From NCBI RefSeq assembly GCF_020422885.1, contig NZ_CP084622.1, forward strand, positions 792,001-856,000: 64,000 nucleotides of DNA, in the 5' to 3' direction. This document shows, one piece after another, positions 1-64,000 of the stretch. Both the position numbers and the translations under genes were made by a program. The notes below the pieces were generated by a model. The model was given only the letters and a program-made list of their open reading frames with translations, was not told where the DNA came from and did no database searches. Origin of the DNA: Mesobacillus sp. S13. GTDB lineage: Bacteria; Bacillota; Bacilli; Bacillales; Cytobacillaceae. The stretch's first letter is position 1. The number at the start of each line of letters is the position of its first letter.

Positions 1-312
1 GCCGGAGGAGTAGCGGCTGTGTTCAGGGTTGCCATCAACAATTTAAGCAATAATGAAAGCGACAAGGAGCAGCCTGAAGCTTTAGAAATCGATACAATCA
101 CTTCTCGTTACACCGAGTTTTTTGATTCTGTCATTGATGGTCCAAGTCTTGAAGAAGGCATGCAGGCAAGCGAATTCTGGGATACTGGTGATTTTTATTT
201 CAACAAAGGAAAGTTAGGCAACACAGATAAAGATCATGTTCCGCAAATTCAGGCTGGGCACGGAAAATACGGTATTTCACCTGTTCTGTTGCCGGTTGAA
301 ATCAAGAAATAG
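1..312 (+). CDS. C-terminal fragment of an unidentified protein
   Basis: The reading frame is open from the first base of the window and ends in TAG, so this is the last ~103 residues of a gene that begins outside. I do not recognise the family. The visible part is hydrophilic and acidic, with no haem motif, membrane segment or Cys residues, and ends with a short segment GKYGISPVLLPVEIKK. Only 24 bp separate it from the cytochrome c/beta-propeller lipoprotein, so the two are probably co-transcribed. A role in the same extracytoplasmic redox process is inference from position only. Confidence 0.6.
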   Translation, partial: AGGVAAVFRVAINNLSNNESDKEQPEALEIDTITSRYTEFFDSVIDGPSLEEGMQASEFWDTGDFYFNKGKLGNTDKDHVPQIQAGHGKYGISPVLLPVEIKK

Positions 313-336
313 ATTACTAAATAAAGAGGCGTTCCT

Positions 337-2301
337 ATGAAAAAGCTGATTCTGTTCCTTTTAGCCGGGCTGATTGCTGTTTCTATCGCAGGCTGTACAA
401 AAAAAGCGAGTGGCACGATGGAGTTTGACATCACTCGTGATTATGCGGTGAACAGCAATAATATCATCATGAATAAAAAAGGCACGATGATCTATACGGC
501 TAACATCGATATAAGTACTGTTTCATTCTTTGACACGAAGAAACAAAAGGTAGTGGCTGAGGTCAAGGTAGGGAGAGAACCGAGGCAAATGACACTTAGT
601 CCGGATGAAAACTATCTCTATGTAGCCAACATGTATGATAACAAAATAGATATTGTTTCGATTAAGGATAAGAAAGTGATCGGGTCGCTTGAAACAGGAA
701 TAGAACCCTTTGGCGTCGTAACAAGCCAGGACGGTAAAACTCTTTATGTTGCAAATTACCGTTCTGGTACCGTTTCAGTTTTCGATTTGCAGCAAAAGAA
801 GCAAGTTGAAGAGATTGAAGTGGGAGACCGCCCGCGTTCGCTGGCAATAACGGCTGATGGCAGCAAAATTTATGTGCCGCAGTATTTAAACGGCAGCATT
901 ACGGTCATTGATACAGTTGGTAATGAAGTGGTGAAAGAAATCCAGCTAGCCCAATCTCCTGATAAAAGCGATGTCAAAAAGAGCCAGGGTATACCCAACT
1001 CTCTTGAACAATTCGTCATCAGCCCTGACGGGAAAACAGCATGGGTACCTCACATGCTGACCAATATCGATACACCGATCCACTTTGAGGAAACCATTTT
1101 TCCGGCGATCTCCGTCATTGATCTAGAACGTGATGAGGAAATAATTGATAAAAGGAAAGAGCTGTTTGATGAAATCAACGTTTCTGACAGCAAAAACCAA
1201 ACAATCATTGTATCCAATCCGTATGATATTGTGTTTAAACCAGATGGCAGCAAAGCGTATGCGGTCATGTCGGGCAGCGAGGATTTAGTAGTGTTTGATC
1301 TTAATCGAGGCGGTAATGCAACACAGATTGTAAGACGAATCAACGGGGACAACCCAAGGGGAGCGGTCGTTTCTCCAGATGGTGAAAGCCTGTTTGTCCA
1401 TAACGCCATGAGTCATGACATGTCTGTTCTAAAAGCTGGTGGAGGCACCTATTCACGAGTCAAAGCAGCTGGTGAAAATATTGCATTAGTCTCTAACGAC
1501 CCAATGGACCCGCTTGAACGGGAAGGCAAAAAGATTTTTTACAGTGCAAACAGTGATGAATATGCCGCTGAAATTACCGGGAATAACTGGATGAGCTGTG
1601 CCTCCTGCCATGCAGATGGGGACATGAATGGTCTGACGCTGCTGACACCTAAAGGCCCGCGGAATGTTCCGAGCAATGTGCTGACTACAAAAACGGGACT
1701 TTTCATGTGGGATGGCAGCCGTGATGACTTTGAGGATTATCTTTTGACGGTCCAGGGGGAAATGGGCGGAATGATGAAGTACGATGCAGGCAACCCGCTT
1801 CCTGAAGATATTGCCCATATGTATGACGCGATGTTTGCCTTTTTGGATAACCCGGAGTCATTCCCGCCTCCAAAAAGTCCATACCGTTTGAAGGATGGAG
1901 AGCTGTCTGAAGCAGCGCTCGAGGGCAAGGAATTGTTCGAAGGCAAAGCAGGCTGCCTTTCCTGCCATGGAGGCAACAATTTCACCGATAGTGTCAAAGC
2001 AGTGGACCGAAATGGCCAGCTGACCACAGACAATCAGGATTTTCTCTACGATATCGGCACCTCGAACACTTTGGATAAAGAATCAGCAGGAGATGCAAGA
2101 GCAGCGATGAAAAATCCCCGTGATCAGAAGCGTTTCGATACACCGACACTCAGAGGAGTGTGGGCGACTGCACCTTATTTCCATGATGGTAGTGCGAAAA
2201 CATTGGAAGATGCAATTTCTCGCCACAACACGAAAGAGTTGTCAGGTTTAACGAGAGGGGAGATCACGAAGATCGCCGAATATGTTGGTTCCCTTGAATA
2301 G
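337..2301 (+). CDS. Di-haem cytochrome c lipoprotein with N-terminal YVTN-type beta-propeller
   Basis: A 654-residue exported lipoprotein. The N-terminus is a signal sequence ending in a lipobox-like SIAGC, with the Cys about residue 20. Residues ~40-370 contain repeated segments of the YVTN/surface-layer propeller type (LYVANMYDNKIDIVSI, LYVANYRSGTVSVFDL and similar). The C-terminal third carries two CXXCH haem sites, CASCH at 421-425 and CLSCH at 540-544, and resembles MauG/cytochrome c peroxidase-like domains (DTPTLRGVWATAPYFHDGS near the end). Likely an outer-face electron-transfer or peroxidase-like protein anchored in the membrane; the substrate is not evident. Preceded by GAGG at a suitable distance from ATG and followed by a strong terminator. 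Confidence 0.85.
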   Translation: MKKLILFLLAGLIAVSIAGCTKKASGTMEFDITRDYAVNSNNIIMNKKGTMIYTANIDISTVSFFDTKKQKVVAEVKVGREPRQMTLSPDENYLYVANMYDNKIDIVSIKDKKVIGSLETGIEPFGVVTSQDGKTLYVANYRSGTVSVFDLQQKKQVEEIEVGDRPRSLAITADGSKIYVPQYLNGSITVIDTVGNEVVKEIQLAQSPDKSDVKKSQGIPNSLEQFVISPDGKTAWVPHMLTNIDTPIHFEETIFPAISVIDLERDEEIIDKRKELFDEINVSDSKNQTIIVSNPYDIVFKPDGSKAYAVMSGSEDLVVFDLNRGGNATQIVRRINGDNPRGAVVSPDGESLFVHNAMSHDMSVLKAGGGTYSRVKAAGENIALVSNDPMDPLEREGKKIFYSANSDEYAAEITGNNWMSCASCHADGDMNGLTLLTPKGPRNVPSNVLTTKTGLFMWDGSRDDFEDYLLTVQGEMGGMMKYDAGNPLPEDIAHMYDAMFAFLDNPESFPPPKSPYRLKDGELSEAALEGKELFEGKAGCLSCHGGNNFTDSVKAVDRNGQLTTDNQDFLYDIGTSNTLDKESAGDARAAMKNPRDQKRFDTPTLRGVWATAPYFHDGSAKTLEDAISRHNTKELSGLTRGEITKIAEYVGSLE

Positions 2302-2306
2302 TTAGG

Positions 2307-2336
2307 AAGCTCCTCTTGTTTATAAGAGGAGCTTTT
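2307..2336 (+). terminator. Intrinsic terminator after the cytochrome gene
   Basis: An 11-bp perfect stem (AAGCTCCTCTT / AAGAGGAGCTT) with a 6-nt loop, followed by a T run. It separates the cytochrome gene from the siderophore operon. Confidence 0.85.
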
Positions 2337-2391
2337 CTAATTTAATTGGTTATAATATCCAAACTAAATGATAAAAATTCTCAATTACTTA

Positions 2392-2455
2392 TTGACTTTT
2401 TTTATTAAGAAGATTTATTATTTAAATAGGTTAACTGATAATGATTATCATTATC
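2392..2455 (+). promoter_or_regulatory. Promoter and Fur box of the siderophore transporter operon
   Basis: A sigma-A-like promoter TTGACT (2392-2397), 18 bp, TATTAT (2416-2421) is followed at 2437-2455 by GATAATGATTATCATTATC, which matches the classical 19-bp Fur box (GATAATGATAATCATTATC) at all but one position and is itself a perfect palindrome around its centre. Its place just downstream of the -10 region fits iron-dependent repression of the transporter genes. Confidence 0.85.
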
Positions 2456-2481
2456 TATCGATAGAGATTAGGAGCATGGCC

Positions 2482-3432
2482 ATGAAAAAGCGTTACTTGA
2501 TTACATCTTTGATTATCCTTTCATTGCTCTCCCTGTTTGTGGGAGTGAGCAGCATAACGCCGATGGAACTGCTTGATTTTCAATTGGAAGCAACGGAAAT
2601 CTTCCTGATCAGCAGGGTACCGCGGCTGATTGCCATCCTGCTTGCCGGTGCGGGGATGAGCATTGCCGGTTTGATCATGCAGCAGCTTAGCCGTAATAAG
2701 TTCGTATCACCGACAACGGCGGGCACGCTCGATGCGACGAGATTGGGCATTCTCGTTTCGATGCTGTTTTTTGCAAACGCGTCCACGATGGAGAAAATGC
2801 TGATTGCGTTCGTATTCGCACTGGCAGGAACATTTTTGTTCATGCAAATCCTTGACCGGATTAAGTTCAAGGACGCGATTTTCATTCCGCTTGTCGGAAT
2901 GATGCTGGGTAATATCCTATCATCCGTATCGACATTCTTTGCTTACAAAGCCGATGTCATCCAGAACATGTCCGCGTGGCTGCAGGGTGATTTTTCGATG
3001 ATCATGAAGGGGCGCTATGAGCTGCTGTACATAAGCATTCCGATCCTCGTGATTGCCTATTTATTCGCCAATCGCTTCACGGTGGCAGGAATGGGAGAAG
3101 ATTTTTCGAAGAACCTGGGACTCGCCTACAAACGGGTCGTCAACATCGGATTGATTCTTGTCGCGCTGATTACGGCTACAGTCGTGCTGACGGTTGGAAT
3201 GATTCCTTTCCTCGGGCTGATCATCCCGAATATCATCTCGATTTTCAAAGGCGACCATTTGCAAAAAACATTGCCGCATACGGCTTTGTTGGGAGCGAAT
3301 TTTCTACTGGTCACAGACATCCTTGGCCGTGTGCTGATTTATCCTTACGAGATTTCAATCTCCTTGATGGTCGGCGTCATCGGCAGCGGAATTTTCTTGT
3401 ACCTGTTGTTTAGGAGGAAGGCATATGCGTAA
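2482..3432 (+). CDS. fpbN: Siderophore (petrobactin-type) ABC transporter permease, first subunit
   Basis: FecCD-family integral membrane permease of 316 residues, with about eight to nine hydrophobic segments and the typical C-terminal GMIPFLGLIIPNI motif that contacts the ATPase. The frame is open further upstream, but ATG at 2482 has AGGAG seven bases before it and gives exactly the length known for YclN/FpbN of B. subtilis, so I chose it; ATG 2476 abuts the Shine-Dalgarno. Gene order permease-permease-ATPase-binding protein and all four lengths agree with yclNOPQ (fpbNOPQ), the petrobactin importer. Substrate assignment is by synteny; another catecholate siderophore is possible. Controlled by the upstream Fur box. 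Confidence 0.88.
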   Translation: MKKRYLITSLIILSLLSLFVGVSSITPMELLDFQLEATEIFLISRVPRLIAILLAGAGMSIAGLIMQQLSRNKFVSPTTAGTLDATRLGILVSMLFFANASTMEKMLIAFVFALAGTFLFMQILDRIKFKDAIFIPLVGMMLGNILSSVSTFFAYKADVIQNMSAWLQGDFSMIMKGRYELLYISIPILVIAYLFANRFTVAGMGEDFSKNLGLAYKRVVNIGLILVALITATVVLTVGMIPFLGLIIPNIISIFKGDHLQKTLPHTALLGANFLLVTDILGRVLIYPYEISISLMVGVIGSGIFLYLLFRRKAYA

Positions 3433-4375
3433 TTCAGTCAAATTAATCCTCCTAGTTTTAATCGCAATGGGTGCGAGCGCGTTGTATTTGTTCCATGACC
3501 TGAATGGCAGCTTCGATTATGCCCTGCCTAAGCGGGCGATGAAGGTGGCCGCGATGGTGATCACAGGAGTAGCAATTGCCTATTCAACCGTCGTATTCCA
3601 GACGATCAGCCACAATCGCATCCTGACACCAAGCATCATCGGACTGGATTCTCTTTACATGCTGCTGCAGACTGTGCTGATCTTCTTCCTAGGTTCCGGC
3701 CATGTGACTGTCGTCAATAAACAGGTGAACTTCATTTTAACAGTGGCTATCATGGTTGTGTTTGCCTTGCTGCTTTACCGGCTTCTTTTTAAAAAAGGAA
3801 GTCAGCCAATCTACTTTCTGCTGCTAGTCGGAATCATCGTTGGAACCTTTTTCTCCAGCATTTCGACATTCCTACAGGTGCTGATTGATCCAAATGAGTT
3901 TCAGATTGTGCAAGATCGGATGTTTGCCAGTTTCAACAACATCAACACCGACCTGGTGTGGCTGGCAATTGCCCTGATTGTCCTGCTAATCATTTATGCC
4001 TGGAGGTTCACAGCCTATCTCGACGTGCTGTCGCTCGGCAGGGAGAATGCGATTAATCTGGGAGTTTCCTATGATTCTATTGTAAAAAAAATGCTCGTGC
4101 TCGTTGCCGTATTCATTTCGATTTCCACCGCCCTTGTCGGACCGCTTACTTTTTTAGGTTTGATTGTTGCAAATCTATCCTATCAAGCTTTCAAAACATA
4201 CAAGCACAGCGTCCTGATCAGCGGAGCAATTTTAATCAGTGTGATTTCCCTAGTTGGCGGCCAATGGGTCGTGGAAAGAGTCTTCACCTTCTCCACCACG
4301 CTTAGTGTCATCATCAACTTCGTCGGTGGCGTCTATTTCATCTACTTACTGCTGAAGGAGAGTCGATCCTCATGA
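3425..4375 (+). CDS. fpbO: Siderophore (petrobactin-type) ABC transporter permease, second subunit
   Basis: Second FecCD-type permease, 316 residues, multi-spanning throughout, with the conserved GPLTFLGLIVANL segment in the C-terminal half. It overlaps the end of the first permease by 8 bp and has AGGAGG just upstream, indicating translational coupling. With the first permease it would form the heterodimeric membrane channel. Matches YclO/FpbO in length and position. Confidence 0.87.
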   Translation: MRNSVKLILLVLIAMGASALYLFHDLNGSFDYALPKRAMKVAAMVITGVAIAYSTVVFQTISHNRILTPSIIGLDSLYMLLQTVLIFFLGSGHVTVVNKQVNFILTVAIMVVFALLLYRLLFKKGSQPIYFLLLVGIIVGTFFSSISTFLQVLIDPNEFQIVQDRMFASFNNINTDLVWLAIALIVLLIIYAWRFTAYLDVLSLGRENAINLGVSYDSIVKKMLVLVAVFISISTALVGPLTFLGLIVANLSYQAFKTYKHSVLISGAILISVISLVGGQWVVERVFTFSTTLSVIINFVGGVYFIYLLLKESRSS

Positions 4376-5133
4376 TTTCAGTTCGTTCACTGTCCAAATA
4401 TTACGGAAAAAAGAGTGTCGTTGAAGATGTGACTGTCAACATCCAGAGAGGCCAGATCACTTCGTTCATCGGGCCGAATGGCGCCGGAAAGTCAACGCTG
4501 CTTTCGATGGTCAGCCGGCTGCTCGATGCCGATTCCGGGGAAGTTCTCATTGACCAAACCGATGTCCGGAAGATGAAGTCGAATGAATTTTCCAAGGTCG
4601 TCTCGATCTTGAAGCAGTCGAATTACATGAATGTTCGCCTGACAATCCGAGAGCTCGTTTCGTTTGGAAGGTTCCCTTATTCAAAAGGGAAGCTGACCGA
4701 GGAGGATGAGCGGTTCGTCGACCAGGCAATTGAGTACATGCATCTGACCGAGATGCAGGACAGTTACCTCGACGAGCTGTCAGGCGGTCAGAAGCAGCGT
4801 GCGTTCATCGCGATGGTCATTGCCCAGGATACAGAGTACATCCTGCTCGATGAACCGTTGAACAACCTGGATATGAAGCATTCGGTCCAGATCATGAAAA
4901 TCCTCCGCCAGCTTGTCGATGACCTTGGCAAAACCGTCGTCATCGTCTTGCATGATATCAACTTTGCCTCCGTGTATTCGGACCGCATCGTCGCACTAAA
5001 GGATGGAAAAGTCGTCAAGGATGGCCCAACGAGGGAAATCATCCAATCTGACGCCTTAAAAGAAATTTACGATATGGATATCCCAATCCAGGAAATGAAC
5101 AATTGCCGGATCTGTGTTTATTTTAATTCTTAG
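4372..5133 (+). CDS. fpbP: Siderophore ABC transporter ATP-binding protein
   Basis: 253-residue ATPase of the iron-siderophore subfamily. Walker A GPNGAGKST is at 34-42, the signature LSGGQKQR about residue 137, Walker B ILLDEP about residue 160, and the H-loop as VLHDINFA. Start ATG overlaps the permease stop by 4 bp (ATGA). It energises import through the two preceding permeases; length and order match YclP/FpbP. Confidence 0.9.
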   Translation: MISVRSLSKYYGKKSVVEDVTVNIQRGQITSFIGPNGAGKSTLLSMVSRLLDADSGEVLIDQTDVRKMKSNEFSKVVSILKQSNYMNVRLTIRELVSFGRFPYSKGKLTEEDERFVDQAIEYMHLTEMQDSYLDELSGGQKQRAFIAMVIAQDTEYILLDEPLNNLDMKHSVQIMKILRQLVDDLGKTVVIVLHDINFASVYSDRIVALKDGKVVKDGPTREIIQSDALKEIYDMDIPIQEMNNCRICVYFNS

Positions 5134-5151
5134 TAAAAGGGGAGAAATACC

Positions 5152-6087
5152 ATGAAAAAACTCTATTTATTTACTTTAGTTTTATCCATGATTTTTGCAT
5201 TAGCAGCTTGTGGCTCAGAGGAAAAAGCAGAAACTGCATCAGCCGGAGAAGCAAATGAAATGACCATCAAACATGAATACGGAGAAGCAACGGTCAAAAA
5301 GAACCCTGAAAAAGTGGTCGTATTCGATTTTGGTGTTCTTGATACTCTTGATGAGCTAGGTGTAGAGGTTACCGGTGTGCCACAGGCCATCGTTCCTGAA
5401 TACCTGGAAAAATACGCTGGCAAGGAATACACAAATGTCGGAAGCTTGAAAGAACCGGATTTTGAAGCCATTCACGCGATGAAGCCAGACGTCATCTTCA
5501 TTTCTGCAAGACAGGCTGAATTGTACGACCAGTTCGCGGAGATCGCACCTACCGTTTTTGTTGGCATGGACTATACAAAGTATATGGAATCCTTTGAAAA
5601 GAACATGAAACTGATTGGTGAGATTTTTGAAAAAGAAGAGGTCGTGACGGAGAAATTAGCGGAAGTCAATAAGAGCATTGATGAAATCAATAAGGAAGCT
5701 TCTGCTGCGGAAGAGAAAGCATTGCTTGTGCTAGCGAATGAGGGTAAGGTCAGTGCTTACGGTGCCGGTTCCCGATACGGGTTCATTCACGATGTATTCG
5801 GATTCAAGGCAGCAGATGAAAAGATCGAAGCATCCACTCACGGTCAGAGCATCACTTTCGAATATATCCTTGAGAAAAACCCTGGTATCCTGTTCGTCAT
5901 CGACCGTACCGCAGCAGTAGGTGGCGAAGTCGGCGCGAAGGAAACTATCGAAAATGAACTAGTGAAAAAGACGGATGCCTTCAAAAACGGAAAAATCATC
6001 TACCTTGACGGCACAAACTGGTACTTGAGCGGCGGCGGCCTGCAGTCTATGAAGTCCATGATCGATGAAGTGAGGTCGGCACTATAA
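5152..6087 (+). CDS. fpbQ: Siderophore-binding lipoprotein of the ABC importer
   Basis: 311-residue class III (FhuD/BtuF-like) substrate-binding protein. It has a lipoprotein signal with lipobox LAAC (Cys ~20) and then an acidic linker. The periplasmic-binding fold spans roughly residues 40-305, with the family segment LGVEVTGVPQ and MKPDVIFIS. It captures the ferric siderophore at the outer membrane face and hands it to the permease pair. Preceded by GGGGAGA; fourth gene of the Fur-controlled operon and equivalent to YclQ/FpbQ by order and size. Confidence 0.88.
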   Translation: MKKLYLFTLVLSMIFALAACGSEEKAETASAGEANEMTIKHEYGEATVKKNPEKVVVFDFGVLDTLDELGVEVTGVPQAIVPEYLEKYAGKEYTNVGSLKEPDFEAIHAMKPDVIFISARQAELYDQFAEIAPTVFVGMDYTKYMESFEKNMKLIGEIFEKEEVVTEKLAEVNKSIDEINKEASAAEEKALLVLANEGKVSAYGAGSRYGFIHDVFGFKAADEKIEASTHGQSITFEYILEKNPGILFVIDRTAAVGGEVGAKETIENELVKKTDAFKNGKIIYLDGTNWYLSGGGLQSMKSMIDEVRSAL

Positions 6088-6389
6088 TGTTCTATCAAAT
6101 TAAGAGAATACTAGTCAAAGAAGGACATTCCAGCCAGGTAATTGAACGCTTTTCGAAAAAAGGCATGTTGATCGAGCAGCAGCCCGGATTTTTAGATAAA
6201 CAGGTTCTCGTTAAAAAGAGCCGCCGTGGCGATGAAGAAATCATGGTCATGATCAGCTGGCAATCAGAGCAAGACTGGAAGAATTGGGAGAAGCATCCCG
6301 ACCATATCGCCGGGCACAAAGCAAAAATCGGCCAGCCAAAACCAGGTTATATCCTTGAATCCTCCCAAGATATCTATGATGTCATGTAA
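6087..6389 (+). CDS. Small ABM-domain protein, probable haem-degrading monooxygenase (HmoA-like)
   Basis: 100-residue antibiotic-biosynthesis-monooxygenase (dimeric alpha/beta barrel) protein. Typical elements are FSKKGMLIEQQPGFLDKQVL, the strand MVMISWQSEQDWKNWEKHPDH and the His pair near residues 73-76, resembling HmoA/IsdG-type enzymes of Bacillus that open haem to release iron. Its ATG overlaps the TAA of the binding-protein gene by one base (TAATG), so it is translated as part of the Fur-controlled operon. This strengthens an iron-release role, although a related quinol or flavin function cannot be excluded. Confidence 0.75.
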   Translation: MFYQIKRILVKEGHSSQVIERFSKKGMLIEQQPGFLDKQVLVKKSRRGDEEIMVMISWQSEQDWKNWEKHPDHIAGHKAKIGQPKPGYILESSQDIYDVM

Positions 6390-6393
6390 ACGG

Positions 6394-6422
6394 AAAGAGA
6401 CTCAGCAATGGGTCTCTTTTTC
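6394..6422 (+). terminator. Terminator of the siderophore operon
   Basis: Stem AAAGAGAC / GTCTCTTT with a 10-base loop, followed by TT and an AT-rich stretch, five bases after the stop codon of the monooxygenase-like gene. Confidence 0.8.
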
Positions 6423-6450
6423 AATTGGGAAAAAAGAGCGATATTTTCCA

Positions 6451-6580
6451 ATTCGCTATATAAAATGAAAAGTCGCTATATAAAAGATAAACTCGCTATA
6501 AAAGAAGAAAAGTCGCTATATAAAAGGAAAACTCGCTATATTATCGAAAAAACCGCTATATTAATTAAAAGGTCTCTATT
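6451..6580. repeat. 20-bp period tandem array, motif CGCTATA
   Basis: The heptamer CGCTATA recurs at 6454, 6474, 6494, 6514, 6534 and 6554, with a degenerate copy (CTCTATT) at 6574: an exact 20-bp period. The base before CGC alternates (agT, acT), so neighbouring units differ in a regular way, and units are filled with A-rich sequence. The array sits 30 bp after a terminator. The open frame that crosses it on the plus strand has no plausible ribosome binding site and is a by-product of the repeats. From 6581 to ~6810 I see only AT-rich sequence without a gene. Confidence 0.85.
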
Positions 6581-6814
6581 GCAAGGGATATTTTACTCTA
6601 AAAATAGAGGGTTTAGCTTACCAATTTATATTTTTGAAGTTCGCCGCTAATAAATTATGCATTGAAAATGCCAATCTTCCAACGTTGAAGCGGCAAAATA
6701 CGGTTTACAGATACCTTTTTTGAGGAAAACGCATAAAGGCTTGAATATGAGAGCGTTTCCATCAGCTTGATGTTGTTTTGTGCTAAATTCGTCACTGACT
6801 GTTTAGGAAAAGTT

Positions 6815-6844
6815 TTGGCATCATGATATTCTAGATTGTATAGA
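6815..6844 (+). promoter_or_regulatory. Candidate promoter of the AspT/YidE-type transporter
   Basis: TTGGCA (6815-6820), 18 bp, TATAGA (6839-6844). It is followed before the ribosome binding site by an imperfect CAATCN hexamer run (about 6850-6886). The -10 is moderate, so this is tentative. Confidence 0.35.
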
Positions 6845-6901
6845 TTTTCACAATCGTTATCGCAATCGCAATCACAATCACGATCATTGGAGGAACCATC
6901 T

Positions 6902-8500
6902 GTGGACGGCATAATTGGTTTGCTAGAGGAACCATTAATTTTACTATTTGTCATATTATTTCTTGGCTCGGCGCTGGGAGAAATTAAAATACGAGGACTA
7001 AGTCTTGGAACATCAGGTGTCTTGCTGGCGGCAATGGTATTCGGCCATTTCGGCTACCAGGTGTCGCCGGTCATCCAGCAGCTTGGCCTCGGCTTATTTA
7101 TCGTGGCAGTTGGCTTATCCGCTGGACCGCGCTTCTTCCGGATGATGAAAACGAGCGGAATCGTCTTTGGAATCATCAGCTTGTTAATCGTTCTCGTTGC
7201 ATCAGTCACGACGATTGCTGTGTCCAAGCTGTTCAATCTGTCTCCGGCCCTAAGCATCGGAATCATGACCGGGGCGTTGACGAGTACACCTGGACTTGCG
7301 GCGGCACTGCAGGCAACTGGAGATCCGCTCGCTTCGGTCGGCTATGGGATTGCCTATCCATTCGGCGTGCTAGCGGTTGTGCTGTTCGTACAGCTTTTGC
7401 CACGCGTGCTCAAGGTGGATTTAGCGGAGGATCTGAAAAAGAAATCTGGCCCAGTTCGCAACGATGAATCACCTGAAGTCATCACCATCGAGGTGACGAA
7501 TCCATCTATCAATAAAAGAACCTTAAAAGAATTGGAGTTCAATCAATATAATACTGTTGTCATCAGCCGCGTCATCCGCGGGGACCGGAATATCATCGCT
7601 CTCAATGATACGGTTATTTTAGTGGGGGACAGGCTCGTTGCCGTCGGTCTGAGGAGTGACTTAGAACGCTTATGCCAAGATATCGGCACAGAGGTCGATA
7701 CTAATTTCGAGAACCATGATCATGTTGAGCTTCGCAAGGTCACAGTCGATTCACTGGAATTGATAGGGAAGACGATCAGGGAGCTTGAATTAAGGCGGAC
7801 ATACGGAGTGACAGTTACGCGGATTGAACGCGGCGGTTTTGAATTCAACCAGAACTCGAAATGGCGGCTGGAACGAGGGGATGTTTTGACACTCGTCAGC
7901 AGTAAAGACCGTTTGGATGACGCCGAAAAGCTGTTCAGCAGGAAGAAGCTGACGGTCACGAATATCCATATCCTGTCGCTAAGCTTAGTGTTGCTGCTGG
8001 GAGTGCTGGCCGGTATGATTCCATTCCATTTCCCAAAGCTTGGAACAATTACGTTTGGTGTTGCTGGCGGACCGTTGTTCATCGCCTTGATCATCGGCCA
8101 TTTCGGAAAACTCGGTCCCATCCATGCGCGCTATTACCAGCCATCAAACCAGGTCATCCGAGATATCGGACTCGTTTTATTCCTTGCCGGCGCTGGTACT
8201 ACTGCTGGAAAAGGAATCGTGCAGGTCATTCAGCAGGAAGGATTCAACCTTGTCATCGGCGGCGCGATTATTACAATTTTGCCAGTCGTAGCCGGCTTTT
8301 TTATCGCAAGAAAGCTTTTCCGATTAAGCATCATTCACTCTTTAGGAGCATTGTGCGGCGGAATGACCAGTACACCCGGACTCGGCGCAACCAACCAGCT
8401 GATGGATTCCGAAGACCCCGCCATAGCATACGCAGCAGCGTACCCATTCGCGCTCATCTCAGTTGCCGTGGCGTCACAGATTTTAATTTTCTTTTTATAA
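6902..8500 (+). CDS. AspT/YidE-family membrane transporter with two TrkA_C domains
   Basis: 532-residue transporter of the aspartate:alanine exchanger (AspT/YidE/YbjL duplication) family. Two homologous membrane halves (about residues 5-165 and 355-530) each contain the hallmark GxxTSTPGL (GALTSTPGL and GGMTSTPGL) followed by a ...DP...AYPF segment. Between them lie two cytoplasmic TrkA_C (RCK_C) ligand-binding domains at roughly 190-345. Start chosen at GTG 6902 because GGAGG lies eight bases upstream; the frame extends further up through a low-complexity SQSQSQSR stretch encoded by the CAATC repeat that is unlikely to be translated. The substrate (a dicarboxylate or amino acid exchanged across the membrane) cannot be told. 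Monocistronic, with its own terminator. Confidence 0.82.
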   Translation: MDGIIGLLEEPLILLFVILFLGSALGEIKIRGLSLGTSGVLLAAMVFGHFGYQVSPVIQQLGLGLFIVAVGLSAGPRFFRMMKTSGIVFGIISLLIVLVASVTTIAVSKLFNLSPALSIGIMTGALTSTPGLAAALQATGDPLASVGYGIAYPFGVLAVVLFVQLLPRVLKVDLAEDLKKKSGPVRNDESPEVITIEVTNPSINKRTLKELEFNQYNTVVISRVIRGDRNIIALNDTVILVGDRLVAVGLRSDLERLCQDIGTEVDTNFENHDHVELRKVTVDSLELIGKTIRELELRRTYGVTVTRIERGGFEFNQNSKWRLERGDVLTLVSSKDRLDDAEKLFSRKKLTVTNIHILSLSLVLLLGVLAGMIPFHFPKLGTITFGVAGGPLFIALIIGHFGKLGPIHARYYQPSNQVIRDIGLVLFLAGAGTTAGKGIVQVIQQEGFNLVIGGAIITILPVVAGFFIARKLFRLSIIHSLGALCGGMTSTPGLGATNQLMDSEDPAIAYAAAYPFALISVAVASQILIFFL

Positions 8501-8503
8501 CAT

Positions 8504-8544
8504 AAAAAACTCCGGCAGGAAGGAATTCCAGCGGGAGTTTTTTT
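8504..8544 (+). terminator. Terminator after the AspT-like gene
   Basis: Imperfect stem AAAAAACTCCGGCAGG / CCAGCGGGAGTTTTTT followed by a T run. Confidence 0.75.
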
Positions 8545-8651
8545 ATGACGGACAAAACTTGGCTGGAAAAGAAGAAAAGTGTCCATCATCAGGGTCATGA
8601 CGGACAGAATCAGGAAAGTGACCATCCAAAGAAAAATTTTACCAATAATCA

Positions 8652-8701
8652 TTGACAATATTTTCAAAAGGAATTATATTATCATTATTGATAATGATAA
8701 T
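8652..8701 (+). promoter_or_regulatory. Strong promoter overlapped by a Fur-like/autoregulatory palindrome
   Basis: TTGACA (8652-8657), 17 bp, TATATT (8675-8680). Immediately overlapping the -10 is a perfect inverted repeat with 10-bp arms (TTATCATTAT at 8679-8688, ATAATGATAA at 8691-8700) and a TG spacer. The right half contains two perfect GATAAT hexamers (8690-8701), the building block of Fur boxes, but the arms are arranged outward compared with a canonical box. Either Fur or the downstream regulator itself may bind; a protein here would block the promoter. Confidence 0.7.
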
Positions 8702-8733
8702 AATCACAAACTAATACACAGCAGGTGATCACG

Positions 8734-9306
8734 ATGAAGGAAACGAAAGCAGATTTGATTTTACACCCGGTACGAATGAAGGTTCTTCACACGTTATCCA
8801 GCGGGAGGAGGAAGACAGTACAGCAGATTGCTGAGAAACTGCCGGAAGTGCCACAGGCGACTTTGTATCGCCATCTGAAAAAACTGCTTGATGGAAAGAT
8901 CATTGAAGTGGTTGAGGAAAACCAGGTGCGCGGGACGGTTGAAAAAGTCTACGCTTTGCCGAAAAACAATGAAGTCGTCTCAAGGGATGAAGTGCTTAAG
9001 GCTGGACCTGATGAGCATCTGGATTACTTTATAAAGTTCATGGCCAATGTATTGATGGATTTTGAGTCATATATCCGCCAGCACAACTACGATTTCCAAA
9101 AAGACATGGCGAGCTTCAGGACAGCAACATTATATGCCAGTGATGAGGAATATAGTGAGTTTATCAAGAAGTACGTCGAATTGATCACACCGCTTCTTCA
9201 CAATGAAGAAACACCAGACAGGAAGAAACGGACAGTTACCAATATATTGACAACTCACCATAACATTGAAGAGGGGAATAAGGATGATGAACGCCCAGAT
9301 GGTTAA
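8734..9306 (+). CDS. Winged-helix (ArsR-like) transcriptional regulator
   Basis: 190-residue protein with an N-terminal winged HTH at residues ~5-75 (HPVRMKVLHTLSSG, then the recognition segment PQATLYRHLKKL) and a wing ending in KVYALP. A longer, helical C-terminal region (~90-175) is probably for dimerisation or ligand sensing. No Cys metal site. I chose ATG 8734 with AGGTGA upstream over the in-frame GTG at 8725. It overlaps the next gene by 23 bp, so it is co-transcribed with and probably regulates the alpha/beta hydrolase. A palindrome over its own promoter suggests autoregulation or iron control. Confidence 0.75.
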   Translation: MKETKADLILHPVRMKVLHTLSSGRRKTVQQIAEKLPEVPQATLYRHLKKLLDGKIIEVVEENQVRGTVEKVYALPKNNEVVSRDEVLKAGPDEHLDYFIKFMANVLMDFESYIRQHNYDFQKDMASFRTATLYASDEEYSEFIKKYVELITPLLHNEETPDRKKRTVTNILTTHHNIEEGNKDDERPDG

Positions 9307-10243
9307 AGAGGAGATTTCTTTTAAGAGTGATGTTCAGTTAAGAGGGACTTTGTTGATTCCGGATCAAGGGAAGGAGAGGTACCCGACGATTATATTCCTT
9401 CCAGGGTCAGGAGAATTGAACCGTGATGGCAGCACTCCTAATGGAAAATTTAAATTTGATCTATATAAGGATTTGGCTGAACTGTGTACATCACTTGGAT
9501 TTGTTACGTTCCGCTATGATAAAAGAGGTGTGGGTGAAAGTGAAGGGAATTTCCATTCAGCCGGGCTTTCTGATGCGTTAAAAGATGGGGAAGCAGCGCT
9601 GGATCTGCTCGCAGCTCATCCAAAAGTCGATGGAAGCAAACTCATCATCATTGGACATAGCGAAGGCTGCATGGTCGGAACTGCCCTGAACGCAATCAGG
9701 CCGGCAGCAGGTTTGGTTCTTCTTTCAGGCGGAGGTGAAACACTGAAAGAAGCACTGGATCACCAAAGACAACTGCTTTATAAAGAAATGAGAGAAAAGA
9801 AGGGACTTCAGGGCTTTATCATCAATAAGTTCAACACCCTCGATAAAGCTGAAAAACAAGCACAGGGTACCTATCAGAAAATGATTGATTCTGATAAAGA
9901 TGTAACGAAAACGCTGGGTTTCATCAAAATGCCGGCCAAGTACTTCAGGGAGCATTTTGCGCTCAATGTAGAAGAGGCGCTGTCCAAAGTAACATGCCCG
10001 GTACTGGCCATCAATGGGGCAAAAGATTTTCAGGCCAACCCTGAAAGGCTGAAGCGCATTGAACAGTTTGTCCAGGGAGAATATGAAATCCACGTCGTCG
10101 AAAACATGGATCACGGTCTGAAGGAACAGCTTACACCGCTGAGACCATCATCCTACAAAAAGGATTACTTAAAAACAATCGGAAAGCCGATACATTCTGA
10201 GGCGGCAAAGCATCTGACTTCCTGGCTTCAGAGATATCTTTAA
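9284..10243 (+). CDS. Alpha/beta hydrolase (esterase/peptidase-like)
   Basis: 319-residue serine hydrolase. The nucleophile elbow is GHSEG (Ser about residue 127), the oxyanion segment LPGSGELNRDGS comes after the first strands, the acid is probably in INGAKDFQ, and the catalytic His in ENMDHGLK near residue 276. No signal peptide, so cytoplasmic. GAGGGG lies seven bases before ATG 9284. Substrate unknown; this type is often annotated as a dienelactone-hydrolase or S9-like esterase. It forms a two-gene operon with the winged-helix regulator. Confidence 0.78.
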   Translation: MMNAQMVKEEISFKSDVQLRGTLLIPDQGKERYPTIIFLPGSGELNRDGSTPNGKFKFDLYKDLAELCTSLGFVTFRYDKRGVGESEGNFHSAGLSDALKDGEAALDLLAAHPKVDGSKLIIIGHSEGCMVGTALNAIRPAAGLVLLSGGGETLKEALDHQRQLLYKEMREKKGLQGFIINKFNTLDKAEKQAQGTYQKMIDSDKDVTKTLGFIKMPAKYFREHFALNVEEALSKVTCPVLAINGAKDFQANPERLKRIEQFVQGEYEIHVVENMDHGLKEQLTPLRPSSYKKDYLKTIGKPIHSEAAKHLTSWLQRYL

Positions 10244-10273
10244 AATAACTTCCTGGCTTCATAGACTATTTTA

Positions 10274-10319
10274 AAAAGAAGAAGTCCCATAACCATAGTG
10301 GTAACGGGACTTCTTCTTG
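10274..10319 (+). terminator. Terminator after the hydrolase gene
   Basis: Long stem: AAGAAGAAGTCCC pairs with GGGACTTCTTCTT around an inner TAACCA/TGGTAA hairpin, followed by TGTT. It may also act on the opposite strand towards the minus-strand genes. Confidence 0.75.
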
Positions 10320-10324
10320 TTAAT

Positions 10325-10442
10325 CCAGCTCCAGCGCCTAGCCCCTCGAGACGCTTCGGTCCTGCCAATGAAGTCAAAGAACGACTTCACTGTCAGGCCC
10401 TCCAGCGCTTGTCGGGGCTGGACAAGGCGCTTGCGCTTTTTG
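10325..10442. repeat. Structured palindromic intergenic repeat (Bacillaceae REP-like)
   Basis: A GC-rich element in an otherwise moderate-GC region. The arms AGCGCCT and AGCCCC (10332-10345) pair with GGGGCT and AGGCGCT (10413-10431) with one bulge. At the centre is a small hairpin GAAGTC-aaagaac-GACTTC (10370-10388). I recall very similar CCAGCGCCTAGCCCC...AAGGCGCTTGCGCTTTT sequences scattered between genes of several Bacillus-related genomes. No other copy is present in this window and there is no transposase, so it looks like a small non-autonomous repeat. Confidence 0.6.
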
Positions 10443-10466
10443 TCCTTTCTCTACAACAACTCGACT

Positions 10467-11321
10467 CTACTCCAAGAATGGCTTGATCTTCGGGAACACC
10501 TTCAGAGCGGTATTGTAAAATACATCTTCATGGTGCTCGGGCGGAATCAGGTCCTTGATGAACTGTATATACGGACCGACTGGAATCAGCGGCCAGTCTG
10601 TGCCGAACAGCAGCTTGTCGTAGGAATCGGCGAACTCAAGCGCATGGCGCAGATGGTCGAGGAAACGTCCCTGGCTGCGCTTATCCAGCTCGGCCTTTGT
10701 CCCGACAATAAGCCCGGATAAATCGGCAAAAACATTCGGGTTTTTGTATATGATTTCCGCTCCTGTCAATGTCCACGGATCCCCGAAATGGGCCATCATG
10801 AAATTCACATCACGATAGTTGACGGCAACCTCGTCAATCGCCATCGGATGGGAATATTTCAAATATCCTCGCTCCGAATAGGTGTCGCCCGTATGAAATA
10901 CGACAGGAAGCTGATATTTCGCGGCCAGCTTATAGACCGGTTCGTACACTTCGTCATACGCATAAAAAGGATAGTACCCCAGATAGATCTTGATCCCGAC
11001 AGTCTTCGGCTTTTGCAATTCTTCTTCAAGTCGGACAAGGGCTGCCTCATCCAAGTCATATGGGTTGACCCCGGCGCAGCAAAAAATGTTGGCTGGGAGC
11101 TTTGTTTCCATATCGAGCCCCATCGGCGTCCGGGCTTCATAATCCGGGAAGCCCATTTTATCGGTTTCCGTCAGGCCCATTCCGATTCCGAGAACCACAT
11201 TAGCTTCCTTGAACTCTTTTAGGATGCCAGCTGTGGAATAGTCGACGAATGACAGCTTCTCTGCCGTTTCATAAAAGGATTTAATGTTTGATAGATGAAT
11301 ATGGGCATCGATGATTTTCAT
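10467..11321 (-). CDS. Metal-dependent amidohydrolase (Amidohydro_2 family)
   Basis: 284-residue TIM-barrel hydrolase. Metal ligands are seen as DAHIH at residues 5-9, a His in VFHTGDT (~153), a His in MAHFGDP (~190) and the conserved Asp in FGTDWPL (~250). This pattern is that of the ACMSD/LigW-like amidohydrolase-related family; the substrate is unknown. It starts 11 bp after the end of the GNAT-fusion gene on the same strand, so the two are an operon. The palindromic repeat and the preceding bidirectional hairpin lie downstream. Confidence 0.78.
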   Translation of the reverse strand: MKIIDAHIHLSNIKSFYETAEKLSFVDYSTAGILKEFKEANVVLGIGMGLTETDKMGFPDYEARTPMGLDMETKLPANIFCCAGVNPYDLDEAALVRLEEELQKPKTVGIKIYLGYYPFYAYDEVYEPVYKLAAKYQLPVVFHTGDTYSERGYLKYSHPMAIDEVAVNYRDVNFMMAHFGDPWTLTGAEIIYKNPNVFADLSGLIVGTKAELDKRSQGRFLDHLRHALEFADSYDKLLFGTDWPLIPVGPYIQFIKDLIPPEHHEDVFYNTALKVFPKIKPFLE

Positions 11322-11332
11322 AGTTTCTCCTT

Positions 11333-14300
11333 TTAAAATTGGACTCTTCTCAGTTTTTTCAGCAGGTCTCCGGTCAGCCTTCGCTCATCGAAAAGCAGGA
11401 ATAGCGGAGCGCTTTTTGCAAATTCGCCTTGGTGCCTTGAGACGAGCTGCAAAACCTCTTTGTTAGTATACGCATCTGTTGGATATGCATCATTGTTCGG
11501 AATCATGTAAAACTTATCGTCAGAGCAGTTAGAGGTAAAATACGAATCTCCATCCATCAGCAGAGGAATTTCCTCACTGCCTGCGTGATAAGCATGGCCC
11601 TGCTGGCTGTCACTGACTGAAATCTTCACATCGGTCAGCTGATTGCCACCGACGAAAAGGTCTGTAATCCAAACATCATCAGCAAGATTTTTCCCTCCAG
11701 CATCCGTAACTTCTGCAAAAGATGCGAGAACCGGCACGCCTGGAAGCATAAAATAATATTGCACATACTGGACGCCTTTCCACTGCTTATGTTCTTCGAA
11801 CTCAGTAGTGATTGCCAGTCCGCTCCACGTGTTTCCTTCACAGTCTTTCTTTTCAACCACTTCAGCATGGCTGTTTTCTTTTAACAGTGAGAAGGTGTTG
11901 ATTCCTCTTGGTGCGGTCTTCATTCCGCCGGCCCAAGGGTTCCACCAGCTCTTCGCCGTCAACTCTGGGTAGGAGTTGGCGAGCCATTCGTGGCCATTCA
12001 CTTCCATAGAATAGATTCCAGGATAGAAAGCCGGATCTGACTTCAGGGTGATGACACCGTTATCGACGATGAAACGGTCATCTTCACAGTTGCTAGTTAC
12101 CCTTCCAGAAGGAGAGAGCAGCAATTCTTTGAATCTAGCTTCTGTTCCATTGCCTTCATATGCAGCCTCGAAAACAGACACGGGCTGTGAAGCTGTTACC
12201 GGAACTGTCACGGAATGAGAAGTTTTCTCCATTTCTGACGTAATTTCATGAATCTCATTTCCGATGATTAAAGTTCCATTCAGATAGCTGTTTCGGTAGG
12301 TTTTTAACGTGAATTCCGGATCAGAATCTGGCTTGATCACAAGCTGGTCTGATTGGTAACTCAGTTCGCTAGTTCTGTCAGGTTTCTTCAGTACTGGCGC
12401 TTGCTCTGCGTAGCCGATGAAATCGTCGACAGTCTGAAAAGCACCAAGTGAAAGGGTAATGGTTCCGGATACAGCTTTAGCGCCTGGCTCCAGTCTTCCG
12501 AATTGGTCCTCAATGATGAACTGCCAGCTTTCGGGGCCGGCGTTGCTGTCTTTTGACCACGACAATCCAATCGGGCCGGAATGTCCTTCGGAAAAATACC
12601 AGTTCCCTGTGATTCTCTCTGGATCCAGCTCGCCGATTTCCATGATTCGATTTTCGGAAAAATAAACAACCTCGCCATCAAGAGGGAAGTAGACTTGCTC
12701 CAGGTCCTGGTGAACAGGCTGGCTGAAGGCCACATCAGGATGGGTGCTTTTACCTTTATTTTCAACCTCTGCCCGTGTTTCGAGAATTCCATCACCAAAT
12801 AAACGGAACGTCTGTGTTAAACGCAAGCCTTCCATATCGGCTGAATCCAGGCAGATTTTTAAATCAACCGAGGAATCATGGACCTCCCAAGTAACGGAAT
12901 TAGGCTTTTTCTTGGTAAACTCGAGCGAATATGGCTTTCCGAGCTTTGGTGTCAAGAAGGCAAAAGGAAGGTTCTGCTTACTTTTCGCAACATTCGTCAC
13001 CAAATCCCGTTTACGGACATTGATCTGTCCAAGACCGTTGAAAATATGCCAGAAATCCTTCGATTCACCACCGAACTTCGCTCCAGAACCTTTGAAGGCA
13101 ACCGAAACATCCTGTTTGAAGCTTAGCTTTTGTCCATCCATTTTTGTTGCAGTAATCGTCAGCTCAGGCTTGTAAAAACCATGCTTTTTTAACGTTAATG
13201 GCAAAGATACCGTCTTGCGGCCGCGGTCAGGAATGTGGGTGGTGACCATGTTCCTTTCTAAAACGACCTGTTCATTCTCCGGGAAGCTTAATTGAAAATC
13301 AGCGTTCTCCCTCAGGTTATTGGTTATTTCAACATCAATAGACGTTTCTTTGTCCAGGAAAGAGAGATTGCCAGAGTAGCTGGCTTCTATTTTTGCCGGA
13401 TTGATTGGGAAGACACCAAGCTTCAACTCGCATTCAAGACCGTTGATCCAAACAGTCGCACTGATGCTAGGATGCGTATGCCAGTTGCTCGGTTCTTCTC
13501 CTTTTTCAACGGTAAAGGCAGCGGGTATAATAGATTCATCAACTACCAATTGCTCTGCTGCAAAATCATACTTAATTCGCTCATTGCCAATGCCGCTTGC
13601 CTTGAAGCTGAGCGGTGCTGCGCCCTTGTTCACGAGCTTGATTTCGAATTCCCGTTCTTCCTCCTGAATCACTTCATGGTCCGCGATTTTCAGTTGCAAA
13701 ATGAACTCATCATTTTCAATTAAGCTGATGCCGCGGCTTGTTCTTTCAAATTGTACTCGTGCTGACGTTTCAGCGTTCTGCCAGCTATATTCATAGAAAG
13801 TAAAGCCGTTTTCCTTGTAGCCGTCTGGCTTCACTTCTATTAATCTAGTGCTGTCACCATACCAATCCAATTTTTCAAAGACCGGTTTTAACAAAGGTGT
13901 GTTCAGGACCTGGGGGATGAAATTCATCAGATGTGTGGAGTCATCTCGGTCCTCCCAGAAAAAGCCGCATTTTTTATAAAGCGGAACGGCCTTTGTGTTT
14001 CCGGCCCAGGTGTATAGGTCAAGGCGCGGCCAGCCCAGCTCCACTGTTTTTTCCAGCGCCTGAAGAAGAAGCTTTTTGCCAATCTTATGCCCCTGGTAAT
14101 CGGGTCTGACATTGAGGAGCGGGATATAGAGCGATCCAGTATCCTCCTTATATTCAGACAAACCGCAGTACCCGACGACTTCTTCACCGTCCAGCGCCAG
14201 ATAGAGCTCGATATTATCGGAGTTGGCTTCCTTCTTTTTCACCTGTTCCTCCGTCATGACGCGCGTATCGCCGCCCCAGCCGTCACGACTCAAATTCCAC

Positions 14301-14371
14301 ATCCTGGCGACACCGGCTGCCAATCCTTCATGGTATTTCTCGATTTGAATTACCTTGTTCAATTGTGCCAT
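11333..14371 (-). CDS. Large GNAT acetyltransferase fused to a long beta-rich C-terminal region
   Basis: 1012 residues, far longer than a usual GNAT (~150-170). Residues ~5-160 are a GNAT domain with the acetyl-CoA loop VRPDYQGHKIGKKLL and the closing segment AVPLYKKCGF. Residues ~170-1010 contain no catalytic motif I recognise. They read as consecutive beta-sandwich-like segments (alternating hydrophobic/charged strands, many Asn/Gly turns) resembling CARDB/NEW3-like and galactose-mutarotase-like folds. No signal peptide or membrane segment. GGGAGGAG precedes ATG. Together with the amidohydrolase it may act on a common carbohydrate or peptide conjugate; that is inference. Confidence 0.7.
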   Translation of the reverse strand: MAQLNKVIQIEKYHEGLAAGVARMWNLSRDGWGGDTRVMTEEQVKKKEANSDNIELYLALDGEEVVGYCGLSEYKEDTGSLYIPLLNVRPDYQGHKIGKKLLLQALEKTVELGWPRLDLYTWAGNTKAVPLYKKCGFFWEDRDDSTHLMNFIPQVLNTPLLKPVFEKLDWYGDSTRLIEVKPDGYKENGFTFYEYSWQNAETSARVQFERTSRGISLIENDEFILQLKIADHEVIQEEEREFEIKLVNKGAAPLSFKASGIGNERIKYDFAAEQLVVDESIIPAAFTVEKGEEPSNWHTHPSISATVWINGLECELKLGVFPINPAKIEASYSGNLSFLDKETSIDVEITNNLRENADFQLSFPENEQVVLERNMVTTHIPDRGRKTVSLPLTLKKHGFYKPELTITATKMDGQKLSFKQDVSVAFKGSGAKFGGESKDFWHIFNGLGQINVRKRDLVTNVAKSKQNLPFAFLTPKLGKPYSLEFTKKKPNSVTWEVHDSSVDLKICLDSADMEGLRLTQTFRLFGDGILETRAEVENKGKSTHPDVAFSQPVHQDLEQVYFPLDGEVVYFSENRIMEIGELDPERITGNWYFSEGHSGPIGLSWSKDSNAGPESWQFIIEDQFGRLEPGAKAVSGTITLSLGAFQTVDDFIGYAEQAPVLKKPDRTSELSYQSDQLVIKPDSDPEFTLKTYRNSYLNGTLIIGNEIHEITSEMEKTSHSVTVPVTASQPVSVFEAAYEGNGTEARFKELLLSPSGRVTSNCEDDRFIVDNGVITLKSDPAFYPGIYSMEVNGHEWLANSYPELTAKSWWNPWAGGMKTAPRGINTFSLLKENSHAEVVEKKDCEGNTWSGLAITTEFEEHKQWKGVQYVQYYFMLPGVPVLASFAEVTDAGGKNLADDVWITDLFVGGNQLTDVKISVSDSQQGHAYHAGSEEIPLLMDGDSYFTSNCSDDKFYMIPNNDAYPTDAYTNKEVLQLVSRHQGEFAKSAPLFLLFDERRLTGDLLKKLRRVQF

Positions 14372-14389
14372 TACAATTCTCCTCCCTGA

Positions 14390-14443
14390 CTATGGGCCAT
14401 CTTCCTTTTTCGTTAAAATAAGCTTCTTTTTTGAATTGTCCAT
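14390..14443 (-). CDS. Possible 17-residue leader peptide upstream of the GNAT-fusion gene
   Basis: On the minus strand a perfect AAAGGAGG (14453-14460) lies nine bases before ATG. The frame encodes MDNSKKKLILTKKEDGP and stops with TAG 18 bp before the start of the GNAT-fusion gene. The strong ribosome binding site and lysine-rich product suggest a translated leader or coupling peptide. No homology is claimed. Confidence 0.45.
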   Translation of the reverse strand: MDNSKKKLILTKKEDGP

Positions 14444-14609
14444 TTTGTTCAACCTCCTTTGATTTGATGGGAATGTTTTGCACTCCATATCCATCGTAAA
14501 GGGAAAATTTACTAGAGTAAAGAAAATTTAGAATTTAATGTTTTTTCATATTAAAACGTTGGCTTTCTTTTTAGTATAATGAGGAAAAGAAGGTTAGAAG
14601 GAGCGATGA

Positions 14610-15116
14610 GTGGTGGAGCAAAAAATCTATTGGGATATTCTTGATTTTAATCACAACGAAATTTATATCTCGGCAACGGAAAAAGGCTTATGCTATGTTG
14701 GATCGCCGGAAGAAGACTATGAAGTTATGGCTAAACGTTTTCCTGGGGCTGTTTTTGAAAAAAATGAAGAAATCATGAAGCCATATAAGCAAGAATTGCT
14801 AGATTATATAGAAGGAAAGCTTATACAATGTTCCCTCCCCATCGATGTAAAAGGAACCCCATTCCAGGAAGCGGTCTGGGCAGCATTGGGGGAAATACCT
14901 TATGGTGAAACCTATACATATTCGGATATCGCGGCGAAAATCGGCAAGCCGGCTGCTGTGAGGGCAGTAGGAACTGCAATCGGAGCCAATCCAGTTCTGA
15001 TCACCGTACCCTGCCATCGCGTCATTGGAAAAAACGGAGCGATCACGGGCTACCGCGGTGGAATTGCCATGAAGCAGCATTTGTTGGAATTGGAGAAAAC
15101 ACATTGTAGAAGCTAA
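14610..15116 (+). CDS. ogt: Methylated-DNA--[protein]-cysteine S-methyltransferase
   Basis: 168-residue suicide DNA repair protein that transfers the O6-alkyl group of guanine to its own Cys. The active site PCHRVIG has Cys135. The preceding helix-turn-helix IPYGETYTYSDIAAKIGKPAAVRAVG is typical of Ogt/AGT. Start is GTG 14610 (or the adjacent GTG 14613), with AGAAGGAG upstream. A good -10 TATAAT lies at 14575-14580 with a weak -35. Monocistronic; followed directly by the 52-bp repeat array. Confidence 0.92.
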   Translation: MVEQKIYWDILDFNHNEIYISATEKGLCYVGSPEEDYEVMAKRFPGAVFEKNEEIMKPYKQELLDYIEGKLIQCSLPIDVKGTPFQEAVWAALGEIPYGETYTYSDIAAKIGKPAAVRAVGTAIGANPVLITVPCHRVIGKNGAITGYRGGIAMKQHLLELEKTHCRS

Positions 15117-15132
15117 TGGATTGAAGGAGAAC

Positions 15133-15460
15133 TGGTCATATATATTGTTCCCGGATTTGGTGTGCGGAGAGGAAACGGGGCATATAAAGTAGATTTATGT
15201 TCCCGGTTTTGGTGTGTGGAGAAGAAACGGGGCATATAAAGTAGATTTATGTTCCCGGTTTTGGTGTGTGGAGAAGAAACGGGGCATATAAAGTAGATTT
15301 ATGTTCCCGGTTTTGGTGTGTGGAGAAGAAACGGGGCACATAAAAAGAGTTTATGTTCCCGGTTTTGGTGTGCGGAGAGGAAACGGGGGACATAAAGTGG
15401 ATAAATGTTCCCGGTTTTGGTGTGTGGAGAGGAAACGGGTCACATAAAATAATTTATGCG
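15133..15460. repeat. 52-bp period tandem array, six copies
   Basis: GTTCCCGG begins at 15147, 15199, 15251, 15303, 15355 and 15407, exactly 52 bp apart, with a partial unit before the first. Inside each unit ATGTTCCCGGTTT and AAACGGGGCAT form an imperfect inverted repeat around a GGTGTGTGGAGA loop, so each unit could fold as a hairpin. Copies differ by a few bases (TGTG/TGCG, GAAG/GAGG). There are no unique spacers, so this is not CRISPR. From 15461 to 15631 I see only a possible -10 TATAAT at 15566-15571 for the next gene. Confidence 0.92.
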
Positions 15461-15631
15461 ATGTGTTACAGTGGAAAAATGCATCTGGGAATCACCTCAT
15501 CCTGCAAAACATGAATTGTTAGAAAATTGCCATACATCTTTCACACTTTTTCTTTACCCAAAAGCTATAATGAATCCAAATGGACTATGCACGGTGGTCT
15601 GGAATACCAGAGGGCTGATGGGGGCGATTGA

Positions 15632-16132
15632 ATGAAGAGTTTGATTGTTTACTGCTCAACACATGGTACGACAGCTAAAGCGGCACATCTTTTGCGGAAG
15701 AAGATTGAAGGGGATGTCATTGCCATCAATCTGGATAAGACGAAGCTTCATTCGGATTTGGAGCTGTTTGATTCGGTGATGATCGGCGGGTCGATTCACG
15801 CCGGCAGCATCCAGGGGAAAATCAAGAAATTCATGAAGGAGCATGAAGATGTGCTCAAAAGAAAAAATCTCGGTTTGTTTCTTTGCTGCATGAGGGAAGG
15901 GCAGGAGGCACACCTTCAGTTTGAGAATGCATTCCCTTCAAACCTGAGGGAAGCGGCAATCGCAAAAGGGTTATTCGGGGGTGAATTCATTTTTTCGAAG
16001 ATGAATTTCTTCGAGAAGATCATTGCGAAAAGCGTAAGCGGGTCGACAGAAGAAATTTCTCATCTCGACTTGGTATCGATCAACGAATTTGCGGAATCTT
16101 TTAATAGAAATAATAAGTATTTACCAGTCTAA
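15632..16132 (+). CDS. Flavodoxin-domain protein (HemG/menaquinone-dependent protoporphyrinogen oxidase-like)
   Basis: 166-residue flavodoxin-fold protein. The FMN phosphate loop STHGTTAKAA is at residues 9-18, then SVMIGGSIHAGSIQGKIKKFM, the signature of the flavodoxin_5/HemG group. Long-chain flavodoxin HemG oxidises protoporphyrinogen IX with quinone in Gram-negatives. In bacilli HemY does this, so the role here is an unassigned redox one. ATG preceded by GGGGGCG. Confidence 0.75.
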   Translation: MKSLIVYCSTHGTTAKAAHLLRKKIEGDVIAINLDKTKLHSDLELFDSVMIGGSIHAGSIQGKIKKFMKEHEDVLKRKNLGLFLCCMREGQEAHLQFENAFPSNLREAAIAKGLFGGEFIFSKMNFFEKIIAKSVSGSTEEISHLDLVSINEFAESFNRNNKYLPV

Positions 16133-16166
16133 AAATCGCGGGCTTCCTGAGCCTTCGATTTTTTCA
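16131..16166 (+). terminator. Terminator after the flavodoxin gene
   Basis: Stem AAAAATCG...GGCT / AGCC...CGATTTTTT with a small internal bulge and a T run. Confidence 0.75.
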
Positions 16167-16229
16167 TTTTGCCAGCGGAAATTATTGTATAATCAAAGTA
16201 ATTTGTCTGGGGGAGAGTGTTTTGTAGGA

Positions 16230-16781
16230 ATGAATATTAAGCTTTTCAGAATGATTAATGACACTGGAAAGGAATTCGAGGCCTTTAATCCGATCATTGT
16301 CTTTATCGCCAACAATGCGATTTACCTGTTAGCGGCGGCCGTCCTGATATACTTGTTCAGTCGTAAGCCGGAAAACCGAATGATGATAGTGAGCGGTTTA
16401 GTGTCACTTATTTTAGCAGAAGTGGCCGGGAAAATTGCGGGCATGTTCCACTCCAATCACCAGCCGTTTGCAACGCTTGAAAATGTGAATCAATTGATTG
16501 AGATGGAAGTGAACAACTCATTTCCAAGCGACCATAGTATTATCTTTTTCACGATGGCGGTCACGTTCTGGCTTTTTAAAAGAAAGCATACATATTTATG
16601 GATTCTGCTTGCCGGAATGGTTGGTTTTTCGCGAATTTGGGCCGGCGTGCATTATCCAGCAGATATCCTTGTTGGTGCATTGCTAGGATCGGGTTTTGCC
16701 TACCTAGGCTATCGCCTGATTCCAAACATCGATATGCTAAACAAGAATAAATTGACAGGCAGGGAAATGAAAAATCTCTGA
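16230..16781 (+). CDS. bcrC: Undecaprenyl-diphosphatase, PAP2 type (BcrC-like)
   Basis: 183-residue PAP2-superfamily membrane phosphatase with five to six membrane segments. It recycles the cell-wall lipid carrier by dephosphorylating undecaprenyl diphosphate and gives bacitracin tolerance. Motif C2 NSFPSDHS and motif C3 SRIWAGVHYPADILVG are intact. Motif C1, normally K...RP, reads NHQPF here, with Gln in place of the Arg. Start chosen at ATG 16230, which gives the usual MNIKLFRMIN-type N-terminus; the frame is open upstream but lacks a good start. Confidence 0.82.
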   Translation: MNIKLFRMINDTGKEFEAFNPIIVFIANNAIYLLAAAVLIYLFSRKPENRMMIVSGLVSLILAEVAGKIAGMFHSNHQPFATLENVNQLIEMEVNNSFPSDHSIIFFTMAVTFWLFKRKHTYLWILLAGMVGFSRIWAGVHYPADILVGALLGSGFAYLGYRLIPNIDMLNKNKLTGREMKNL

Positions 16782-16836
16782 TTATGAAACCTTTGTGCCG
16801 GGTAAATCGTACATAAATGAAGCTGAGATAGAGTAT

Positions 16837-16865
16837 TTGATTTATTTACTCTAGACCAGTAAAAT
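16837..16865 (+). promoter_or_regulatory. Sigma-A-like promoter of the CorC/HlyC gene
   Basis: TTGATT (16837-16842), 17 bp, TAAAAT (16860-16865), 37 bp before the start codon. Confidence 0.6.
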
Positions 16866-16902
16866 ATATTCTGACAAATTTTTTTTCGGAGAGTGAATTT
16901 TT

Positions 16903-18168
16903 TTGGAAGTTCCCATAGGTTTAGTCATTTTATTAGGTGTTTTAATTCTTTTGTCTGCCTTCTTTTCATCGGCAGAAACCGCTTTTTCCAGCGTCAACAA
17001 AATCAGGCTGCGAAACTATGAGTCTGAAGGCCGCGTTGGAAGCAAGAATGCTTTGTATATTTCCGAGAATTTCGATGACGCGCTGTCTACCATTCTAGTA
17101 GGTAACAATATCGTCAATATTGCGGCGGCGAGTATTTCATCGAAGGTAGCTGTTGATATCTTCGGAGCGAGCACAGGTCTGATCGTAAGTACATTTGGTA
17201 TGACGATTTTGATCCTGATTTTTGGTGAGATTTTGCCGAAGTCTATCGCAAAGGAAAATGCAGAAGCTTATTCGTTAAAAATTTCCGGTATCCTGCTGTT
17301 GCTGATCAAAATCCTGACACCGATCAATTTCGTGTTCAGTAAATTGAAGGCATCCGTATCCAGGATGTTCTCGAAGGATGGGGAAGTTCAACCGTCCGTC
17401 ACTGAAGAAGAAATCAAGGTAATGGTCGACATCAGTGAAGAAGAGGGTGTCATCAATAATGAGGAAAGGGAGCTGGTACACCGTTCCCTGGAATTTAACG
17501 ATGTTCTTGTCGGCGAAATTTTAACACATCGAATGGACATGATTACAATCGAAGTAAGCCAGTCACTCGAGGAAATCAAGCAGATTTTCATAGAAGAACG
17601 TTTCTCTCGAGTTCCGGTTTATGAGGACAATATAGATAATATCATCGGATTTTTGTCCGAACGTGAGTTTTTTGCAGAAATGATCCAGAATAAAGAAGTG
17701 AATGTCCGCGAGATGCTGCGCCAGCCGATGTTCGTCGTGAAATCGATGAAAATCGCGACCTTGCTGCCTGAGCTGCAAAGGACAAAGAGCCATATGGCGA
17801 TCGTCGTTGATGAATTCGGGGGAACAAGCGGCTTGATTACGCTTGAAGACATCCTCGAAGAGCTGGTCGGTGAGATTTGGGATGAGCACGATGAAAAGGT
17901 CAATATCATGACGAAGATCGATGAGAGCACGTATGAGTTCGATGCGGCCTACGATCTCGATGATTTTTCCGAATTGTTCCATGTGCCAATGCCGGACACA
18001 TCATACCATAACCTCGGCGGCTGGATTTTTGAAACATTAGAAAGCATCCCGGTGAACGGCGATACATTCGTTTACCAGAACTTGCGAATCATCGTCAAGG
18101 AAGTAGAAAATCACCGTATTCGTAATATAAAAGTGGAAATCATGCCCGTTCTTGAGGTAGAAGAATAA
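16903..18168 (+). CDS. Hemolysin-family CorC/HlyC (DUF21-CBS) membrane protein
   Basis: 421 residues. An N-terminal DUF21 (CNNM) membrane domain with about four segments (~1-180, SAFFSSAETAFSSVNKIRLR, FGEILPKSIAKENAE) is followed by a CBS pair (~200-325, EILTHRMDMITIE, HMAIVVDEFGGTSGLITLEDILEELVGEI). The C-terminal CorC_HlyC domain (~340-415) contains YHNLGGWIFE. The family includes Bacillus YhdP/YugS/YrkA, implicated in magnesium homeostasis and efflux. TTG start with GGAGAG upstream. Followed by a strong terminator. Confidence 0.88.
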   Translation: MEVPIGLVILLGVLILLSAFFSSAETAFSSVNKIRLRNYESEGRVGSKNALYISENFDDALSTILVGNNIVNIAAASISSKVAVDIFGASTGLIVSTFGMTILILIFGEILPKSIAKENAEAYSLKISGILLLLIKILTPINFVFSKLKASVSRMFSKDGEVQPSVTEEEIKVMVDISEEEGVINNEERELVHRSLEFNDVLVGEILTHRMDMITIEVSQSLEEIKQIFIEERFSRVPVYEDNIDNIIGFLSEREFFAEMIQNKEVNVREMLRQPMFVVKSMKIATLLPELQRTKSHMAIVVDEFGGTSGLITLEDILEELVGEIWDEHDEKVNIMTKIDESTYEFDAAYDLDDFSELFHVPMPDTSYHNLGGWIFETLESIPVNGDTFVYQNLRIIVKEVENHRIRNIKVEIMPVLEVEE

Positions 18169-18170
18169 AA

Positions 18171-18216
18171 AAGAAGGTGGAATCAGGCGTTTAGGTGCCT
18201 GGCTCCACCTTTTTTG
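18171..18216 (+). terminator. Terminator after the CorC/HlyC gene
   Basis: Long stem AAGGTGGA...TCAGGC / GCCTGG...TCCACCTT, then TTTTTT. Confidence 0.85.
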
Positions 18217-18242
18217 CTTGCTGGAAAAATTATTCTCTTAAC

Positions 18243-18346
18243 AATGGGCGATAATCGCACGAAGATGGCCTGTAATTGCACAGTGAAGTCATGTAATTGC
18301 ACGGAAAATAAAACTAATTGAACGGTAAACTCTGCTAATTGCACCG
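18243..18346. repeat. 21-bp period tandem array, motif TAATTGCAC
   Basis: TAATYGCAC-like units start at 18252, 18273, 18294, 18315 and 18336, an exact 21-bp spacing. The fourth copy is TAATTGAAC. The DNA between copies is not conserved. The array lies between two converging genes, directly after a terminator. Confidence 0.85.
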
Positions 18347-18368
18347 TCTTCCTTTTATTGTGAAAATA

Positions 18369-18500
18369 CTAACAGCAAGTAGCATCGCCGCCGCAGCAAG
18401 CTTCGTTTTTCTCTTCTGTTTCCTGGACTTCCTTGATTTCCACGCTGCAGCAATCAGACTTCGAGTTGCTGCCCATCAGGATTTTGATAAATTTAGCCAT
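18369..18500 (-). CDS. Small Cys-rich protein of the metalloid cluster
   Basis: 43 residues, with three Cys pairs: CC at 17-18, CC at 35-36 and CC as the final two residues. The middle is acidic (EVQETEEKNE), and a CCGG motif is seen. Perfect AAAGGAGGT seven bases before ATG on the minus strand. It is the last gene of the minus-strand metalloid arm, 36 bp after the permease. The Cys pairs suggest thiolate binding of arsenite or another soft metal as a chaperone or buffer, by inference. Confidence 0.75.
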   Translation of the reverse strand: MAKFIKILMGSNSKSDCCSVEIKEVQETEEKNEACCGGDATCC

Positions 18501-18536
18501 TGATTTCACCTCCTTTCATCAATTAAATTTGATTTA

Positions 18537-19400
18537 TTAGACGAAATAGAACACAAATCCAGATACAGTGGACATCGTGATGACAGAAGCGATGAAGGCA
18601 ATCACGAGCTGCTTTTTGAAGATTGATTTTAACAAGATGACTTCCGGCAAGCTGGCGCCGGCTGAGCTGATCATCATCGCCATCACGGGACCAAGGGCCA
18701 TTCCTTTTAGAATCAGCATTTGCGAAATCGGAATCATGCTAGAAAGGCGGATGTACAAAGGAATCCCGGCGATTGCCGCTACTGGGATCAGCCACCATGC
18801 ATCATGCCCGAACCATTTCGTAATGATTTCTGTTGGAACAAGGCCATGAATGACCGCGCCAATCGCAGCACCTATCAGCAAGTAAGGGTAGACACTTTTC
18901 ATCAGCGACCAGGTTTCTTCTAAGGCAAATCTCCAATTGAATTTCTGATTTTTTTCTTCGTATCCAGACATGATGACATTTTTGACGTAGCGCTGGAATC
19001 CCAGCTTATCGAGTGTAAAGCCAATGACAATCGAGAAAACACTTGTGATGATGGTGTAAATGATGGTAACTTTCCAACCCATCACGACACCCATGATCGT
19101 TAAAATCGTTGGGTCCAGCACCGGAGAAGCGAAGAGGAAAACCATGACGATTGAAAAAGGGATTTTCTTTTTCAGCATATTGACGACTACTGGAATCGTG
19201 GAGCAGGAGCAAAAAGGTGTGATAAACGCAAACAGAATGGCGGCAAAGCTGGCAAGCAATTTATTGCGTCCTGTCAGTTTCTTTTCGATTTTTTCATAAG
19301 GAATATATCCCTGGAGCAAGCTGATCAGAAAGGAAATCCCGATAAAAAGCACCGTTAACTCTAGAGCTATCCATAAAAAGCTTTTTAGAAATTCAATCAT
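18537..19400 (-). CDS. DUF318/ArsP-type permease
   Basis: 287-residue membrane protein with about eight hydrophobic helices. The hallmark FITPFCSCSTIPVV (~62-75) carries the conserved Cys-X-Cys of the permease family that includes ArsP (organoarsenical efflux) and YraQ. A second conserved loop AGIPLYIRLSSMIPISQMLI is near the C-terminus. It sits between two Cys-containing small proteins and downstream of ArsR-type operators, so a metalloid or organoarsenical efflux role is likely; the substrate is not proven. Confidence 0.82.
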   Translation of the reverse strand: MIEFLKSFLWIALELTVLFIGISFLISLLQGYIPYEKIEKKLTGRNKLLASFAAILFAFITPFCSCSTIPVVVNMLKKKIPFSIVMVFLFASPVLDPTILTIMGVVMGWKVTIIYTIITSVFSIVIGFTLDKLGFQRYVKNVIMSGYEEKNQKFNWRFALEETWSLMKSVYPYLLIGAAIGAVIHGLVPTEIITKWFGHDAWWLIPVAAIAGIPLYIRLSSMIPISQMLILKGMALGPVMAMMISSAGASLPEVILLKSIFKKQLVIAFIASVITMSTVSGFVFYFV

Positions 19401-19423
19401 TGTCCTCTACCTTCTTTCTTTCT

Positions 19424-19594
19424 TTAGCAACTAGCTGGAATTGGACAGCATTTAGGCTGCTGAGTTTGTTTACGGGCGATTGCAGGGGTTCGCTTCGTTT
19501 CCGGCTGTTCAAAAAACTTCCATGCGTGTCTAGCTTTCCTTTCAACGTCTTGCTGTTTTAACTGTGCAAATGCTTGATAATCGTGATAAAACAT
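19424..19594 (-). CDS. Small protein with Cys-rich C-terminus (metalloid operon)
   Basis: 56 residues: a helical, basic N-terminal part (QAFAQLKQQDVERKARHAWK) and a C-terminal tail KCCPIPASC with three Cys. I chose ATG 19594, preceded on the minus strand by AAGGAGAGG, over an upstream in-frame start. First gene of the operator-controlled permease operon, 23 bp before the permease. The tail may bind the metalloid and deliver it to the permease. No family recognised. Confidence 0.65.
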   Translation of the reverse strand: MFYHDYQAFAQLKQQDVERKARHAWKFFEQPETKRTPAIARKQTQQPKCCPIPASC

Positions 19595-19610
19595 GTATAT
19601 CCTCTCCTTA

Positions 19611-19648
19611 ATCAAAATATATTGATTTATTAATCAAAAAAAATTGAT
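19611..19648 (-). promoter_or_regulatory. Two ArsR-type operators before the permease operon
   Basis: ATCAA-N6-TTGAT occurs twice (19611-19626 and 19633-19648), centres 22 bp apart, i.e. on the same helix face. The same palindrome appears twice upstream of the neighbouring minus-strand arsR. Confidence 0.72.
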
Positions 19649-19656
19649 TTATTGGT

Positions 19657-19690
19657 TGAAAAAAGAGACCTTGCTGGATATGCTCTTTTC
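19657..19690 (-). terminator. Probable terminator of the minus-strand arsR
   Basis: On the minus strand AAAAGAGC...TCTCTTTTTT forms a 7-bp stem with a T run, between the arsR stop and the two operators of the next transcription unit. Confidence 0.5.
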
Positions 19691-19743
19691 GAATGGTTGT
19701 TAGATTAATTAGGAAACAAAATCTACAAGTGTTTGAAAAGAGC

Positions 19744-20103
19744 TTAACAACAGTTGCTAGGTCTGAAAAGGCAGCAAAGCTCTGGAGATAATAGATGGTT
19801 GATTTCTTCGGTGTTTACTGTGTAGTAGCTCCAGGTTCCCTTCGTTTCTTTCTGGATCAGATTGGCATCAAGCAAAATTTTCAGATGATACGATAATTTT
19901 GATTGGGGCATGTCAATCAGTTCACTTAGATCGCAAACGCAGCTGGAGTCTTGCTGGCAAAGAAGATTGAGGATGTGCAGGCGTTTTTGGTCGGCAAGGG
20001 CTTTGAATTTCTTTTCGTATTTTTCAAAAGTGCTTTGAAGCGGCGGTTCCTTGGCTGCTTTAGTGTCAGTTGTCAGGTCTGTTAAAGGAATGAATTTTTC
20101 CAC
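19744..20103 (-). CDS. ArsR/SmtB-family metalloregulator (minus arm)
   Basis: 119 residues, winged HTH (~30-105). The metal-sensing motif CVCDL at the start of the recognition region is typical of arsenite-responsive ArsR. The C-terminal tail has a CC pair (ELCCLF) and a terminal CC, extra thiols not usual in the family. It would repress the permease operon and itself through ATCAA-N6-TTGAT sites, and release DNA on binding As(III) or Sb(III). Confidence 0.85.
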   Translation of the reverse strand: MEKFIPLTDLTTDTKAAKEPPLQSTFEKYEKKFKALADQKRLHILNLLCQQDSSCVCDLSELIDMPQSKLSYHLKILLDANLIQKETKGTWSYYTVNTEEINHLLSPELCCLFRPSNCC

Positions 20104-20118
20104 TCTCAGCTCTCCTTA

Positions 20119-20193
20119 ATCAAAATTTCTTGATATATTGTATTATATTTCCTCCCTAACCATAATGCAACTGTTAAATCAAAAAAAATTGAT
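20119..20193 (-). promoter_or_regulatory. Two ArsR-type operators before the minus-strand arsR
   Basis: ATCAA-N6-TTGAT at 20119-20134 and 20178-20193, identical in form to the pair before the permease operon. The four sites define one regulon. Confidence 0.7.
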
Positions 20194-20253
20194 TTTTAAT
20201 AAAATCACCTGCAACAAGAAATATTAAGATCATGTAAACTTTATAAATCGTTC

Positions 20254-20282
20254 TTGAACATATAAGCAAATCATTATATGAT
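20254..20282 (+). promoter_or_regulatory. arsRBC promoter with embedded operator
   Basis: TTGAAC (20254-20259), 17 bp, TATGAT (20277-20282). A perfect inverted repeat CATATAA-N8-TTATATG (20259-20280) fills the spacer and overlaps both hexamers. The operator type differs from the ATCAA-N6-TTGAT sites of the minus arm, so the two ArsR proteins probably have separate targets. Confidence 0.75.
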
Positions 20283-20309
20283 AATACAGTATTTGGAGGT
20301 GGAGGGTAA

Positions 20310-20654
20310 TTGATAAAACAAACTATTGAAATGGATCAGGCTGCTGCAGTACTTAAGCTGCTTGGTGATAAGACGCGTTTGACGATGATGAGAATTCTTG
20401 CGGACCACGATTGCTGTGTCTGTGAGTTTGTAGCGATTTTCGAAGCCAGCCAGCCGGCGATCAGCCAGCATATCCGCAAGCTGAAGGATGCAGGTCTGGT
20501 AAAAGAGAGCAGGAGGGGGCAGTGGGTATTTTATTCACTGAACGTGCAGTATGAGCATTTTGAATTTGTTCAATTGCTCTTGGAGGCACTGCCAAGCCAG
20601 GAAGAAAAATTAACAGAACTTGAAAAGCAGGGAAAACGGATTTCCTGTGAATAA
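20310..20654 (+). CDS. arsR: ArsR-family arsenical resistance repressor (plus arm)
   Basis: 114 residues. Winged HTH with KLLGDKTRLTMMRIL, the thiol motif CCVCEFV (~35-41) as metal sensor, and the recognition helix SQPAISQHIRKLK. TTG start with GGAGGTGGAGGG upstream. First gene of arsR-arsB-arsC; its own promoter carries the embedded palindrome. Confidence 0.88.
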   Translation: MIKQTIEMDQAAAVLKLLGDKTRLTMMRILADHDCCVCEFVAIFEASQPAISQHIRKLKDAGLVKESRRGQWVFYSLNVQYEHFEFVQLLLEALPSQEEKLTELEKQGKRISCE

Positions 20655-20663
20655 CGGAGGTGT

Positions 20664-21965
20664 GTGGATTTGTCTTTACCGATTATCGCTTCACTGATTT
20701 TTCTTGTGACGCTGACACTGGTCATCTGGCAGCCTAAAGGGCTGAGCATTGGCTATTCAGCAGTTGGTGGAGCTGTTTTAGCATTGATTTTTGGGGTGGT
20801 CGATTTCCAGGACGTGGTTGATGTGACTAGTATCGTCTGGAACGCAACCCTTACATTTGTCGCACTAATTATCATTTCACTTATTTTGGATGAAATCGGA
20901 TTTTTCGAATGGTCCGCCTTACATATGGCACGGGCCGCAAAGGGTAACGGAGTTAAGATGTTCATATATGTCACCTTGCTTGGTGCAGCGGTAGCGGCAT
21001 TGTTCGCAAACGATGGAGCTGCACTGATTTTGACACCAATCGTGCTGGCGATGGTACGCAATCTTAAGTTCGAGGAAAAAATGGTTTTTCCTTTTATCAT
21101 CGCGAGCGGGTTCATTGCCGATACGACATCACTTCCACTGATTGTCAGTAACCTTGTCAATATCGTATCTGCCGACTTCTTCGATATTGGGTTCGTCGAA
21201 TATGCATCCCGCATGATCGTGCCGAACTTTTTCTCATTAGGTGCAAGTATTTTGGTGTTGTATTTATTTTTCAAAAAGAGCATTCCGAAGAACTATGATA
21301 TGTCTAATTTGAAAAAGCCGGCTGAAGCGATCAAGGATATGAAGATGTTCCGCTTATCTTGGATTGTGTTGGGAGTCCTGCTTGTTGGTTACTTCGGAAG
21401 TGAATTCCTGAACATTCCGGTATCTTTCATTGCCGGTATTGTCGCGATTTTCTTCTTGTTGATGGCAAGGAAAAGCCCAGCTGTTCATACGACCACCGTT
21501 GTAAAAGGCGCACCATGGGCGATTGTGTTCTTCTCGATTGGGATGTATGTGGTCGTTTACGGTCTCCGTAACGCTGGTTTGACGAACGTTCTTGCGGATG
21601 TCATTCAGGCAGCGGCTGATCAGGGATTATTTGTCGCAACGATTGGAATGGGCTTCATTGCCGCGGTTCTTTCTTCAATCATGAACAATATGCCAACTGT
21701 CATGATTGATGCACTAGCGATTGCGGATACTAACACAACAGGTGTTGTTCGAGAAGCACTGATTTATGCAAATGTCATCGGATCTGATTTAGGTCCGAAG
21801 ATCACGCCAATTGGATCACTGGCAACACTATTATGGCTTCACGTTCTTTCATTGAAAGGTGTCAAGATTTCTTGGGGCACTTATTTTAAAACAGGAATCA
21901 TTCTAACCATTCCTACTCTATTCATCACTTTGGTAGGTCTATATATTTGGTTGCTAATTATCTAA
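20664..21965 (+). CDS. arsB: Arsenite/antimonite efflux pump ArsB
   Basis: 433-residue, about 12-segment membrane transporter that expels As(III) using the proton gradient. Family landmarks are [41 protein letters not shown] and [22 protein letters not shown] start with GGAGG three bases upstream. Lies nine bases after arsR. Confidence 0.93.
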
Positions 21966-21983
21966 TAAGGGAGCGAATCGACT

Positions 21984-22403
21984 ATGGCTAAAAAAACAAT
22001 CTACTTCTTATGTACTGGAAACTCTTGCAGAAGCCAAATGGCTGAAGGATGGGCAAAAAAATATCTTGGAGACGAGTGGGAAGTAAAGAGTGCAGGTCTT
22101 GAAGCGCACGGCTTGAATCCTAACGCTATAAAGGCGATGAATGAGGTCGGAATCAATATCACTGGCCACACATCAGATGTCATCGATCCGGAAATCCTGA
22201 ACAATTCAGAGCTTGTCGTCACACTGTGCGGGCACGCAGACGAGCATTGCCCTGTAACACCTCCACATGTGAAACGCGAACACTGGGGCTTTGACGACCC
22301 GGCAAAAGCTGAGGGAACAGAAGAAGAAAAGTGGGCCGTGTTCCAGCGCGTCCGCGACCAGATCAGCGACAGAATCAAGACTTTTGCTGAAACAGGAAAA
22401 TAA
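21984..22403 (+). CDS. arsC: Arsenate reductase, thioredoxin-coupled
   Basis: 139 residues of the low-molecular-weight-phosphatase-like ArsC type (as in S. aureus pI258 and B. subtilis). The P-loop CTGNSCR has nucleophile Cys10. The redox relay Cys82 and Cys89 are in LCGHADEHC. Reduces arsenate to arsenite for export by ArsB. GGGAGCG before ATG; a small terminator follows. Confidence 0.94.
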
Positions 22404-22409
22404 TTCGAA

Positions 22410-22435
22410 GCCAAGGGGAAACTCTTGGCCTTTTT
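22410..22435 (+). terminator. Terminator or attenuator after arsC
   Basis: 6-bp stem GCCAAG / CTTGGC followed by TTTTT. Weak enough to allow read-through into the phosphatase and HesB genes, which lack an obvious promoter of their own. Confidence 0.6.
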
Positions 22436-22452
22436 AAAAGGAGGAGTAGTAC

Positions 22453-22881
22453 ATGAGCAAGAACTATCAGGCTCTGATTTCAGGCAGGATTTTTATCGGA
22501 GGCGAAAATGCGATCCCCGAACTGCTTGAGAATGAAAAAATCGATATGGTTTATGACCTTCGTGCGGAAAACAAAGAGGGGGATTTTGAGTATCCTCGAA
22601 CCCATTTGCCGATGTATGATGACGATTCCCAGCAGGATGAGTCGGTCAAAAAGGCTCTGGATGAGGTAGCAGCGGCATATGATTCTGGAAAAAACATTTA
22701 CTTCCACTGTTCAACAGGCAGAACCCGGACAGGCACGCTGGCAGCTGGAACTTTGCTAAAGCTGAATGAAGCAAATAGCATTGAGGAAGCAAAGACAAAA
22801 GCAAGGGAAGTCCGCGAAGTGCTGAATCTTGATTCAAAATTGATTACATCTCTTGAAAGGATTTTTCCTGAAAAGAAATGA
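22453..22881 (+). CDS. Dual-specificity/tyrosine phosphatase-like protein in the arsenic operon
   Basis: 142 residues with the Cys-phosphatase loop HCSTGRTRTG (Cys86, Arg92, CX5R) and a general-acid candidate in the MYDDDSQQD loop (~54-62). Similar to bacterial DSP-type phosphatases. Good RBS (AAAGGAGGAG). It follows arsC and overlaps the HesB-like gene by 4 bp, so it is part of the metalloid operon. Whether it dephosphorylates a protein or handles arsenate or an arseno-metabolite is open. Confidence 0.78.
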   Translation: MSKNYQALISGRIFIGGENAIPELLENEKIDMVYDLRAENKEGDFEYPRTHLPMYDDDSQQDESVKKALDEVAAAYDSGKNIYFHCSTGRTRTGTLAAGTLLKLNEANSIEEAKTKAREVREVLNLDSKLITSLERIFPEKK

Positions 22882-23135
22882 AAATTACAAAGCGAGCACG
22901 CGAAAAATTAATGAATGACCAGATACCTGGTATCCGGCTATATTTCGCCGGCATTAGCTGAAGGAGCTCCAAGATTGGACTGGCTCTGGATGAGCCGGAG
23001 GAAGATGATGAAATCATGCTGGTCTATGGAATCAAAGTTGCTGTTGATCCTTCGATTGAATATGAAGTAAAAGATTTGACGATAGATTTTAATAATGATT
23101 TTATTTTAACAAGAAGCAATAGAGAATCATGCTAG
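22878..23135 (+). CDS. HesB/IscA-like selenoprotein (in-frame UGA read as selenocysteine)
   Basis: 85 codons from ATG 22878 (overlapping the phosphatase TGA as ATGA) to TAG 23133-23135, with a single in-frame TGA at codon 28 (22959-22961). The translation is coherent on both sides: GIRLYFAGIS before it and KIGLALDEPEEDDE, then YGIKVAVDP, after it. This is the pattern of the HesB-like (seleno)protein family (TIGR01911), in which the UGA aligns with the conserved first Cys. A Cys remains at the C-terminus (RESC). A hairpin with a G-containing loop lies ~25 nt downstream of the UGA. Alternative: a pseudogene with a point stop, but the reading frame is otherwise undamaged. Confidence 0.75.
22980..22998 (+). 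promoter_or_regulatory. Candidate bacterial SECIS hairpin
   Basis: CTGGCTC (22980-22986) pairs with GAGCCGG (22992-22998), seven pairs including one U-G, loop UGGAU. The loop starts 25 nt after the UGA and has G at its second position, agreeing with the general rules described for bacterial SECIS elements bound by SelB. Confidence 0.5.
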
Positions 23136-23137
23136 AG

Positions 23138-23166
23138 CAGCCACAAACTATTTCGTGGCTGTTTTT
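23138..23166 (+). terminator. Terminator of the arsenic/HesB operon
   Basis: 7-bp stem CAGCCAC / GTGGCTG, 10-base loop, followed by TTTTT. It ends the plus-strand metalloid operon three bases after the HesB-like stop codon. Confidence 0.85.
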
Positions 23167-23176
23167 CTATATCTGT

Positions 23177-23208
23177 TTGACTTTGTGGTGCACTACATAG
23201 TTTATGAT
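23177..23208 (+). promoter_or_regulatory. MerR-type promoter
   Basis: TTGACT (23177-23182), an over-long 20-bp spacer, TATGAT (23203-23208). The spacer contains the near-palindrome GTGGTGCACTAC (23185-23196). This is the classic architecture for untwisting activation by a MerR protein, encoded immediately downstream. Confidence 0.7.
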
Positions 23209-23228
23209 GGTTGTACAAGGGGGCCGAC

Positions 23229-23579
23229 ATGTACAAGGTAAGCGAATTTTCCAAAATGACGGGGCTCAGCAAGGAGACGCTCAGGTATTATGCGGAGATC
23301 AAGCTGCTTGAGCCAGTATTCATCGACCCGAATAATAAGTATCGATATTATGACAACGGATCCTATTTGGTTGCAAGATTATTGGTGCATCTGAGACGCT
23401 TCAATTTTACCATTCAGGAAATGCTGACCGTTGTGAACGATGAATCTTTTGAAAACCTGGAACAAATCTTATGGAAGAAAAGACAGGGACTCGTCAATCA
23501 GGTGCAGGAACTGAATGAACTCATTGAAGAAATGGATGATTTCTTCGAATTTGGAATGGAGGATGCAGAAAATGATTAA
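23229..23579 (+). CDS. MerR-family regulator
   Basis: 116 residues. N-terminal winged HTH (YKVSEFSKMTGLSKETLRYYAEIKLLEP) and a C-terminal coiled coil (~75-110) for dimerisation. No Cys effector site, so a non-metal signal is likely. Start ATG 23229 has AAGGGGG upstream. It overlaps the SRPBCC gene by 8 bp, so the two are translationally coupled. Confidence 0.82.
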   Translation: MYKVSEFSKMTGLSKETLRYYAEIKLLEPVFIDPNNKYRYYDNGSYLVARLLVHLRRFNFTIQEMLTVVNDESFENLEQILWKKRQGLVNQVQELNELIEEMDDFFEFGMEDAEND

Positions 23580-24033
23580 GTGGCACGAAGAACGGATCAT
23601 TCCGGTCAATAGCGAGACAATCTGGACATTATTTCAGCTGGAGAACATCCAGCGAATCATGCCGAATGTGATAGAGAACAAGGTGATCGAAAAGAAAGAA
23701 GGAGTCGTCGGGTCGAAATATGAGCAGAAATATAAAGAAGGCAAGCGAATCGAGACGTATATCGTCGAAGACCTCGAGCACGAAAACACTCCTGATAAAA
23801 AACACCACAAAATCGGTTTCACGCTAGCCAAAGCATTTCAAATTGAAGCAGCGTACACGCTGATCAAGATCGGAGACAATGAAACCAGGTTCATTTACCA
23901 GGGCCAGAATACGGGGCTGAACTTCCTGGGCAAGACCTTGCTGAAATTGGGCGGAGAAAAGAATAACAAAAAAGTCGTCACGGATTTTATGGATACTGTG
24001 GAAAAAGAAGCACTGAAGGAAGCGAAGAAATGA
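23572..24033 (+). CDS. SRPBCC (START-like) ligand-binding protein
   Basis: 153 residues of the SRPBCC/polyketide-cyclase-like fold: WHEERIIPVNSETIWTLFQLENIQRIMPNV at the start, alternating strands, and a C-terminal long helix. Such proteins bind hydrophobic ligands. Start ATG 23572 (inside the end of the MerR gene) with GGAGG upstream was preferred to an upstream in-frame ATG. Probably the target or ligand partner of the MerR regulator. Confidence 0.75.
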   Translation: MIKWHEERIIPVNSETIWTLFQLENIQRIMPNVIENKVIEKKEGVVGSKYEQKYKEGKRIETYIVEDLEHENTPDKKHHKIGFTLAKAFQIEAAYTLIKIGDNETRFIYQGQNTGLNFLGKTLLKLGGEKNNKKVVTDFMDTVEKEALKEAKK

Positions 24034-24040
24034 TCGCTTG

Positions 24041-24069
24041 GCTGCCATTTTTGGGATGGCAGTTTTTTT
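24041..24069 (+). terminator. Terminator after the SRPBCC gene
   Basis: CTGCCAT / ATGGCAG stem with a short loop and seven Ts. Confidence 0.85.
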
Positions 24070-24190
24070 ATGGTAAAAACCTGCTTAATTTTGAGAAATG
24101 GAGTAACATGCAAAGGGATTTTGCTTCAGTTAAGGAAATTTACCGGCAGATTTAGTAGTTCATTGGCTAAAATGATCAAAGCTGATTATT

Positions 24191-24346
24191 TTATTGGCGA
24201 AAATCAAAATATATCGACCACATTTTCGATTTTATCGGCGGATTTTAAATTTTATCGACCACATTCCCGGATATATCAGCGGATTTTGAAATATATCGAC
24301 CACATTTCTGAATATATCGGCGGATTTCAAAATATATCGACCAAGT
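24191..24346. repeat. 41-bp period alternating array (ATCGACCACATT / ATCGGCGGATTT)
   Basis: Two alternating half-units, ATCGACCA and ATCRGCGG, begin at 24213, 24234, 24254, 24275, 24295, 24316 and 24336, spacing 21-20-21-20-21-20, i.e. a 41-bp dimer. The head of the array (24191-24205) is a 15-base stretch identical to the reverse complement of the unit of the array near 63.3 kb. It lies between converging genes, each with its own terminator. A plus-strand open frame through it lacks an RBS and runs antisense over the next gene. Confidence 0.9.
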
Positions 24347-24347
24347 G

Positions 24348-24378
24348 TAAAAAAGCCCGGGCACCACGGCCCGGGCTT
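24348..24378 (-). terminator. Terminator of the minus-strand membrane-protein gene
   Basis: Perfect 10-bp GC-rich stem AAGCCCGGGC / GCCCGGGCTT with a run of Ts on the minus strand. It can serve both strands. Confidence 0.85.
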
Positions 24379-24386
24379 CCGCTTTC

Positions 24387-24827
24387 TCACCACAAATTCG
24401 GCTTCACGACCATGAACCAGAGCATCGACATCAATAGGATGATGTATGTCCAGATGGTGCGCTTCAATTTTGCAGAGAGTTCTAGTTTATTCGCGCCTTC
24501 TTCGGCAAATTTCCGGAGTGTCGGCGAGAATGCCCTTGCGAGGAAAAAGAGTGAGGCAAACAGCAAGGCCAGGGTTGCAATGATCCACGGTGTTTGCCAT
24601 GTCCATGGCCCGAGAATCACGAGCAGCACTCCTGTTCCAATCAGTACATGTCCGGCGTGCTTTGACAGCCGTACAGCTGATTTCAATGTTGCGAGATAAG
24701 CCTCCAGTTCTTTTCCCACTGCATCAGGCAGTTTTCTTACAATTGGCATCAGTATGAAGAATGGGCCAATCGACATGACCACGCTTGCGACGTGAAGATA
24801 AATAATGATTCGATATGCCAGATTCAT
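24387..24827 (-). CDS. Small integral membrane protein (DUF2269-like)
   Basis: 146 residues with four hydrophobic helices (~5-25, 55-75, 80-97, 122-142). A His in the first helix (YLHVASVVMSIG) and another near KHAGHVLIG are as in DUF2269/CopD-like proteins, where such His can bind haem or copper; that is inference. It starts 3 bp from the end of the ASCH gene on the same strand, so the two form an operon. Confidence 0.7.
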   Translation of the reverse strand: MNLAYRIIIYLHVASVVMSIGPFFILMPIVRKLPDAVGKELEAYLATLKSAVRLSKHAGHVLIGTGVLLVILGPWTWQTPWIIATLALLFASLFFLARAFSPTLRKFAEEGANKLELSAKLKRTIWTYIILLMSMLWFMVVKPNLW

Positions 24828-24830
24828 TTT

Positions 24831-25175
24831 TTATTCTTCAACAGGGCTGAATTCGTGTACCCAAACGCGCATTTGCGGCAGCCATGGCATTCCTGGGTGG
24901 TAAGACAGGATTGACTGCTTGTACTCCTCGACTGTTTCAAAGCCTTCACGCTGTGCGTCAGCGTCTGTCAATTCGCCAAGAGATTGTGAGTAGACATGAT
25001 CCACCACGAATTTCTTCCCCTTTAACTCCATGACTTCGCCTACATCAGCATAACGGCCGTTACGGCGAGTCGCAGTTTTTTTGCCTTCCAGTACCTTATT
25101 GACGTCGTCTTCCATTGTAACAAGACGCTCGATTTCACATGTTTTTGGCGGTAAAGTATTGTTCTGTTCTGTCAT
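24831..25175 (-). CDS. ASCH-domain protein
   Basis: 114 residues. The conserved ASCH (PUA-like) segments are VLEGKKTATRRNGRYADVG and MELKGKKFVVDHVYSQSLGEL. ASCH domains bind RNA or act in RNA-related regulation. Start chosen at the ATG encoding MTEQNN with GGGAG upstream on the minus strand; a longer in-frame form lacks an RBS. Confidence 0.78.
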   Translation of the reverse strand: MTEQNNTLPPKTCEIERLVTMEDDVNKVLEGKKTATRRNGRYADVGEVMELKGKKFVVDHVYSQSLGELTDADAQREGFETVEEYKQSILSYHPGMPWLPQMRVWVHEFSPVEE

Positions 25176-25296
25176 TGAAAAAACTCCCTTCGTTTTGCTC
25201 CTATATAAATGTACCATACTTCGAAAAAAGAAAGCCAAGGCGTTCACAGTGAAAATAGTGTTTTGAAAACTTTTTTACAAAAACAGTTAGATTGAG

Positions 25297-25324
25297 TGTA
25301 ACATTTTACATAGTTCATCGTTTT
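25297..25324 (+). promoter_or_regulatory. ECF-type promoter, probably autoregulated
   Basis: TGTAAC (25297-25302), 16 bp, CGTTTT (25319-25324). This matches the -35 TGWAAC and -10 CGT signature of Bacillus ECF sigma promoters and lies directly before the ECF sigma gene. Confidence 0.7.
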
Positions 25325-25357
25325 AGTATCGAGATTTTAAAAATGAGGGGCAGTTGT

Positions 25358-25903
25358 ATGGACGAAGGCAGAAGGAATGAACTCGAACATTTATATAGAA
25401 AGTACACGAAGCCCCTTTATTATTTTTTGCTGAAGCTTTCGGGGTCGCCTCAACTGGCCGAGGATTTGGTGCAGGAAACCTTTGTGCGGGCAACGATTTC
25501 GCTTTCCTTTTACCAGAATGAGGATGTGAGGGCCTGGCTGTTCAAGGTGGCACGGAATGCTTATCTGGATGAATGGCGCCGGCGTCAGCGGAGGAAATGG
25601 GTTCCGTTTGCTGATTATTTATTTGCGAAGGATGAAATGGCGAGTCCATATGGATTGCCGGAGGATGAGGCCATCCAGGCGGAAACCTCTGATGACTTGC
25701 AGCAGCTGATGGCCTATTTGCCGGAGCAGTACCGGTCGATCCTGTATCTGCGCGAGGTCGAGATGTTCAGCTATCAGGAGATACAGGAAGCGCTAGAACT
25801 GTCAGAAAACCAGGTCAAGGTCACGCTTCATCGGGCGCGTAAAAGGCTAGCACAAATAGCGGAAAAACAAGGATGGAAGGACGATGAACATGGAATGGAC
25901 TAA
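25358..25903 (+). CDS. ECF RNA polymerase sigma factor
   Basis: 181 residues. Region 2 (AEDLVQETFVRATISLSFYQ, AWLFKVARNAYLDEWRRRQRR) and region 4 (LPEQYRSILYLREVEMFSYQEIQEALELSENQVKVTLHRARKRL) are complete. Closest in style to the SigX/SigV-like ECF group. ATG 25358 with GAGGGG upstream is preferred to ATG 25343. Overlaps the membrane anti-sigma gene by 20 bp and has an ECF-type promoter of its own. Confidence 0.9.
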   Translation: MDEGRRNELEHLYRKYTKPLYYFLLKLSGSPQLAEDLVQETFVRATISLSFYQNEDVRAWLFKVARNAYLDEWRRRQRRKWVPFADYLFAKDEMASPYGLPEDEAIQAETSDDLQQLMAYLPEQYRSILYLREVEMFSYQEIQEALELSENQVKVTLHRARKRLAQIAEKQGWKDDEHGMD

Positions 25904-26888
25904 GGACAAGGAAAAGAAAATCCTTTTTAAATATCGATTTGCATTGACGGTGAAGGTGATTAGGGTCATCCTCGCCACGCTGTTTTTCTTTTGGCTGTAT
26001 ATGATGGTCGTTTCGATCAGCTACCACTCTCTTGGTCTTGACAAAAAGCATATATTTTACAGCCGGGTGGCGATGGATTGGACGCAGCCGAATATGTGGG
26101 ACGATTTTGGAGGCATCGATTCAGCCGAGATCACTCCGTTCCTAACGCAGAAAATTTCCTATCCGGTCTTCAAGATGGTTGGGAAAGAGCCTGAGCTTGT
26201 AGGCACCAAGCAATTGGCCAAACGGTTGGTTCCAATGTACTCAACAAATCAGACGGAATATCTTAAGCCTAAAAACGAGCAAGAATATCGATTTTACCTG
26301 CCAGAACATCCGAAGACAGGAAATAAGCTGGAAGCTAATGAAAATCCAGGAGTTTGGACGAAGTTGGATAAAGTTCATGAAGGCACAGTTGCCGAACTGT
26401 CTTTTTCGACGAAGAAGTATATGACACCTGAGGAAATGCTCGAATTTCTGAAGCCATATGACCTCGATGTTCTATGGATGCCGTTGTATACAGGAGAGAT
26501 GAAGAGATTTGAACCTGGAAGCTGGAGCGGCGGCGGTAATTCAATGTCTGTCGACCCTTTTGGATTCACGGGCGGGCGCGATACTGGTGATGACTATAAT
26601 TCTCAGAGCAAGTATGGCCTCGACGAGAAATTCACTGAGCAAAATAAGAAAATGATGCTGAAGCAAATGAAAAAACTGCTGGAAAATGAATCAACCAGCT
26701 ACAGGGAGAATTTCCTCGGGCTCTCCCACCTTGAGGAGCGCTATGATTATTTGATGAAGGAAGGTTTCCAGGTCTACGGTGCTGTCGTGACCGGTCCGGT
26801 AAAAGAGTTGCTGAAGTTGAAGGAAAACGAACAAATCCAGGGTGCCAACCTTGGGGATATGTCTTATTGGAACTGGTCTGAAGAATAA
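25884..26888 (+). CDS. Membrane-anchored anti-sigma factor
   Basis: 334 residues. A cytoplasmic N-terminus (~1-22), one membrane helix (~27-48) and a large extracellular part. It fits the sigma-factor-regulator N-terminal and C-terminal domain arrangement of Bacillus anti-sigma proteins; the stretch VAELSFSTKKYMTPEEMLEF marks the C-terminal domain. It would hold the preceding ECF factor at the membrane until an envelope signal releases it. Overlapping genes support the pairing. Confidence 0.78.
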   Translation: MNMEWTKDKEKKILFKYRFALTVKVIRVILATLFFFWLYMMVVSISYHSLGLDKKHIFYSRVAMDWTQPNMWDDFGGIDSAEITPFLTQKISYPVFKMVGKEPELVGTKQLAKRLVPMYSTNQTEYLKPKNEQEYRFYLPEHPKTGNKLEANENPGVWTKLDKVHEGTVAELSFSTKKYMTPEEMLEFLKPYDLDVLWMPLYTGEMKRFEPGSWSGGGNSMSVDPFGFTGGRDTGDDYNSQSKYGLDEKFTEQNKKMMLKQMKKLLENESTSYRENFLGLSHLEERYDYLMKEGFQVYGAVVTGPVKELLKLKENEQIQGANLGDMSYWNWSEE

Positions 26889-27174
26889 AGGATCATAGGG
26901 ATAAAAAATTTTGAAGGAGCAAGGTCTTTTCTGGGACTTTCGCTTCTTCTTTTACTTTTGGAAATATACTAAAATAGAGTTTTCTAGTACAATGGAAGTA
27001 GAAGGTGGACCGCTGTTCATGCAGTAATTGTCGCCTTTCCATAGCTATATATTTCAAATTCGAAATATTTATTTTTGAGGGAAAATCTTGAGCCTAAAAA
27101 GCTGCGGATCAGGCAATGCGTTCTTACAGTTAAAGACACGTTGCTAATGCATGGCGGCTGGGGAGATGAGAACA
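26889..27174. other. Intergenic region before the diguanylate cyclase
   Basis: 286 bp without a gene. There is a short inverted repeat ATTTC-N6-GAAAT around 27051-27066. I looked for the c-di-GMP-I riboswitch signature and did not find it. No convincing sigma-A promoter could be fixed. Confidence 0.4.
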
Positions 27175-28209
27175 GTGTTCCATAAATTTGAAACGATTGA
27201 GGAACTTAAACGAAGCGTATATATGTGGCTGCTCCCGATCATTACGGTTGCGCTAATCATCAATAGCTTTTTAAATGATAACAGCCTGTACGATACAGTC
27301 GTTAATACAACGCTGATTATCTGGTTTTCCATCAGCTGGGTTATAGCCTATGCAAACCGTGGAATTCGCATAGCGGAATATGTCACTCTCTTTTTGGTGA
27401 GTGTGTACCACACCTTCACGATGTTTGATGTCGTATACAATGATCTTGCAGAAACAGGCGGCTCATTAGGAGATTTCATTGTCTGGATGCCACTTATCAT
27501 CATGTTTTTCTTTTTAGCGCTCGGTATAAAAAAAGGCCTGTACTATTCGATTTTTATTTTCATGGTCACAATGACGATCGGAATGATTTACAGCGGGCAG
27601 TTGACCTCTGAATCAATCGATTCACTCACGCAGTTCCATGCGGCGAATATCGTTTATATCTTGGTGCTCTATTACGCGCAAAATATGTTCCGCGCTTTTA
27701 CAGAAAGAGATTTGCTCAAAAAGTACGCCTATCTCGATTCCCTGACCCGCATAGCCAACCGGCACCAGATTGATATCTGGCTCGAAGAAAGGCTCGAGTC
27801 TGCGGGAAAAGAAGGCAAACCGTTTTCCATCATCTTTTTCGATATCGACCATTTTAAAAAGGTCAACGATGTATACGGCCATAAAATTGGCGACTGTGTG
27901 CTGAAGGAGCTATCTGCCATCGTCTCTGGAAATCTTGGGGAGGGTGACCAGTTCGGCCGCTGGGGCGGAGAGGAATTCATCCTGATCACCAACAGTAACG
28001 GTGGACAAGCCTTTGAAAAAGCAGAGCATTTCCGGAAACTCGTCGAGAACCACTGCTTTAAAGGAGCCGGGAGTTTGACGGCGAGTTTCGGGGTCACAGA
28101 GTTCCAGCACGGTGACAATATCGATTTGTTGCTGAACCGTGCCGATGAAGCATTGTATAAGTCGAAAAACTCCGGAAGAAATAAAGTGAGCGTGAATGAA
28201 CCATCCTGA
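27175..28209 (+). CDS. Membrane diguanylate cyclase (GGDEF)
   Basis: 344 residues. About six membrane helices (~15-165) form an N-terminal sensor of unrecognised family. The GGDEF domain (~185-340) has SLTRIANR, FDIDHFKKVND and the active-site loop GGEEF, so it should make c-di-GMP from two GTP. The RxxD inhibitory site is not seen just before GGEEF. Start is uncertain: ATG 27151 lacks an RBS, while GTG 27175 has GGGGAG nine bases upstream and was chosen. The product may meet the HD-GYP enzyme near 57 kb. Confidence 0.86.
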   Translation: MFHKFETIEELKRSVYMWLLPIITVALIINSFLNDNSLYDTVVNTTLIIWFSISWVIAYANRGIRIAEYVTLFLVSVYHTFTMFDVVYNDLAETGGSLGDFIVWMPLIIMFFFLALGIKKGLYYSIFIFMVTMTIGMIYSGQLTSESIDSLTQFHAANIVYILVLYYAQNMFRAFTERDLLKKYAYLDSLTRIANRHQIDIWLEERLESAGKEGKPFSIIFFDIDHFKKVNDVYGHKIGDCVLKELSAIVSGNLGEGDQFGRWGGEEFILITNSNGGQAFEKAEHFRKLVENHCFKGAGSLTASFGVTEFQHGDNIDLLLNRADEALYKSKNSGRNKVSVNEPS

Positions 28210-28310
28210 TTGATTGGGGTGGTTTTTAAATTCCATTAAATATATGATTAAACTATATTGATAATGTGGTAAGATAACTATGGTTAGGACTATTGTAAAT
28301 TATTTATATA

Positions 28311-28324
28311 TGAAATCGCTTTCA
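28311..28324 (+). promoter_or_regulatory. Consensus catabolite-responsive element (cre)
   Basis: TGAAATCGCTTTCA matches the Bacillus cre consensus TGWAANCGNTNWCA at every defined position. It lies 27 bp before the sdaAB start codon, so CcpA repression of serine dehydratase is expected. Confidence 0.8.
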
Positions 28325-28350
28325 ATAGATAGGTAAAGGGGCAGTGCACC

Positions 28351-29016
28351 ATGAAATATCGTTCTGCATTTGATATTATAGGTCCGGTGATGATCGGGCC
28401 ATCGAGTTCGCATACAGCCGGCGCTGCAAGGATTGGCCGCGTGGCGCGCACATTGTTCGAGAAGCAGCCGGCAAAGGCCGTCATCTCCCTGTACGGTTCT
28501 TTTGCTAAAACTTACAAAGGACATGGAACCGACCTGGCACTCGTTGCCGGGATCATGGACTTTGATACATTTGATGAACGGATTCCAGACGCTTTGAAAA
28601 TCGCGGAGCAATCCGGGCTCGAAGTTGAATTCATAACCGAGGATGCCGTCACAGAGCATCCGAATACGGTAAAAATAAATCTTTACGATGGACAGGGCAA
28701 GGAGCTTGAAATCGTCGGGATATCCATCGGCGGCGGAACGATTGAGATCACTGAAATCAATTCGTTCAAGCTGAAGCTGTCCGGCGGCAACCCGGCTATC
28801 CTCGTCGTCCATCATGACCGGTTCGGGCTGATTTCAGCCGTGACAACGGTTTTATCAAAGCACCAAATCAACATCGGCCATATGGAGGTTTCCCGCAAAG
28901 ATAAGGGAGATACAGCAGTCATGGTCATCGAAATGGATCACAAAATCGAAAACGGAGTCTATGCAGAGTTAACAGCCCTTGATGGCGTTGACCAAGTTAT
29001 CCGTCTCGTTGACTAA
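28351..29016 (+). CDS. sdaAB: L-serine dehydratase, iron-sulfur-dependent, beta subunit
   Basis: 221 residues, the length of Bacillus SdaAB. The beta domain begins FDIIGPVMIGPSSSHTAGAARIGR, and a C-terminal ACT domain (~148-220, AILVVHHDRFGLISAVTTVLS) probably binds serine or another amino acid. With SdaAA it deaminates L-serine to pyruvate and ammonia. Preceded by a consensus cre box; SdaAA follows after 27 bp. Confidence 0.94.
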   Translation: MKYRSAFDIIGPVMIGPSSSHTAGAARIGRVARTLFEKQPAKAVISLYGSFAKTYKGHGTDLALVAGIMDFDTFDERIPDALKIAEQSGLEVEFITEDAVTEHPNTVKINLYDGQGKELEIVGISIGGGTIEITEINSFKLKLSGGNPAILVVHHDRFGLISAVTTVLSKHQINIGHMEVSRKDKGDTAVMVIEMDHKIENGVYAELTALDGVDQVIRLVD

Positions 29017-29043
29017 ATATGAGTGACATCAGGAGGGCTAGCC

Positions 29044-29949
29044 ATGTTTCGTAATGTTGCGGAGCTTGTTGAATTAGCTGAAAAAAATCAAGTGAAAATA
29101 GCCGAAATCATGATTCGGCAGGAGATAGAAGTTTCAGGCCGTTCCCGCGAGGAAATCATTGCCCAGATGGACAATAACCTCCAGGTCATGGAACGCGCTG
29201 TGGAAAGAGGCTTGGCTGGCGTTAAATCCCAGACCGGCCTTACCGGCGGGGATGCAGTCCTATTGCAAAAATACATCGACAGCGGGAAATCGCTTGCTGG
29301 GAATCTATTATTGGATGCCGTCAGCAAGGCAGTTGCAACCAATGAAGTGAACGCAGCGATGGGCATTATCTGCGCGACTCCAACCGCTGGATCAGCAGGC
29401 GTCGTTCCGGGAACACTTTTTGCAGTAAAAGAAAAGCTCAACCCGACGCGCATGGAAATGATCGAGTATCTGTTCACGACTGCGGCATTCGGTTTTGTCG
29501 TTGCCAACAATGCGTCGATTTCCGGAGCTGCGGGTGGCTGTCAGGCAGAAGTAGGCTCAGCTGCAAGTATGGCCGCGGCGGCAATCGTCGAAATGGCAGG
29601 CGGAACACCACAGCAGTCATCTGAAGCATTTGCGATAACGATGAAAAATATGCTTGGATTGGTTTGCGACCCGGTAGCTGGACTAGTTGAAGTTCCATGT
29701 GTAAAAAGAAACGCAATGGGTGCTTCGAACGCCATCACTGCGGCCGACATGGCACTTGCCGGCATCACAAGCCGAATCCCATGCGACGAAGTCATCGGCG
29801 CGATGTACGCCATCGGCCAGACCATGCCATCCGCACTAAGGGAAACAGCAGAAGGCGGACTCGCGGCAACACCAACAGGCAAGCGATTAGAGGAAGAGAT
29901 TTTTGGTAAGCCAAAGGAAAAGCTGGTAGATTATTTGATTCAGAAATAA
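29044..29949 (+). CDS. sdaAA: L-serine dehydratase, iron-sulfur-dependent, alpha subunit
   Basis: 301 residues. Catalytic subunit with Cys ligands for the [4Fe-4S] cluster in ICATPTAGSAG, GAAGGCQAEVG and GLVCDPVAGLVEVPCVKRN. Start ATG 29044 has AGGAGGGC upstream and gives the standard length; the frame extends upstream without RBS. Forms the heterodimer with SdaAB. Confidence 0.94.
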   Translation: MFRNVAELVELAEKNQVKIAEIMIRQEIEVSGRSREEIIAQMDNNLQVMERAVERGLAGVKSQTGLTGGDAVLLQKYIDSGKSLAGNLLLDAVSKAVATNEVNAAMGIICATPTAGSAGVVPGTLFAVKEKLNPTRMEMIEYLFTTAAFGFVVANNASISGAAGGCQAEVGSAASMAAAAIVEMAGGTPQQSSEAFAITMKNMLGLVCDPVAGLVEVPCVKRNAMGASNAITAADMALAGITSRIPCDEVIGAMYAIGQTMPSALRETAEGGLAATPTGKRLEEEIFGKPKEKLVDYLIQK

Positions 29950-29957
29950 TGTATGTG

Positions 29958-29988
29958 AATCCATCCTTAATTTGAGGGTGGATTTTTT
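29958..29988 (+). terminator. Terminator of sdaAB-sdaAA
   Basis: 10-bp stem AATCCATCCT / AGGGTGGATT (one G-T pair), 7-base loop, then TTTTT. Confidence 0.82.
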
Positions 29989-30005
29989 GCTTTTTTTGGA
30001 AGATT

Positions 30006-30120
30006 GAGAGATTATCGGTGTTGAGCGAGAGAATATTGGTAAGTTTGGAGAGAATATTTCTGAAGTTCGAGAGATTATTGAACACTTTCGGGAGAATATT
30101 GCTGATAATTGAGAGATTAA
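30006..30120. repeat. 21-bp period tandem array, motif GAGAGAWTAT
   Basis: GAGAGATTAT/GAGAGAATAT units start at 30006, 30027, 30048, 30069, 30090 and 30111, exactly 21 bp apart. The intervening ~11 bp is variable. Begins 18 bp after the sdaAA terminator. From 30121 to 30329 I see AT-rich sequence but no gene or clear promoter. Confidence 0.88.
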
Positions 30121-30329
30121 CTGATGTTCCTGATTAATGTATATAGAAGGGTGATTAAAATTAAGGTTAAGTGAAAAATATTAATTCGTTTCTGAGAAAT
30201 AATAGCACAGCAATAGATTTCTCCCACGATTCGCAACAGAACTCGACAACATTATTATTTTTGGCATTATATACTGAGTTAAAGAATACATAGAATCAGT
30301 CATGCAGACTTGAATAATGGAGGGAAAGG

Positions 30330-31490
30330 GTGCTTAAACGTAGTGTATTCCTCGCAGTGACGATTGGGCTGACTGGAATGAATGCAGCCTACGCCGAATC
30401 ATCAGAGAGTCTGCCAGAAATTCGGCAGAAACGGTTTGATTTAAAGCAGAATTTCAATGAAAAAGAAAATCAAATCCAAACGTTGGAAAAGGCTGAGGAA
30501 AAATATCTAACTGAACTGAAGTCGCTCGATGATGAGATGTCAGAGCTGAATCAGAAAATCAGGGATCTGCAAGAAGTTCTGAGTGATTCCGAACAGGCTG
30601 CAGAGGATATGGAAATGGAAATTCAAAAACTTAGTTTCAACATCCAACACCGGGAGCAATTAATCAAAAAACGACTGCGTTTGATGCAGAGCAATGATGG
30701 ATTGGGAATGTATGTAGATTTGATTTTTGATTCGAAAAACATGTCCCAGTTGTTTGATGCGGCAATCGCCGTTAGTACAATCATTAAGGCTGATAAGGAT
30801 TTGCTGGCAAAACAAAAAGCTGATTTGGAGTCACTGAAGGAACAGCAAGAAGCGCTCAAGGATAAGGTGGTCCTGCTGGAAAAAGACCAACAGGAACTGC
30901 TGTTATTGAAAGCTGACTTGGAGAAGAAGACGGAGGAGAAGGAGCGCCTGCTTGAAACTGTCCATGCCACTAAGGAGGAAAGTGAATCACAGCTGATGGA
31001 TATGTATGAGGTCTATGTCAACCTCGCCTCCCAGGAAATTGCGATTTTAAAAGAAAATCAGAGAGTGGAGCATCAGCTCTCTGAATCTGAGGACGTATTT
31101 ATCATGCCTACAAAGGGAGAACTGACCTCTGGTTATGGTCCGAGATGGGGTAGGCTGCACGCAGGCATCGATATTGCTGATGAATCGGCCGAAACCGAAG
31201 TGGTCGCGGCTGCATCCGGAACCGTCATCCGCTCCTATTATTCCGTAACCTACGGTAACTGTGTTCTGATCACCCACAAAATCAACGATAGCACCTTCAC
31301 CACCCTTTACGCCCACCTGGAAAAAAGCACAGTCGCAACAGGTCAGCCTGTCAAAAAAGGCGAGTTGCTGGGCTATATGGGAAATACCGGTGACAGCAAG
31401 GGAAAGCATTTGCATTTTGAAATCCATGAAGGCCAGTGGAACTATGAGAAATCAAACAGCGTTGACCCGCTTCAATATGTAAAGAAATAA
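30330..31490 (+). CDS. Secreted coiled-coil M23 peptidase (murein hydrolase/activator)
   Basis: 386 residues. Signal peptide ends about AYA-ES (residue ~22). A long coiled coil (~25-245) is rich in Glu, Lys and Leu heptads. The C-terminal lysostaphin-like M23 domain (~255-385) carries the zinc ligands HAGIDIAD and HLHFEIH. The architecture is that of EnvC/PcsB/CwlO-partner-like peptidoglycan hydrolases, working outside the cell on peptide cross-links. GTG start with GGAGGGAAAGG upstream. Confidence 0.88.
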   Translation: MLKRSVFLAVTIGLTGMNAAYAESSESLPEIRQKRFDLKQNFNEKENQIQTLEKAEEKYLTELKSLDDEMSELNQKIRDLQEVLSDSEQAAEDMEMEIQKLSFNIQHREQLIKKRLRLMQSNDGLGMYVDLIFDSKNMSQLFDAAIAVSTIIKADKDLLAKQKADLESLKEQQEALKDKVVLLEKDQQELLLLKADLEKKTEEKERLLETVHATKEESESQLMDMYEVYVNLASQEIAILKENQRVEHQLSESEDVFIMPTKGELTSGYGPRWGRLHAGIDIADESAETEVVAAASGTVIRSYYSVTYGNCVLITHKINDSTFTTLYAHLEKSTVATGQPVKKGELLGYMGNTGDSKGKHLHFEIHEGQWNYEKSNSVDPLQYVKK

Positions 31491-31515
31491 GCCAGGTTTC
31501 CATTGGAAATCTGGC

Positions 31516-31546
31516 TTGCTCTTTACGTTAACGTCAATGGTATAAT
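31516..31546 (+). promoter_or_regulatory. MerR-type promoter with LiuR-like operator
   Basis: TTGCTC (31516-31521), 19 bp, TATAAT (31541-31546). The spacer holds TTTACGTTAACGTCAA (31522-31537), a near-perfect palindrome that resembles the site recalled for LiuR-type MerR regulators of branched-chain acid/acyl-CoA genes. The 19-bp spacer fits MerR activation. Confidence 0.75.
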
Positions 31547-31585
31547 TTATTTACTGATTATTCTGTTAAAAAAGAGGTTTTGCTG

Positions 31586-31951
31586 ATGTACACAATTTCT
31601 GACTTGGCAGAGCAGTTTGGGGTCACAACCCGTACCATCCGCTATTACGAAGAGCTCGGATTGCTGCTGCCATCCCGGACTGAAGGAGGACGGAGAATTT
31701 ACACTGCTAGCGATGTAACACGCTTGAAACTCGTATTTCGCGGGAAGCGGTTTGGATTTTCTCTTGATGAAATCAAGGAAATGGTATTACTCTTCAATGA
31801 GGATCGAACTGGTGAAAAACAATTGAAGGTAACAATTCAGTATGGAGAGGAAAAGCTCGCAGAAGTGAATGAAAGGATTTGTGAACTGGTTGAGATCAGG
31901 GAGGAAATCGAAAGGCTATTAACTGAATTTAAAGGGAGGCTAACTGAATGA
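31586..31951 (+). CDS. MerR-family regulator of acyl-CoA metabolism
   Basis: 121 residues. MerR HTH (MYTISDLAEQFGVTTRTIRYYEELGLLLPSR, then RRIYTASDVTRLKLVFRGKRFGFSL) and a C-terminal coiled coil. No Cys. ATG 31586 preferred over a TTG two codons upstream. The stop overlaps the acyl-CoA dehydrogenase start (ATGA), and the palindrome in its own promoter indicates autoregulation of the pair. Confidence 0.85.
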   Translation: MYTISDLAEQFGVTTRTIRYYEELGLLLPSRTEGGRRIYTASDVTRLKLVFRGKRFGFSLDEIKEMVLLFNEDRTGEKQLKVTIQYGEEKLAEVNERICELVEIREEIERLLTEFKGRLTE

Positions 31952-33624
31952 ACTTTTACAGTGAAGAACCGCAGTTTCGAGCATTGCTGAAGGAATTATT
32001 GGATGAAGAGTTTTACGAATACGCAGACCGGGAGCTTCTGGCATTCGGTGAAAAATGCGCCAACGAAATTGACGAGCGCGCCAGATTCACAGATCGCGAA
32101 GGCCAGCCGAAGCTGATTAAATTCGATGCCTATGGCGATGATATCTCCGAAGTCTGGGTAAATGACGGCTATCGGAAAACAGTTGAAGATTCCTACAACA
32201 CCGGAATTGTCGGCTATGTTCATAAGGATATTCCTGAACTAGGACGCCGCGGGAATTATATCTATTCGTATGCTCAGGGTTATCTGCTTTCTCAAACAGA
32301 GGCAGGCTTTTACTGCCCGGTCACATTGACGATGGCCACCGCTTATTTATTGGACCAGTACGCATCACCAGAGGTAAAAGAGAAATTCCTTCCCCATGTA
32401 TTATCAACAGGAGAAACAACATTATACGAAGGCGCTACCTTCCTGACCGAACGCCAGGGCGGATCCGACGTCGGTGCCAACGTGGTAAAGGCAGTTCAGA
32501 CAGCGGATGGCTACAAGATATACGGAGAAAAATACTTCGCTTCCAACGCAGGAATGTGCGGAGTCGCCATGGTCTTAGCGAGGAAAGAAGGAGCCCCATC
32601 CGGCACAAAAGGACTGACATTGTTCGCCGTCCCATGGCGCAAAGAAGACGGAAAACTCAACGGCATCAAAATCCGCAGGCTCAAAGATAAACTCGGAGTA
32701 CGCGCCGTCCCCTCCGCCGAAGTTGAATTCGAAGGAGCGGAAGCTTTTGTAGTAGGCGACCCAGCAAAAGGCTTCTATTACATGATGGAAGCACTGAACC
32801 TTTCCCGAGTCTGCAACACCGTCGCCTCACTCGGCATCATGCGACGGGCCTATCGCGAAGCACGTGAGTATGCATTGAAACGTGACGCCTTCGGCAAAAA
32901 GCTAGCCGATTTTCCAATGATCAAAGACTCCCTGGTTAAAATGGCCGTCAAACTTGAAGTTGAAACCCGAACCGTTTTCAAGTACCTGCCATTATTCGAA
33001 AAAGTCATGAGGAACGAATCAGGAGTATCAGAAAAAGACGTCGTCATCAATAGACTTTACATCGCACTCCTGAAAAAAGAAACCGCAGAACAAGCCGTCC
33101 ACTTTGCGCACGAAGCCATCGAAATGCACGGAGGGAATGGGTATATCGAAGATTTTGTTACACCGCGGTTACTGAGAGATGCACAGGTATTGACTGTTTG
33201 GGAAGGGACAGCCAATATCCTTGGGCTTGAAGTGTTGAGGTTGATGGAGAAGTTTAATGCAGGAGGACTGTTTTTAGAGGAGATGAAAGAGCGTATTGCT
33301 GGGATGGAAGGTGAGTATGTAGACCAAGTACATGGAGGGATTGAGCAGTTAGAGAAACTGCTGTTGTCTTTACAAACGGCTTCACACGATCATAAGACTT
33401 TTCACTCAAAGAGGGTGGCTGAATTGATGGTGAAGATATTTGAGAGTGTGAATGCTTTGGAGTATGGTGTTGGTGGGGATGAACGGGCAGAGAAGGTGAT
33501 GGAGGTCTTTATAGAAGAAACCTGGGAATCTAGACATGAATTCGTTAATCAATTAAAGCCAGTTGATTATTTTTATGAGATAGTCAGCAAACCCTTAATT
33601 CAAGAAAAATCTTTAGTAAAATAG
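31948..33624 (+). CDS. Acyl-CoA dehydrogenase with C-terminal extension
   Basis: 558 residues, longer than classical ACADs (~380). An N-terminal extension (~1-60) precedes the ACAD core, which includes FLTERQGGSDVGANVV, a C-terminal helical FAD domain with AREYALKRDAFGKKL, and EMHGGNGYIEDFVTPRLLRDAQVLTVWEGTANI. A further helical tail (~440-558) follows. This layout is seen in AidB-related and long-form acyl-CoA dehydrogenases. Acts on an unidentified acyl-CoA; regulated by the coupled MerR protein. Confidence 0.86.
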   Translation: MNFYSEEPQFRALLKELLDEEFYEYADRELLAFGEKCANEIDERARFTDREGQPKLIKFDAYGDDISEVWVNDGYRKTVEDSYNTGIVGYVHKDIPELGRRGNYIYSYAQGYLLSQTEAGFYCPVTLTMATAYLLDQYASPEVKEKFLPHVLSTGETTLYEGATFLTERQGGSDVGANVVKAVQTADGYKIYGEKYFASNAGMCGVAMVLARKEGAPSGTKGLTLFAVPWRKEDGKLNGIKIRRLKDKLGVRAVPSAEVEFEGAEAFVVGDPAKGFYYMMEALNLSRVCNTVASLGIMRRAYREAREYALKRDAFGKKLADFPMIKDSLVKMAVKLEVETRTVFKYLPLFEKVMRNESGVSEKDVVINRLYIALLKKETAEQAVHFAHEAIEMHGGNGYIEDFVTPRLLRDAQVLTVWEGTANILGLEVLRLMEKFNAGGLFLEEMKERIAGMEGEYVDQVHGGIEQLEKLLLSLQTASHDHKTFHSKRVAELMVKIFESVNALEYGVGGDERAEKVMEVFIEETWESRHEFVNQLKPVDYFYEIVSKPLIQEKSLVK

Positions 33625-33631
33625 CCATATC

Positions 33632-33661
33632 AAAGCGTCTCCCTATGCAGGAGGCGTTTTC
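33632..33661 (+). terminator. Terminator after the acyl-CoA dehydrogenase
   Basis: AAAGCGTCTCC / GGAGGCGTTTT stem followed by TC-rich sequence. Confidence 0.75.
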
Positions 33662-33792
33662 TATATGTTTATCGTTCTATATATATAACGAAATATTCTA
33701 TTTAAATTACAAAAAATTATGAAAACTAGAGATAAAAAGAGAAAACGAACGATAGTTGTGCGTTATTAAGAAAAAACAGCCGAATTTGAGGT

Positions 33793-33860
33793 TTTTCAAA
33801 GATAGCTGGTTAGAATATACTCACAATATAAAGTTCGTTAAAAAGAACAAAAAGTTCTCT
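33793..33860 (+). promoter_or_regulatory. tapA-operon promoter with SinR-like boxes
   Basis: TTTTCA (33793-33798), 17 bp, TATACT (33816-33821). Downstream come GTTCGTT (33833-33839), AAAGAAC (33842-33848, the reverse complement of GTTCTTT) and GTTCTCT (33854-33860). The last two match the SinR consensus GTTCTYT and form an inverted pair five bases apart that abuts the Shine-Dalgarno. SinR represses tapA-sipW-tasA in B. subtilis. Confidence 0.65.
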
Positions 33861-33876
33861 AAGGAAGTTGATAAAA

Positions 33877-34923
33877 GTGAGAAAAACAATCACCAACTTC
33901 GTTCTCAATTTTATACATACGATAGCCATTGCTAAACAAAAGGCTGGTTGGGAGGGAAGGACAATTCGATATACCAGGCTGAGAAAGTTTAAGAAAAAAG
34001 GAAGAGGGCTCCTGATTGCAGCAAAGATTCTGGCCCTGTGGTACTTATTAGTTCTTACAGGTTCTTACCTTACGGCAGATACCGGGGCTTATTTTAATGA
34101 TGTTGAAACAATTAGCGAAACAATAACTATAGCAGATAACTTTTGTGCAGATGAGGAATGGGCGAATGAGCATAAACAATATTGTAAAGACAATGCGGGA
34201 ATAGGAAATGGTTGTGAACCTGGAGATGACTGTGATTCTGAAAAGGGAGAGGATGAAGATAACCCTGGTCACAATCGGGAAACTTGCGGTGATCATACCA
34301 GTGCCCCATGTTCGGAAGGCAGCAGGGTATCAAATATAAACGCTACCCAAACTAGCAGCACCATCACCTTAACTTGGACCAATCCTAGTGACAATAAATT
34401 TAAATCCATAAAGGTTTATAGAAATGGAGAGCCTGCTCCAATCGCTGAAAACATCACAAGTAGTCAGTTTGAAGATACAGGGTTATTACCTGATACAAAA
34501 TATATCTACTACATAGTAGAAGTAAATAACCAGGGTGACAATTTAGGAACTGCTATTTTTGAAGTTTCTACGAATCCTGAACAGGATAGTGAGCAACCTC
34601 AATCTGAAGCCAAGCCAACTGAAGCTGAAGCTAACCCAACCGAACCTGAACAAGATACACAATCTCCGGGAGAGGTAATAGGTCCAAGTGGCTCTGAAAC
34701 AGGGAATAGCGGCAATGTCGAATTATCCTGGACTCCTCCATCTGACTCTGATTTTAGCCATGTCAGAATATATAGGGATGAGGAGTTAGTTGCAGACAAT
34801 GTGAAAAGTAACAATTACTCAGATCAGGTTTCAGAAAAAAATCACAGTTATAAAATAACAACCGTTGACACTTCCGGAAATGAATCTCCAGGAGTACCTA
34901 TCGAAGTCACTTGGCATAAATAA
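33877..34923 (+). CDS. TapA-like exported protein with fibronectin type III domains
   Basis: 348 residues. A basic N-terminus, a membrane helix (~44-64) and the segment TGAYFNDVETISETITIADNFC resemble the SipW-processed start of TapA (AAFHDIETF...TC). A Cys-rich acidic stretch follows (six Cys, ~90-150). Then two FN3-like domains (~150-235 and ~285-345) are joined by a Pro/Glu-rich linker. B. subtilis TapA lacks FN3 domains. By operon position it should help assemble or anchor TasA fibres. GTG 33877 has AAGGAAG nine bases upstream. Confidence 0.68.
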   Translation: MRKTITNFVLNFIHTIAIAKQKAGWEGRTIRYTRLRKFKKKGRGLLIAAKILALWYLLVLTGSYLTADTGAYFNDVETISETITIADNFCADEEWANEHKQYCKDNAGIGNGCEPGDDCDSEKGEDEDNPGHNRETCGDHTSAPCSEGSRVSNINATQTSSTITLTWTNPSDNKFKSIKVYRNGEPAPIAENITSSQFEDTGLLPDTKYIYYIVEVNNQGDNLGTAIFEVSTNPEQDSEQPQSEAKPTEAEANPTEPEQDTQSPGEVIGPSGSETGNSGNVELSWTPPSDSDFSHVRIYRDEELVADNVKSNNYSDQVSEKNHSYKITTVDTSGNESPGVPIEVTWHK

Positions 34924-34948
34924 CAGTCTAAATGAAAGGTTGATATCT

Positions 34949-35521
34949 ATGAATGCAAAAAAAGTCCTCAATATATTTAGTAGTCTTGTAACATCCATAT
35001 TGTTCCTGCTGCTCATATTCATGGTTTTTGTAGTCATATCCTCCAAGGCATCAGGGGGAGAGCCACAGTTTTTGGGCTACCAGTTGAAAACAGTGTTATC
35101 AGGATCAATGGAACCAACCTTTAAAACAGGTTCGATTATAGCAGTTAAACCAGTAGAGGATGCAACAGCTTTGAAGAAAGGTGATGTTATCACCTATATG
35201 CAGCAAGATGGGAATCTAGTTACTCATAGAATTACAGATGTAATTAAACAAACAGATCAAACCATGTATCAGACAAAGGGAGATAACAACAAAGACTTCG
35301 ATTCACAACTAGTACTATCTCAGAATGTTGTAGCTAAATATACTGATGTCACAATACCTTACCTTGGATATTTTATAGATTTCGCTAAGTCAAGTAAGGG
35401 CATGGCCATCACACTGATTCTTCCAGGCATCCTGCTGTTAGGTTACTCAGGAATCACAATTTGGTCAGCGTTAAAAGAGATTGATCCAAAGACAACGAAC
35501 AGTGAAGAAAAGACAGCTTAA
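34949..35521 (+). CDS. sipW: Signal peptidase I, SipW (ER/archaeal type)
   Basis: 190 residues. N-terminal membrane helix, catalytic Ser53 in VLSGSMEPTFKTGS, and a His (H93, VTHRITD) in place of the usual Lys: the Ser-His form specific to SipW and ER-type peptidases. A C-terminal membrane helix (~155-175) is present. Cleaves the TapA-like and TasA precursors. ATG 34949 with GAAAGG upstream preferred over a longer frame. Confidence 0.9.
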   Translation: MNAKKVLNIFSSLVTSILFLLLIFMVFVVISSKASGGEPQFLGYQLKTVLSGSMEPTFKTGSIIAVKPVEDATALKKGDVITYMQQDGNLVTHRITDVIKQTDQTMYQTKGDNNKDFDSQLVLSQNVVAKYTDVTIPYLGYFIDFAKSSKGMAITLILPGILLLGYSGITIWSALKEIDPKTTNSEEKTA

Positions 35522-35603
35522 CGTGGTTGTAATCCCTTAAGGGGTTCAATATATAAAATTTACATACCTCTTAAACGAGGCAAAAAATGAGGAGGAAATA
35601 CTA

Positions 35604-36488
35604 ATGTCAGTAAAAAAGAAATTAGGATTAGGCGTAGCATCAGCAGCACTAGGGTTATCACTAGTAGGTGGAGGAACTTGGGCAGCATTCAACGATACTG
35701 CAACGATTAATAACCATTTTGCTGCAGGTACACTGGATCTAGTAGTGGGTAAAGTGAATCAAGCTGCTAACTTTGACTTGGGTAATATGAAGCCTGGAGA
35801 TTCAGTGAAGAGGGTATTTACGTTAAATAATAATGGTTCTTTGGCTATAAAGGAAGTATTACTAAACACTACAGCTAGTGGATTTTCAAGTGGTGTAGGA
35901 ACAAATGCTGACATGAATGCATTCCTGTCACAATTTGAAATTAATGCATTCAAAGTTGATTCTGAAAACACCACAGGAATTTTTGAACCAAGAGCAAGCA
36001 TAGTAGTGTCAGGTCAGACACTTACTCTTGCTGATTTAGTAAATGGTCCAACAGCATACTCAGGCAAAATTAAGTCTGATTACATTACAGATGATGGTAC
36101 TCAAAGAATTAATCTTGCCCCACTTGTAGTACCAACTGGACAAGAAGCCTATAGAGGGATTCCTGTAACACCAGTAGACAGTGATGCCGTAATGTTTGTA
36201 ATTAAATTTAAAGAGGATAACACAAGAGTTGGTGGAGCATACAGTGAGTTTGTACAGAATAAATACCAAGGAAATGCTGCTAACTTCTTCTTTAACTTAG
36301 AAGCAACTCAGTGGGATGGAAGAACACTTGACAGCTCTAATGGTAATGGAGAAATTAACAATGGAGTCCAAGGCTCTGCTGATGGAACATCTGATCCAAA
36401 TCCGCGTTCAATTAAGACGGATGCGAATGGAGCTGATCTTCGTGAACATGGTGATAATGAAGTTGTAGAACCAGCTAACCAAAACTAA
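35604..36488 (+). CDS. tasA: TasA/CalY-family biofilm fibre protein
   Basis: 294 residues. SipW-type signal (VKKKLGLGVASAALGLSL, then TWAAFNDTATINNHFAAGTL), cleavage expected near AAF (~27-29). The TasA/camelysin beta domain follows (FDLGNMKPGDSVKRVFTLNN) and an acidic, Asn-rich tail. Major matrix fibre subunit secreted outside the cell. Good RBS (GAGGAGG). Third gene of tapA-sipW-tasA. Confidence 0.9.
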   Translation: MSVKKKLGLGVASAALGLSLVGGGTWAAFNDTATINNHFAAGTLDLVVGKVNQAANFDLGNMKPGDSVKRVFTLNNNGSLAIKEVLLNTTASGFSSGVGTNADMNAFLSQFEINAFKVDSENTTGIFEPRASIVVSGQTLTLADLVNGPTAYSGKIKSDYITDDGTQRINLAPLVVPTGQEAYRGIPVTPVDSDAVMFVIKFKEDNTRVGGAYSEFVQNKYQGNAANFFFNLEATQWDGRTLDSSNGNGEINNGVQGSADGTSDPNPRSIKTDANGADLREHGDNEVVEPANQN

Positions 36489-36496
36489 TATTAAAA

Positions 36497-36531
36497 AAAG
36501 AAAGGTGGGACTCTCTCACCTTTCTTTCTAA
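36497..36531 (+). terminator. Terminator after tasA
   Basis: AAGAAAGGTG / CACCTTTCTTT stem, with a following T-containing stretch. Confidence 0.75.
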
Positions 36532-36555
36532 AAAACTTATAAATAGAGGCCTAAT

Positions 36556-37164
36556 ATGCGAATAACTAAAATAATATTCTTCATTATTATATTAGTATTT
36601 CTTACACCTATTGCGGTAAATGCAGTAACTAGTAATGAAAATAGTATTGATCTTTCTGTTGAACCAGGTAAGGTTTTATTCGATCTAACCAACGTAAAAC
36701 CGGGTGATTCGGTTGTCAGAAATTTTAAGGTAATGAATAAGGGAAATAAAGATTTTAACTATGTTATAAATAATTCATTTAGGTCAGGGTCTGAAAAGTT
36801 TTATAACGAACTTCTTCTTGAAATCAAAGACTCCCAAAAAAATATAGTATTTAAAGGAAATCTTAAAGATTTTAAAAAAACCAGTAATAGTGTGCTGAAG
36901 AGTAAGACAACTGATGAACTATATTTTCTAATCAAGATTCCAATGGAACTAAACAACGATTTTCAAGGTCTAAAGTGCCAATTTGAATTTAAAGTATACG
37001 TAGAAGGAACCTTAGGCGGAGTTTTGCCAGCTGATGGACCCAAACTCCCCAATACAGCAACTGGTATGTTTAATCTAATGGCAATAGGGATTGCTCTAAT
37101 AATAGGTGGGTTTACTTTAATTTCCTTCTTGAAAAAGAAAAGTCAGGATATAAAATCAACATAA
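36556..37164 (+). CDS. Sortase-anchored TasA-like surface protein (LPNTA)
   Basis: 202 residues. A signal peptide (~1-23, cleavage after VNA) precedes a TasA/CalY-like beta domain with FDLTNVKPGDSVVRNFKVMNKG, closely parallel to FDLGNMKPGDSVKRVFTLNNNG of the adjacent TasA. A C-terminal sorting signal follows: LPNTA at 164-168, a hydrophobic helix (~171-191) and KKK. LPNTA is the motif of class D/SrtC-type sortases in bacilli. It would be covalently fixed to the wall and may hold TasA fibres. No sortase gene is in the window. Confidence 0.78.
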   Translation: MRITKIIFFIIILVFLTPIAVNAVTSNENSIDLSVEPGKVLFDLTNVKPGDSVVRNFKVMNKGNKDFNYVINNSFRSGSEKFYNELLLEIKDSQKNIVFKGNLKDFKKTSNSVLKSKTTDELYFLIKIPMELNNDFQGLKCQFEFKVYVEGTLGGVLPADGPKLPNTATGMFNLMAIGIALIIGGFTLISFLKKKSQDIKST

Positions 37165-37203
37165 AACTGGCCTTGATATGAACTATGATCAGGGTCAGTT
37201 GTT
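37162..37203 (+). terminator. Terminator-like hairpin
   Basis: AACTGGCC...TGAT / ATCAGGGTCAGTT imperfect stem followed by T-rich sequence after the LPNTA-protein gene. Confidence 0.55.
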
Positions 37204-37298
37204 TATTTATTTGTGGTTTTTTCATTAATTTCTAGTTAATTATTTTTCTGTTTGGAATACTATTAATCATATATCTCTATTTTCTTTAGGTGATACTC

Positions 37299-37595
37299 AT
37301 GACACAACTTTTCTTTTACCTAACAATCTTAAATATATTTGATGCAGGCGTTACATGGTTTGGATTAGAACATGCCTTCATCTCTGAATTGAATCCGTTT
37401 ATGTACGCAATATATGAGATTAATCCGTTACTTTTTGTTCTCACGAAAACCTCTCTTTCCATATTCCTTCTATTATTCATTCTTTTAAAAAAAGTCCCTC
37501 AATCTCCACTAATCAAAGGTCTAACTATTTTTGCCATAGTTTCCTACACTGCTATCGTCTTCATGCACGGTTTCTGGCTGGTTCACATCTTTTAA
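37299..37595 (+). CDS. Small membrane protein (DUF5658-like)
   Basis: 98 residues with three hydrophobic helices (~2-22, 40-60, 72-95). The conserved pattern LTILNIFDAGVTWFGLEHAFISELNPFM is typical of DUF5658. Function unknown. ATG 37299 has AGGTGAT upstream. Confidence 0.65.
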   Translation: MTQLFFYLTILNIFDAGVTWFGLEHAFISELNPFMYAIYEINPLLFVLTKTSLSIFLLLFILLKKVPQSPLIKGLTIFAIVSYTAIVFMHGFWLVHIF

Positions 37596-37714
37596 AAAAG
37601 ATAATTTGAATGGTTCCATAAAATTTCATTTAAAACATATTAAGCTATATTCAAAATTAGTGATAGCAGGAGTTTAATTTTCTTATATTACATAAGAAAG
37701 AAGGCGTATCAAAC

Positions 37715-39247
37715 ATGTTTCAAACCCTGAAGCGTGAGTTGCTGGCCGGGATTACGGTTTCGGTTGTTGCGCTGCCGCTTGCGTTGGCTTTTGGGATGCA
37801 GGCGACGGGTAATTCGGATGGGGCCATTATTGGGTTGTATGGTGCCATCATTACTGGTTTTTTTGCTGCTTTGTTCGGCGGGACGAAGGGGCAGGTGACG
37901 GGTCCGACTGGGCCGATCACGATTATCTTTACGGGGATTGTGGCAACTCAGGGGCTGGAGTATGCGTTTATTGCCGCGTTCATGGGAGGCCTTTTTCAGA
38001 TTGTATTTGGGGTACTTAAAGCAGGCAATTATTTAAAGTTCATTCCGTTGCCGGTCGTCAGCGGTTTTATGAACGGGATTGCCATCATCATTATCATGGG
38101 GCAGCTGCAGTATGTGACGGGCAGCTTTTTAGTCGTGCTGTTGACGATTGTTTTTATGCTGGTTGCAATGAGGTGGATTAAGATCATCCCGCCAAGCTTG
38201 ATGGCGCTGATTTTAGGAACAGTTGCGGTGATCCTTCTTGAAAAAGTGGTTCCTGCCGTTCATTTTACAATGCCATTTATAAACGACTTCATTTTCTTTG
38301 ACACCGCAGAGAGAATTGGCGAGATTCCAAAAGGACTGCCGCAACTTCATCTGCCAATTGCTGATCTGAGTGTCATCATCCAATTGATTCCGGCTGCATT
38401 AAGCATCGCTGTTCTTGGATCGATTGACTCGTTGCTAACATCGGTTGTCATGGATAATATGACAGGTACGAAGCACAAGAGCAATAAAGAGTTAATTGGC
38501 CAGGGGATTGGTAACACCATAGCTGGACTATTCGGCGCAATGCCCGGTGCTGGTGCGACTGTCCGTTCAGTAGTCAATTTACGCAGCGGGGGACAGACTG
38601 CTTTATCAGCGATGGTTCATAGTTTAGCTTTGCTGTTGTTTATGCTTGTGTTTGGACCTCTGGCTGAAGAAATTCCACTCGCAGTGCTAGCGGGTATTTT
38701 AATAATGACGGGTATCACAATGTTTGATTATAACAGCTTTAAACTCCTCAAGAGTGAGCCGCGTTCGGACGCTGCCGTGATGATAGCAACTATGGTCTTA
38801 ACTGTTGCAATTGACCTTATGGTTGCGGTTGGTGTAGGCGTGTTGTTGAGTGCAATTATTTTTATGAAGATAATGAGTGAGGAAGGTTTCAAGATTACTA
38901 GCAGGCAGGAAAATGATGTTAGGGTTTATATACTTGAAGGACCGCTGTTTTTCGGAGCGGTTGAACTCATCACACAAACGATCACAGGAGATTATAGTCC
39001 TCGAATTGCAATCGACTTGCGAAAGGTCACAGTTATTGATGCTTCAGGAGCTTTGATTTTGCTTCAACTTTATGAATATCTAAGAGAACGAAATCAAGAG
39101 TTGTACTTGTTTGGGGCTGAACCTAATGTCGAATCGACCCTTCACAGAATGAAGGTATGTGAAAAGATAGGACGCAATGGATGTTACCCGCCACAGGGAT
39201 ATTCGAACTATTCATTAGAGAATGGCGCTGATCAAACAGTAAGTTAA
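37715..39247 (+). CDS. SulP-family anion transporter with STAS domain
   Basis: 510 residues. About 11-12 membrane segments (~1-385), with the SLC26/SulP landmarks GITVSVVALPLALAFGMQA and GGTKGQVTGPTGPITI. The cytoplasmic STAS domain (~395-490) contains VIDASGALILL. Imports sulfate, bicarbonate or another anion; the substrate is not determinable. Has its own terminator. Confidence 0.88.
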   Translation: MFQTLKRELLAGITVSVVALPLALAFGMQATGNSDGAIIGLYGAIITGFFAALFGGTKGQVTGPTGPITIIFTGIVATQGLEYAFIAAFMGGLFQIVFGVLKAGNYLKFIPLPVVSGFMNGIAIIIIMGQLQYVTGSFLVVLLTIVFMLVAMRWIKIIPPSLMALILGTVAVILLEKVVPAVHFTMPFINDFIFFDTAERIGEIPKGLPQLHLPIADLSVIIQLIPAALSIAVLGSIDSLLTSVVMDNMTGTKHKSNKELIGQGIGNTIAGLFGAMPGAGATVRSVVNLRSGGQTALSAMVHSLALLLFMLVFGPLAEEIPLAVLAGILIMTGITMFDYNSFKLLKSEPRSDAAVMIATMVLTVAIDLMVAVGVGVLLSAIIFMKIMSEEGFKITSRQENDVRVYILEGPLFFGAVELITQTITGDYSPRIAIDLRKVTVIDASGALILLQLYEYLRERNQELYLFGAEPNVESTLHRMKVCEKIGRNGCYPPQGYSNYSLENGADQTVS

Positions 39248-39251
39248 AGTA

Positions 39252-39300
39252 GGATGCCTGATTTCCACGGCTTATAATAGTGGGATTCAGGCATCTTTTG
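39252..39300 (+). terminator. Terminator after the SulP gene
   Basis: GATGCCTGA...CCAC / GTGG...TCAGGCATC long stem followed by TTTTG. Confidence 0.8.
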
Positions 39301-39411
39301 TTAGATACCCTTAAAAGGGAAATAGTTTAAACATAACGATGGGCCTGGTGTAAAAGTAATTTTCTGCAATTTTAGTAAATTACCGATTAAATATTTTACC
39401 TTAAACTATAG

Positions 39412-39440
39412 TTGCACAAATTGAAAATAATGTATATTCT
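39412..39440 (+). promoter_or_regulatory. Promoter of the polysaccharide region
   Basis: TTGCAC (39412-39417), 17 bp, TATTCT (39435-39440). An overlapping alternative TTGAAA-17-TATAGA starts at 39421. A one-mismatch SinR-like ATTCTTT (39437-39443) overlaps the -10. Confidence 0.6.
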
Positions 39441-39475
39441 TTATATAGAACAAATAATTCTGTAAGGAGATCACA

Positions 39476-40465
39476 ATGAAGTTTAAAGGTATGCTCTTTA
39501 CCGGAGCCATCATCACCGCGATTATAAGTGTACTTTATTTTTTGAATTTTGAATCCTCCAATGCTTCTACAGAGAACCAAAACTTCATAGAATATGTAAA
39601 TGCTGAGCAGTTCGGAGCGAATGGAGATGACCAAAAGGATGACTCAAAAGCAATCCAAAGGGCGATTGATTACAGTCATACGGAGAAGATTGGAAAGGTG
39701 AAATTAGTTGGAAATAAAAATTATATCTTAAAAAAGGGCTTAATCTTAAAGGAGGAAGTTGAACTTGAACTCGGACAGAGTACTAGACTATTCATAGATG
39801 GTGATTTCAGGGTGATTGAGGTAGAGAAGGATGCTTCTATTACAAATGGAATTTTCGAAATAACAAATAAGAATTTTGATTCTGAAGTGATTTATTTGGA
39901 TGGAAAGCAAAAGTTCTGGTCGTGGGAGAGAACACGGATCAACAATGTTGCGATTATCAATTCCAGCGGTTCAAAAAAGGGGACAGGAATCTCTCTTTTT
40001 TCAGGAGGGGCGGATCAATTCATCAGTTTTGTGAATTTCCAAGATATTAATATATCTGGATTGAAAACGGGTGTAAGAATGGAAGCTAAGCCGCCGCCAA
40101 AAGATGAAAAAGGGTACAGCTTTATTAATGGCAACCGTTTTACCAATCTGACTCTGGATGGGTGTATCAATTGTATTGACATCATAGGATCCATTACAAT
40201 CCCAAATGAATGTTCCGGAAATGAATTTAAAGGGATACAGGTCCAGACTACTAAGGATACTGAAAGCGTTTTTAAAGTCAATGGATCTGATAATCAGATT
40301 GAGGCAATGATTTGGGATGTACATTTATTGGGGGACCGAAACCGTAACCTGATTTCATTTACAAGCCAATCCACTGGAAATTCTCTATTTTCTAACCTTG
40401 AATCAACCTATATAAAAGATGAAGGGATTTATAACTATTACACTTCCCCACGAGATGAAAATTAA
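39476..40465 (+). CDS. Exported parallel beta-helix (pectate-lyase-like) protein
   Basis: 329 residues. N-terminal membrane or signal helix (~5-25). An N-terminal pectate-lyase-3-like motif (VNAEQFGANGDDQKDDSKAIQRAIDY) is followed by regularly spaced Ile/Val/Asn-rich coils of a right-handed beta-helix. It probably binds or cleaves a polysaccharide, perhaps the polymer made by the following genes. Preceded by a good promoter and AAGGAGAT. Confidence 0.72.
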   Translation: MKFKGMLFTGAIITAIISVLYFLNFESSNASTENQNFIEYVNAEQFGANGDDQKDDSKAIQRAIDYSHTEKIGKVKLVGNKNYILKKGLILKEEVELELGQSTRLFIDGDFRVIEVEKDASITNGIFEITNKNFDSEVIYLDGKQKFWSWERTRINNVAIINSSGSKKGTGISLFSGGADQFISFVNFQDINISGLKTGVRMEAKPPPKDEKGYSFINGNRFTNLTLDGCINCIDIIGSITIPNECSGNEFKGIQVQTTKDTESVFKVNGSDNQIEAMIWDVHLLGDRNRNLISFTSQSTGNSLFSNLESTYIKDEGIYNYYTSPRDEN

Positions 40466-40491
40466 TAGACCATGTTTCTTTATTTAAGGAG

Positions 40492-40546
40492 AACGTTCTT
40501 TACCTATACTCGGTTAGGTAAAAAATTTTCATGAAAACGTTCTTTA
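40492..40546 (+). promoter_or_regulatory. SinR-like direct repeats flanking an inverted repeat before the EPS genes
   Basis: The 11-mer AACGTTCTTTA occurs at 40492-40502 and 40536-40546, starts 44 bp apart. Each contains GTTCTTT, a perfect match to the SinR consensus. Between them TTACCTA-N8-TAGGTAA (40500-40521) forms an inverted repeat. This could be a SinR-controlled operator of the polysaccharide operon; no clear -35/-10 pair was found here. Confidence 0.6.
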
Positions 40547-40571
40547 TATAGAAGGGAAGGGCTGATATTAC

Positions 40572-41498
40572 ATGAAGGTACTAATTACGGGTGGAGCTGG
40601 ATTTATCGGATCCAGCATTGCTGAAGAGCTTCTAAAAGAAAACATAGAAGTTGTAATCGTAGATAACTTGATTACAGGCAAGGAAAGAAATGTTCCAAGA
40701 GAAGCGGTACTGTATAAAGCTGATATCCGTGACAACTTGGGTGAGATCTTTATGGAAGAACAGCCTGATTATGTCATTCATCTAGCGGCACAGGTATCCG
40801 TTTCATCTTCCATCGGTGACCCTGTTTATGATGGTGACGAGAATATTGTCGGTACAATTAATCTATTAAAAACTTGTGTCAGGCATAAAACGAAAAAAAT
40901 CATCTTTGCCTCAACCGCTGCTTTATATGGAAATCCTCAGTTTCTGCCTGTAGATGAAACACACCCTGTAGCTCCTGTTTCTCCTTATGGACTGTCAAAG
41001 CATTGTGCCGAACTTTATATCCAGCTTTTCTCCAGACTGTATGGTTTGCCTTATACCATTTTACGATATGCAAATGTGTATGGCGTTCGCCAAGATGCAA
41101 ATGGGGAGGCGGGTGTTGTCGCGATCTTCATAGAGAAATTGTTAAATGGGGAGGTGGTTAATATCCATGGTGATGGACTGCAGACGAGGGATTTTATCTT
41201 TGTCGAAGATGTGGCCAGAGCAAATGTCGCTGCACTGACTCGAGGGGACAATGAAACGATTAATATTAGTACTCAGGCGAGAATATCCATTCAGGATATT
41301 ATAGGTGAATTAAGCCTAATACAGGCAACCAGCATTTCACCAGTTTACCTTGATGAGAGACCCGGTGATATAAGACACAGCATACTATCAAATGACAAAG
41401 CAAAAGAAACCCTGAATTGGAATCCTGAACACTCCTTCTCAACTGGTTTGAGAAAAACGGTCGATTACTGCCAGTCAGAACACTTGAGTATCAAATAA
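40572..41498 (+). CDS. NAD-dependent nucleotide-sugar epimerase/dehydratase
   Basis: 308-residue extended SDR. NAD loop GGAGFIGSSIAEEL (~7-20), catalytic Ser/Thr in FASTAALYGN and YxxxK as YGLSKHCAE. Similar to UDP-glucose 4-epimerases. Supplies a sugar nucleotide for the exopolysaccharide. First gene of the tightly packed EPS operon. Confidence 0.86.
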   Translation: MKVLITGGAGFIGSSIAEELLKENIEVVIVDNLITGKERNVPREAVLYKADIRDNLGEIFMEEQPDYVIHLAAQVSVSSSIGDPVYDGDENIVGTINLLKTCVRHKTKKIIFASTAALYGNPQFLPVDETHPVAPVSPYGLSKHCAELYIQLFSRLYGLPYTILRYANVYGVRQDANGEAGVVAIFIEKLLNGEVVNIHGDGLQTRDFIFVEDVARANVAALTRGDNETINISTQARISIQDIIGELSLIQATSISPVYLDERPGDIRHSILSNDKAKETLNWNPEHSFSTGLRKTVDYCQSEHLSIK

Positions 41499-41520
41499 AC
41501 ATGTTTCCTAGGAGGGTATC

Positions 41521-42261
41521 ATGGACGAAAAAACAGATTTGAAAAAATTCTTCAGCATCATTAATAGAAGAAAGTGGACAGTGATCATCACTTTATTCTG
41601 TGTTTTAATCATGACTGTTATTGGGTCGTTTTTTTTAATAAAACCAACCTATGAGGCTACCCAGAATATTGTTGTTGGCAAGTTTAAGAAAGAGGAAGGC
41701 TATTATGGTGAAACGCAGGAAGTATATATGCTGCTGGCCTCGACAAAAGATTTCATCAAAAGTCCTACAGTGCTTAACGCTGTACAAAAAGAATTAAAAT
41801 TCAAGGACAAAAAGCTCGACGAAAAAATCGTTGTTCAAAATAATAAGGATTCACAAATTATCAGCGTGATCGTTAGGGATCATGATCCGGAGAGGACACA
41901 GTTAATATCGGAAACCATTGTAAGAACAACTGTACAGAAAATGAAAAGTCTGTTTGAAATATCAGACCTTAAAGTTCTTACAGCCATTGACGGCTCTTCT
42001 GAAGTTGAAAGGGTGGGAAGTAATGCGTTGAATATCGCTATCGGCGGGCTTATAGGATTATTCATGGGGATAGGGGTGGCAATGATCAGAGAATACTTGG
42101 ATGATTCCATCAAGAGTATGGATGAAATTGAAGCCTTCCTTGGCTTGCCAGTATTGGGAAGCATCAACCTTAAGAATGATATGAAGCGAAAGAAACACAG
42201 ATCTGTGGACAATCGAGTTGTAGTCTTGAAGCAGGAAAAAGGAGGGGAATTCAGTGTTTAG
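41521..42261 (+). CDS. Polysaccharide chain-length regulator (Wzz/YveK/EpsA-like)
   Basis: 246 residues. Two membrane helices (~20-40 and ~170-190) bracket an extracellular Wzz domain (FSIINRRKWTVIITLFCVLI at the start). A short cytoplasmic tail after GLPVLGSI is seen in co-polymerase modulators that activate BY-kinases. Overlaps the kinase-like gene by 8 bp. The partner is degenerate (next entry), so control of chain length here may not rely on tyrosine phosphorylation. Confidence 0.85.
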   Translation: MDEKTDLKKFFSIINRRKWTVIITLFCVLIMTVIGSFFLIKPTYEATQNIVVGKFKKEEGYYGETQEVYMLLASTKDFIKSPTVLNAVQKELKFKDKKLDEKIVVQNNKDSQIISVIVRDHDPERTQLISETIVRTTVQKMKSLFEISDLKVLTAIDGSSEVERVGSNALNIAIGGLIGLFMGIGVAMIREYLDDSIKSMDEIEAFLGLPVLGSINLKNDMKRKKHRSVDNRVVVLKQEKGGEFSV

Positions 42262-42889
42262 GAAAAAGAACAAAAATAAAATTCCTCCCCACCTGATTCC
42301 TGAATCTGTGAGTAACGAACAAACCAGGATGATTCGTACGAACCTGGATCAAGTTCTTCAAGAAGGTCCTGCGCTGGTAATGGTCACATCTCCGGACGAG
42401 ATGGAACAAAAACCAACCATTTCTTCCAACCTTGCAGTGGCATTTGCAGAGCAGGGAAAAAAAGTCTTATTGGTGGATGTGAATACTGCAAAGCCATCAC
42501 TGCATCGTTTATTTACCATTAGTAACACAACTGGGTTGACAAATGTAATTTTAAATGAAGAGCCATTATTGATGAATTGTAAAGAGACCTCTACCCCTGG
42601 GCTATTTGTTTTGCCAGTAGGGGCACTTTCAATCAGTGCTGCCGAACTTTGGGTGACCAGTAAACTAAAAAAAATTGCCACTTCCTGCCGGGAAGAGTTT
42701 GATCTTGTCATTTTCGAGGTCCCTGCATTGCTGACCGTTTCAGATCCGCTTGTCCTCGCCAACCAGTGTGATGGCATTATTCTAGTTGTCGAAGGCAATA
42801 AAACAAAAAAAGAAGCGGCATTGAAGGCGAAGGAATATTTAAATAGGACTAATAACCATATTATGGGAGTGATTTATCAGACGGGTTAA
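42254..42889 (+). CDS. BY-kinase (CpsD/EpsB) homologue with degraded ATP site
   Basis: 211 residues with the CpsD/YwqD/EpsB fold and position, but key residues are missing. The P-loop, normally PGEGKST, reads DEMEQKPT (~48-55), keeping Lys but losing both Gly. Walker B D-T-P reads FEVP (Glu155). The LLVD of Walker A' (Asp75) is retained. There is no C-terminal Tyr cluster. Likely a catalytically inactive structural partner of the Wzz-like protein. The frame is intact and embedded in the operon, so it is not a plain pseudogene. Confidence 0.78.
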   Translation: MFRKKNKNKIPPHLIPESVSNEQTRMIRTNLDQVLQEGPALVMVTSPDEMEQKPTISSNLAVAFAEQGKKVLLVDVNTAKPSLHRLFTISNTTGLTNVILNEEPLLMNCKETSTPGLFVLPVGALSISAAELWVTSKLKKIATSCREEFDLVIFEVPALLTVSDPLVLANQCDGIILVVEGNKTKKEAALKAKEYLNRTNNHIMGVIYQTG

Positions 42890-42932
42890 TGATAAATCCA
42901 GGAGCATTTCTCTAAACAAGGGCGGGACATTT

Positions 42933-44402
42933 ATGGGGGAAATAAGGAAGAACTCGATTGCAAAGAATATCATCCATTTATTCTACAGTACAGCTATATC
43001 CAGTGCCTTAAATGCAATCGCACTTATTGTCCTGGCTTCTTATTTACAGTCTCATCATTATGGACTTTTCAGTGTTGCGTTAGCGTTAGCGATGATTATG
43101 GGATATTTTACGGATGCAGGGCTTAGTGAGATCGTGCTTCGGGAAGGTTCAAAAAAAGAGGTGAACATCTCTGTTCTCATATCCTCTTATATAAAAATGC
43201 GAGGAGTTCTGCTTGTCATCACGTTTGTCAGCGGTTTTTTCCTTATCCATCTATCAAATTCCGGGAACAAAGAATTGATTCAGACGACTTATTATTTGAT
43301 TATCCCGATGGTCACTGGGGTCGCACTCCAAAGTATCGGAATTACCTTTTTTCAGCTGAGAGAGAGAATGGAGTTTTCTGGACTTATTCGAATTGTATCT
43401 GCAGTATGTTTAGTCTCGACTTTAGCTTTAGGTATTTATCTTCATTTGAATCCATTTTTGATCACTGTCTTATATGGGATGTCCTATTTAATAGCTGGGG
43501 CTTTTGCCATTATTTTATTGATGAAAAATATTAAACTCAATTTAAAAGATTCATTTCATAAAGGTCTGCTGCAAAACCTTGGTTCTTTTACAGTAGGCGG
43601 GCTATTGTTCGTTATGCTCCCTCATTTGGGTCCCATCCTTTTGGAAAAGACCATATCATTGAAGGAAGTTGGCCTTTTCGCTATTGCCTACCGAATTCCA
43701 CAAGCGTTGCAGCAAATTCCTTTTATTGTCGCCGGAGCCTACTATCCTGTATTATTTAAGGCTTTTAATAACGATTTAAGAGATGAACATTTAAAGCATT
43801 TACTTTTTCAAATTAAAATGATGGCAATCGTTGGAATCATGATGACCATTCCTTTTTTTCACCTTTCAGGGTTTCTCATCACGATCCTTTTCGGGGAAGA
43901 ATGGGCTGATGCCGCCAAGCCTCTTAAAGTATTGTCCGTGTTGCTTCTCTTGCAGTCGATCAGTATCGCACTTGGAGATGGATTGACCACCAGCAGGAGA
44001 CAATTTCACAGGATGGTTGTCCAGGCAATTGGATTGGTCGCCGGAATTGTTTTCTATATTTTATTAAGCAGGGCATACGGAGTAATAGGGGCGGCATATA
44101 CGGGGGGAATCATTGAAGTAATCACTCTTCTTGGGTTTTGGCTTTGCACCCCAAACAGATGGGTGATTGCAAAAAAAACGATTTTGCCATATATGATCTT
44201 CTTTATCTTGACCCTTGCCGGTACGGATCTGTTTCTAAACGAATGGCAGTTCCTAGCCGGAGCAGTAAATATTCTCCTTGTGTCATCACTGTTCTATTTA
44301 GATAAGGAACTGAGGGGCAAAATTTCTTCCTTTATTCAATCAAAGCGTAAGCGGAAAACTTGGGAGGTTGAGAAAAACCAGGGGGTTCATCATGGACTAT
44401 AA
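42933..44402 (+). CDS. Polysaccharide flippase (Wzx/MATE-like)
   Basis: 489 residues with 12-14 membrane helices over the full length and polysaccharide-synthase-type segments (LSEIVLREGSKKEV, FAIAYRIPQALQQIPFIVAGAYYPVLFK). Flips lipid-linked repeat units across the membrane. Basic C-terminal tail. Overlaps the polymerase gene by 11 bp. Confidence 0.85.
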   Translation: MGEIRKNSIAKNIIHLFYSTAISSALNAIALIVLASYLQSHHYGLFSVALALAMIMGYFTDAGLSEIVLREGSKKEVNISVLISSYIKMRGVLLVITFVSGFFLIHLSNSGNKELIQTTYYLIIPMVTGVALQSIGITFFQLRERMEFSGLIRIVSAVCLVSTLALGIYLHLNPFLITVLYGMSYLIAGAFAIILLMKNIKLNLKDSFHKGLLQNLGSFTVGGLLFVMLPHLGPILLEKTISLKEVGLFAIAYRIPQALQQIPFIVAGAYYPVLFKAFNNDLRDEHLKHLLFQIKMMAIVGIMMTIPFFHLSGFLITILFGEEWADAAKPLKVLSVLLLLQSISIALGDGLTTSRRQFHRMVVQAIGLVAGIVFYILLSRAYGVIGAAYTGGIIEVITLLGFWLCTPNRWVIAKKTILPYMIFFILTLAGTDLFLNEWQFLAGAVNILLVSSLFYLDKELRGKISSFIQSKRKRKTWEVEKNQGVHHGL

Positions 44403-45687
44403 GGTGGCTTCAATATCCGGAAGATATGGTTCGACAGTATTTTGGCTTTTCTTATTGTTGATGTTAGCAAAATTCAATATATACATCGGCTTTGCATTAA
44501 AGCCTTACATGCTTTTTTGCATTTTATTTTTTATGTTCCATATTGGCTCCTTTTACTTTCAAAGATTGTACCTATTTGAAATGGGCATGCTGATATTTTA
44601 TCTAATGTATAGCTTTACTGGAGCGTTTTCGTTATATCCAGCATCCAGCGCTCGAATCATCTTTGGAATCATCCTTTACGTATCATGTTATTTTATTGTG
44701 AAAAATATCATTGAAAAGTTTGAAACAGATGCTGTCCATAGTGCCGTAGCAAATGTAGGCATCATTTTCAATTCAGTAAGTCTGGCCCTTTATTTTGCAG
44801 GATTGAAAAGCGTTCAATTTATGTTTGAAGGTGAGAGGGTGTCTGAATTCGGCGTCATGGTAGATCGTCATTACCCGAGGCTGATTGGTTTAGTGCAGGA
44901 TCCTAACTTCTTTGTTTTTTATAACACAATTTTCTTTTGCTATTATCTTAGCAACTTCCAATCCTCAAAGAATAAAGTCGGTTTGGGTTTGACAATCTTA
45001 ACGAATTTACTGACTTTCTCAAGAGGCGGTCTGTTAGTCGTTGTATGTTTGGTCGTACTGAATATATTTCTGAATAACCCATTAAAAAAGCTGAAGCTGT
45101 TGCTCGGGCTTACGGCTTCACTGGCTGTTGCCGGCTATATCGCGATTACTGTCATGAAATTTGATGTTTATTCGATCTTGCAATCAAGAATCAATGATTT
45201 CTCCGAGGATGGCGGAAGCGGTAGGTTTACATTATGGGGCAGGGCCTGGGAGTACTTTAATACCAATATTCTGGTCGGGATCGGGGCTTTTAATTTTTCA
45301 GATTATAACATGTTTGAAAATGGAGATCCGCTTACAGCTCATAATACGTATTTGGATATCCTGGCAGAATCAGGACTAATCGGAATCGTCACCTACTTGC
45401 TGTTCCTTTTACTCGTTTTCATTAAATTACTTAATAGCAGAATCCATAAGAAAAATCCTTACCTGTTCTTAACATTCTTGGGTCTAGTACTTCAGATGGC
45501 ATTCCTTTCCGTCATCATTAACGACATGTTTTTTATGTATATTGCCATCTTGTCGGCCTATTTGCATAAAGAGTATCACAAGAAACACGTCCACGTCGTT
45601 AAGGAACTAGAGATTCAAGCGGGGAAGAAAGACAACTCTTTAAAGGGAGCTGCCGCATATTATGAACGTGTTAATTTTAACAGATAA
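44392..45687 (+). CDS. O-antigen ligase/polymerase (Wzy-like)
   Basis: 431 residues, about ten to eleven membrane helices. The Wzy_C motif region has FSRGGLLVVVCLVVL and LTAHNTYLDILAESGLIGI (the conserved H...E...G). Joins repeat units on the outer face. ATG 44392 with AGGGGG upstream preferred to an upstream TTG. Confidence 0.85.
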   Translation: MDYKVASISGRYGSTVFWLFLLLMLAKFNIYIGFALKPYMLFCILFFMFHIGSFYFQRLYLFEMGMLIFYLMYSFTGAFSLYPASSARIIFGIILYVSCYFIVKNIIEKFETDAVHSAVANVGIIFNSVSLALYFAGLKSVQFMFEGERVSEFGVMVDRHYPRLIGLVQDPNFFVFYNTIFFCYYLSNFQSSKNKVGLGLTILTNLLTFSRGGLLVVVCLVVLNIFLNNPLKKLKLLLGLTASLAVAGYIAITVMKFDVYSILQSRINDFSEDGGSGRFTLWGRAWEYFNTNILVGIGAFNFSDYNMFENGDPLTAHNTYLDILAESGLIGIVTYLLFLLLVFIKLLNSRIHKKNPYLFLTFLGLVLQMAFLSVIINDMFFMYIAILSAYLHKEYHKKHVHVVKELEIQAGKKDNSLKGAAAYYERVNFNR

Positions 45688-46717
45688 ACTGATTATGGGC
45701 GGGGCGGAAATGTATTTCTGCAAGCTGGAAAACTATCTAAATCATCCTGGTCTAACATTCTATTACGCTGCAGGAACTGGTGACCTATACAAAAAAATCA
45801 AAAATAAACAGCATTTCATTGAATTGAGCAGGTCTAATCACCTTCAAAACCTCAAGAGGTTGATTTCTCTCATACATGATAAGAACATTAGCGTTATCCA
45901 TGCCAATAGTTTGCGGATGGTGATGTATAGTACGTGCGTGAAAAAAATGATCCACAGGCCATTGAAAATTGTTTATACGAAACATAATGTAACCATTTTA
46001 GAAAGGAAAGTTCCAAATCTGTTCCGATACTTATTGAATAAACATGTAGACCGGATCATTACGGTCAGTGATTTTGAAAAAGAAAACCTTGAAGAAGCCG
46101 GTATTGACCAAAATAAAATCAAGACAATTTATAACGGGGTAGACTTGGAGCAGTTTTTATTTGAGCTGAAAGAGAAACGAAAAATGTTTCATATAGGAAT
46201 TCTGGCAAGACTGTCCGAAGAGAAAAATCATGAGCTGTTCATTGATATCGCTGATCATTTAAGGGATAGGCCCAATATATTGTTTCATATTGCTGGAGAT
46301 GGTCCAGAAAAACAGCGAATTGCAGATCAAATCAAGGCAAGAAATTTAACAGATAAAGTGAAGATGTTAGGAGAAGTTCAAAATCCAGAAACCTTTATCA
46401 AAGAGATGGATGTACTGCTATTAACCTCATACAGAGAAGTTTTTCCGATGGTGATCATAGAATCAATGGCTGTCGGCACTCCAATTATTTCAATTAATCA
46501 AGGTGGAATTAAAGAGGCAGTCATTGATGGAGAGACTGGTTTTCTGATAAAAAGTCATTCTACTACTGACTTTTGTAAGCAAATTTTACGTTTGGAATCA
46601 GACCATAGGCAACGGCTGCAATTAATTGAACGCGCTAGGGGAAAAGTGGAAAAAGACTTTTCACTTAATCAGATGATTCATCAAACCCTTAAAGAATACT
46701 TGAACTGCAGCCAGTAA
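45662..46717 (+). CDS. Glycosyltransferase family 4
   Basis: 351 residues, GT-B fold. N-terminal acceptor domain with LILTDKLIMGGAEMY; C-terminal donor domain (~165-350) with IGILARLSEEKNHELFID and the EX7E-like SYREVFPMVIIESMAVGTPII. Overlaps the polymerase gene by 26 bp. Adds a sugar to the lipid-linked repeat; donor unknown. Confidence 0.87.
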   Translation: MNVLILTDKLIMGGAEMYFCKLENYLNHPGLTFYYAAGTGDLYKKIKNKQHFIELSRSNHLQNLKRLISLIHDKNISVIHANSLRMVMYSTCVKKMIHRPLKIVYTKHNVTILERKVPNLFRYLLNKHVDRIITVSDFEKENLEEAGIDQNKIKTIYNGVDLEQFLFELKEKRKMFHIGILARLSEEKNHELFIDIADHLRDRPNILFHIAGDGPEKQRIADQIKARNLTDKVKMLGEVQNPETFIKEMDVLLLTSYREVFPMVIIESMAVGTPIISINQGGIKEAVIDGETGFLIKSHSTTDFCKQILRLESDHRQRLQLIERARGKVEKDFSLNQMIHQTLKEYLNCSQ

Positions 46718-46769
46718 GGTATCAACATATCAATCATTTTGCAGGAAGTGATGTTTAGGAGTGGAAACA

Positions 46770-48410
46770 ATGAGAGAAAAGCCGCTTAGGTTCGCGGTAA
46801 TATGTAATTATTTCGAGATGAGTGATTGGGATCTCGATGTTATTAGCAGGATGGAGGAACAAGAAAATGTAGAATTTAGTGCAGTAATCAACATTACAGG
46901 AAAACATTCAGTTTTTAATAAGAATCACTCTGTCATGGATCAATTTCATAAACGCATCACCAGGATAAACTGTGAAGCATCATTCATAGATGGAGAATAC
47001 AGTTTTGCTGAAGAGGACTTTAACATCATCAAGGAAATGGGATTGGATGTGATTTTGAATCTAAGTTCAAAAAAGTTGGAAGGAGAGATTCTTACTATTC
47101 CTGAGTTTGGAGTATGGTCCTTTAAATTCGGCAAAAACGAGCCAGCGTTTTATTGGGAAATCGTGAATGAAGAACATATTACATCAGCTTCTCTTCGTAG
47201 AATCACTGTTGGGAATAGATTCATTACTTTGAAACAAGGTCACTTTTCAACCTTAAAAGATTCTTTCTACCAAAATCGATCTCATGTAATGAAAGCATCC
47301 ACGAATTGGCCAGCACTGGTTTGCAGGGATATTCTTAATGGGACTGCAGATTACTTTTTTGATGTTCCTCGAGATGAAGTAAAAGAGACAGAACAAAAGA
47401 TAAAGAAATGGGCTTTGATTCTGAAAATGCTCAAGCATAAACTTCGGAAAGTGTATACAAAACTATTTTGTTATGAATATTGGAATGTCGGAGTCATGAA
47501 GAGGCCAATAGAGAGCTTTTTAACAAATGGCGGGAAAATGGAGATTCAGTGGCTGGCAGAAAACAAACACATGTATATAGCGGATCCTTTCGTTTATAAA
47601 AATGGAGAGGAACTCAAAATTATTATGGAAGAGCTGAACTATAAGGTAGTGAAAGGATTCATCAGCGAAGCAGCCATCCTCCAGCTTGGAAACAAACAGG
47701 AGTTCAAGTTTTCACAGGCTACTATTAGCTCTCCAGCTCATATGTCTTATCCTTTTATAATTGAACATGAAGGGGAAGTTTATTGTATCCCTGAAACTTC
47801 AGAAGCAGGTGAGGTTTCGATTTATAAGCTAAACCGGGACTCAGGAAAGTGGCATAGGGTAAAGTCTATAATTAATGATTTTCCTGCGGTAGATTCAACT
47901 ATCATTCAATATGGAGATTATTGGTGGCTGTTCTGTACGAAAGCCAACTCAGCCATTCAAAGTCATAATTATGAACTATATCTATTTTATTCTTCAGACC
48001 TAATGGGAGAGTGGAAGCAACATCTAATGAATCCTGTCAAAACAGATATTCAATCGTCAAGGTCTGCCGGCACACCATTTTTACATGAGGGGCATCTATA
48101 CCGGCCGGCACAGGATTGCTCCAAAACGTATGGGGGGAGAATAGCCCTTAATAGAATAAATAAGCTTACTCCAAGTAAATTTAATGAAGAAACTGTTAAA
48201 TTTGTTGAGCCAAACCTGGATAGTCCTTATCCTGATGGGCTTCATACAATTTCTTCTGCAGGTGAGATGACCATTATCGATAGCAAGCGATTTGATTATC
48301 ATCCTCTGCACATTTTACGAAAGCTATACAAGTTTAAACCAGTTGACATTGAACGTGTAAGGACGAAGATCAAAGGGACTAATCCAAAGAATCTCATTTT
48401 AAGAGACTAG
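46770..48410 (+). CDS. Formyltransferase-like/GINT1_N beta-propeller protein
   Basis: 546 residues. N-terminal ~1-180 resembles a formyltransferase-like fold (RFAVICNYFEMSDWDLDVISRM...DVILNLSSKKL...GVWSFKFG). The C-terminal ~270-530 is a five-bladed propeller of the type found at the N-terminus of glucosamine inositolphosphorylceramide transferase (WLAENKHMYIADPFVYK, MSYPFIIEHEGEVYCIPETSEAGEV, AGTPFLHEGHLYRPAQDCS). Probably modifies or recognises a sugar of the polymer. ATG 46770 with AGGAG nine bases upstream. Confidence 0.68.
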   Translation: MREKPLRFAVICNYFEMSDWDLDVISRMEEQENVEFSAVINITGKHSVFNKNHSVMDQFHKRITRINCEASFIDGEYSFAEEDFNIIKEMGLDVILNLSSKKLEGEILTIPEFGVWSFKFGKNEPAFYWEIVNEEHITSASLRRITVGNRFITLKQGHFSTLKDSFYQNRSHVMKASTNWPALVCRDILNGTADYFFDVPRDEVKETEQKIKKWALILKMLKHKLRKVYTKLFCYEYWNVGVMKRPIESFLTNGGKMEIQWLAENKHMYIADPFVYKNGEELKIIMEELNYKVVKGFISEAAILQLGNKQEFKFSQATISSPAHMSYPFIIEHEGEVYCIPETSEAGEVSIYKLNRDSGKWHRVKSIINDFPAVDSTIIQYGDYWWLFCTKANSAIQSHNYELYLFYSSDLMGEWKQHLMNPVKTDIQSSRSAGTPFLHEGHLYRPAQDCSKTYGGRIALNRINKLTPSKFNEETVKFVEPNLDSPYPDGLHTISSAGEMTIIDSKRFDYHPLHILRKLYKFKPVDIERVRTKIKGTNPKNLILRD

Positions 48411-48481
48411 ATTTCAATGATTTTTTTTAACTCTTTTGTTCTTTATAAAGAAAGAGAATGGTTAGTAAAGGAGGAATTGTC

Positions 48482-49867
48482 TTGAATGTGAGAGGGAATG
48501 TCTTTAAGTGGAATGTCATGTTAATGGACTTAGCCACCTTAATACTAGGATTCATCCTCTGTTATGAACTGTTTAATCTTAACGGCATACTAGCTCAGCG
48601 TATGAATACAGAAATTTTGCTGCTGATATTAGCCGTGACAGTCCTGTTCGTATTTTCGCTTTTTGACTTATACACGGACTGGCGGCGAAAAGATATTCAA
48701 AACTCGGTCTACTCCATTGTTTTATCTATGCTTGTTGTTTATATAGGTTTTACTTTATTTACCTTCTTATCTACCGACTCTTATATTAATGATATTTCTA
48801 TCGCTTTTCTTTTTACAATTGAAACGGTTTTTATTGTGTTATTACGGTTGTGTGTTTGGTTTATTGATAAAAAAATGTTCGGCAAGAGAAAAGTTGCCAT
48901 CATAGGTGACCATGAACAATCTATCGCAGTATTAGTTGAAAAATTCCAAAATCATAATCAGGGCTGGTTTGATATTGAAGGATTCTTGACTGCTGAAAAT
49001 TTGAAAGAAATAGAGCTTTCCATTCATCAATATGATATTTTCGTCCTAAGTTCTGAGATCCATAAAGACCAAAAAGCTCAAATAATCAGCTACTGTTTAA
49101 GACAGGAAAAAGAAGTAATGGTTGTCCCTGAAGTCATTGATTTGACAGTTCATGGTGCGATTACACAGCAAATTGATGATATGCCAGTCATCTCTCTTTC
49201 TCCTCCAAGTTTAAGTTTAGGAGGGAAGGTAATAAAAAGGATATTCGATATTGCCATCTCTGTTATTTTATTGATCTTTTCAAGCCCATTCATCATTCTC
49301 CTTTATATTTGCATACCACTTACATCAAAAGGATCTGCAATCTTTAAACAGGAACGGATCGGTCGGAACGGTAAACCTTTTTGGATATATAAGTTCAGGA
49401 GCATGATCCAGGATGCAGAAATGAAGACAGGGCCTGTCTTAGCTTCTGAAAAAGACCCAAGGGTCACTATATTGGGAAGGGTCTTGAGAGCCACTCGTCT
49501 GGATGAACTTCCGCAGCTCCTAAATGTCCTAAAGGGAGATATGAGCTTAGTCGGACCCCGGCCAGAAAGAGAGTTTTTCATTGAAATGTTTAAACAACAA
49601 TTGCCAGATTACTCACTCAGATTGACCGTGAAGCCAGGGATAACCGGCTTTGCACAGGTTCAGGGAAATTATTCTACTTCAGTTGAAGATAAACTGCGTT
49701 ATGACTTGATGTACATTAGAAACTACTCATTGATCCTGGATGTGAAGATATTGCTTCAAACAATCAGGGTTGTCATACAGCCAAAAAAGGCACGAGGAAT
49801 AACGGAACCTAACAGGGATTTGAAGTTAGTTAAGTTGGAGAAAAAGGGAAGTGCAATCAGTCGCTGA
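48482..49867 (+). CDS. Polyprenyl-phosphate sugar phosphotransferase
   Basis: 461 residues. Four to five N-terminal membrane helices, a central Rossmann-like CoA-binding region (KVAIIGDHEQSI), and the C-terminal phosphoglycosyl transferase domain (~255-440: KRIFDIAISVILL, FKQERIGRNGKPFWIYKFRSM, LDELPQLLNVLKGDMSLVGPRPE). Puts the first sugar phosphate on undecaprenyl phosphate. TTG 48482 has AAAGGAGG eight bases upstream; ATG 48458 is the alternative. Confidence 0.88.
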   Translation: MNVRGNVFKWNVMLMDLATLILGFILCYELFNLNGILAQRMNTEILLLILAVTVLFVFSLFDLYTDWRRKDIQNSVYSIVLSMLVVYIGFTLFTFLSTDSYINDISIAFLFTIETVFIVLLRLCVWFIDKKMFGKRKVAIIGDHEQSIAVLVEKFQNHNQGWFDIEGFLTAENLKEIELSIHQYDIFVLSSEIHKDQKAQIISYCLRQEKEVMVVPEVIDLTVHGAITQQIDDMPVISLSPPSLSLGGKVIKRIFDIAISVILLIFSSPFIILLYICIPLTSKGSAIFKQERIGRNGKPFWIYKFRSMIQDAEMKTGPVLASEKDPRVTILGRVLRATRLDELPQLLNVLKGDMSLVGPRPEREFFIEMFKQQLPDYSLRLTVKPGITGFAQVQGNYSTSVEDKLRYDLMYIRNYSLILDVKILLQTIRVVIQPKKARGITEPNRDLKLVKLEKKGSAISR

Positions 49868-49907
49868 TTTTAAGCTGCTGAACCTGGTTTGGGAGGGAGA
49901 GTGAAGT

Positions 49908-50681
49908 ATGAAGAAATCGAGTGACACCCTTGTTTCAATTATCACCCCAACTTACAATGCAGCCAAGTATGTACGCGAAACGATTCATTCTGTAAAAGCA
50001 CAGACATATCAGGACTGGGAGATGATCATTGTTGATGATGCATCCACAGATGGTACCGTTGAAATCGTTAAACATGAAATGACATCTGAACCTAGGATTA
50101 AATTAATCGAACTTAAGACAAACGGCGGCCCTGCTGAAGCCCGTAATACCGCTTTGGGCTGTGCGAATGGTACCTATCTGGCATTTTTAGACAGTGATGA
50201 TATCTGGTTGCCGGAAAAACTTGAGAAACAGCTGGATTTTATGAAAAGGAATAAAATCGCTTTTTCATATACGGACTACCGCCTGATGACTGATGATGGG
50301 AAGTTAACGGATGTCATCTTTTCTGTACCTAATAAATTGGAGTATAAGTCACTCCTTAAGAACACGATGATTGGCACATTGACGGTCGTAATTGATAAAA
50401 ATATGGTTGGAGAGTTCAGAATGCCGCTCTATAGAGATTGTTCAGAAGATTACGGTCTTTGGCTGCATATTTTATCTTCCGGAATTGTAGCTTATGGCTT
50501 AAACGAAGACTTAGCTGTTTATCGGAAATGTGAGAAATCCCTCTCAAGCAATAAATTCAAATCAGCTAAGAAAACTTGGAATACTTACCGAAAAGTTAGG
50601 CATATCAATATTCCAACTGCTTTATGGTACTTTGCTCATTATTCCATTAACGCATTGAAAAAACATACTAAAACAATCTAA
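49908..50681 (+). CDS. Glycosyltransferase family 2
   Basis: 257 residues. GT-A fold with SIITPTYNAAKYVRETI, the nucleotide site IIVDDASTDGT, the DXD-type FLDSDDIW and the acceptor-side CSEDYGLWLHIL. Close to TuaG-like transferases. Follows the phosphotransferase in the EPS operon. Confidence 0.88.
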   Translation: MKKSSDTLVSIITPTYNAAKYVRETIHSVKAQTYQDWEMIIVDDASTDGTVEIVKHEMTSEPRIKLIELKTNGGPAEARNTALGCANGTYLAFLDSDDIWLPEKLEKQLDFMKRNKIAFSYTDYRLMTDDGKLTDVIFSVPNKLEYKSLLKNTMIGTLTVVIDKNMVGEFRMPLYRDCSEDYGLWLHILSSGIVAYGLNEDLAVYRKCEKSLSSNKFKSAKKTWNTYRKVRHINIPTALWYFAHYSINALKKHTKTI

Positions 50682-50732
50682 TAACATATCAAATGTATTA
50701 CATGGCTTAATATCCGCAAATGGGGGATAAAA

Positions 50733-51800
50733 ATGCAAAATAATAGAAAAACACTTTCTTACGTCCAGATTTCTAGAGCAGTCGCAATTTTACTCGTTTT
50801 AATAGGTCATGTTAATACAGAATTTTATGCTTTGAATGGATTTGATTGGTTTAATATGGGGGAATGGGAAAGAACTGGTGGCGTAGATTTCTTTTTCATT
50901 GTAACAGGCTTTATGATTTATTATCTGTATCATAAGCATATTGGAAATCCAAAGAAGGCAAGTGAATTTTTGCAGAAACGGGCCATTCGCATCCTGCCTC
51001 TTTACTGGATTTTCACACTTGCATTAGGGTTAATGGCTTATTTTGTACCAGTTCTTGGAGAGCATTATTCAGCGACAGATATTATGAAATCAATGTTTTT
51101 TCTAGTGAATGAGCCTTTAATAGGATCCGCATGGTCACTGAAGCATATATTGTTTTTCTATATTTTGTTTGCAGGTTTGATTTATAGACCAAGATTTTTT
51201 AAACCAATAGTTATCGTTTGGGTGATCACTACTATTCTTTTTGAAATAAAAATTCTGCAGTTCTATGATTCATTTTTGTTCAGTTTCAGTAGTTTGGAAG
51301 TCTTGCTGGGGTCGGTGGTTGCTTATATTATCTTGCATTATAACATTAGATTTTCTTCCCTTTGGCTGACCTTAGGCTGTTTGGGATTTCTGCTGATTTG
51401 GATGAATAACATCTATTCACTCTATGCCATACATTCCCCGCTGTTTTATTGTGTGTTTTCCATTCTAATTATGCTTGGAATCGCAGAGAAAGATAAAAAA
51501 CCAATAAAAGTGCCTAAGCTGTTATCGTTTTTAGGTGATGCTTCTTACTCAATCTATATCGCACATGGTCCATTGCTCATGTTATATATCAAGGTTCTTG
51601 ATTCGGCGAAAACATTTTTAACCATAAATACTTCAGTTATGATGACCCTGGTGATTCTTCTCACAACAGGATCGTGCAGCATCGTCTATTTATACATTGA
51701 AAAACCGATAAGTTCTGCTTTGAGGCAACGGTTGCTACATCCCAAAGATGTTAAGAGTATAACGTCTAAATTAAGCAGTGAAACAGGTGTTATGGATTAG
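50733..51800 (+). CDS. Acyltransferase family 3 membrane protein
   Basis: 355 residues with about ten membrane helices. Family motifs are YVQISRAVAILLVLIGHVN (first helix with R..A...V...H), GGVDFFFIVTGFMI and KRAIRILPLYWIFT. Likely O-acetylates the exopolysaccharide. Last recognisable gene of the EPS operon. Confidence 0.86.
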   Translation: MQNNRKTLSYVQISRAVAILLVLIGHVNTEFYALNGFDWFNMGEWERTGGVDFFFIVTGFMIYYLYHKHIGNPKKASEFLQKRAIRILPLYWIFTLALGLMAYFVPVLGEHYSATDIMKSMFFLVNEPLIGSAWSLKHILFFYILFAGLIYRPRFFKPIVIVWVITTILFEIKILQFYDSFLFSFSSLEVLLGSVVAYIILHYNIRFSSLWLTLGCLGFLLIWMNNIYSLYAIHSPLFYCVFSILIMLGIAEKDKKPIKVPKLLSFLGDASYSIYIAHGPLLMLYIKVLDSAKTFLTINTSVMMTLVILLTTGSCSIVYLYIEKPISSALRQRLLHPKDVKSITSKLSSETGVMD

Positions 51801-51838
51801 AGTGTGCAGTATTTATTACCAATTTTCCCAAAAAACAT

Positions 51839-51867
51839 TTTACATTATTTTCATATAGAGGTACAAT
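51839..51867 (+). promoter_or_regulatory. Promoter of the small hydrophobic gene
   Basis: TTTACA (51839-51844), 17 bp, TACAAT (51862-51867): a strong sigma-A match. Confidence 0.72.
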
Positions 51868-51903
51868 ATGAAAGTACTCAACTAACCTAAGGAGGCAGTC
51901 GAA

Positions 51904-52007
51904 ATGATTAACACAACTAATGGAACAGCACCAACAATTTCATATGGTATACCTTCGGCCTGCCTGTATTGTGTGTAGTAGCGCTTATTTTTGTCTGGTT
52001 AAAATAA
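51904..52007 (+). pseudogene. Small hydrophobic peptide gene with a one-base frameshift
   Basis: ATG 51904 has AAGGAGG eight bases upstream and a strong promoter; a terminator follows. In frame it encodes MINTTNGTAPTISYG and then stops early at 51976 after 24 codons. One missing base near 51955 would continue as FGLPVLCVVALIFVWLK to TAA 52005, giving a ~34-residue single-helix membrane peptide. Either a recent frameshift or a sequencing error; the complete promoter-RBS-terminator set shows a real gene. Family not recognised. Confidence 0.6.
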
Positions 52008-52013
52008 CTGCGT

Positions 52014-52044
52014 AACCACGGACTGGGATGTCTGTGGTTTTTTT
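52014..52044 (+). terminator. Terminator of the small hydrophobic gene
   Basis: AACCACGGAC / GTCTGTGGTT stem (one mismatch), 6-base loop and seven Ts. Confidence 0.85.
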
Positions 52045-52154
52045 GTGCCTGGAAAGCGAATGTATGTTCCTGGGTTTTGAAGTGCTGTTTAATGCAAGCG
52101 TTTGTCAGGATTGAACAGGGAGTGTGTACTTTTCTTAATGAAAGGATGATTTAG

Positions 52155-53180
52155 ATGATTACAGTTGAGGATTTGAAAAAGGAATATAAATTGGTAAAGC
52201 GCGATCCAGGTCTTAAGGGGGCAATCAAGTCGCTTTTTAACCGGAAGTATGAGACGAAGCATGCGGTAAAGGGAGTTAATTTTACCATTGAGCAGGGTGA
52301 GACGGTTGGCTATATTGGCGCGAATGGTGCCGGTAAGTCGACGACGATCAAGATGCTGACGGGGATCCTGACACCTACTTCAGGGAAGGTGACGGTAAAT
52401 GGATTGGTACCATATGAAAACCGCCAGAAAAACGCGGTGAACATTGGAGCGGTCTTTGGACAGCGGACACAGCTGTTCTGGGACATTCCGGTTCGTGAAT
52501 CTTATAATCTGTTAAAACATATTTACGAGATTCCGGAGCAGGAGTATCAGGAAACAATCGCGATGTTTACTGAGGTGCTGAACCTGGAACCATTACTAGG
52601 AATTCCGGTCAGACAGCTTTCGCTCGGGCAAAAAATGCGCTGTGAACTAGCTGCTGCCTTCCTTCACAGGCCAAAAGTAGTTTATCTGGATGAGCCGACG
52701 ATCGGTCTTGATATTGCGGTAAAAGTAAAGATTCGTAAGTTTATCAAAGAAATGAATCAGCGCTGGGGCACAACAGTGTTGCTGACTACACATGACATGC
52801 AGGACATTGAGGAAATCTGCGACCGGATTATCATCATTGATGGCGGTACGATTTTATACGATGGTGGCCTTGAGCAGATTAAAAAGCAATTCGGCCAGCA
52901 AAGGGTAATTCATTTTGAACTGGCAGATAAGGAAAAGTTCGTACTGCCTGGGTCACTCATCGGTCAGGCAGAAGTTTTACCGAATGAAGAAGAAACGAAG
53001 GTTAGCTTATCGTTTGACCATGAGACGGTAAAAAGCTCGTTCGTCATTTCGGAAATGATGAGCATGTATGAAATTGGCGATTTGAATATCGCGGACCCTA
53101 AGATCGAGAAGATCGTTGAGGAGCTGTACAACAAGCAGGAACAGGGGGGAGAGCATGAAAAAGTATTGGCAAATAGCTAA
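52155..53180 (+). CDS. ABC-2 type exporter, ATP-binding subunit
   Basis: 341 residues. Walker A GANGAGKST at 55-63, signature LSLGQKMR about 157, Walker B VVYLDEPTIGLD about 178, H-loop TTHDM. A C-terminal extension (~250-335) is typical of the DrrA/NatA-like exporters paired with DUF990-type permeases. Overlaps the first permease by 26 bp. Substrate unknown. Confidence 0.88.
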   Translation: MITVEDLKKEYKLVKRDPGLKGAIKSLFNRKYETKHAVKGVNFTIEQGETVGYIGANGAGKSTTIKMLTGILTPTSGKVTVNGLVPYENRQKNAVNIGAVFGQRTQLFWDIPVRESYNLLKHIYEIPEQEYQETIAMFTEVLNLEPLLGIPVRQLSLGQKMRCELAAAFLHRPKVVYLDEPTIGLDIAVKVKIRKFIKEMNQRWGTTVLLTTHDMQDIEEICDRIIIIDGGTILYDGGLEQIKKQFGQQRVIHFELADKEKFVLPGSLIGQAEVLPNEEETKVSLSFDHETVKSSFVISEMMSMYEIGDLNIADPKIEKIVEELYNKQEQGGEHEKVLANS

Positions 53181-53943
53181 AGGGCGGATGCAGGAGAACA
53201 CGGCCTATTCGGCCTGGTACTGGGCCGGCACTGTTTCTGCGGTGATGAAGCTATTGATTATTTATTTCTTCTGGCAGGCGGTCTACGCTAACCAGACAAC
53301 GATTGAAAATATCAATCTGGAAACGATGATAACGTATATCGTCATTGCGATGCTGCTTCAAGGTTTTGTCGGCGGTGTCGGGAATGAGCTTGCGGAAAAT
53401 ATCAAGGAGGGCCAGGTAGCGATTGAGCTGATGCGTCCTTACGATATGATTTTTAAAATGTTCGCGGTGGATATTGGAGAGAAAATCATGTACTTAATCC
53501 AGGGTACACTTCCAATGGTACTGATAGCTTACTTTTTTATGGACTTAAGCTTTCCGAAATCACCTGAGACCATCTTGCTATTCATAGTGAGTGCGCTGGT
53601 GGGAATCTGGATCGGGACATTCTTCGATTTCCTCGTCGGTGTCCTCGCGTTCTGGACCGTCAATGTCTGGGGTGTCAGAGTGCTGAAGGAATCACTGATC
53701 ACCTTTTTCTCAGGGGCACTCGTGCCGATCACGCTTTTTCCGGATTGGTTAAGAACCATCACTGAGTTCCTGCCCTTCCAGGCAATGGTTTATCTGCCGG
53801 TTTCGATTTATTCTGGATTGATCAGCGGCACAGAAGCTTACATGGCACTCGGAATCCAGTTGTTCTGGCTTGTTTCATTATATGTTTTGGTAAGGGTAAT
53901 CTGGTCGCAGGCGATTAAACAGATTACGATTTTTGGAGGTTAG
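53155..53943 (+). CDS. ABC-2 type exporter permease 1
   Basis: 262 residues, six predicted membrane helices. Belongs with the ABC-2/DUF990 permease group (KKYWQIAKGRMQENTAYSAWYWAG; LVPITLFPDWLRTITEFLPF). ATG 53155 has GGGGGGAG upstream and is preferred to a longer upstream frame. Pairs with the next gene as a heterodimeric channel. Confidence 0.82.
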   Translation: MKKYWQIAKGRMQENTAYSAWYWAGTVSAVMKLLIIYFFWQAVYANQTTIENINLETMITYIVIAMLLQGFVGGVGNELAENIKEGQVAIELMRPYDMIFKMFAVDIGEKIMYLIQGTLPMVLIAYFFMDLSFPKSPETILLFIVSALVGIWIGTFFDFLVGVLAFWTVNVWGVRVLKESLITFFSGALVPITLFPDWLRTITEFLPFQAMVYLPVSIYSGLISGTEAYMALGIQLFWLVSLYVLVRVIWSQAIKQITIFGG

Positions 53944-53954
53944 GAGGCGATTCT

Positions 53955-54746
53955 ATGCGTCGCTATACGAGATTATATTGGGAGTTTGCGAAGAGCCATA
54001 TGAAGGTGATGATGGAGTACCGTATCGACTTTTTGATCGGTGTCGCCTCGGTCATGCTTGAGCAGTTTGCTTCGATCTTTTTTGTGAAAGTAGTGTTCGA
54101 CCATATTGAGCAAATCAATGGCTGGTCGTTTTATGAAATATTGTTTATTTACGGAATCGCGGCAACGGGCCGCTCGATTCACCAGATTTTCTTTGATAAT
54201 TTATGGACGCTCGGCTGGCAGTATATCCGGCCTGGGAAGTTAGATCGATTACTCATCAGGCCGGTCAATCCGTTATTCCATGTCGTTGCGGACAGATTGC
54301 ATCAAGACGGTTTTGGCCAGCTGATCATAGGCTTAATTATTTTGGGAACAGCCATTCCACAGCTTGACCTTGTTTGGGGAGCAGCGGAAATTGCCATGCT
54401 GGTTGTCATGATCATCTCATCCGGATTGATTTTCGTGGCGATTAACTTATTTTTTGCGACGTTCAGCTTCTGGATGATCGATAGCCTGCCGATTGTGTGG
54501 GCAGTCTTCAACCTGAGTGACTTTGCTAGATACCCGCTGACCATCTATCACAAAGGAATCCGCATGTTCCTGACATGGATCATTCCTTACGGTTTCACGG
54601 CATTCTATCCGGCAGCCTATTTTATCGACAAGTCCGGCTACAAGGAGTTTGCGCTCTGGACCCCTGTTGCAGCGATTGTTTGCTGTGTCCTTGCCTATAC
54701 ATTCTGGAACAGAGGCTTGAAGGCTTTCGCAAGTACGGGCAGTTAA
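53955..54746 (+). CDS. ABC-2 type exporter permease 2
   Basis: 263 residues, six helices, same permease family (RLYWEFAKSHMKVMMEYRIDF; LTWIIPYGFTAFYPAAYFI). Starts 11 bp after permease 1 with GGAGGCG upstream. The three genes form one exporter operon. Confidence 0.82.
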   Translation: MRRYTRLYWEFAKSHMKVMMEYRIDFLIGVASVMLEQFASIFFVKVVFDHIEQINGWSFYEILFIYGIAATGRSIHQIFFDNLWTLGWQYIRPGKLDRLLIRPVNPLFHVVADRLHQDGFGQLIIGLIILGTAIPQLDLVWGAAEIAMLVVMIISSGLIFVAINLFFATFSFWMIDSLPIVWAVFNLSDFARYPLTIYHKGIRMFLTWIIPYGFTAFYPAAYFIDKSGYKEFALWTPVAAIVCCVLAYTFWNRGLKAFASTGS

Positions 54747-54800
54747 TCAAAAGAACCCGACGAATATAGGGAATTATCAGATAATACGTTCATTTTCGGA

Positions 54801-54829
54801 TTGCCCATAGGACTTCCGTCGGGTATGAT
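54801..54829 (+). promoter_or_regulatory. Promoter of the SCP2 gene
   Basis: TTGCCC (54801-54806), 17 bp, TATGAT (54824-54829), 31 bp before the start codon. Confidence 0.6.
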
Positions 54830-54860
54830 GGAAATAAATAGGTTGATAGGGGTGGCGTTG

Positions 54861-55217
54861 ATGTTGGAAAATAAGTCGGTCAGAGAAGTATGGCAAGAAA
54901 TCGAAAGGGTCATGAAAGAGAGGCCTGAACCGATTCAAGGCATGAATACGGTCTATCAATATGACATCACGGGAGATGAGAGCGGGACGTTCCAGCTGTT
55001 GATCACAAATGGAACTGCCAAGGTTGTGGAGGGAACAGAATCAACACCAGACTGTACCCTGACACTGTCAGATAAAAACTTCAAGAAGATGATCATGGGG
55101 AAACTGAATGGAACAGCCGCCTTCATGACAGGAAAGCTGAAAATCCAAGGCAGCATGGGACTCGCACTCAAACTCGAAGGAATCCTCAACGAATACAACC
55201 TAAGCGAAACAGCATAA
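54861..55217 (+). CDS. SCP2 sterol-binding-domain protein
   Basis: 118 residues, a stand-alone SCP2 fold: GTFQLLITNGTAKVVEG, TPDCTLTLSDKNFKKMIMGKLN, AFMTGKLKIQGSMGLALKLEGIL. Such proteins bind lipids or acyl-CoA. ATG 54861 (MLENKSV) with GGGGTGG upstream; the longer frame would start inside the promoter and is rejected. Confidence 0.8.
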   Translation: MLENKSVREVWQEIERVMKERPEPIQGMNTVYQYDITGDESGTFQLLITNGTAKVVEGTESTPDCTLTLSDKNFKKMIMGKLNGTAAFMTGKLKIQGSMGLALKLEGILNEYNLSETA

Positions 55218-55258
55218 AAAAATGGATCAGGCATCTAATCGCCTGGTCCATTTTTCTT
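55216..55258 (+). terminator. Terminator after the SCP2 gene
   Basis: AAAAATGGATCAGGC / GCCTGGTCCATTTTT long stem with T run. Confidence 0.85.
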
Positions 55259-55392
55259 TTCATAAAAAATTCCTTTCCATCCATAAAAAAGTTTCTTTAA
55301 AAATTCAATGCACAATGAGACAAAATGTAACAAGATGTGACACATCCTGCTATAATAAGGCTATCAAGTTTTCAGATTTAAGGAGATTCCGT

Positions 55393-56619
55393 ATGGAAAC
55401 ATTCAAAAAAAATTCTGTTTTAGTTTATGAAGAAGTAAAAGCAGTAAAGTTCTTTTTGTGGACTTTTTATATAATCCTAGTACCCTATGATTTTGTCTAT
55501 TATTATTTAGTACCCTATTTTAATAAGCAAGAAGTGGGCTTGCCTTTAGGTGGACTAGGTTTTTTCTTTCATATATTCCTATTTGCTCTAATCCCCTTAG
55601 CGATCTATTTAGTGAAAAAAGGTCAGCCTGAAAAAATTAAATATATTTACTTCATTGCATTTGTGATGTTGGATGTTGTGAACAACTTTATGATTTATTG
55701 GGGAACTAAAGAGCAGTTTGGCAGCGGACATGTTCTCGAAATCTATTTTATTTTGTTTTCTCCGATTTTCGTAAGTAGTCGTTTCTTTTGGACAATGACC
55801 ATAGGCTTTTTCCTTAAATACACTATAACCGGACTGATTTTTCAATCTGGAGAAGTACTTGTTCCAATGGGATTGATTATATTCATTTCAGCAATTGCCT
55901 GGATCCTGCTTAATCGTTTCCAATCTTATGTTAAAGCAATAACATCGATCTTTGAAGATTTAAGACAGAAGGAGAAACTTGCGGTCATAGGCCAGATGGC
56001 AACGGCAATTGCCCATGAAATTAAAAATCCTTTATCTTCATTAAAGGGTTTCACTCAGTTACAGCAAGAAAAGGATAAGGGTGACGAACAATATTATCCT
56101 ATTATGTTAAATGAAATCGACCGGATCAATGCGATTGTAAATGATCTGTTGATACTTGGAAAACCTAATACAGGAGTTAAAACACCTAAAAAACTTATTG
56201 ATATCATCCAGTATGTTATATCAGTTATCGATCCGCATGCACAAAGGAAGGAAATTCAAATAAAGTATGATGTAGATGATTCAACAGTGCTATTGTGTGA
56301 CGAAAATCAGATGAAGCAAGTGTTTATCAATCTAATTAAAAATGCCATGGAGGCAATGCCCAATGGGGGAACGGTGTACGTTCAATCTAAAATTGATGGA
56401 GGCCTGGCTTTAATTTCTGTTACGGATGAAGGTTGTGGGATTCCTCCGGAAATACTCGCAAAGTTAGGAGAGCCTTTTTATACAACCAAGCAAAACGGCA
56501 ACGGCTTAGGATTGATGGTAACCAAAAAGATTATAGAAGAGCATGAAGGTACCTTTAACATTCAAAGTGAATTGGATAAAGGAACAACTGTTACCATATC
56601 GGTTCCTTTCGAGGATTAG
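55393..56619 (+). CDS. Membrane histidine kinase (KinB-like)
   Basis: 408 residues. N-terminal membrane sensor with about six helices (~17-175). HisKA domain with phospho-acceptor His208 in AIAHEIKNPLSSLKGF. HATPase_c has NLIKNAMEAMPNGG (N box), DEGCGIPPEI (G1) and NGNGLGL (G2). It resembles sporulation/phosphorelay kinases without an adjacent response regulator. The sensor domain is homologous to that of the HD-GYP protein downstream. ATG 55393 with AAGGAG upstream; the longer frame starts in the preceding terminator. Confidence 0.86.
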   Translation: METFKKNSVLVYEEVKAVKFFLWTFYIILVPYDFVYYYLVPYFNKQEVGLPLGGLGFFFHIFLFALIPLAIYLVKKGQPEKIKYIYFIAFVMLDVVNNFMIYWGTKEQFGSGHVLEIYFILFSPIFVSSRFFWTMTIGFFLKYTITGLIFQSGEVLVPMGLIIFISAIAWILLNRFQSYVKAITSIFEDLRQKEKLAVIGQMATAIAHEIKNPLSSLKGFTQLQQEKDKGDEQYYPIMLNEIDRINAIVNDLLILGKPNTGVKTPKKLIDIIQYVISVIDPHAQRKEIQIKYDVDDSTVLLCDENQMKQVFINLIKNAMEAMPNGGTVYVQSKIDGGLALISVTDEGCGIPPEILAKLGEPFYTTKQNGNGLGLMVTKKIIEEHEGTFNIQSELDKGTTVTISVPFED

Positions 56620-56652
56620 CCTTTCTCTGGAAAATATCATAATAAATAAATC

Positions 56653-56684
56653 AAAAGGACTATTTTTATAATAGTCCTTTTGAT
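56653..56684 (+). terminator. Terminator after the kinase gene
   Basis: AAAAGGACTAT / ATAGTCCTTTT perfect 11-bp stem, then TGATTT. Confidence 0.82.
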
Positions 56685-56839
56685 TTATAATGAAGAAAAA
56701 TGTCGAATGTTGCCATTTTAAACTAGGTCTAATTATTCATTTTTATTCTTGTTTTATCAAAAATCTTAATTTGCAAAAAATAATGGCGATATGAAGAATA
56801 AACAATGTTCATTTATAGACAGAAAAACGAGGTATTAAC

Positions 56840-58024
56840 ATGCAAAATTCTTTCAAAGACCCTTCTTTGCATCTTGAGGAAAAAAGAGCAATAAAGTGGT
56901 TTATAACTTTATTCTATATTCTATTTGTTTCGTTCGAGATCTTTTACTATTATTTACACCCGAAATTTGTTTTGAATAGAGATATTTTGATTTTTGAAAA
57001 TTCGAGGTATTACTATCACCTATTAATTTTTTTGTTATTACCACTAGTAATAGCGATGATTAAGAGGGGGAAGCTGTACATAGTAAAGTATCTTTTTTTT
57101 CTAGGAATCATTTTTATAACGATTCTCTATGATTCTGTTACATATTTAAACAGTGATTTAGTTTATAGCAGTGGCAATATTGTTGAAGTATTCATGATTT
57201 TATTTGCACCTATTTTTGTGAATACGCCCTTTTTTTGGACTGTCTCATTAGGGACGGTATTCAAATACTTATTTATTGGTCTTCTTCTTAAAACAACGGT
57301 GGTTTTCTTCCCTATTGCTGTGATTTTAGTTCTCTCCTTATTAGGATTTGCTATTTTAAAGAGATATCAAGGCTATCTTAATGCGATTAAAATCTCATAT
57401 GATAATCAGCTTTCAGGGATTGTTAAAGGGGTAATAGCCACTATTGAACTAAAAGACCCATATACTAAAGGGCACAGTGAAAGGGTAGCTTATTATGCTA
57501 ACTCACTTGCTGAAGCCACTGGAAGGTTTACAAAAGATGAACTTCGGTCTTTTACAAATGCATGTTTACTTCATGACATTGGAAAAGTGAATATCCCTGA
57601 CTCGATACTTATGAAACCTGGAAAATTGTCAAAAGAAGAATATGAAATTATAAAGACACATCCAGAAGTAGGTGCTGAGGCTATAACTAAAGTGCATGGA
57701 TTAGGAGACACACTCGAAATTATAAAATCTCACCATGAAAGATGGGACGGCAAAGGGTACCCAGAACAGCTTAAAGCTAACAAAATTCCTTATCTGGCTC
57801 GCATAGTTTCTATTGCAGATGCATTCGATGCAATGACATCATCCCGCTCTTACAGAGCCGCCATGTCTGTTGAAGAAGCTTTTAATAGAATAATTGAAGG
57901 CCAAGGCACACAATTCGACCCGGAATTAGTTGGGAAATTTAAAGAGGTTTACCCAGAGTGGACTACATTCCATAAGAATTATAAATGGAATCATGATCTT
58001 CCTGTTAATAATTATATTGGTTGA
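56840..58024 (+). CDS. HD-GYP c-di-GMP phosphodiesterase with membrane sensor
   Basis: 394 residues. N-terminal six-helix sensor (~17-180) parallels the kinase sensor: EEKRAIKWFITLFYILFV versus EEVKAVKFFLWTFYIILV, and SGNIVEVFMILFAPIFV versus SGHVLEIYFILFSPIFV. The HD-GYP domain (~195-375) has CLLHDIGKVNIPDSIL, HPEVGAEAI, HHERWDGKGYPEQL and IADAFDAM, complete for metal binding and c-di-GMP hydrolysis. The peptide gene follows after 15 bp. Confidence 0.88.
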   Translation: MQNSFKDPSLHLEEKRAIKWFITLFYILFVSFEIFYYYLHPKFVLNRDILIFENSRYYYHLLIFLLLPLVIAMIKRGKLYIVKYLFFLGIIFITILYDSVTYLNSDLVYSSGNIVEVFMILFAPIFVNTPFFWTVSLGTVFKYLFIGLLLKTTVVFFPIAVILVLSLLGFAILKRYQGYLNAIKISYDNQLSGIVKGVIATIELKDPYTKGHSERVAYYANSLAEATGRFTKDELRSFTNACLLHDIGKVNIPDSILMKPGKLSKEEYEIIKTHPEVGAEAITKVHGLGDTLEIIKSHHERWDGKGYPEQLKANKIPYLARIVSIADAFDAMTSSRSYRAAMSVEEAFNRIIEGQGTQFDPELVGKFKEVYPEWTTFHKNYKWNHDLPVNNYIG

Positions 58025-58039
58025 GAGGAGGTGACCATC

Positions 58040-58105
58040 GTGAAAGTTCGTAAACTGAAAAAAATCAAAACGACTTGCTGGTGGTGTGCTTTTATAACGA
58101 TATGA
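58040..58105 (+). CDS. Tiny CWWC peptide, candidate precursor (RiPP or signal)
   Basis: 21 codons from GTG 58040, with a perfect AGGAGG eight bases upstream. The product has a strongly basic first half (KVRKLKKIK) and a hydrophobic tail TTCWWCAFITI. Lies 15 bp after the HD-GYP gene and 61 bp before a PqqD-like/M50 protease gene, with a terminator-like hairpin between, as in operons that over-produce a precursor. No family recognised. It is too short for statistical gene calling, so support is RBS, context and composition. Confidence 0.6.
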   Translation: MKVRKLKKIKTTCWWCAFITI

Positions 58106-58111
58106 TTATAA

Positions 58112-58148
58112 AAAGGGATGTAAGTCAGTTAAGCATCCCTTTCTATTC
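58112..58148 (+). terminator. Attenuator/terminator between peptide and protease genes
   Basis: Perfect 9-bp stem AAAGGGATG / CATCCCTTT with a 13-base loop, followed by a T-rich but interrupted tail (CTATTCT). Probably partial termination. Confidence 0.7.
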
Positions 58149-58166
58149 TCTAGATAAGGTGAAGGT

Positions 58167-59345
58167 ATGAATATTACCTATGAAAGCCAAATTGTATTAA
58201 AACAATTGATTATTCAAAGGGATGCAAAATATTATATCGTAGAAGACGTATTGAATGGCGATTTTTACGAAATGCCAGAAGTATGTATTCACGCCATCGA
58301 GCTGATTAATCAAGAAAAGCCACTTGATGTTGTGGAAAAAGCTTTGGTTGTTAGATATCCAGATGAAGATATAGATATATTGAAGTTTGTCTCTCAACTC
58401 CTGGAACTCAACTTAATTAGCGAGTTAGATGGAGAAGAAATGTCGAGTAGTTCAGTGCACAAAAAACATTCCGGCTTCTCCGGGATTCCAGAATCCCTAG
58501 GCCGCTTCTTCTTCAACACTTTCAGTTCAAAGCTTTATATTCTTTTATTCATAGTAAGCACAATTTTGATTTTGTTTAATTTGAATCTATTCCCGCGCTA
58601 CTCGGATCTATTTGCTTTTGACCTGATGTTCCAAAATGTTGTGGCGTTTCTAGGGATCAGCTTCTTCCTTGTGATTCTACACGAATTCGGCCATGTGCTA
58701 GCGGTCCGCTCTGAAGGTTTACCGGCAAAAATAGAAGTTGGGCACCGCCTGTTTTTTGTGGTGTTGGAGACGGATATGTCCCAAGTTTGGAAATTGGTGG
58801 CTGAAAAGCGCAATAAGTTATTTCTTGCTGGGATGTATTTTGATATCTTGGTATTGTTTCTGGCATTGGTTGCCCAGGTTTTTGTGAGCGAGGATACTAT
58901 CATAATGGGTCTTTTAAAATTAATCGTACTGAACACTTTCATTCGTCTAGTTTTTCAAGCTGCCGTATTCATGAAAACGGACCTATACTATGTCCTTGAA
59001 AACAAAACTGGCTGCTACAATCTAATGGAAAACGGCCGAAACTTCTTAGCGAAATGGCTGCCATTTCTAGGGGTGCCAGAAACAGAAACATTCGTTGGGG
59101 AAGAGAGGGTCGTTCGCAGATACGCCTATTTCTACCTTGCAGGCATCCTGCTCACACTTTTTATCACCGCTTACTACTACATTCCACAAATGATGTTCGC
59201 TGTGAATGAAATCATGCTGCCAGGATTCTTGGAACCAATCAGCAGCATTCGTTTTTGGGATTCGGTTGTCTTTTTGCTGCAAATTGTTTTGGTTTTAGGA
59301 TTATTGCTATATTCTTGGTCAAAGAAATATCGTTTTAGCAGTTAA
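58167..59345 (+). CDS. PqqD-like/M50 membrane metalloprotease (peptide-maturation type)
   Basis: 392 residues. Residues ~15-88 look like a PqqD/RRE peptide-binding domain (VLNGDFYEMPEVCIHAIELI ... FVSQLLELNLISELDG). The rest is a polytopic M50 (site-2-protease-like) domain with HEFGH (H172, E173, H176) in a membrane helix and a third ligand candidate D272 in MKTDLYYVL. The layout recalls YydH-type proteases of RiPP operons. The CWWC peptide directly upstream is the obvious candidate substrate. No radical SAM gene is nearby. Confidence 0.78.
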   Translation: MNITYESQIVLKQLIIQRDAKYYIVEDVLNGDFYEMPEVCIHAIELINQEKPLDVVEKALVVRYPDEDIDILKFVSQLLELNLISELDGEEMSSSSVHKKHSGFSGIPESLGRFFFNTFSSKLYILLFIVSTILILFNLNLFPRYSDLFAFDLMFQNVVAFLGISFFLVILHEFGHVLAVRSEGLPAKIEVGHRLFFVVLETDMSQVWKLVAEKRNKLFLAGMYFDILVLFLALVAQVFVSEDTIIMGLLKLIVLNTFIRLVFQAAVFMKTDLYYVLENKTGCYNLMENGRNFLAKWLPFLGVPETETFVGEERVVRRYAYFYLAGILLTLFITAYYYIPQMMFAVNEIMLPGFLEPISSIRFWDSVVFLLQIVLVLGLLLYSWSKKYRFSS

Positions 59346-59372
59346 AAAGACAGCCGAGTGGCTGTCTTTTAA
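59345..59372. terminator. Bidirectional terminator between M50 and M20 genes
   Basis: Perfect 11-bp stem AAAAGACAGCC / GGCTGTCTTTT with a 4-base loop and T runs on both strands, between converging genes. Confidence 0.88.
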
Positions 59373-59375
59373 TTT

Positions 59376-60428
59376 TTAATACGATTTCACGTAATCGATT
59401 AAAATCTCTTTATACTTTTCAAGCGATTCCAGCTCGACAAATTCGTCATCGCCATGCCAGTTTGCTCCGCTCGGCCCGAACTCAATTGCCGGGATTCCGT
59501 GTGCTGCATAATACTGGGTATCGGCTGCTCCGTGCTGGCCGAACATCACTGCTTCACCGGCAACATGCTTTTCCAAAACTGGTTTCAACTGAGTGATAAA
59601 TGAATCATCCCGCTTTGTCGCCACAGGGATTCCTTTAAGGCTGACGGTAACTTTACCATCTGAGATGCTTTCAATTTGCTGCACAATCACATCGGCGTCC
59701 TGTCCAGGAAGGTAGCGGATATCCAGAGACATGACACAGTGATCAGGAACCTTGTTAAAAACTTCACCGCCCGAGATGATCGCTAGATTAATAGAGGGTG
59801 ACCGATAAAACTCTGAGCTTTCTTTTGTAAAAGGCAACTCCAGCAGCTTTTCATAAATTTGATAGGCTTTGACAATCGCGTTTTCACCTTCCCAAGGCCT
59901 GCTGCCGTGAGCGGATTTTCCAGTAACCTCTACTTCGATTCTCAAAACACCCTTTGCCTGCAGGGCGATGCCTAGCTGGGTCGGTTCAGAGGCAATCACA
60001 AAGTCACCGCGATAACCATTTTCCACAAGATAACCGGTACAATTCATCCCGCCAATTTCTTCGTCGGAAACGATCTGCAGCTGGATTTTCACCCCGATTT
60101 TTTGATTGCGCAACTCCTTCATTGCAATCATCATCGCGGCAACGCCCGCTTTCATATCAGCCGCACCTCTGGCGTAGATCCGGCCATTCTTTTCAACAGG
60201 GACGAACTGTTCCTTTTTCCCGCTAACAACGTCTACATGGCCATTCCAAACGATTGTTTTATCCCCCTCGCCAATCTCGCAGACCAGCATTTTGTATCCA
60301 TTATTTTCAATCAAACTAGGCTGCAATTCGTGCTCAATCAGCCACTGTCTGCAAAACTCAACCGCCTGATTGGCCCCTTCCTTTGTGGAGCTGTCAATCA
60401 AGATCAATTCTTTCAATAATTCCTTCAT
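59376..60428 (-). CDS. M20-family metallopeptidase (ArgE/DapE-like)
   Basis: 350 residues. Metal-site motifs are VWNGHVDVV, GRIYARGAADMKAGVAAM, VSDEEIGGMNCTGYL and the C-terminal GQHGAADTQYYAAHGIPAIEFGPSG; a dimerisation domain (~165-275) includes GVLRIEVEVTGKSAHGSRPWEG. Deacylates or deacetylates an amino-acid derivative or dipeptide. Start chosen at the ATG of MKELLKEL with AAGGAGTG upstream on the minus strand; the longer frame lacks an RBS. Confidence 0.85.
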   Translation of the reverse strand: MKELLKELILIDSSTKEGANQAVEFCRQWLIEHELQPSLIENNGYKMLVCEIGEGDKTIVWNGHVDVVSGKKEQFVPVEKNGRIYARGAADMKAGVAAMMIAMKELRNQKIGVKIQLQIVSDEEIGGMNCTGYLVENGYRGDFVIASEPTQLGIALQAKGVLRIEVEVTGKSAHGSRPWEGENAIVKAYQIYEKLLELPFTKESSEFYRSPSINLAIISGGEVFNKVPDHCVMSLDIRYLPGQDADVIVQQIESISDGKVTVSLKGIPVATKRDDSFITQLKPVLEKHVAGEAVMFGQHGAADTQYYAAHGIPAIEFGPSGANWHGDDEFVELESLEKYKEILIDYVKSY

Positions 60429-60506
60429 CGTACATGCACTCCTTGAAAAGGTTCTACAATACATTACCACTAGCAATCGAGTTCAATCATTAATGTAAAT
60501 AGTACC

Positions 60507-60594
60507 AATCAAATTTAGTTCGTACATTATTTTTTTAAAAAAATCCCCTGTATTCTGCTAGTTCCTTCGAATCAAATTTAGAGACCCGAAGGAA
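60507..60594. other. Intergenic direct repeat and hairpin
   Basis: AATCAAATTTAG occurs at 60507-60518 and 60570-60581, 63 bp apart (six helical turns). The second copy is inside the loop of an 8-bp hairpin TTCCTTCG / CGAAGGAA (60562-60569, 60587-60594). Could be an operator or a terminator of unknown use. The rest of 60429-60744 is AT-rich, with two AAAGGGTG direct repeats near 60685-60712. Confidence 0.45.
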
Positions 60595-60744
60595 TTTTCC
60601 CAATAGAAAGGTTTATTAAAATAGTTTTAAATACCCTTCTTTTTGAGATAAAAACAGGATGATAGACTCAGTTTATTTTTAATAAAGGGTGATTTTGTTA
60701 AAAAGGGTGTAATTTTATAGGAAAATATTATTATATTATAAAAA

Positions 60745-60773
60745 TTTACAATATTTAAAAACCTTGCTACAAT
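60745..60773 (+). promoter_or_regulatory. Promoter of the M6 protease gene
   Basis: TTTACA (60745-60750), 17 bp, TACAAT (60768-60773). AATATTATT at 60724-60732 just upstream fits the ScoC/Hpr consensus RATANTATY known from Bacillus protease promoters, but such AT-rich matches arise easily. Confidence 0.7.
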
Positions 60774-60837
60774 TCCAATCAGAGTCTTCAGAAAATATGA
60801 AAATTCGAAACTTAGAATATAGCAGGGGGTTATCTTT

Positions 60838-63225
60838 TTGAAGAAGAAAAATTCTTTAAAGGTTCTTTCTAGTGTGGCAGCTAGTGCTGTCTTCGCATCA
60901 ACATTGTTTGCTGGATCATTTGCAGGTTCTCCGGTAGCAACTAAGTCTGTGGAAGCTTCTACAGCGCCGGTATCAGCGCCGATCGACCTGAACATCGTTG
61001 ACCAGGATCGCCTGGCAAAAGCATTGCAGGAGCGTGGCCTGATTGCAAAAGGTGCTTCACAGGAAGAAGTCAACAAAGCGGTAACAGACTATATCAAGAA
61101 GAAGCAGGGTAGTAAAGCGGGCAAGGCTGACAAGCACACTGCTGAAGATGAAATGACCAAGAAGTCCAAGGACTTTTTGACAAAGCAGAAGGACAAGCTG
61201 ACAAAACAGCTTGAAAAAGGCCATGACAATTATAAAAAAGGAAAGCCAACAGGTTACGCGAAAGTGGATCCTGCGAAACAGGCACCTTACAATGGCGAAG
61301 TCAGGGAGGACAAGGTTCTTGTTCTTTTAGCGGAATTCGCAGACTTCAAGCACAATAACATCGAACAAGAAGAAGGCTATATGTATTCCGACGACTTCAG
61401 CCGCGAGCACTACGAAAAAATGCTTTTCGGTGATGAAGAGTTCACATTATTCAATGGTGAAAAGGTCCAGACGTTCAAGCAGTACTATGAAGAGCAGTCT
61501 GGTGGCAGCTACACAGTTGACGGACATGTCACTGATTGGGTGACAGTACCTGGAAATGCAGCTGACTATGGTGATGACGATCCAGAAGGCGGGCATGACA
61601 ACTTGAATCCAAAAGGACCGCGTGATTTTGTAAAGGATGCATTAAAAGCAGCGGTTGAGGGCGGACTTGATCTATCTGAGTTCGACCAGTTTGACCTTTA
61701 CGACCTGGATGGCGACGGAAACCAAAATGAGCCGGACGGACTTGTTGACCACTTGATGGTCCTTCATGCTGGTGTCGGCCAGGAAGCTGGCGGGGGAGCA
61801 CTTGGTGACGATGCAATCTGGTCACACCGTTGGGTATTGGATGGAGTTCATAGAGTTCCTGGCACTGAAGGAACTGCTCAAGTACCATACTGGGGCGGAT
61901 CGATGGCTGCATACGATTACACAATCGAGCCTGAAGATGGAGCGGTTGGTGTATTCGCACACGAATTCGGACATGACCTAGGTCTTCCAGATGAGTATGA
62001 CACACAGTACACTGGACAAGGCGAGCCTGTTGCATCATGGTCAATCATGAGCGGCGGCAGCTGGAATGGAGCAGTAGCAGGAACAGAGCCTACAAGCTTC
62101 TCTCCACAGAACAAAGAGTACTTCCAAAAGATCATGGGCGGCAACTGGGCAAACATTACAGAAGTTAACTACGACGAAATTGATGGAAAAGGTTTGACAG
62201 CAGTCATCGACCAGAGCGTCACGAAGTCAAAGAATAACGGTATCGTAAAAGTGAACCTTCCTAAGAAAAAGGTAGAAGGCATCAAGCCAGCTTTCGGTGA
62301 AAAATATTACTACAGCACAAAAGGCGATGACCTGCACACTGCATTGGAAACACCTGTGTTCGACCTGACAGCTGCAACTGAAGCGGTATTCAATTACAAA
62401 ACATTCTTTGAAGTTGAATACGATTATGACTATGTATTTGTAAATGCAGTAACAGAAGATGGCACAGAAGTTGAGCTAGACGTTATTGGTGATGAAAACA
62501 CGGCTGGCGGCATGGAAACTACTCAAGGCGAATGGAAAGATAAGTCTTATGACTTAAGCCAGTTCGCAGGCCAGAAAGTGAAGCTTGTGTTTGAATATGT
62601 AACAGACGGAGGTCTTGCTCCGGAAGGTTTCGCAATGGACAACCTCAGCCTGACTGTTGACGGCACAGAAGTATTTGCTGATGATGCAGAAGGCACTCAG
62701 CAAGTGACTCTTGATGGATTTATCTCAACAAACGGTCTGTTTGATAAAGACCACTACTACTACCTTGAGTGGAGAAACTACGCTGGTGCTGACAAAGGAT
62801 TGATTGAAGGCCGCGGCGTGAAGTACAACACTGGTTTGGTTGTTTGGTACGGTGACGACAGCTTCACTGATAACTGGGTAGGTGTTCACCCAGGTGAAGG
62901 CTTCATCGGTGTTGTTGACTCTCACCCAGAAGCAATCGTCGGTGAGTTGAATGGAGAGGATTCTGTCAAGAGCAGCACGCGTTACCAAATTGCTGACGCA
63001 GCATTCTCATTAGACAAGGCACCTGCCTGGACTGTTGATTCACCATCTCGTGGAGTGTTCGAATACGAAGGACTTCCAGGTGTGACAACGTTTGATGATT
63101 CTAAAAAGTATATCAACGAATTGATTCCGGATGCAGGCAAAAAGCTGCCTAACTACGGATTAAAGTTCCAAGTCATCGGTGAAGCGAAGGATAACTCTGC
63201 TGGCGCAGTTTGGATCCGTAAATAA
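60838..63225 (+). CDS. Immune-inhibitor-A-like secreted metalloprotease (M6)
   Basis: 795 residues. Signal peptide (~1-40, cleavage near VEA-ST) and a basic Lys-rich propeptide (~45-140). The M6 catalytic domain has the zinc motif [14 protein letters not shown] (~374-387) and [14 protein letters not shown]-terminal region (~480-795) with MAM/jelly-roll-like strands and [17 protein letters not shown] is typical of InhA. Extracellular, calcium- and zinc-dependent. TTG start with AGGGGG upstream. Confidence 0.9.
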
Positions 63226-63236
63226 GTTTGAATCAA

Positions 63237-63273
63237 GAGACATCGGGCGGTAACTCGTCCGATGTCTTTTTTA
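63237..63273 (+). terminator. Terminator after the M6 protease
   Basis: AGACATCGGGCG / CGTCCGATGTCT stem followed by TTTTTT. Confidence 0.85.
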
Positions 63274-63304
63274 TGAATTGGAAAAAATCGTTCAGAATTT
63301 CCAA

Positions 63305-63420
63305 GTCGCCAATAAGATCGGATTTTCGCCAATAAAGTTGTGAAAATCGCCAATAAAATCAAGTTTTCGCCAATAAAATTGTGAACTTCGCCAATAAAAA
63401 AACAAAATCGCCAATAAAAC
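63305..63420. repeat. 41-bp period array, motif CGCCAATAA
   Basis: CGCCAATAA starts at 63307, 63327, 63348, 63368, 63389 and 63409, spacing 20-21-20-21-20, i.e. half-units of 20.5 bp. Neighbouring units alternate in their flanks (GATTTTCGCC / GAAAATCGCC). Located 34 bp after the M6 terminator. Shares an exact 15-mer, inverted, with the array at 24.2 kb. Nothing else seen until the helicase. Confidence 0.9.
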
Positions 63421-63543
63421 GGATTCGAGCAAAAAACTATCACAAATAAAAGGTGCAAAACGCTAATTTTCTAGGGAATACTGGACTTATAATCATGTTT
63501 TAGCTAGTATCAATACTAGAATGTTTAACTGAAGGAGAAAATC

Positions 63544-64000
63544 ATGTCTGAAACTCAACAAATTATTGCACAACTACAACCGTTCCTGCAGCAGGCCTGG
63601 GAGAAGGCTGGATTCGAGACGATGACTTCTGTCCAGACGACAGCCATTCCTCTAATTATAGAAGGAAAAGATGTTGTCGGAGAATCACCGACTGGTACTG
63701 GTAAAACTTTGGCGTACCTACTTCCTGTTTTAAATAAAATCGACCCTAAAATGCAGAATACACAGGCTGTCATTCTGGCTTCGTCACAGGAGCTTGTCAT
63801 GCAGATCCTGTCCGAAATCCAGAAATGGGGAGAAGGCAGCGGCATCAAATCGGCAAGCCTGATCGGTGGTGCGAATCTGAAGCGCCAGATCGACAAGCTG
63901 AAAAAGAGCCCGCATATCATCGTAGGGACTCCTGGCCGGACAAATGAACTAATCAAGCAAAAAAAGCTGAAAATGCATAAGGTCCATACCGTCGTCCTTG
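63544..64000 (+). CDS. DEAD-box RNA helicase, N-terminal part (YfmL-like)
   Basis: First 152 codons of a gene cut by the window edge. Q-motif region SVQTTAIPLIIEGKDVV, motif I SPTGTGKT (the A of AxTGxGKT is P here), a motif Ia equivalent ASSQELVMQI, GG in LIGGAN and motif Ib GTPGR. RNA-dependent ATPase. The wording of the motifs recalls B. subtilis YfmL, linked to cold growth and ribosome assembly; assignment is from memory. GAAGGAGAA before ATG. Confidence 0.85.
   Translation, partial: MSETQQIIAQLQPFLQQAWEKAGFETMTSVQTTAIPLIIEGKDVVGESPTGTGKTLAYLLPVLNKIDPKMQNTQAVILASSQELVMQILSEIQKWGEGSGIKSASLIGGANLKRQIDKLKKSPHIIVGTPGRTNELIKQKKLKMHKVHTVVL

Follow-up and report, generated by a model that had tools for sequence, protein, structure and literature searches.

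HesB-like selenoproteins are an established family (PMC13188914, PMC9312934, PMC1794560, PMC1242214), and genome surveys from 2005 and 2006 already name a HesB-like selenoprotein (PMC1242214, PMC1794560). Mutagenesis and 75Se labelling revealed one in a methanogen, its function being still "not clear" in 2024 (PMC11097638). HesB-like genes are also on record in arsenic-resistance (ars) operons: in the ars1 operon of Bacillus sp. CDB3 (arsRYCDATorf7orf8), the HesB-like orf7 lies next to orf8, a DSP-type phosphatase gene that increased arsenate resistance in Escherichia coli and could not replace arsC (PMC4562236), and Exiguobacterium ars operons are recorded as containing hesB (PMC8779447; all as given in the available parts of these papers). 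Our literature search, with most subscription journals outside its range, found no paper joining a HesB-like selenoprotein with ars operons. CDB3 orf7 and orf8 are said to have been studied by Zheng et al. in 2013 and Bhat et al. in 2011. Here, we describe a small gene of Mesobacillus sp. S13 that is apparently broken by a stop codon and is very probably an intact selenoprotein gene ending an ars operon; a HesB-like ars gene is already known as CDB3 orf7, and what appears to be new is its selenocysteine (Sec) version.

The stretch of DNA analyzed (64,000 nucleotides, hereafter the window) contains the following features, with the evidence for each in parentheses.

18537..19400, minus strand: ArsP_1-family permease of a divergent ars unit (Pfam)
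19744..20103, minus strand: second arsR, divergent unit (NCBIfam cut-off)
20310..20654, plus strand: arsR, ArsR/SmtB repressor (NCBIfam cut-off)
20664..21965, plus strand: arsB, arsenite efflux transporter (NCBIfam cut-off, Pfam)
21984..22403, plus strand: arsC, thioredoxin-type arsenate reductase (NCBIfam cut-off)
22410..22429, plus strand: terminator-like hairpin with T run between arsC and the phosphatase gene, a possible attenuator (hairpin pattern scan, folding)
22453..22881, plus strand: DSP-type phosphatase gene (dsp), its stop overlapping the hesB start (Pfam DSPc cut-off)
22878..23135, plus strand: predicted hesB-like selenoprotein gene, 85 codons and TAG, UGA read as Sec (frame reading, alignment of relatives)
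22959..22961, plus strand: UGA (Sec28), aligned with the conserved Cys of IscA-type proteins (alignment)
22980..22998, plus strand: bacterial SECIS hairpin, 7 bp, loop UGGAU at 22987-22991 (folding, synonymous-site conservation, covariation)
23130..23132, plus strand: C-terminal Cys85, conserved partner residue (alignments A1 and A2)
23138..23166, plus strand: terminator-like hairpin and T run just 3' of the hesB stop (folding, z −5.2)

The operon order is arsR-arsB-arsC-dsp-hesB, with hesB last. Its place after arsR-arsB-arsC had been proposed by a sequence-only reading of the window, and ArsR, ArsB and the thioredoxin-type ArsC each passed their NCBIfam cut-offs, as the phosphatase did for Pfam DSPc. 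The gene matches the description of a CDB3-orf7-type accessory gene (HesB-like, located inside an ars operon and frequently adjacent to dsp), orf7 likewise standing beside a DSP phosphatase gene in a Bacillus ars operon; the likeness is one of description and setting, and neither "seleno" nor "UGA" occurs in the available part of the CDB3 paper (PMC4562236). The CDB3 operon has arsD, arsA and arsT, whereas the window operon has none of them, and a genome-wide search found no ArsA over cut-off in the genome of the window. Because a hairpin and T run lie directly behind the gene, the end of the hesB frame is the apparent end of the operon; this hairpin was not listed by the terminator pattern scan, which had a loop limit of 8 and returned two sites of the 22410-22429 kind, no more than in shuffles. 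A parallel to the hairpin at 22410-22429 is the one between arsC and arsD in CDB3 ars1, which acts as an attenuator of the long transcript (PMC4562236, available part). Between the ArsP_1 permease and arsR lies a 63-residue open reading frame (ORF; 19424-19615, minus strand) ending CCPIPASC, which had no match in NCBIfam or Pfam, recurred in 11 of the 20 stretches fetched from relatives (63-83% identity), and possibly encodes a metalloid-binding peptide.

The frame at 22878-23135 (plus strand) translates as MKITKRAREKLMNDQIPGIRLYFAGIS-U-RSSKIGLALDEPEEDDEIMLVYGIKVAVDPSIEYEVKDLTIDFNNDFILTRSNRESC, and its start overlaps the phosphatase stop as ATGA at 22878-22881. The single in-frame TGA is codon 28 of 85 (22959-22961), and the frame ends in TAG. 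The overlap and the lone UGA in an otherwise intact frame had both been read correctly from the sequence; of the flanking residues given, GIRLYFAGIS before the UGA was right, and those after it are RSSKIGLALDEPEEDDE, the earlier "KIGLALDEPEEDDE" starting only at the fourth residue after the UGA. When UGA was treated as a stop (table 11), no ORF of at least 60 amino acids was listed for this frame, and one relative has UAA at the Sec codon; both points favor a true stop, the frame then being a pseudogene or a 27-residue peptide. We consider this highly improbable: pseudogene and plain stop were both rejected on the selection acting after the stop, the SECIS and the alternation of UGA with Cys codons, and the presence of sel genes also speaks against them.

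SelA (562 bits), SelB (364 bits), SelD (395 bits, with one in-frame TGA) and tRNA-Sec (67.1 bits; gathering score, 47) were all found in the genome of the window (4.8 Mb, one contig), the three proteins over their cut-offs, so that the absence of sel genes, named beforehand as refuting, does not occur. ARAGORN agreed with the tRNA-Sec model, reporting a SeC tRNA with anticodon tca. Among 14 well-known control genomes, cut-offs were passed by the tRNA-Sec model in 5, SelB in 2, SelA in 1 and SelD in 2; the tRNA-Sec score would prove little on its own, since 5 of 14 controls also pass. Two further HesB-like genes and selD (C1:4089722-4089994, 2558200-2558466 and 2577893-2578819) also carry an in-frame UGA.

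In bacteria, the SECIS hairpin follows closely on the UGA and has a G early in its loop. The window hairpin (CUGGCUC-UGGAU-GAGCCGG) follows this rule; the 7-bp stem and UGGAU loop were as first described, and 18 nucleotides separate the UGA from the stem. The minimum-energy fold contains the hairpin, with −12.2 kcal/mol and a shuffle z of −4.3 for a 23-nucleotide piece and a shuffle z of −1.8 for a longer 47-nucleotide piece. In relatives (85 UGA rows, 83 distinct; locus L124, with UAA, left out), codons +7 to +11 are frozen as CTG (79/83), GCT (82/82), CTG (83/83), GAT (82/82) and GAG (80/82), the denominators being rows having that residue, whereas equally conserved residues further on, such as Val +26 and Ala +27, use synonymous codons freely. 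Standard pairs occupy 572 of 581 cells in the 83 distinct rows, against 84 to 256 for slid controls, and all seven pairs are kept in 74 of the 83; 2000 synonymous resamplings gave 0.54 such rows on average and never more than 4. Conservation of the hairpin is far beyond chance. In one locus (L117), three stem pairs are changed on both sides, with three amino acids changed alongside. With 17 UGA loci from other Bacillota families added, both-side changes occur at 6 of 7 pairs, and pairing holds in 634 of 651 cells (93 distinct rows), against 95 to 285 for slid controls. The window gene shares with HesB-like selenoproteins a SECIS with loop UGGA(U/C), found in 17 of 27 loci of other Bacillota families, a loop count that is not independent because the 17 were picked by loop (the other 10, which did not match the selecting loop pattern, were not counted). 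The hairpin is gone in all 14 Cys forms checked, which retain 1 to 4 of the 7 pairs and keep the UGGA loop in only one case. We conclude that SelB and tRNA-Sec almost certainly insert Sec at UGA codon 28, aided by the hairpin at 22980-22998.

At the Sec codon, 79 of 80 named loci from the genome collection (the best 80 of 127, for a query alignment consisting mainly of ars-operon copies) have TGA and one, from Bacillus sp. V3-13, has TAA. A search of the genus gave a match in 20 of 21 genomes, with exactly one TGA in 41 of the 42 matches listed and, in the remaining one, no TGA and Cys at the Sec position. The family search gave a match in 165 of 193 genomes; among the matches listed, at least four lack a stop and at least one has TAA. 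The random stop or frameshift in relatives that had been named as refuting is not what is seen: the codon alternates between UGA and Cys, with one UAA in the 80 loci. Eight close orthologues indicated purifying selection on the 47 codons behind the UGA (pN/pS, 0.23; ten codons before the UGA, 0.04). The Bacillus sp. V3-13 locus (L124) keeps the hairpin core, the rest of the frame and the ars context, and its UAA may be a recent null or something odder; L085 and L180 are probably the same record.

SelA exceeded its cut-off in 172 of the 193 family genomes. Strong hesB matches (E ≤ 5.7e-24) were found in 7 of the 21 genomes without it, and all 7 have Cys at the Sec position and arsA close to hesB, either adjacent or with dsp and sometimes trxB between. 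Cys homologues, the expected counterpart of a bacterial selenoprotein, are at hand, and judged from gene content the UGA/Cys alternation follows the Sec machinery. The counter-examples are three SelA-less genomes of the 21 (G171, G175 and the 81%-complete G179) with weaker HesB-like frames containing TGA; one of two such frames in G171 looks decayed at its start, and the other SelA-less TGA frames belong to another HesB type. Loci L198 (G175) and L202 (G171) are of this other type, with an in-frame UGA and no SelA over cut-off in the genome. In G052, a genome that does have SelA, one copy carries Cys, lacks a SECIS and shows no ars neighbors in the fetched stretch.

A-type carriers have three conserved Cys residues, and IscA has a C-terminal CxC. 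The predicted fold of the window protein is IscA-like, and alignment with IscA-type proteins places Sec at the conserved first Cys of that fold, in agreement with the sequence-only reading. Identity to E. coli IscA/SufA (1s98, 1r94, 1x0g, 2d2a) is about 20%, and the window protein differs from them in having Sec for Cys and a single terminal Cys instead of CxC. Its TIGR00049 (A-type carrier) score was 20.6 bits, against a curated cut-off of 58.8; plain IscA/SufA membership was rejected on this cut-off and on the three-Cys pattern and retained as a rival function, in which an iron-sulfur or iron carrier would rebuild arsenic-damaged clusters with Sec as a cluster ligand. The IscA/SufA fold and sequence kinship argue for such a carrier, which we nevertheless regard as decidedly unlikely, given the single C-terminal Cys, the sub-threshold TIGR00049 score, the ars genes as neighbors and the presence elsewhere in the genome of an A-type carrier that does pass that cut-off (C1:4023729).

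The kinship first proposed with TIGR01911 holds for the Sec at the same Cys and for the IscA-like fold. It does not extend to the curated cut-offs of TIGR01911 (31.4 bits against 66.35; none of 11 relatives scored reaches it, the best at 64.7) and NF038090 (IscA_HesB_Se; 36.8 bits against 85), or to the UxGP motif (PMC13188914, available part), in place of which the window protein has URSS. Being below both cut-offs and without UxGP, it represents a divergent subfamily, and appears to be a divergent ars-operon variant of HesB-like selenoproteins rather than a formal member. The ars setting is a further difference, being absent from the available parts of the family literature (PMC13188914, PMC9312934, PMC1242214, PMC1794560, PMC11097638). 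A match to Pfam SeleniumBinding (E 0.1; 13.3 of 27.9 bits) was weak and treated as chance. Sec28 and Cys85 are the only soft-ligand residues of the window protein; Cys85 is invariant in the 15-row alignment A1 and at least 90% conserved in the 46-row alignment A2, and two adjacent C-terminal Cys residues are frequent in relatives. The structure model gives no usable Sec28-Cys85 geometry because its last three residues have pLDDT below 50.

Within the fetched flanks of the 80 named loci (best 80 of 127), one or more of arsA/B/C/D were found in 50 loci and two or more in 43, a share that overstates ars linkage among all HesB-like selenoproteins because these are the best of 127 for a query of mainly ars copies; in the other 30, some with short flanks, no ars gene was found nearby. 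The genus holds three ars-borne subtypes and one that is not ars-borne. Type A, that of the window, is arsR-arsB-arsC-dsp-hesB in the window and in 8 of 8 fetched relatives; in type B, about 2 kb separates arsR-arsB-arsC from dsp-hesB (6/6 fetched), an interval that in L060 holds arsD and a broken arsA frame (arsD-arsA was confirmed in named loci); type C has arsR-arsB-arsC, a gap and then hesB-dsp (3/3 fetched), with arsD and arsA in the gap of L066 and with arsA before and trxB after in 3/3. No ars gene was present in either of the two stretches fetched for the fourth type, which is close to the classic HesB selenoprotein. In the type B copy (L104/L036) of Mesobacillus selenatarsenatis SF-1, a mutation or an assembly error has disrupted the frame ahead of the UGA; the genome also has a second copy, of type C (L142), which is intact.

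On an 88-row tree (few columns, many forks open; L124 and L104, with its disrupted 5' part, excluded), the ars label changes 14 times, against 26.7 for shuffled labels, which indicates that the link is clustered and was gained or lost several times. Plasmid evidence came from 5 of 14 matched records: Cys forms, annotated "iron-sulfur cluster biosynthesis family protein" or "adhesin", lie in ars operons on annotated plasmids of Niallia, Priestia, Sporosarcina and Alicyclobacillus, and a Cytobacillus firmus plasmid has a UGA form (TGA and hairpin checked) where no gene is listed, the gene table of the collection being incomplete. Of 398 sampled Bacillota genomes, 85 matched. In 27 loci from other Bacillota families (26 with UGA, 1 without a stop), no ars gene was found within about 1.5 kb using Bacillaceae ars proteins as queries, which could miss distant ars genes; one Cys locus of the same order lies beside arsA. 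This 0/27 led us to reject ars linkage as a general trait of HesB selenoproteins, and for the same reason arsenic is unlikely to account for the role of the family in its entirety. Together, the comparisons support a decoded selenoprotein that is kept by selection and recurrently linked to arsenic genes in Bacillaceae. Of the metalloid-linked role first suggested, the recurrent linkage stands and the biochemical part stays conjectural.

Neighboring genes also bear on a redox role, in which a Sec28-Cys85 selenenyl-sulfide, cycled by thioredoxin/thioredoxin reductase, would serve as reductant for ArsC or the phosphatase or in thiol repair under arsenic stress. The phosphatase gene dsp accompanies hesB in 27 of the 80 loci and trxB (>60% identity to reference copies) in 9, within the fetched flanks; two plasmids have the order trxB-dsp-hesB, and many selenoproteins resemble thiol oxidoreductases (PMC13188914, available part). 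The fold, however, is that of IscA rather than thioredoxin, and hesB occurs without trxB or dsp in many ars operons, leaving the redox role rather unlikely, if well worth considering. Partnership with the phosphatase as sole role is weakened by the same 27 of 80.

Our best explanation overall, tentative and a little short of an even chance, is that the gene encodes a Sec protein with IscA/HesB fold, the last product of the ars operon, that binds trivalent arsenic or antimony. With Sec inserted at codon 28 through SelB, tRNA-Sec and the hairpin, the former iron/cluster pocket of IscA would now offer selenolate and thiolate to As(III) or Sb(III), with Sec28 and Cys85 as soft ligands that shield cell thiols from As(III), and bound As(III) would be handed to the efflux pump ArsB. 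Binding at that pocket, taken as the function itself, is a possibility in which we have somewhat less confidence; it is favored by the conserved soft ligands, the ars linkage, the lack of a genomic ArsA over cut-off and the separate A-type carrier. Against As(III) binding count the 30 of 80 relatives without an ars gene found nearby, some with short flanks, the low confidence of the structure model at the C-terminal Cys, and the two soft ligands that are all the window protein keeps, As(III) usually preferring three. The arsenite metallochaperone ArsD is, like the window protein, a small ars-operon protein with conserved soft ligands, an analogy of function with no kinship claimed. A putative selenoprotein metallochaperone, whose IscA fold would have exchanged its iron-sulfur task for carrying As(III)/Sb(III) to ArsB where an operon lacks ArsD and ArsA, is conceivable and more doubtful again. 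Nor would hesB simply replace ArsD, since both genes co-occur in many relatives.

Part of an ars operon can escape gene callers, as on the Cytobacillus firmus plasmid with the UGA form (one record, incomplete gene table). The recurrent ars neighborhood ties a selenoprotein whose function is "not clear" to arsenic, and its role is testable by growth on arsenic because the gene recurs in ars locations in Bacillaceae, with Sec where it is decodable and Cys in the SelA-less strong-match genomes. If the metallochaperone reading is true, it would provide a function for at least one branch of a selenoprotein family of unclear role.
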